Shown: positions 1 to 22,440 of the stretch, in pieces | How positions within the stretch are numbered: the stretch's first letter is position 1 | Layout of the letters: each line of letters begins with the position of its first letter | Source of the DNA: a virus | Virus record (IMG/VR): IMGVR_UViG_3300030099_003338 | Span: 1 to 22,440 of that record | Reading direction: 5' to 3' (one strand) | DNA: 22,440 nt | The notes under the pieces: generated by a model | What the model was told of the DNA's origin: nothing | Databases searched by the model: none | What the model saw: only the letters and a program-made list of their open reading frames with translations | Position numbers and translations under genes: made by a program

Positions 1-1422
1 TGCAATAACAGGTGTAGTTAAAGTTTTATTTGTAAGTGTTTGTGTTCCATCATTTAATGTTACATTTGAACTAAGTCTTGCATCAGCTAGTGTACCTGAT
101 GAAATATCACCAGCATTTGTTGCAGTAGGTGCTACGGCTGCCCATGAAGAGCCACCATATACTTTCATTTCATTTGATGAACTATTAAAATATAATGCAC
201 CTGTAACTAGAGCATCACCATCATTGTCTGTTGATGGGTCAGAACTTTTAGCTCCTAAATATCTATCATCAAAGTTATCAAAACTAGATGCTGCACTTGT
301 TGCACTAGATGCCGCTGCCGTTGCTGAGTTACCAGCATTGGTTTCAGAAGTTGCTGCATTAGTTGCGGAAGTCGCTGCATTAGTAGCACTTGTTGCTGCT
401 TCACTAGCTTTTGTAGTCGCTGTTGATGCTTGTGTGGTAGCTGTAGTTGCACTAGCTGCTGCATTGGTAGCTGAGGTACTAGCCTCACTAGCCTTTGTTG
501 TTGCAGTTGTAGCACTGCCACTAGCACTTGTTGCACTAGAGGCTGCCGCTGTAGCAGAAGACGCCGCATTAGTAGCACTTGTTGCTGCTGCGGTTTCTGA
601 ATTACCAGCGTTTGTAGCACTTGTTGCTGCCGCAGTTGCTGAGTTACCTGCATTTGTTTCACTAGTTGCTGCTGCTGTCGCCGAGTTGCCAGCATTAGTA
701 GCACTTGTTGCAGCGTTTGATGCTGAAGTTGATGCCTCAGATGCTTTAGTGGTTGCTGTTGTTGCTGAGGAAGCTGCCGAAGTTGCACTTGTGCTTGCCT
801 CAGATGCTTTAGTTGTTGCTGTAGTGGCACTAGTAGCTGCGTTGGTTGCACTTGTAGATGCTTCAGATGCTTTGGTTGTTGCTGTTGTAGCTGATGATGC
901 CGCACTAGTTGCACTGGTTGCAGCATTTGTTGCTTGAGTTGTAGCCAGGGCTACTTGTGAAGTCCCTGCTGTATCTGTGTAATTCTTGGTTGCTACATCT
1001 TGTGCACCCGTAGGGTCGGCTACTAATTTAATTCGTTTACTTTGTGCTGTCCATTGGAAATCAGCATTGTCTAATGATATAACATCGCCTGAATCATCAA
1101 TTGCTTCTTGGGCCATAAAAAATGCTTGGTCTGAATCCGTGTCTAAATCATTTTCTGTCAACACAGAGCCAGAAGAATAATCTACTAGTTTAGTTGATTG
1201 ACTTGTTTTACGTCTAATTTCAATAGCCGCTTCATCTGCTGGAGTGTTGCCTCCAGTAAAAGTAAGGGTAGTTCCAGCTCCATTTAGTGTCCAGTGTGTA
1301 GTAATACTTTTTGTTACTCCAGCTACTGTTACAACTAAATCAGCACTACTTCTATATGAAAATGGTATAGAATAAGCATCTGTTGAGCCGTTGCCCGTGT
1401 ATCTTACAAATGAATTTGCCAT
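1..1422 (-). CDS. Tail fibre protein, T7 gp17-like, 3' end off window
   Basis: This frame is open from an ATG at 1422 to the left edge: 474 codons with no stop, so the C-terminal receptor-binding part is missing. Residues 1-150 match the T7 gp17 N-terminal tail-attachment domain in style: MANSFVRYTGNGSTDAYSIPF near the start, then WTLNGAG, IEIRRKTS and LTENDLDTDSDQAFFMAQEA. Residues about 157-380 are an almost pure Ala/Ser/Thr/Asn repeat, probably a trimeric shaft. After it come FDDRYLGAK, GALYFNSSSNEMKVY and a TLTNKTLTTPVI motif, all common in marine phage fibres. The protein would mount on the tail and recognise the host. It lies just downstream of the gp16-like gene, as in T7. The start codon is preceded by the repeated 24-bp element and only a weak AGAAG ribosome site. 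Confidence 0.93.
   Translation of the reverse strand, partial: MANSFVRYTGNGSTDAYSIPFSYRSSADLVVTVAGVTKSITTHWTLNGAGTTLTFTGGNTPADEAAIEIRRKTSQSTKLVDYSSGSVLTENDLDTDSDQAFFMAQEAIDDSGDVISLDNADFQWTAQSKRIKLVADPTGAQDVATKNYTDTAGTSQVALATTQATNAATSATSAASSATTATTKASEASTSATNAATSATTATTKASEASTSATSAASSATTATTKASEASTSASNAATSATNAGNSATAAATSETNAGNSATAAATSATNAGNSETAAATSATNAASSATAAASSATSASGSATTATTKASEASTSATNAAASATTATTQASTATTKASEAATSATNAATSATNAATSETNAGNSATAAASSATSAASSFDNFDDRYLGAKSSDPSTDNDGDALVTGALYFNSSSNEMKVYGGSSWAAVAPTATNAGDISSGTLADARLSSNVTLNDGTQTLTNKTLTTPVIA
283..954 (-). repeat. Ala/Ser/Thr repeat shaft coding region of the tail fibre
   Basis: About 225 codons of degenerate short repeats encode the fibre shaft. Two building blocks alternate: ATTATTKASEASTSAT, seen about five times with variation, and ATNAGNSATAAATS, seen about four times. 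The near-identical DNA copies in tandem would favour slippage and recombination. The long open frames on both strands here are a by-product of the biased composition. Confidence 0.85.
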
Positions 1423-1424
1423 AA

Positions 1425-1448
1425 TTTTCTTCTAAGAAGGGAACTTTA
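1425..1448 (-). promoter_or_regulatory. Conserved 24-bp element before the tail-fibre gene (site A)
   Basis: Read on the minus strand, the element is TAAAGTTCCCTTCTTAGAAG followed by AAAA; 23 of 24 bases equal the copy at 16951-16974. It contains the palindrome CTTCTTAGAAG and ends 2 nt before the ATG. Its TAGAAG end resembles the initiation end of SP6-type phage promoters, and the position matches T7 phi17. It may be a promoter for the phage's own RNA polymerase. Against this, initiation at the G of TTAG would leave a leader of only about 10 nt. A weak hairpin (AGGG/CCCT, 1438-1452) allows the alternative of an RNA processing or translation element. Confidence 0.5.
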
Positions 1449-1463
1449 CCCTATCTATCTCCT

Positions 1464-4400
1464 TTAATATAATTGATTTTCTCTTTTTATTCTTTCTAAT
1501 TCTCTGTCTATAATGCCTGTTTTTTGTTGGAAAATTCCATATTCTTTTTGCATTTGTATTTCAGCCTGTTTCTCATACACTCTAATAATTGAGTTAATTT
1601 GTTGATTTATAGTTTTACTTTTTATTAAACGACTTCGTTTCTTTTGCAACAAGATTGGATTTTCTTTATAATTTAAAGCACCTCCTGATTTGTTAACCAC
1701 ACTGTTAGGGTCTTTAACTAACTTATCTATTAACTCTGGCAGGGTCACATTTTTATAGCCAAATAAATCTAGTTTTATTGTTCCTTTTAATTCTAATAGT
1801 CTGTCATAAGCAGTTTGCCCTTCTCTCTCTCCTGTTTTCATTTTTAAAGTTTTATAATCTTGTCCTGTAAAACCAAGCTGGCTTTCTCCACTTTGCAGTC
1901 CTCTATACTCAAAGTTAATTTCTTCTAAAAACTTTTGAACTTCAGGATTAGTTTTCTCATGCCAAAGAAATGGACTGGCATCCCATTCTCCACCCATAAT
2001 CCATATACCTTTTGGTCTTACTACTTTCTGTCCAAAGGCATCTCTTTTAGGGGCAAGTTTTTGTTCTACTGGTAAATTCTTTCTAATTTCATCTATAAAA
2101 GTGTAAGCTTCGTGCATGTACTCTGTTTCAGTTCTGTTTTGATGTCGCCACCAACCTGATAAAGGAATAAATTTTGAGGTTAATCTACCCAATACTCTTG
2201 ATGTTTTAGGGTCAAATTCTCCAGAATCTCCTTTGGTTCCTCCTGAAAACAAAGGGATTTGAGTTAACATGTCTAGTGCTCCTTTCATCCAAAACTTAGA
2301 AGATAAATTTGTTTGTACCATTACCATGGCCATAACAGCAGCTTCTTCCATTTTACTCCACCAACTTTCATCAAGGTCTCTTACTGTTGATGTAGCTGTC
2401 TCAGTTATGTGCCACATATCCGCAGCAAATCCTAGAATAAAAGAGAATGGGTCCATTCTGTTAAAAGCAATCGAACCTTCTTTACCATTTATTTCTAAAT
2501 TTATACTGTATGGTGGTCTCTTTTGGTCAATTGCTTGTGAACGTTTTTCTGCGTAAGAGGCAGATTCAACACCACCATTTAGGTAACCTGAAGCTGCTAA
2601 AGACATAGCTCCACCCCACATTAACCATCCCATACGTATTCGTGCTTCAGCTTCAGCTGCTCTTTCAGGACTTAAATATCTACCATCAGGTCCTTTAGCT
2701 AACATGTGTTGCATTTGAAATTGGTATTTACCTAAACCACTTTCTAAAAATGGAAATTTAACACTAGGAGACCTTTGCAAAAACCACCTTATTAAATTTG
2801 TTGGTGTAGCAATAAAGTGAAGACCAAATAAAGGACGTAAGATTGGATATTTTTTAGAGATTTTTATAATCTCACCAGTTATCCCAGCTTCACTTGCACC
2901 AGTCAAGGGATTTATAGATGCTATTTCTTGTGTAAATTTTGTTTCTTGTGAATATATTAAAGGGTCATTTTCTGCAATGTTTGTGCCTGAAGGCATTAAA
3001 GGTTTTTTTCCTCTTCCATAAGGTTGATTAAGTGCATTTTCTGATAAATTTATAGCTGCTTTGTTTTTATATTTACCAATAACTTTATCAGTAAAAGGAA
3101 TTTTGACATCAACATCTTGTTCTGACTCTCTAAAAAATTGTTTAAACAGTTCATTAAATTTATTTTTATAATCATCGCCTTTTAAATTTGGAAATCTTTC
3201 TCTAATTATTCTGTTTACAATTGCTGTAGTACGTGCTCGATAATTTAAAACACCAATAAATTCATCTACCGATGTTAATAATCTTAAAGGTAATTGTTGT
3301 ACAAAAACTCCAGTTTTAGCAGCTGCACGGATTGGTTTAAATGGTCCTATGCTTAAAGCATTATCAACTTTACCTATAAATTTTCCTAATGCACCCTCAT
3401 CTAAAAAGTTGTCAATAATTGAATTTGCATATTCACTCAGTGTGTTGTGACGTTTTAAGTTCTCTAGTTTCATGTGACGAGAATCTAAAAGAGCATCATT
3501 TTGGTGAAAACTTTTTGCCATTGCTAACATACTATGGTGTATGTTTGTAAACAAACCAACAAAAGTATCTGTCGCCTCTCTTGCAGTGGCAAGCGCTTGT
3601 TTTCTTACTTGCTGTGCATTAGTCATATACTGGTCTCTTCTGCCAGCAACTACTAAATCATCTACTACTGAAGAAGCTAAATAATTTTTAGGACGCACAT
3701 ACATGTCCGCAGCTCTTATGTACATTTCCATTGGTTTTGTAACTGCGGTAACAAGTGTTCCTGCTAAATTAATAATTTGTGTTGTAGGCCCTGCCAACAA
3801 GTTTGCATTTATATATCCTGCTAATAAATTCCATTTGTTTGGTGCAGTCATTTCACCCCAATCCTCAATAACATAATTGATGTCGTCTAATTCTTGGAAT
3901 CTATTCCAGAATAATTTCTGGTCTGCAATACTACCATCTTTTAATGGCACTGGTATTTTTCCTTGTTTTGCTAAAGACTCTTCAAACGAAAGACGTGAAT
4001 GTCCTAAAAATTCTTCGACATTTCTACGGGTGTAATCTGTAATTGTAATTCTTTGTGACACTAATATTTGTGCTGTTGATTTTGAAGCATTTTTGTGAGC
4101 ACGAACTTGGTCACTAAAAACTTGATATAATGTATCTAGCTCTTTTAATATATCTCTTTCCTCTGCTGCTGGTAAATTAGACTCTAATCTTCTAGCTAGC
4201 TGAGTCATAGAGTAAAAAGTCTGAGTCATTTGTATGCGGTTGACCAGCATGTAAGTGATGACTTTCTTTTTGTCTCCTGCAAAATCTTCAAGAAATCTAA
4301 CAATATCTTCTGGGTTTTTTCCACCTGCATCTAAATCATGTTTTTTAATAAATGAAATTGCTTCTTCTTTTTCAACATTTAAACTTACGTCTCCTGTTAT

Positions 4401-6845
4401 GACGCCTTCTCTATTAACTTCTTCTAATAATACTTTGGCTCTATCTCCAAGTTTTGTCCTGTCTAAATTTAATAAATTTTCTTTTCCATAAGTACCACTT
4501 CTGGCATCAATTTCATTGTCTAAATTACCAATTATTCTAGCTAAATTTTGAGACCTTCCACGTCCTTCTGCAACTTTTACAGGCCTTCCATTCATGCCAT
4601 CAAACCATATAAGTTGGTCTCCATCAGGGTGTGTTCTAGACCAAACAAATTGTGAAGTTCTGTTTTCTGTTAAATAACCACTAATTTGTGCAATTAATGT
4701 ATCAATATCTTCTGCTAGAAAATTTGATTCTTGTCCCTGAAAACTAATGTATGCTTCATCAGCCTCACGAAACTTAATGTCGTCAGGCAACTCATCTTGC
4801 ATTTTTTGTAAAGCATCTAACATGCTTCGTAACCTAGTTGGAGTGTATTGTGAAAAGTCACCTTGAGAAATGAGGTCCTCATATGCTTTGCTAAATTCTT
4901 CTTCAGTAAATTCAACAGGTCTTTTTGCAGCTTCTTTCTTTTGACGATTTAAACTTGCTTGTTGTGCTCGCTCTACAAGTTCTCTTGCAGACAATTCATT
5001 ACGAGCTTTGGGTCCAAAAACATCAGGGTCTTGCTTTACTTGTTTATTAATTATTTTGACTAAATTAGGGTCATTTCTACGAAGTCCTGAGTATCCCATA
5101 GAAGTTAAGTAATCATAAATCACCCAAATGTTTTCATGGTCTGTGTTCTTGTAGGGATTAATACGTCCTTCAGCTGCTTCTGTTGCAAGTTGTTCTTCTG
5201 TTAGTTCTGGACGCCACCACCTACTTTTCTTTCCTTTGTTAGTGGCTCTGCCTGTGTATTTTAAATCTAAAATGTCTTTATAGATTCTTCTAAATTCTTT
5301 GTTAAAGGTAGCTAAATCAGCTTTGTATAAAGGTGATTTTGGGTTGTTAAAATGGTCATTAAAGAAACGTGCTTCATCTTCTAGTAACCCAGCTGAATCA
5401 GTTCTGTTTTCAAAATATGTTTTAATATTGTTATATTCTTGTTCTGTAAGAGACTTCCAAGATTTTCTAATAACTCCTTTTTTAGTTATTAAATTGTCAC
5501 TTGGTATAAATTTTTCAAACCATTTTACTTGTTTGTAAGCTGCTGCTGTATCAGGCACTCTTTCCCACAATTTATTTTGTATTGCCCAACGTTCTGCATC
5601 TTCACGTAAATTAGGATTGTTGGCTTCATCATAAATTAAATCTTCATCAACTTCAAATTCTACTGGTTTTCTGTTAGAAGTGTCCATGTTTTGTGCCCAC
5701 ATGTCAGGGTCACTAGTAAGCCAAAATTCTCCTATGCCGCCATTTCCTTGGTGGGTTTTATTTCTTCCACCACCAAATGTACCATCAATTACAGGTTCTT
5801 CCACAGGATTATCTTTGTCTGTCCAATGCCAGTAAGAAACTTTTCTTCCTTCTACAACTTGTGAAGAATCAAAATATTTTAAATTAGATTTACCTAAAGC
5901 TTTAAACAACATTTTTCCATCATGGTTAATACCATTGTCAATAAACTCTTTATGTTTTTTTAAAACTTCATTTTTAAACTGACGTCCTTTGTATCTAAAA
6001 GCTCCATAGCTCATTCCAGTTCCAAGAGTACTTCCTAAACCAAAACCAAGAAGAATGCTCATTCCTAGCTGTTCTTTGTCAAATGATTTTTGTAAATCTG
6101 CATCTATACGAATTCCCTGTTCCATATAATTTTGAAACCCAGTTATTCCTGCTTCATATGCTCCTTCAGTTAAAGCTGGTTTACCAATAGTTTTAAATAC
6201 AGGAATTTCTTTAACAGCTTGTTCAAAAGTTTCTTGAGTAATGTTTTTTGCTAATTTGTTTTGCAACAATTTTTGTAATCCTCTAGTTGCTGCTGTAGAA
6301 GCCGCTTTACCTGCTCCTGGAATAGGTATAAGATTTACAGGGTCTACGATGGTAGAATACAAAGCATCACCTAACCAACTTAAAGTTGACCTAGGGTCTG
6401 CTGTATCTGCCCCACTAAAATTTAAAAATCTGTTAGGCATTAAATCATAAATTTCTTGTATATGACCCCATTGTTGTTTTCTAATATAATTTTCACTATC
6501 ATTTGCTTTAGACATTAACGACCAATCTTGGCCAATCCCAACTGTGTTGTTAGTTCTAAACATCCTATCTTCAAACATTAAAGATAAAACATCAACATCA
6601 TCCATGTTTTGTATTCTTTCTATTTCATCATAATCTGGAGCTTGAGGAGTGCTTTGTTGAACTAAAATATCTTTTGCATCAAATGTTTGACCTGCTCTCC
6701 AACTGTAAAAGTCACGTACCATATCAATAAATTCTCGTTCTTTAATACGTTCTTTAGCTTTTTCAACTAATAGTTCATGACGTTCTTCATCTGTATTAGC
6801 GGCAACTTCATTCCAATTAGAAATTCCATAGTTATACTTTGCCAT
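1464..6845 (-). CDS. Large internal virion (ejection) protein, T7 gp16-like
   Basis: At 1793 aa this is the largest gene here, longer than T7 gp16 (about 1318 aa). Its place between gp15 and the tail fibre, and its architecture, point to the core protein that is ejected into the cell and helps DNA cross the envelope. Visible features are a hydrophobic Gly-rich stretch at about 260-283, a helical, membrane-friendly C-terminal half, and FIATPTN around T1347-N1350, a pattern often seen in such podophage ejection proteins. I see no lytic transglycosylase motif in the first 200 residues, where T7 gp16 carries one. Residues about 335-600 show YWHWT, GIGEFWLTSDPDMWA and MGYSGLR in order, which recalls ADP-ribosyltransferase-like domains of phage polyvalent proteins. 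The start overlaps the gp15 stop as TAATG, with AGGAG about 13 nt upstream. Confidence 0.85.
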   Translation of the reverse strand: MAKYNYGISNWNEVAANTDEERHELLVEKAKERIKEREFIDMVRDFYSWRAGQTFDAKDILVQQSTPQAPDYDEIERIQNMDDVDVLSLMFEDRMFRTNNTVGIGQDWSLMSKANDSENYIRKQQWGHIQEIYDLMPNRFLNFSGADTADPRSTLSWLGDALYSTIVDPVNLIPIPGAGKAASTAATRGLQKLLQNKLAKNITQETFEQAVKEIPVFKTIGKPALTEGAYEAGITGFQNYMEQGIRIDADLQKSFDKEQLGMSILLGFGLGSTLGTGMSYGAFRYKGRQFKNEVLKKHKEFIDNGINHDGKMLFKALGKSNLKYFDSSQVVEGRKVSYWHWTDKDNPVEEPVIDGTFGGGRNKTHQGNGGIGEFWLTSDPDMWAQNMDTSNRKPVEFEVDEDLIYDEANNPNLREDAERWAIQNKLWERVPDTAAAYKQVKWFEKFIPSDNLITKKGVIRKSWKSLTEQEYNNIKTYFENRTDSAGLLEDEARFFNDHFNNPKSPLYKADLATFNKEFRRIYKDILDLKYTGRATNKGKKSRWWRPELTEEQLATEAAEGRINPYKNTDHENIWVIYDYLTSMGYSGLRRNDPNLVKIINKQVKQDPDVFGPKARNELSARELVERAQQASLNRQKKEAAKRPVEFTEEEFSKAYEDLISQGDFSQYTPTRLRSMLDALQKMQDELPDDIKFREADEAYISFQGQESNFLAEDIDTLIAQISGYLTENRTSQFVWSRTHPDGDQLIWFDGMNGRPVKVAEGRGRSQNLARIIGNLDNEIDARSGTYGKENLLNLDRTKLGDRAKVLLEEVNREGVITGDVSLNVEKEEAISFIKKHDLDAGGKNPEDIVRFLEDFAGDKKKVITYMLVNRIQMTQTFYSMTQLARRLESNLPAAEERDILKELDTLYQVFSDQVRAHKNASKSTAQILVSQRITITDYTRRNVEEFLGHSRLSFEESLAKQGKIPVPLKDGSIADQKLFWNRFQELDDINYVIEDWGEMTAPNKWNLLAGYINANLLAGPTTQIINLAGTLVTAVTKPMEMYIRAADMYVRPKNYLASSVVDDLVVAGRRDQYMTNAQQVRKQALATAREATDTFVGLFTNIHHSMLAMAKSFHQNDALLDSRHMKLENLKRHNTLSEYANSIIDNFLDEGALGKFIGKVDNALSIGPFKPIRAAAKTGVFVQQLPLRLLTSVDEFIGVLNYRARTTAIVNRIIRERFPNLKGDDYKNKFNELFKQFFRESEQDVDVKIPFTDKVIGKYKNKAAINLSENALNQPYGRGKKPLMPSGTNIAENDPLIYSQETKFTQEIASINPLTGASEAGITGEIIKISKKYPILRPLFGLHFIATPTNLIRWFLQRSPSVKFPFLESGLGKYQFQMQHMLAKGPDGRYLSPERAAEAEARIRMGWLMWGGAMSLAASGYLNGGVESASYAEKRSQAIDQKRPPYSINLEINGKEGSIAFNRMDPFSFILGFAADMWHITETATSTVRDLDESWWSKMEEAAVMAMVMVQTNLSSKFWMKGALDMLTQIPLFSGGTKGDSGEFDPKTSRVLGRLTSKFIPLSGWWRHQNRTETEYMHEAYTFIDEIRKNLPVEQKLAPKRDAFGQKVVRPKGIWIMGGEWDASPFLWHEKTNPEVQKFLEEINFEYRGLQSGESQLGFTGQDYKTLKMKTGEREGQTAYDRLLELKGTIKLDLFGYKNVTLPELIDKLVKDPNSVVNKSGGALNYKENPILLQKKRSRLIKSKTINQQINSIIRVYEKQAEIQMQKEYGIFQQKTGIIDRELERIKRENQLY

Positions 6846-8911
6846 TACGGTCTTAAATCTCCTACAATAGCTAGAATAATTTCTCTTTTAGACACACCCA
6901 TCGCATTAGTAATTGCATCCCATTGAGAAGGATTTATACCATCTTCAAGAAATGTTTGCAAAGTGGTAGGGTTTAAATTTAATTCTTGAGCAACAGTACC
7001 TTGCCTAAATGCTTCTGACAAACCAGGAGCAACTTCTTGTATAAAGTCATTTATGTTTTGTCTTCTCTGCGCCTCAAACTCTTTTTTTGTATCTGAATCA
7101 AATATTTCTTTGTCTGTAACAAGTCCTGGACCAGCATCTCTTTCTTTGTCATACTGTCTAAACCTGTCTTTATCAAAGTTAGGAGATGACACAGCCTCAC
7201 TTAGATTTCCTAAAATATTATCAACCATTGTATCAACAGCTAATATTCTATTAGTTTGAGTTTGTTGTATTTTTCGTAAATTTTCTCTACTAGCATCCGC
7301 TACATTTATGTCTGCTACTGAAATTTCAGTTAATGACTTAATTGATTCAGCTAATTTTCTTGGGTTAGTGCCTGGTATAGCGTTTCGTAAAATCTCTAAA
7401 TTTTCATCAGAAAGACTCATGTCATCAGCTTTACCTAAATTAAATGCTTCTTCCCTTATTTCTCTCATAAATTTTATTTTCTCTCTAATAGGCCAACTTT
7501 TCCCTTCTTTTTCCCTTCTATCTAATTCTTCATAATAAGAATTTTTAAAGTAATCCATAGCTCGAATTAATTTTGGAGCATCACTGCCAAGTGCCGCAAA
7601 AGGAGAGCTTCCTAATTGGTTTTTTAAAGTGCTTTCTAGTTCTTTGATTTCTTCTTGATAAGTTACATCTGATAAATGCGCACCACCATATTTACTATAA
7701 TTATTGTAGAAAGTTAAAACATCATTTAAATGTAAACTAATACTTAAATTTTCTGCATCAAATCTATCAGTTATTTGACCAGCACTAGTAATGGTGCCAT
7801 CCATAATGTCAGCTTTTATTTTTTCAATAGCTGTTAAATTTTCAATTTTACTATCATTTTCCGTCATCCTATCCCATTTAGCAACTTCTAAAGGACTAAC
7901 AAGTTGAAGACGGGTTCTAAGTTCAGCCATTTTTACAGGGTCATCTTTAAACTCAGCATACTGACTGTAAATATCTAAAACTTCTAATTGTATCTTTTCT
8001 TTTTTTTGCCTTAAGTCTTTACTTTGTAAACTGTCTTGTTTAGCCAACAATTTACCGTACAATGCCATTACTGTTTCATCTGCTGTGTCGACTAGAGAAC
8101 CCAAAGCTCCTCCACTTTTTCTGTCTCCTCTATCTGTTGTTAAAATTTGTATAGCTCTGTCAAGTTCCTCCATAGTTGTAGCTGTGTTAAGAATGTTAGT
8201 TGCAACTTGTATTGCTAAAACTTTTTTCTCATCATTGTCAAACAAATAATTAGTTTTCCCATTTACGTTAGGCAGGCGCAATCCTAAATTTTCTGTTTCT
8301 TGCCAAAAATTTTTCCCTGCGTCTTTTTTGTCACTGTTCATAAGAATATTGCTTAAATGTGCAGACCCTGAATTAAATTTAGTAAGCTCTGATTTTTGCA
8401 TACGTGCTTCAAAATCTTTAGATTCAAGAGCATAAAATTCTTTTTGCCAATATGAATTGTAACCATCAATAAAATCATCATTTTTATCTTGAAAACTAGG
8501 AACATAGTTTTTTGCAAAATCTTGAAATGTCTCGTTTTCCATATCATATTTATCATAATTTTCTTTTAATTTTCTAATGCTGTTAGATGCTGTAAGACGC
8601 CCTTTGTATTGAGAAACAACTTTATCACGGAAAAACCCAGATAATTCTTTATCTTCTCCTGTGTTTAAATATGCAAGAAGTTTGTTTTCATCGCCACCAA
8701 ATTCAGCTAATTTAGTATTTATTTTTCTTTCGGTATCTAGTTCAACATCTTCCTTAAGTCTGTTTGCAGCTGATTGTGCCGCAGTTCCAAAAGCATTTAT
8801 TGCTCTAGCAATACGTTCTGCATCTTGGCCTAGATTTCCTAAATTAGGAGCACCTTTGTCATAAGCATCTAAGTACCTTTGATTAACTTGTTTTCTATAT
8901 CCTGTTGCCAT
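6845..8911 (-). CDS. Internal virion protein, T7 gp15-like
   Basis: This 688-aa protein is close in length to T7 gp15 (747 aa) and lies between gp14-like and gp16-like genes, the invariant T7 order. It is highly charged and largely helical by appearance (for example many K/E/D runs in residues 90-140 and 280-340), with no signal peptide or membrane segment. In T7 the homologue builds the internal core with gp14 and gp16 and forms the ejection tube across the periplasm. No catalytic motif was recognised; the call rests mainly on context, size and composition. The start uses TAATG with the gp14 stop, and AGGAGG lies about 12 nt upstream. Confidence 0.8.
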   Translation of the reverse strand: MATGYRKQVNQRYLDAYDKGAPNLGNLGQDAERIARAINAFGTAAQSAANRLKEDVELDTERKINTKLAEFGGDENKLLAYLNTGEDKELSGFFRDKVVSQYKGRLTASNSIRKLKENYDKYDMENETFQDFAKNYVPSFQDKNDDFIDGYNSYWQKEFYALESKDFEARMQKSELTKFNSGSAHLSNILMNSDKKDAGKNFWQETENLGLRLPNVNGKTNYLFDNDEKKVLAIQVATNILNTATTMEELDRAIQILTTDRGDRKSGGALGSLVDTADETVMALYGKLLAKQDSLQSKDLRQKKEKIQLEVLDIYSQYAEFKDDPVKMAELRTRLQLVSPLEVAKWDRMTENDSKIENLTAIEKIKADIMDGTITSAGQITDRFDAENLSISLHLNDVLTFYNNYSKYGGAHLSDVTYQEEIKELESTLKNQLGSSPFAALGSDAPKLIRAMDYFKNSYYEELDRREKEGKSWPIREKIKFMREIREEAFNLGKADDMSLSDENLEILRNAIPGTNPRKLAESIKSLTEISVADINVADASRENLRKIQQTQTNRILAVDTMVDNILGNLSEAVSSPNFDKDRFRQYDKERDAGPGLVTDKEIFDSDTKKEFEAQRRQNINDFIQEVAPGLSEAFRQGTVAQELNLNPTTLQTFLEDGINPSQWDAITNAMGVSKREIILAIVGDLRP

Positions 8912-9426
8912 TATTTTTGTTGGCCTCCTGCTCCACTATCTCTGTTCGAATACGCTTCAGCAGCTGCTCCAGCAATTTTTAATCCTGTTCCAAATAAACT
9001 TGGACGTTCTACTAATGGCAGTGCTAAATAATCTTGTTGTAGTTCAGCATATGCAGCATCTTGCTGTTGTGAAAGAGTTATAATTTCATTAGCAGCTTCA
9101 GTTTGTATCCCAGCTAATTGTAATTGAGTTTCTCCTCCAATTCTACGGAAGATAGCATTAGGATTTCCAAAACCAGCATTTGCAGCTTCTGCATTTTGTC
9201 TTCTAGCTTCTCGTTCAAGTTCCAGTGTAGCTCTTTGCTCTTCAGCTTCTACTTTAGATTTATCCCTGTCAATGGCATTTAAGTTTGCTAAATAAGCAGC
9301 GTCTGCATTGGCCTGTCTTTGGTCATTTGCTGCTTCTTGTGCATCAGCTCTAGCGTTTGCTGCGTTGTGTTCGTAAATATAACCAACTGCTTTAATAGTT
9401 GGTCCAATAAATGCTACATCGCACAT
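8911..9426 (-). CDS. Internal virion protein, T7 gp14-like
   Basis: The 171-aa protein is near the size of T7 gp14 (196 aa) and is in the same position. The middle (about 22-85) is Ala/Glu/Arg/Gln-rich and probably a long helix or coiled coil; the C-terminus has a short hydrophobic Gly/Ala segment (FGTGLKIAGAAAEAY). In T7 gp14 forms a pore in the outer membrane during ejection. The start ATG lies 13 nt inside the end of the upstream gp13-like gene, with a good GGAGG 10 nt before it, so the two are translationally coupled. Confidence 0.8.
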   Translation of the reverse strand: MCDVAFIGPTIKAVGYIYEHNAANARADAQEAANDQRQANADAAYLANLNAIDRDKSKVEAEEQRATLELEREARRQNAEAANAGFGNPNAIFRRIGGETQLQLAGIQTEAANEIITLSQQQDAAYAELQQDYLALPLVERPSLFGTGLKIAGAAAEAYSNRDSGAGGQQK

Positions 9427-9905
9427 TCTTTAATTTCCTCCATAGTTTTAAGCACATATATAAATGGCGTTTTACCTGCTCCAAATTTAGGTATTTCTAA
9501 TTCTTGTACAAATCCTAAATACTCTAACCAGCGTAAAGCCACTGTATTTTCTTTATCTACATAATTAAATAAATATTTATATCCTTGTCCCATTTCATTT
9601 ACCCAGTGTGGGCACTCTCTTAAAAACTGCATAGTGTACTCAAACAATTCTTCACTACACAACATCCAAGCAACTCCATAACCAGGTTCTTGAGTTCGTG
9701 TAGAACCAAACATTCCTATAACTTCATGATTTTGACTCATAATACTGTAAATTTTAGAGTGTTCTAAAGTAAAAGGAATAATCAAAGCTTCCAAAGGAGA
9801 TGTGTCATCGGAACGTTTAATTTCTAACACATCTGCTGGACGCATTTTTGGTGCTAATTCAATAGCATCATCAAGTTTGGCTTTTCTTACATAACCTTTT
9901 TTCAT
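9414..9905 (-). CDS. T7 gp13-like protein with GNAT fold (DUF2833-type)
   Basis: The 163-aa product lies between tail tube B and gp14, like T7 gp13 (138 aa), which is a minor virion or assembly protein. The C-terminal part carries a GNAT motif-B pattern: N120, A123, Y129 and GF at 131-132 (NTVALRWLEYLGF). The acetyl-CoA pyrophosphate loop (R/Q-x-x-G-x-G/A) is not evident, so acetyltransferase activity is doubtful. Pfam groups such proteins as DUF2833, by my recollection. The start overlaps the gp12 stop as TAATG, and the ribosome site is weak, which suggests coupling to gp12 translation. The end overlaps the gp14 start by 13 nt. Confidence 0.75.
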   Translation of the reverse strand: MKKGYVRKAKLDDAIELAPKMRPADVLEIKRSDDTSPLEALIIPFTLEHSKIYSIMSQNHEVIGMFGSTRTQEPGYGVAWMLCSEELFEYTMQFLRECPHWVNEMGQGYKYLFNYVDKENTVALRWLEYLGFVQELEIPKFGAGKTPFIYVLKTMEEIKECAM

Positions 9906-12406
9906 TACACTCTTGTTGACCTTGCATGATAGAAACCTTCTAATTCTGCACTAGAAACATTAAAAGGTAAATGCGAACTGCTAACTAATTTTAAAACAAA
10001 ATCTGTATTTCTACATTGTATTGGCACACGGATTACTCCATTGCCTATAGATGGGTTATCGACACTACCTACAAATCCAACAACATAAGGTGTTATAAAC
10101 GATTTAAAAGTATCTCGGTTCAAAGGTGTTATTTGAAACTCTAAAAACCCAGTATCTTCATAATTAAAACTTACAGTACGAACTTGAAAACGTCCTGAAG
10201 TAACTGCGATTACTCCTCTGTCAGTTTTATCTCTAATGTATGGTTTAGACATTTCATAGGTACTAGTGTAAGGAACTCCAATAATTAAACTAGTGTGATT
10301 CCCTTCAATTGTATAAGTAGAACCAGTTGTGTTAGTTGCTTCATAATCAGCTCCCGTAGTAGTTTTTACAGCTAACAATCCTGCTTTAGCTCCGTATGGA
10401 GATGTAAATGTAGTTTTGTCTGTAGCTGCATCATAGGTTCCTGTTACACTTTTTTTCAAATCTAAAGCAATATTAAAACTTAAACCAGTGTCAGGGGCAT
10501 TTTGTAAATCTAATTTAAAAAGTTTTGTTGTTGTTCCTTCTGCGGCAAAAACATAAACTACACTTTCGATTGTCATGGCACCAATAATTTTAACACCATT
10601 AAAAGTCCATTTAGACCACCCACTTTGTACACGAGTATCTCCAGTAAAAAAGTATTTGTATACAAACATTGTATCTGCATTTGTTGCTGTGACATTACTG
10701 CCTGTTGCAAAAGGAGCAACTTGGGCATCAGCATCATCTGAACATAAAACAATAAGTACATCTTCTGTTGTGTTGCTTATTAATTGGTAAGCTTTGTCAG
10801 GAATTAAAGAAGAAACGTGTGCTGTTATATCTATTCCATCATTTGTTAATGTGTCATCACTTGTAAAATATTCACGTATTAAAGTTTTGTCATTTCTTTT
10901 TTGTGCAAAATATGCAAACTTTCCTGCTGACACAGGAGCTACATCGGAATTGTGTTCAAAAGAAGATACTTGATTTAATATTGCAGTTGTAGGTGTTATA
11001 GTGTCTCCTGCCGAATCTAATTTGTATTGAGTTGTATCAGAAAATAACAACAAAGTTTCATTAAAACCAACAGAATTTTTTAATGTATTAACTTCAACCC
11101 CAGATGCTGCAATATCAATAGGGTCAGTGTCTAAAGAGTCAGTGACTGTTGAAGAAAAGAAATTAAAAAACTCTGCATTGCCAGAAAGAATTAAATTTTC
11201 TCCTGCTAAAATACCCAAACGATTTTTATAAAAAGTTAAATTTTGAATTGTGACACCCACAAAAGATGGGTTAGGGTTGCTAGTTGCATCTCCTGCTGTT
11301 CTGTCATTATATGTTTGTTTGCGAAATGTAAAAGTTCCATCTCTATTATTTATAAGTGCATGGGGCATTGTAGCATCATCTAAACCTACAGAAACTCCAG
11401 GTCCTATAGTTTCTTGCCAGACTCCATCGCCAGTGTATTTAACATAATAGTCTGTTAATATTTCACCTTCATCACCTGTTATTACAACAATCATGTCAAC
11501 TTTAGCATAGAAAGGAAGGTTAGAAAATTTTTGTATTTCATCACGGATAACATACATTGCTGTATTGCCTTGTCCATCAGAAGTAGTTACAGTGTAGTTA
11601 GAATCGCCGTCAGTTGGTTTACCATAAATTGTAGAATTAAATTGTTCAAAAGTAAAATAAGAAGTAATTCCTGTGTAATTACTCAATCCTTGTGTTGTTG
11701 ACAAAGTTGCCCCAGTGTCATCACGCACAGTTTTAAAATTAATTCCATTTGCAGTGGCATCGTAAAAAGTGCTTGATGTTCCCTTTAACAAAATATCAGC
11801 AATTTTATTAGTGTCTGAAAAAGGGGCATCAGTTGCTGCTACTGACCCTGTTGGCATTTGAAAAATTACACTTATGCCATGTCCTAAATCTGTCTGCATG
11901 TCAGGGTGTGTTAAAGAAACTTTGTATTCTCTACCAAAACCACTATTTTTTACATAAATTAAAAACTCTTCTACTTTTGCAGTAGTGGTTGTTGAATCAG
12001 CTGCAGGTGTTATTGATTTGTTAGCAATAAAAGTAAAGTCAGCAATATTAACAAGGTTAAAATCATTTTTTGGATTTGTACTATTTAAATAAGTATTACC
12101 ATCAGGAAAACTAACAGTTTTTTCTACACCATCTAAGCCATACACTTTAACTCCATTGTCATAAAAAGCTACAACAAACCTGTTTGACTCATCAGTTTGT
12201 ATGCTCCAAAATTTAGTGGTGTTTGGAAAAACATTAGTGCCATCCAAAGTAGCGATAAACTCTAATGGTGCACGTTTACGTAACCCATCTACAATGCTAC
12301 TGTCAATATTTTCTTGGTCTTCAGCTTGTGAAGGTAAACGTTGTGTTGAGCTTTGTTGGCTGATGCCATTTATTAGACTAGGTATTTCTTGACTAACAAC
12401 TGCCAT
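9905..12406 (-). CDS. Tail tubular protein B (nozzle), T7 gp12-like
   Basis: This 833-aa protein is near T7 gp12 (794 aa) and follows tail tube A. The N-terminus (SQEIPSLINGISQQ, then RLPSQAEDQENID) is the hallmark opening of the gp12 nozzle family, and the rest is beta-rich with many short Gly/Thr/Asp turns. Another typical block is FYKNRLGILAGENLILS near residue 390. Six copies form the tail nozzle that closes the DNA channel. The start is TAATG with the gp11 stop, preceded by AGAAGGAGATAT, a very strong ribosome site nearly equal to that of T7 gene 10. Confidence 0.95.
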   Translation of the reverse strand: MAVVSQEIPSLINGISQQSSTQRLPSQAEDQENIDSSIVDGLRKRAPLEFIATLDGTNVFPNTTKFWSIQTDESNRFVVAFYDNGVKVYGLDGVEKTVSFPDGNTYLNSTNPKNDFNLVNIADFTFIANKSITPAADSTTTTAKVEEFLIYVKNSGFGREYKVSLTHPDMQTDLGHGISVIFQMPTGSVAATDAPFSDTNKIADILLKGTSSTFYDATANGINFKTVRDDTGATLSTTQGLSNYTGITSYFTFEQFNSTIYGKPTDGDSNYTVTTSDGQGNTAMYVIRDEIQKFSNLPFYAKVDMIVVITGDEGEILTDYYVKYTGDGVWQETIGPGVSVGLDDATMPHALINNRDGTFTFRKQTYNDRTAGDATSNPNPSFVGVTIQNLTFYKNRLGILAGENLILSGNAEFFNFFSSTVTDSLDTDPIDIAASGVEVNTLKNSVGFNETLLLFSDTTQYKLDSAGDTITPTTAILNQVSSFEHNSDVAPVSAGKFAYFAQKRNDKTLIREYFTSDDTLTNDGIDITAHVSSLIPDKAYQLISNTTEDVLIVLCSDDADAQVAPFATGSNVTATNADTMFVYKYFFTGDTRVQSGWSKWTFNGVKIIGAMTIESVVYVFAAEGTTTKLFKLDLQNAPDTGLSFNIALDLKKSVTGTYDAATDKTTFTSPYGAKAGLLAVKTTTGADYEATNTTGSTYTIEGNHTSLIIGVPYTSTYEMSKPYIRDKTDRGVIAVTSGRFQVRTVSFNYEDTGFLEFQITPLNRDTFKSFITPYVVGFVGSVDNPSIGNGVIRVPIQCRNTDFVLKLVSSSHLPFNVSSAELEGFYHARSTRV

Positions 12407-13014
12407 TAATATCTCCTTCTAGGCTGCCTATCTATAATAGAGAATGTGTTCGCATCCCCTTTTAATATATTTAAATCTGCACTACGTGAATCAGCTTGTT
12501 TAAATTGATTCAATGCTTCCTGCTCATCAAATTGTATTAGTTGAGCTAGCCCTGCATCACCTATAAATCTTGAAGCAAAACGTCTAGCTGCTTTTACAGT
12601 AATGTAACGTCTTGCATATTCTGGTAGGTGTTCAAATTGTTGAACAAGAACTAGGTCTAAAGTTGGGACAGTGGAAGAGCTAAACACATCTGTATCATTT
12701 TCCATATCATAAAGAAAACCATCTCTTATAACTAAATTCATATGTCTAAAATCATTTGAAGCATCAGCTTGTACACAATTTACTGGTAAAGGAATTTTGT
12801 TATCGGTATCTTTGGATACTGTAGATTTTATGTGTGTGTTAAAATTGTGTCCTTCGGCTTGGACAGATAAAGAAGTTTCATCAAGAATATTTTTAGCGAC
12901 AGAAACATCGACACTTACTGTTCCTTCTATGGTGTTGACAGGTGCCTCACCGATAGCTGATAACATTGTGTTGATTGCTTGTAATTCAGTTGTTGCTGTT
13001 ATTTGTGTTGCCAT
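12406..13014 (-). CDS. Tail tubular protein A (adaptor), T7 gp11-like
   Basis: The protein is 202 aa, near T7 gp11 (196 aa). The opening TELQAINTMLSAIGEAPVN is characteristic of the family, as is YARRYITVKAARRF further on. Twelve copies join the portal to the nozzle. I chose the ATG at 13014 and not the in-frame TTG four codons upstream, because GAGGG lies 6-7 nt before this ATG, and the TTG would fall in the U-tract of the terminator. The gene is the first one after the terminator behind the capsid gene. Confidence 0.92.
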   Translation of the reverse strand: MATQITATTELQAINTMLSAIGEAPVNTIEGTVSVDVSVAKNILDETSLSVQAEGHNFNTHIKSTVSKDTDNKIPLPVNCVQADASNDFRHMNLVIRDGFLYDMENDTDVFSSSTVPTLDLVLVQQFEHLPEYARRYITVKAARRFASRFIGDAGLAQLIQFDEQEALNQFKQADSRSADLNILKGDANTFSIIDRQPRRRY

Positions 13015-13024
13015 GTTGTCCCTC

Positions 13025-13057
13025 AAAAAAAGGACGAGAAGACAAGTCTTCCCGCCC
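13025..13057 (-). terminator. Rho-independent terminator after the capsid gene
   Basis: On the minus strand a 12-bp stem (GGGCGGGAAGAC paired with GTCTTCTCGTCC, two G-T wobbles, minimal TT turn) is followed directly by seven T. It begins 27 nt after the capsid stop codon. T7 has its main late terminator T-phi at the same place, between genes 10 and 11. The U-tract touches the Shine-Dalgarno of the next gene, so read-through must supply gp11 and the genes after it. Confidence 0.88.
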
Positions 13058-13083
13058 TCGTTGTAGTGTTAAATTAAAAGCTA

Positions 13084-14064
13084 TTAAGCTTCTTTGATGC
13101 CTACAGCTGCTTCAGGTCTGAGAACCCCATGACCCATAGCATACTTAGCCACCATTAATGTGCCTTGTCTACGAATGTCATATTCCATTTCTGTAGCCAA
13201 GTCCAATAATTTAACTGTACCAACTGCAGAAGGGTGACATACTAGACCCTCGTAGTTAGTTAAGTTAACAGACTGAGGTGTTGAGCCACCTTGGGTAGCT
13301 GAACCTGCATCAGCATCAGAAGTTCCTACGTCATCTTTTACAAAATGAGGCATAGGTCTTAATTCGATACCTGCGATACGAGCTACTTGTCCAGTTGCAA
13401 TCGAACCTTGTCCACTAAAATCTACATTGATTGCATTAGTTGCGTTTGAAAGCTTGTAATACATTGTAGGGTCTAGGAAACAGATTCTACCTTCTTTAGG
13501 AACATAGTTGTTATCTAAAGCAGTTGCTGCATCAAATAATGCTGCAATGAATCCGTTTGCTGAAGTGGCGTCAGTTGCGTTAGCAATGTCTGTGTTAGTT
13601 ATTGTTGTTCCGCCTGGGAATCCTGAATCGGATACGTTAGCTGCTGCTTGTGAAGCGAGACCAATAGTTTGTAAAATGTGTTTGTCTTTGATAAAAGCCA
13701 AAGCTCTACCGATTTCTGTAGAGTATGCACTTCTTACATCCCAATGATTTTTAGCTTCCTCCAGGTTTGATAGGAACGCACTTGAAACAAGAAGGTCATT
13801 AATTAAAATAACTTTCTCATTGTGATTTATGTCACTACCTGTGATTTCCGCACCTGGTGTGTGATATGCTGCAGCGATTCTACCCATTACTGGAAAAGAA
13901 GCTGACTTACCGCTAGAAATAGTTCTAACCATATCCGCACCGTCTGTGACAGATGCTCTTTCAAAAGCTGTTAGGACTTCTCCTGCAAAAACTTTCAGAA
14001 ACAGAGCGTCTTCGGACCCACTGGCGTTGACTCTACCAATACTTGCTGGTGTTGCGTTTGCCAT
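13084..14064 (-). CDS. Major capsid protein, T7 gp10-like
   Basis: This 326-aa protein (T7 gp10A is 345 aa) builds the HK97-fold capsid shell. Family features are the N-terminal segment with ALFLKVFAGEVLTAFERAS (about 20-38), SGKSASFPVMGR (51-62), the E-loop region with TPGAEI and HNEKVILIND, and the C-terminal part ending in AMGHGVLRPEAAV. It follows the scaffold gene and precedes the terminator. A perfect GGAGG lies 8 nt before the ATG (GGAGGAAATAACAATG), and a 137-bp untranslated leader lies upstream, which fits high expression. I see no sign of a gp10B-type frameshift product, since the terminator follows the stop closely. Confidence 0.96.
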   Translation of the reverse strand: MANATPASIGRVNASGSEDALFLKVFAGEVLTAFERASVTDGADMVRTISSGKSASFPVMGRIAAAYHTPGAEITGSDINHNEKVILINDLLVSSAFLSNLEEAKNHWDVRSAYSTEIGRALAFIKDKHILQTIGLASQAAANVSDSGFPGGTTITNTDIANATDATSANGFIAALFDAATALDNNYVPKEGRICFLDPTMYYKLSNATNAINVDFSGQGSIATGQVARIAGIELRPMPHFVKDDVGTSDADAGSATQGGSTPQSVNLTNYEGLVCHPSAVGTVKLLDLATEMEYDIRRQGTLMVAKYAMGHGVLRPEAAVGIKEA

Positions 14065-14201
14065 TGTTATTTCCTCCGTGAAAAAATTTTGATGTAAGCT
14101 GTCACATTTGTCTCGTTATTTCACAAGATTATCTGGCGCACCAGGTCAGGTTATTTCCGATGAAATGTTTTAGCTAGCTGCCAACTAATAAGTTAGCACA
14201 G
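14065..14201 (-). other. Non-coding leader upstream of the capsid gene
   Basis: This 137-bp stretch is the longest gap between genes in the window. On the minus strand it holds a 7-bp hairpin (TGCTAAC, loop TTATTA, GTTGGCA; 14179-14198), a short CTGG-TGCG-CCAG stem, a possible GTGAAA/TTTCAC outer pairing, and the capsid ribosome site. It sits where T7 has phi10, so a promoter or mRNA processing site is expected, but I find no copy of the 24-bp element found at 1425 and 16951. No U-tract follows the hairpin, so it is not a standard terminator. Confidence 0.5.
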
Positions 14202-14933
14202 CTATAAATTACTGTTGTCAATCTTACGTTGCACGGATTGTCTATAAGCATCATCTGTTTGGTAACGAGAATCTTTCATAGCCTCAGTCACTTGTGCCCA
14301 AGACTCGTAGCCTTGTTCAGCAGTTGATGTTGCTTTACCTTGTACTAAACTAGGATTTGTGCCTACAGCGTTTTCATACTGTGCTTTCAATCCCATAACA
14401 GCAAGGTTAATAGTTTCTTTATTATTAGAGTTCATAGCATTGTTGTAAGCATCTTTTTGTGCGGCATCTAAATTTGATGCTGCCCAATCAGTCATGCTTG
14501 TGTAAACTTGTTCACCGCCGACTAGATTAAAAACAGCAGCTCTTTGCTGTGTTACCAAAGCTTGTTGCCCAGCAATAAAAGAATCAACATAGTTTCTTCC
14601 AATGCCAGCTTTTTCTAAAGCTTCGTAATCAGAATCTTTGAGTGTTCCATTTGCAGCATACTCATCTGATAATCTTTGCAAATCTAACCCCGCAGCTTGA
14701 GTTGCCTGTTCTGCTATTTCTAATTGGTTAGAGTTTTCATTAGGTGTTTCTGTGCTTTCCTCTGGTTCAGGTGCCTTAGTTCCTAATTTAGATTCTAACT
14801 CAGCATATGATTTAGCTAAATCTTCTACTGAATTAAATTTTTCTGGTAAACCTTCAGGTCTATCAGCAGGTGTCTCTTCAACTGGTTGTTCAGCTGTAGT
14901 CTCACCTTCTCTTATTTCTACTTGTGTAGCCAT
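14202..14933 (-). CDS. Capsid assembly scaffolding protein, T7 gp9-like
   Basis: This 243-aa acidic, helical, Glu/Gln/Ala-rich protein lies between portal and capsid genes, as T7 gp9 (about 307 aa). The N-terminal part is disordered and Glu/Pro-rich, followed by LPEKFNSVEDLAKSYAELESKLG (about 29-51), the typical opening block of T7-like scaffolds. The C-terminus is basic (RQSVQRKIDNSNL), as expected for the capsid-binding end. It would direct procapsid assembly and then leave. GGAGG lies 11 nt before the ATG and overlaps the end of the portal gene. Confidence 0.9.
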   Translation of the reverse strand: MATQVEIREGETTAEQPVEETPADRPEGLPEKFNSVEDLAKSYAELESKLGTKAPEPEESTETPNENSNQLEIAEQATQAAGLDLQRLSDEYAANGTLKDSDYEALEKAGIGRNYVDSFIAGQQALVTQQRAAVFNLVGGEQVYTSMTDWAASNLDAAQKDAYNNAMNSNNKETINLAVMGLKAQYENAVGTNPSLVQGKATSTAEQGYESWAQVTEAMKDSRYQTDDAYRQSVQRKIDNSNL

Positions 14934-14939
14934 ATATTG

Positions 14940-16517
14940 TTATTCCTCCGCTGGCACTTGTCCAGCCTGTTTTGCCACTTCACCAGCGACAGGAGCTACT
15001 GCTTTTTCAGCCATTCCCATCATCTGTTCTTGTTGTTGTGCCTGCATCATAGCTTCCTGCTCAGCTTGTAGTTGCTCGGCTGATTTTATCAACCCTTCTG
15101 TGTCTATGCCGAGACCAGTTGCTAAACGTGTTATCAAGTCTGAAGGATTCAAACTTGACATAAAAGCAGGATTTACTCCTGCAAGTTGAACTATCTCTCC
15201 AATAAACTCTCTAAGTTTTTGTAAGTCATTACCACGTCCAAGAGCTTCGATACCTGTAATAATTGTTGTTGTTAAAGTATCTTTTGGTAATTCAGGAACC
15301 TCTTTGTTTTGTCCCATCCTTTTCATTAGGATGTTGACTAAAGGCAACTGAAATTCTTGAGATAATAAAGAATAGACACCACCTAAACTGGCTTCTAACT
15401 GTTGTGCCATAAATCTAATTTCTTGTGCTGTAACACGTTCAGCATCCCTTTGCACGGCAGTATGAAGAAGAAAAGCATATGACATTCTTTCTTCTAGCCT
15501 TTGGATAGAACGCTCAACAACCTGTAAATCAAATTGTTTTTCAGCTTGCAGTACAGACACATCGTCTCTGCTTCCAGTAATAATATCACCATTTCTACTT
15601 TCAGCTAAATCTCTTTTACGAGTCACAGCATTAGGACGTACTAAAAATACAACTTTAGAACTGGCTGCCGCTGACTCTACTAAAGCCTGGCTTAAACCTT
15701 CTAAAGATTTTAAGTCTCCTAAAAATTCTTCTACATAACCACGTCCATAATCTTCAGTGTCTACACGTATCATTCGTAGACACAAATATGGCAGTTGGTC
15801 TTCAGGAAAAATTCCTACACTGCTTTCTATTTTTATACCGTGCACTTCTTGGCAGATATAAAACTTTTTATTATCCAAACGATAAATGTGTGTATAAATA
15901 TCGCAAGGTTCATCATCTTTGTAATCAGGCACTTTACCAAGAGCCTCTAATGTTGCTTCATCTAAACTTACAGAAGCTACAGTTTCTTTTATAACAATTT
16001 CTAATAAATTTCCTTCTCCATCACGTCTGCAAACATATTGTGATAAAGGATAAACTCTCATGTTTCCTTGTTTTGGCATGTAGCAAAGCACGTTGCCACC
16101 AATAATTAAATGTTTTAATGCTTCAAACACAGAAACACGAATAGCTAACTCTTCTATTTTCTGAGTTACAGCTCTTTCTATGCCAGCTAATGATTCTTCT
16201 ACTTGAGACATTAAGTCTGGTGTTTCCATCACCTCAAGTTTGCTTTTTCCTGTTAATCCTAGTCGAAAAAACGGAGAGTTAGGAGGTAACAATAATAGGA
16301 GTAATTTAGACGCTAAGTTGTTTACCCCTCTTGCACCTACAGATTGAAACGGAATGTACAGTTCAGAAGATTGTTCAAACCCACTGGGTGGAATTAGTGC
16401 TGGAATGGTTAATTCAGAAGCATCACGTGCTCTGTCCAAAAAATGTTGTCTATCGGTTCCAAGTTTATCATAGCGTTGCTTGGCTGTTGACTTTAGTGCA
16501 GTTACTTCTGTGTCCAT
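14940..16517 (-). CDS. Portal (head-tail connector) protein, T7 gp8-like
   Basis: The length of 525 aa is close to T7 gp8 (536 aa). Family blocks include RYDKLGTDRQHFLDRARDAS near the N-terminus, the loop GARGVNNLASKLLLLLLPPN (about 77-96) and GSRDDVSVLQAEKQFDLQVV in the middle, then the helical crown with AERVTAQEIRFMAQQLEASLG. The C-terminal tail is Gln/Glu/Met-rich. Twelve copies form the channel for DNA packaging and the base for the tail. It precedes scaffold and capsid in the standard order. The ribosome site is weak (AGGG upstream). Confidence 0.95.
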   Translation of the reverse strand: MDTEVTALKSTAKQRYDKLGTDRQHFLDRARDASELTIPALIPPSGFEQSSELYIPFQSVGARGVNNLASKLLLLLLPPNSPFFRLGLTGKSKLEVMETPDLMSQVEESLAGIERAVTQKIEELAIRVSVFEALKHLIIGGNVLCYMPKQGNMRVYPLSQYVCRRDGEGNLLEIVIKETVASVSLDEATLEALGKVPDYKDDEPCDIYTHIYRLDNKKFYICQEVHGIKIESSVGIFPEDQLPYLCLRMIRVDTEDYGRGYVEEFLGDLKSLEGLSQALVESAAASSKVVFLVRPNAVTRKRDLAESRNGDIITGSRDDVSVLQAEKQFDLQVVERSIQRLEERMSYAFLLHTAVQRDAERVTAQEIRFMAQQLEASLGGVYSLLSQEFQLPLVNILMKRMGQNKEVPELPKDTLTTTIITGIEALGRGNDLQKLREFIGEIVQLAGVNPAFMSSLNPSDLITRLATGLGIDTEGLIKSAEQLQAEQEAMMQAQQQEQMMGMAEKAVAPVAGEVAKQAGQVPAEE

Positions 16518-16525
16518 GGTGTGCC

Positions 16526-16744
16526 CTATCCTATATTGATTCCGCTACCACTGCCGTAAGTAGGGATATTTAAACCAGTTTGGAGACTTTTTGTACCACG
16601 TCTCATGGCTCTTTTAGTTCTTTCCTGTGAGTCTAGTCTTTCTTCACCTACTTCTAACTCAGGTGTTTCAGTAGACTGAACAGGTACAGGTGCAGCTACT
16701 TGTACTTCTCTTTGTTTTGATTGCTTTGGCGCTCCTATACACAT
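16526..16744 (-). CDS. Small virion protein resembling T7 gp6.7 / gp7.3
   Basis: This 72-aa protein begins MCIGAPKQSKQ, recalling T7 gp6.7 (MCFSPK...), and ends RRGTKSLQTGLN...GSGSGINIG, recalling the C-terminus of T7 gp7.3 (KKSLSVARSSGGGINI), both from memory. The middle is disordered, Pro/Glu-rich and acidic. T7 gp6.7 and gp7.3 are small virion proteins coded just before the portal gene and needed for infectious particles. The position here, 8 nt before the portal gene and 2 nt after the 67-aa gene, agrees with such a role. Confidence 0.65.
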   Translation of the reverse strand: MCIGAPKQSKQREVQVAAPVPVQSTETPELEVGEERLDSQERTKRAMRRGTKSLQTGLNIPTYGSGSGINIG

Positions 16745-16746
16745 AA

Positions 16747-16950
16747 TTATTGAACTCCTGTTAAATTTTTGTCTAATCTTTCTTTCAATAAATTAATAAA
16801 TCTTACAACGTCACGTTGTCCTGCTTGAAAATATATCTCTTTAACATCATCCGATATTTCTGGACTACGTTCTGGATATAACTCATTAAGCAGTTCTATT
16901 AAATCATTGACATTAGCAGGTAAAACTATATCTTCATTATCTCTGTTCAT
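16747..16950 (-). CDS. Conserved phage protein of unknown function (67 aa)
   Basis: The product is small, acidic and has no signal peptide or membrane segment. The pattern LLNELYPERSPEISDDVKEI followed by YFQAGQRDVVRFI resembles a type of small protein found in many T7-like phages, with a P-x-x-x-P stretch and an AGQRxVVxxL helix; no function is known to me. It is the first gene of the head operon, right behind the conserved 24-bp element and 2 nt before the small virion protein gene. The leader to its ATG has AGAAG as the only near ribosome site. Confidence 0.75.
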   Translation of the reverse strand: MNRDNEDIVLPANVNDLIELLNELYPERSPEISDDVKEIYFQAGQRDVVRFINLLKERLDKNLTGVQ

Positions 16951-16983
16951 TTTTCTTCTAAGAAGGGAACCTTAGTTTCCTTC
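16951..16983 (-). promoter_or_regulatory. Conserved 24-bp element before the head operon (site B)
   Basis: The minus strand reads TAAGGTTCCCTTCTTAGAAG plus AAAA (16951-16974), 23 of 24 bases equal to site A at 1425-1448, and it touches the ATG of the 67-aa gene. The first half can pair with the bases just before it: GAAGGAAAC, loop TAAG, GTTCCCTTC with one mismatch (16962-16983). The site corresponds to the T7 phi6.5 area, between replication and head genes. A late phage promoter or an RNA processing/translation element are both possible. Confidence 0.5.
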
Positions 16984-17007
16984 AACCTCCTTATAATTTA
17001 TTTTGTA

Positions 17008-18903
17008 TTATAGCCCCACCAATTCACAACTGTTTCCTGTGCATGCAAACTCTTGACTGCCTGTTGTGTTGTCCTCTTTTTCATCTAAGTCGCTAAAATC
17101 TATATCACTTGGCATTGTGCGGGCAGCTTCATTATATTGTTGTTCAGTAATTTGTTGGTAAGGAGCTTGTTTATACACATGGTCAAGGGCAGGTAAAAAA
17201 CTAATGCCTGCTACTTCTTCAAAATTACTATACACCCATGCACCTACATCCATCCATTCCTCTTCTTTTACACTAACAGTGACAGATGGTTTATGCTCAC
17301 ACCAATGTCTTTGATACATTAACCAGGTTTCTAATTGTTGAATAGCTGATAAAGATGTTGTGGTAAGACAGCCCTCTGGAGATTTTTGAGGGAAAGAAAA
17401 TACCATAACATCATTAGGTTTCATCACATCAGGTTCATGTGGAACACCTTTGTCAATTAACAACTGAGTTAATGGGTCTTTTATATCCATACGAACTGTA
17501 CGAATATAATACTGACTGTACCTACTGTGGATGCCAGAAGCTGAATCAACTAACTGACTAACTGTGCCTGATGGTTTAACACAAGTTATTGCTGTGGACT
17601 GATTTATACCAAGTTTTGAGGAGAGCAATTGATTACACTCCACAGCTGTGTCTCTTAATGTTCTTAGAAAATTAGGAGTCGGAGATATAGTCAGCCTGTT
17701 GTCCATAATGCCCGTGAGAGAAACACCAAGGAGGCGTTCAGCTTCTGTGTTTTCTTTCCACACGTTTCTTATGTATTGAAAATTGGTAAGTGTTGATTGG
17801 AAAGTTCCAAGAATTGTTGCTAGTCTAACTTTTTCTTGCAAGCTTTCTTTGGTGTCTTCTGCTCTAACCACCACCTCAGTTAGGTTACAAAATTGGTAAG
17901 GTCTTAAAATAATTTCAGAACAAGGATTGGTGCCAAACTCATGTTCAACATCTCTTCTTCCGCTTTCGGCAACTTTGTTTTTAGCTGCTTGACGATTAAA
18001 GATACCTCGCTCACCACTCTTGCTTTCATATAATGCTTTCCACTCTGACATAAATAAACCCATGTCAGGAGTACGGGTGTAAACAGCGCTGTTGTTTGCC
18101 AATGCTCTTTGTCCATGCTCTATCCACCACTGTCCACTCTTTGCTTTACGAATGTTGTCATCTTGTATGTTACTCAAAGAAATAAGTGCGGAGCGTCTCA
18201 CGCCACCGACTACCACTACTTCGCCTACTTTGCAGACTAAGTCGTGGCACTCTATGGCTTCTAATTGGCGACCAGCGGCCTTCTGAAATAATTCAATAGC
18301 GAAATCAAACAAGTCAACAAGTGGTTGTGGGCCTGATGCCCTGCCACCAAATGTTTTTAACCTTGCTCCAGCTGGTCTAACCTGAGTGATATCTATTTTA
18401 GGAATTTGACCTGAATATAACATTGCAAGTAATTCTCTAAAGGCGCTCGCCCACCCAGATTTACTATCTGCGACAACAATAACAGTTTCGCTTTTACTAA
18501 ATTTTTCGGCAACAACAGGCAGCTTCTCAATGTTGTTGTACTCTACACTAAAGCCAACACCTGTGCCACATAAAAGTATGTACATAACTTCATCAAAACT
18601 TCTAACATCATCAATAGGAATGTAACTACAGTTGTAACCAGCTGTGTGGTCACGTTCTAATGCAACTCCAGCTGTCATCAGTGCTCGCATGCTAGGCATA
18701 ACTTTTAAATTAATTACTGCTGTTTCTAGTTCTTGCCTTAAAAGCCCTATGTTGTAATTAAAATTAGTTTCTAAATGTTTTTCCATAAAGTCAAAGTATC
18801 TTCTTACTGTTTCTGGCCATGTTTCTCTACGTCCTATAGCCTCATCATATCTGGCATAGCGAGATGTGTGTATGTATTGCTGGTATATGCTTGGTAATAT
18901 CAT
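17008..18903 (-). CDS. nrdJ: Class II (B12-dependent) ribonucleoside-triphosphate reductase
   Basis: The 631-aa enzyme reduces ribonucleotides to deoxyribonucleotides for phage DNA synthesis. Its motifs match the monomeric adenosylcobalamin type of Lactobacillus: YNCSYIPI (active-site Cys92), LLCGTGVGFSVE, VGGVRRSALISL, NPCSEIILRPYQFCNL (Cys328, Glu330, Cys339), KPSGTVSQLVDSASGIH, and a C-terminal CTGNSC pair (Cys621, Cys626) that would re-reduce the active site. All key residues are present. I chose the ATG at 18903, which forms TAATG with the exonuclease stop and has GAAGGAG 10 nt upstream; the ATG nine codons earlier would place that ribosome site inside the gene. No small subunit or activase is needed. 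Such genes are common at this site in marine T7-like phages. Confidence 0.93.
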   Translation of the reverse strand: MILPSIYQQYIHTSRYARYDEAIGRRETWPETVRRYFDFMEKHLETNFNYNIGLLRQELETAVINLKVMPSMRALMTAGVALERDHTAGYNCSYIPIDDVRSFDEVMYILLCGTGVGFSVEYNNIEKLPVVAEKFSKSETVIVVADSKSGWASAFRELLAMLYSGQIPKIDITQVRPAGARLKTFGGRASGPQPLVDLFDFAIELFQKAAGRQLEAIECHDLVCKVGEVVVVGGVRRSALISLSNIQDDNIRKAKSGQWWIEHGQRALANNSAVYTRTPDMGLFMSEWKALYESKSGERGIFNRQAAKNKVAESGRRDVEHEFGTNPCSEIILRPYQFCNLTEVVVRAEDTKESLQEKVRLATILGTFQSTLTNFQYIRNVWKENTEAERLLGVSLTGIMDNRLTISPTPNFLRTLRDTAVECNQLLSSKLGINQSTAITCVKPSGTVSQLVDSASGIHSRYSQYYIRTVRMDIKDPLTQLLIDKGVPHEPDVMKPNDVMVFSFPQKSPEGCLTTTSLSAIQQLETWLMYQRHWCEHKPSVTVSVKEEEWMDVGAWVYSNFEEVAGISFLPALDHVYKQAPYQQITEQQYNEAARTMPSDIDFSDLDEKEDNTTGSQEFACTGNSCELVGL

Positions 18904-19712
18904 TATATATATGCTCCTTCGGACCAACACTCACCGTTGTACAAATTGTAATTTAACAAGTGATTTTTGCCCCATAGTTTTATTTGTTTTGTTTTTTTAT
19001 TATAATCTTCCGCTCTTAGTATCCTAGCCACCCTAGCTTGTGTAATAAATTCACACACACTAAGATTAGCTTTTTCATATTGTTCACAGACTGCATCTAA
19101 TAATACAGGAAAAGATTCTCCATGTAAATCACGCAGTATTTTTTCGGCTGTTTTTTCACCGATGCCAGGAACTCCTGTGTATCCATCTACTGCATCTCCT
19201 GTTAAAGTTTGTTTCATAAAAGCATAGTCAGCAGAGGCACGTGAAACAACAGATACATCTTTACCATCTACAGATAACAAACCAGGAATCTGTTTTAAAT
19301 CTTTATCGATAGATACAATAATCTTTTCTTCTTTGGAATTGGTTGTTGACAGGATGCCACAAACATCATCAGCTTCTAAATGTTCCCACACTAAACCATT
19401 ATGGTTTTGTAACACGTAACTACGCAGTGCTGTAAGAAGTATGGGTTTTCGTTTTTCAATTCTGTTTGCCTTATAAGTTGGTAAAATTTTTTTTCTAAAA
19501 TTAGAGTGACTCGACAGAGCCATTGTATAAAAATCGGCCTGCAAATCATCTAACAATTTTTGTATCGCTTCATCAACTTCTGTAGTAGTAATATTAAAAT
19601 CTGCATGTAATGTCCACAAGCCATCTCCCCAGTCTGTAGGTTGTTCTGCTTGTGTAGCAATTTTGTACAATAGAATGTCACCATCTATTAATAATCTTCG
19701 TTTAGTCATCAT
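18903..19712 (-). CDS. 5'-3' exonuclease, T7 gp6-like (FEN/PIN domain)
   Basis: This 269-aa protein matches the FEN1/5'-exonuclease family and T7 gp6 (about 300 aa), which removes RNA primers and degrades host DNA. Metal-binding acids are visible in order: D10 and D12 (LLIDGD), E113/D115/D116 (LEADD), D136 and D138 (SIDKD), D173 and D176 (TGDAVD). The basic RKKILPTYKANR motif (73-84) and the helix-3-turn-helix GVPGIGEKTAEKIL (180-193) contact DNA. It overlaps the nuclease gene before it by 11 nt and the reductase gene after it as TAATG. The start may be the first or second of two adjacent ATG; AAGGA lies 6-9 nt upstream. Confidence 0.93.
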   Translation of the reverse strand: MMTKRRLLIDGDILLYKIATQAEQPTDWGDGLWTLHADFNITTTEVDEAIQKLLDDLQADFYTMALSSHSNFRKKILPTYKANRIEKRKPILLTALRSYVLQNHNGLVWEHLEADDVCGILSTTNSKEEKIIVSIDKDLKQIPGLLSVDGKDVSVVSRASADYAFMKQTLTGDAVDGYTGVPGIGEKTAEKILRDLHGESFPVLLDAVCEQYEKANLSVCEFITQARVARILRAEDYNKKTKQIKLWGKNHLLNYNLYNGECWSEGAYI

Positions 19713-20115
19713 CTTTTTTCCTTACATGCTTTGTGTTTTCTCTTTTAAATAAATCTTTCAATGGTATCAAAACAAAACGACTTTTATTAAAGTCACCACC
19801 ATAACGAGCAGTGTGTTTATATTTCATTGCTAATCGTTTTACTGTAGATGTATCAAAAATTAATCTACAAAAATCATCAGGACCATCTGAAAAAATCTGT
19901 ATCCAATAGTCTGCCTTTGTTGTCATAATCCCAGAGGGTTTTCCAAAGGATTCTATTTCTATACACAAGTTACCAGACCTGTACCACCAATCACGTTCTG
20001 TTTTAATTTCAGCTTTAGTTTTGTCGGCTTCAAGTATAGCCACAATTCTGTTCTCTCGGTCTAAGCCATACTTTAAATCTTTATCAAAGTCAGGCTTTCC
20101 TTTTCTCGGGCTCAA
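19702..20115 (-). CDS. Small putative PD-(D/E)XK-type nuclease, TTG start
   Basis: The 137-aa protein lies between DNA polymerase and exonuclease genes. It shows an early acidic helix (LDREN, E21), AEIKTERD (E36, K38), and CIEIESFGKPSG (E53, E55, K59), followed by MTTKADYW, which looks like a compact PD-(D/E)XK nuclease core. It is not an obvious relative of T7 endonuclease I (gp3), so a resolvase or other structure-specific role is a guess. The start is TTG in a TTGA overlap with the polymerase stop; no in-frame ATG precedes M64, and GGAG lies 9 nt upstream. The C-terminus is very basic then acidic. Confidence 0.55.
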   Translation of the reverse strand: MSPRKGKPDFDKDLKYGLDRENRIVAILEADKTKAEIKTERDWWYRSGNLCIEIESFGKPSGIMTTKADYWIQIFSDGPDDFCRLIFDTSTVKRLAMKYKHTARYGGDFNKSRFVLIPLKDLFKRENTKHVRKKDDD

Positions 20116-21854
20116 TGTGTTTCACTCCAATTGCCTCCAACGTTATATTCACCAGTTAAGGGCAACCGAAGTTTATAATGATTGCCAGTTTTTACAATAG
20201 CATCAACAGCTAGCTTACCAACTGTCTCAGCATCTTGTTCTGCACACTCTACTTGAACTTCATCATGCACCCATACTACTTGATGGGCTGAAGGCACGGT
20301 AGTCAAAAGTTTATCAAACTCAACTAACCATCTTTTGCAGACAATAGCCCCACTTGATTGTAGCAAGGTGTTTAGTGCAGCATGCGCTGACCTAACTTTT
20401 ACCTTTCGACCGTCCAGACCTTTAAGGTATCCTTTCTCAGCCGCTAATTGAACATCAGCTATCAAGCGATTTAGTGCTGGTAAATTTTTCAAGAAACGTT
20501 TTTTTATCTGTCCTGCTTCTTTGACAGTAGAGTTGATAACCTCAGCAATTTTTTTAACACCACCACCATACAGAAAGCAGTAATAAAATCGTTTTGCCAA
20601 GTCTCTACTTTTTAATCCAGCAAGGTTTTGTGTTTCAGTGTGGATGTCACCTTCAAGCACAACTTTACTATAAGCTCCATCATCGTAACGAGCCATGTAA
20701 TGTGCAAGCATACGAACTTCCAATCCTGAAACATCAATTCCTACTAAGCGTTTTCCCACAGGGACAGTAAACAATTCACGAGATTGCTTACCGTACGGAA
20801 CACTGACACTTGGCACTTGGGCCAGGTTTGGATGAGCGTGTGATGCTCTGGCGGTCACAGTGGAATTAGTATTACAAATTCCGTGAATCCTACCATTGTG
20901 AGCGTACTTCAACCATGCCTGGTTCCCAGTGGCCAATTGTCCTATTCTTTTGTCTAAAAGAAAATGTTCTGCTAAAAGTTTTGCTTCAGGATAATTTAAT
21001 TTAGATAACACACTGTCATCTAATTTAGGTTTACCATCAGCTGTAAACTCTTTTGGTTTCCAGTTATAAGAAGACATCAAATGTTGTGCAATATGTTGAC
21101 GACTAGAAGGATTAAATTCTATTACCTTTTCCTTGTAGACAGTGACACCTTTTTGATAGCCTAAAGTTTTATTATTTACTTTAGGTGTGAAAGGTGTTCG
21201 CACTACAGTTGGCTTAACCATGAGTGCTAGCTCATCTTCAAGCTCTTGGCGTCTTGCATTTAACTGGCTGTATAAACGCTGGGCTTTCTCTTTATCAAAA
21301 GTAAAACCATAACGTTCTTGTTTAAAAATTAATTGAGCCACATCATGTTCTAGTTGCATGGACTCAGCAGAGTGTGGTTTATTTTTTAAGGTTGAATACA
21401 AAGTGTATGTAACTTCTACATCTTGCACACAATATTCTAGCATTGACATAGTAAATTGTGAGAAGTCTTCATCAAAAGCACTTTTATAATTTCCTAGTCT
21501 GTGACCCCAAGCCTCTAAACTGTGGCGGCCTATCAATTTTGTCGGAAAATTTTTTCTCTGAAAATCAGTGTCTTTAATATCAGGATATAACAGACGTGTT
21601 GCAACTATTGTATCAAAAACCTCACCAGTGTAATTAAAGTTGTATAGCTTTTCTAAAACTGGCACATCATATTTTATAATGTTGTGGCCTACAATCATGT
21701 CAGCCTGTTGTAAAATTTTTACACCAAGGTCTAAGCTATCACCATAATATGATTCGACCTTTTTAGTATCTATGTTTTTTAAAACAATACAATGAACAAC
21801 TGTGACATCATCTAAAAAATTATCAGCTTCGATGTCAAATATAATTCTTTTCAT
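20112..21854 (-). CDS. DNA polymerase I family, T7 gp5-like
   Basis: This 580-aa enzyme replicates the phage genome. The N-terminal 3'-5' exonuclease has FDIEADN (D7, E9), VGHNIIKYD (D63) and YCVQDVEVTY (D145). The polymerase domain has motif A GIDVSGLEVR (D374), motif B RDLAKRFYYCFLYG (R417, K421, Y425, Y429) and motif C WVHDEVQVE (D531, E532); all catalytic residues are intact. Y425 takes the place of T7 Tyr526/E. coli Phe762. T7 gp5 is 704 aa; most of the shortfall lies at residues about 210-247, where T7 has its thioredoxin-binding loop. The last residue is His, as in T7. The start is TAATG with the preceding small gene, and GAGG lies 7 nt upstream. Confidence 0.97.
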   Translation of the reverse strand: MKRIIFDIEADNFLDDVTVVHCIVLKNIDTKKVESYYGDSLDLGVKILQQADMIVGHNIIKYDVPVLEKLYNFNYTGEVFDTIVATRLLYPDIKDTDFQRKNFPTKLIGRHSLEAWGHRLGNYKSAFDEDFSQFTMSMLEYCVQDVEVTYTLYSTLKNKPHSAESMQLEHDVAQLIFKQERYGFTFDKEKAQRLYSQLNARRQELEDELALMVKPTVVRTPFTPKVNNKTLGYQKGVTVYKEKVIEFNPSSRQHIAQHLMSSYNWKPKEFTADGKPKLDDSVLSKLNYPEAKLLAEHFLLDKRIGQLATGNQAWLKYAHNGRIHGICNTNSTVTARASHAHPNLAQVPSVSVPYGKQSRELFTVPVGKRLVGIDVSGLEVRMLAHYMARYDDGAYSKVVLEGDIHTETQNLAGLKSRDLAKRFYYCFLYGGGVKKIAEVINSTVKEAGQIKKRFLKNLPALNRLIADVQLAAEKGYLKGLDGRKVKVRSAHAALNTLLQSSGAIVCKRWLVEFDKLLTTVPSAHQVVWVHDEVQVECAEQDAETVGKLAVDAIVKTGNHYKLRLPLTGEYNVGGNWSETH

Positions 21855-22054
21855 TAATGTACCTCATCAAGCCGTACTCTAATCTTGCTCGCATTTTCAT
21901 CTCCTAAAGCTTCTAGTGCTTGAAGTCTGGTTTCTAAATCTATTTTAATTTCGAGAGTAGGCACAGGAATGACCACTTCCTCGTGACCTTCTGATGCTTC
22001 TAACAAAGCAAAAGCTAAAACATCAGTCCAGCTCCCCACTAAAGTCTGAGTCAT
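21854..22054 (-). CDS. Small protein of unknown function between helicase and polymerase (66 aa)
   Basis: I do not recognise this product. It is acidic, begins MTQTLVGSWTDVLAFALLEA and continues with a Val/Pro strand and a helical Glu/Leu/Arg segment (ETRLQALEALGDENASKIRV). The ATG at 22054 was chosen because GGAGGAAGCAA precedes it; it lies 32 nt inside the helicase gene in another frame, while the longer open frame would lie mostly inside the helicase. The end forms TAATG with the polymerase start. Its place between the two replisome genes suggests coupled expression with them. Confidence 0.65.
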   Translation of the reverse strand: MTQTLVGSWTDVLAFALLEASEGHEEVVIPVPTLEIKIDLETRLQALEALGDENASKIRVRLDEVH

Positions 22055-22440
22055 TTGCTTCCTCCAAAATTCCTTGGTGTGCGTCCCATCGTAGAGAACC
22101 TGCATAACCTGTTTCACCTGAAAATCTATTTTTCAAGATGCTCAATTTAACCACATCATCTGTTGATTTTAAATTTCTTTCCATAGATATAATCATATCA
22201 GATAATTGGCCTATTGATGCAGAACCTCGTAAAGCATTTAGCCCGACTTCTTTGCCATCTTCAAAACCTTTATCACCTTCACTTCTACGAAGATGGGACA
22301 CAAGTATCAAACCGATTCCTGTTTCTTCAACAAGAGTTCTTAGTTTAGAAACTGTGTAGTCAATTAATTTTCTTTCATCTGTTGTTTGTGAATCACCTAA
22401 ACTACTGAGTGCCATGTGTAAATGGTCAAGCACAATAAAA
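22023..22440 (-). CDS. Replicative helicase, T7 gp4-like, C-terminal part only
   Basis: The frame is open to the right edge, so the primase domain, if any, and the Walker A part lie outside. The visible 139 codons begin in Walker B (FIVLDHLHMA) and continue with ERKLIDYTVSKLRTLVEETG, the sensor LILVSHLRR, LRGSASIGQLSDMIISMERN, and ILKNRFSGETG, whose Arg aligns with the T7 arginine finger region. The C-terminus is acidic (EEANDSDFSGELD), like the T7 tail that binds the polymerase. The GTG at 22433 that could be read as a start is inside Walker B, so it is not one. Confidence 0.93.
   Translation of the reverse strand, partial: FIVLDHLHMALSSLGDSQTTDERKLIDYTVSKLRTLVEETGIGLILVSHLRRSEGDKGFEDGKEVGLNALRGSASIGQLSDMIISMERNLKSTDDVVKLSILKNRFSGETGYAGSLRWDAHQGILEEANDSDFSGELD

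Follow-up and report, generated by a model that had tools for sequence, protein, structure and literature searches.

Phage T7 delivers gp14, gp15 and gp16 into the host envelope ahead of its DNA (PMC8954989), and ADP-ribosyltransferases (ARTs) are the commonest macromolecule-modifying domains of polyvalent phage proteins (PMC5512222, PMC9503650). The 22,440-base virus record analysed here, which in its entirety is called the window throughout, raises the question of whether the two have come together, that is, whether a gp16-like ejection protein that is longer than its relatives contains an ART-like domain, as the original prediction proposed from three short strings of residues. Our analyses point to a diverged ART-like domain in the linker of the gp16-type protein, which would be delivered by the virion and serve as either an enzyme or a non-catalytic module, and to this reading we give a probability of roughly 0.7.

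The T7-like late genes of the window form a block on the minus strand, which includes three genes for internal virion proteins:

1464..6845, minus strand: gp16-like ejection protein, a homologue of internal virion protein D; an ORF of 1793 aa with homology to pelagiphages outside the insert described below
6845..8911, minus strand: internal virion protein at the gp15 position, placed between the gp14-like and gp16-like genes
8911..9426, minus strand: gp14-like internal virion protein (Pfam T7_gp14, E 7.9e-14)

The gp14 and gp15 positions are followed by the gp16-like gene and then by the tail fibre position, and pelagiphages are arranged alike; the gp15-position ORF is without a Pfam match. 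By tail tubular protein B, the nearest annotated phages are pelagiphages of the HTVC019P type (~57-63% identical), and the phage represented here is a pelagiphage-like autographivirus. Homology to internal virion protein D extends to 17 Pelagibacter phage records (best E 2e-79), with ~30% identity to the gp16-like protein along its whole length except the insert. Pfam matches to an N-terminal transglycosylase domain were found neither in the window protein nor in four other gp16-type proteins scanned. The marine T7-like phage probably injects its gp16-like protein ahead of its own DNA. As a separate observation, tail tubular protein B (9905-12406) is ~60% identical to its pelagiphage counterparts and the gp16-like protein (1464-6845) only ~30%; because of this disparity, the ejection protein would appear either to evolve much faster or to have been exchanged.

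Two features of the gp16-like protein bear on where additional material has entered it:

4356..5903, minus strand: lineage-specific insert of ~515 aa (residues ~315-830), a gap in all relatives in alignment A1
6012..6068, minus strand: the sole strongly hydrophobic 19-residue segment (residues 260-278; Kyte-Doolittle scan), just N-terminal of the insert

The extra length that had been noted in the protein is real. Internal virion protein D of HTVC105P, HTVC168P, Eistla and HTVC019P measures 1241-1283 aa against 1793 aa in the window, and nearly the whole difference is this one insert, where the four aligned relatives have a short variable linker instead. Hence, pelagiphage internal virion protein D/gp16 (HTVC019P, HTVC105P and others) resembles the window protein in its homologous N- and C-terminal parts and in gene order but lacks the ~515-aa insert. 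No other ORF of 111 loci compared matched the insert, and in these loci the open frames of gp16-type proteins other than that of the window do not exceed 1346 codons. It was likewise observed in none of 80 gp16 relatives from an IMG/VR scan based on alignment A1, and IMG/VR scans that sought either the insert's own relatives or close gp16 proteins returned none that carries it. In the records of 26 gp16 relatives, PF18760, the Pfam family for this type of ART, gave no match. In G+C and GC3 the insert is the same as its flanks. Its second part (4356-4925, gp16 residues ~641-830) has no recognised domain and is absent from relatives; it may be a further module.

The three strings behind the original prediction (YWHWT, GIGEFWLTSDPDMWA and IYDYLTSMGYSGLR) do occur in the order proposed, within window positions 5046-5843 and in the 1793-aa ORF, GIGEFWLTSDPDMWA at residues 370-384 and IYDYLTSMGYSGLR at residues 576-589. 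The first two contain ART motif positions and are followed by a predicted strand:

5820..5834, minus strand: YWHWT (residues 338-342), with H340 at the position of the ART strand-1 histidine and W341 for the G of HGT, by alignment column
5706..5732, minus strand: GEFWLTSDP (residues 372-380), the ART strand-2 motif with W375 at the Y/F/W position, by IMG/VR motif scan and alignment
5628..5666, minus strand: PVEFEVDEDLIYD (residues 394-406), predicted strand 3, by hhalign register and as a strand in both AlphaFold models

A regular expression for the three-part motif, HxT/S-(15..60)-Gx[FYLIVH][FYW]xT-(20..260)-G[YF][DSN][GSA], matched 16 of 1171 unique phage and prophage ORFs, of which 15 are ARTs by profile and the sixteenth is the window protein. 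It matched shuffled sequences in 9 of 20000 trials with the whole protein and 2 of 20000 with the insert; the expression was devised after the window had been seen, with S permitted in GY[DSN]G, and the profile scan of all window proteins reported below is the cleaner test. The first two parts, H-x-T/S and then, after 15-60 residues, G-x-[FYLIVH]-aromatic-[FLIVMT]-T, were found in none of 1100 other non-ART ORFs (439,098 aa). In IMG/VR, the pattern GxFW[LF]TxDP, which was taken from the window sequence and requires no other ART feature, occurred in 23 stretches, five of them in ORFs at least 500 codons long; of these five, four are ART-PolyVal domains above the Pfam cut-off and represent two families, L202 and L207 being identical in sequence. 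These large phage proteins have a strand-2 motif nearly identical to that of the window (GVFWLTSDP in L207 and L202, GAFWFTDDP in L191 and L194), but unlike it they keep HGT, score above the Pfam cut-off and show no sign of being of gp16 type. L207 (record G020) is a phage ORF of 3855 codons with several ART-PolyVal copies, that with GVFWLTSDP included. L194 has a second stretch of IYHST type downstream of the first ART (262-852) in the same ORF, which suggests tandem ART-like domains.

The window proteins were also compared with an ART-PolyVal profile. The profile comprised ~70 phage and prophage domains, gathered in phage records and by scanning genomes and IMG/VR, was seeded with the vRNAP of Roseovarius Plymouth podovirus 1, whose domain was confirmed with Pfam, and was also cut into N- and C-terminal halves for separate hhalign tests. 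The halves and the segment between them map as follows:

5601..5873, minus strand: N-terminal half of the ART-like domain (residues 325-415), hhalign N-half score 20.5
5121..5600, minus strand: helical sub-insert between the ART halves (residues 416-575, 160 residues), with helices predicted at low to middling confidence
5034..5120, minus strand: C-terminal half of the ART-like domain (residues 576-604), with GYSG and the predicted strand LVKII (595-599), hhalign C-half score 17.1

The register of the alignment was as expected, placing HxT, G-E-F-W-L-T-S-D-P and P-V-E-F-E-V of the window against their counterparts in the profile. With the first version of the profile, 4 of 200 shuffles scored as high as the window segment; with the enlarged profile and residues 325-625, the score was reached by 2 of 400 shuffles and by none of 500 real non-ART segments, so that shuffles are the control against which the score stands out less. 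The N-half score was reached by none of 1400 real non-ART phage segments, among which the maximum was 17.5, and the C-half score by two of 1400. When the half-profiles were slid over all proteins of the window, we observed the top N-half segment beginning at gp16 residue 316 and the top C-half segment at residue 545; the window-wide best match of each half is thus in the insert, N before C. Because both half-profiles pick out the insert in a scan of every protein, the objection that the region was chosen by hand is answered in large part. Insertions after strand 3 also occur in some true ART-PolyVal domains, for example L134.

Other sequence searches did not recover the domain. HMMER with our own ART profile was not significant (1.4 bits, with 225 of 2000 shuffles as high), PF18760 alone found nothing in the window and recovered the positive controls, and its curated cut-off of 31.2 bits was not reached by the window protein. 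Pfam (to E<=10), PHROGs and PDB sequences, searched with both the whole protein and the region, gave no ART match. Formally, and on these sequence criteria, the window domain is not a member of PF18760, by virtue of both the curated cut-off and the GYDG residue. Listings of SWIRM and CodY in library searches of the protein or region were set aside as sub-threshold noise, and tblastn of the region and its sub-pieces against phages gave chance matches only.

The single-sequence AlphaFold model (pLDDT 42) was too poor for use, although strands appear nonetheless at YWHWT and PVEFEVD. With alignment A3 as input (46 ART-PolyVal rows), a run that presupposes homology, is partly circular and had no control, the core blocks reached a mean pLDDT of 79-89, with an overall pLDDT of 60 and a pTM of 0.41. 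In that model, residues 335-343, 373-377 and 392-400 form strands, GYSG is preceded by a helix, and two more strands span 587-589 and 595-599; the last strand (LVKII) was modelled elsewhere than the input alignment had set it, a point in favour of the ART reading, and its register is uncertain. Foldseek on both models returned nothing significant, and PARP16 and 'PolyVal ADP-Ribosyltransferase', which it listed weakly, were given no weight. The models are consistent with an ART fold and are not proof of it. From the profile and motif evidence we infer that an ART-like fold in the insert is likely.

As to the active site, the ARTs of polyvalent proteins are described as Tox-ART-HYD2-related, their strands 1, 2 and 5 contributing H, Y and D respectively, and with the vRNAP of Roseovarius Plymouth podovirus 1 as prototype (Iyer et al. 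2017, PMC5512222); the catalytic Glu that had been expected is wrong for a clade described as H-Y-D (PMC5512222). H340, which had been singled out, falls in an alignment column that is occupied in 45 ART-PolyVal rows and is H in 44 of them. At the W375 column (46 rows) the family has 24 Y, 11 F and 8 W, while L376 stands where 42 family rows have F, and T342, G372, T377 and D379 are the family consensus or a common residue in the alignment. Two near-invariant residues are altered: the G of HGT (43 of 45 rows) is W341, and the D of GYDG (41 of 46 rows) is S586, giving GYSG. Across the family set the acid before the last strand varies (E 16, Q 10 of 59), and nothing in the window protein, whose last-strand register is uncertain, clearly corresponds to it. 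Because HGT and GYDG have each lost a residue that is among the most conserved of the family, the domain may be inactive, and we regard ADP-ribosyltransferase activity as doubtful. The ART-like domain originally predicted is partly supported, by profile similarity with real-segment controls and by the IMG/VR motif scan, and not by Pfam membership, single-sequence structure, Foldseek or an intact active site.

These results have to be weighed against other explanations of the insert. It could be unrelated to ARTs, resembling them by chance or convergence, and only lengthen the ejection protein in a structural or DNA-binding role; such an origin would account for the lack of a curated family match and of significance in both HMMER and Foldseek, and it gains from the motif having been striking and picked out of a 22-kb window. 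However, the two halves of the profile independently select the region among all window proteins, and the motif is specific across 1171 ORFs, and we consider an unrelated insert unlikely. The insert could also be the remnant of an ART fold, an ART-PolyVal homologue that is catalytically dead and kept as a structural spacer or as a nucleotide- or protein-binding module of the ejectosome. The tryptophan and serine at the near-invariant positions of HGT and GYDG speak for a dead enzyme, as does a predicted last strand with no clear acid, but retention of the strand-1 His, the strand-2 aromatic and Thr, and the D that follows them is not favoured under free drift, and variation of the strand-5 acid within the family set itself implies that other active-site solutions are possible. 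A remnant is a sub-case of the ART-like reading, so that its confidence overlaps with that of our best explanation, and it seems to us a real possibility that falls somewhat short of an even chance.

According to the preferred reading, a diverged domain of ART-PolyVal/Tox-ART-HYD2 type (~325-415 and ~576-604), split by the helical sub-insert, would have been added to the linker that joins the N- and C-terminal parts of the gp16-type protein, packaged in the virion within the ejectosome and delivered together with the DNA. The N-terminal part of T7 gp16 is periplasmic, and models place gp16-C, which follows the membrane regions, in the cytoplasm (PMC8954989). Cytoplasmic delivery, catalysis and a host target are inferred here; were the topology that of the T7 gp16 model, the domain would face the host cytoplasm just past the membrane segment, because the only hydrophobic segment (260-278) shortly precedes the insert. 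It might there bind NAD+ and transfer ADP-ribose to a host macromolecule ahead of phage transcription, in the manner of T4 Alt, an ART packaged in the virion that acts on the host's RNA polymerase upon entry (PMC5512222); alternatively, given W341 and S586, it may be a non-catalytic ART-fold module. The boldest form of the proposal, that an active ART with a rewired active site (HWT, GYSG) sits in the cytoplasmic part of a T7-type ejectosome, so that the DNA channel itself modifies host proteins before phage expression, is in our view improbable. The site of action of an ART-like domain might instead be the periplasm or the capsid interior, with a role in, for instance, ejection or assembly and not on host targets in the cytoplasm; T7 gp16 is partly periplasmic (PMC8954989), and the topology of the window protein is only predicted. 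Against this, the insert is C-terminal of the only hydrophobic segment, and the T7 model puts the post-membrane part in the cytoplasm (PMC8954989). We hold action in the periplasm or capsid to be very unlikely. NAD+ is, moreover, mainly cytoplasmic, which argues in the same direction.

Among the closest known systems is the PF18760 prototype, the vRNAP of Roseovarius Plymouth podovirus 1 (CBX87992.1). It shares the order in which H-x-T and G-x-(F/Y/W)-(F/L)-T-x-(D/N/S) are followed by a strand 3 rich in V and I, then by GY-x-G and one more strand, and, like the window protein, it is a marine podovirus virion protein of very large size in which the domain is embedded. The window domain differs from it in falling below any curated cut-off, in having W341 for G and S586 for D, and in its 160-residue helical sub-insert; its carrier is a T7 gp16-type ejection protein, whereas that of the prototype is an N4-type vRNAP. 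T4 Alt provides the model of a virion-packaged ART injected with the DNA (PMC5512222), but it is a separate protein of the R-S-E clade, with no sequence link to the window domain shown. Virion-borne ARTs are already known, as T4 Alt, MuF fusions and N4-type vRNAPs; no report of an ART in a T7-type ejection protein was found in the literature searched, and placement of an ART-like domain there appears to be new in those sources. If the reading is true, the linker of the ejectosome is able to carry effectors, and pelagiphage-type phages may be acting on the host just as they enter it. Furthermore, PF18760-like domains with drifted key residues can escape curated models.

Two other parts of the window merit brief description. 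The ORF at the tail fibre position (1-1422, minus strand) has long Ala/Ser/Thr-rich repeats (SATTATTKASEAS-like units), and the long ORFs on the strand opposite are probably spurious. At 17008-18930 on the minus strand, an ORF that by eye resembles ribonucleotide reductase adjoins the T7-like replication genes.
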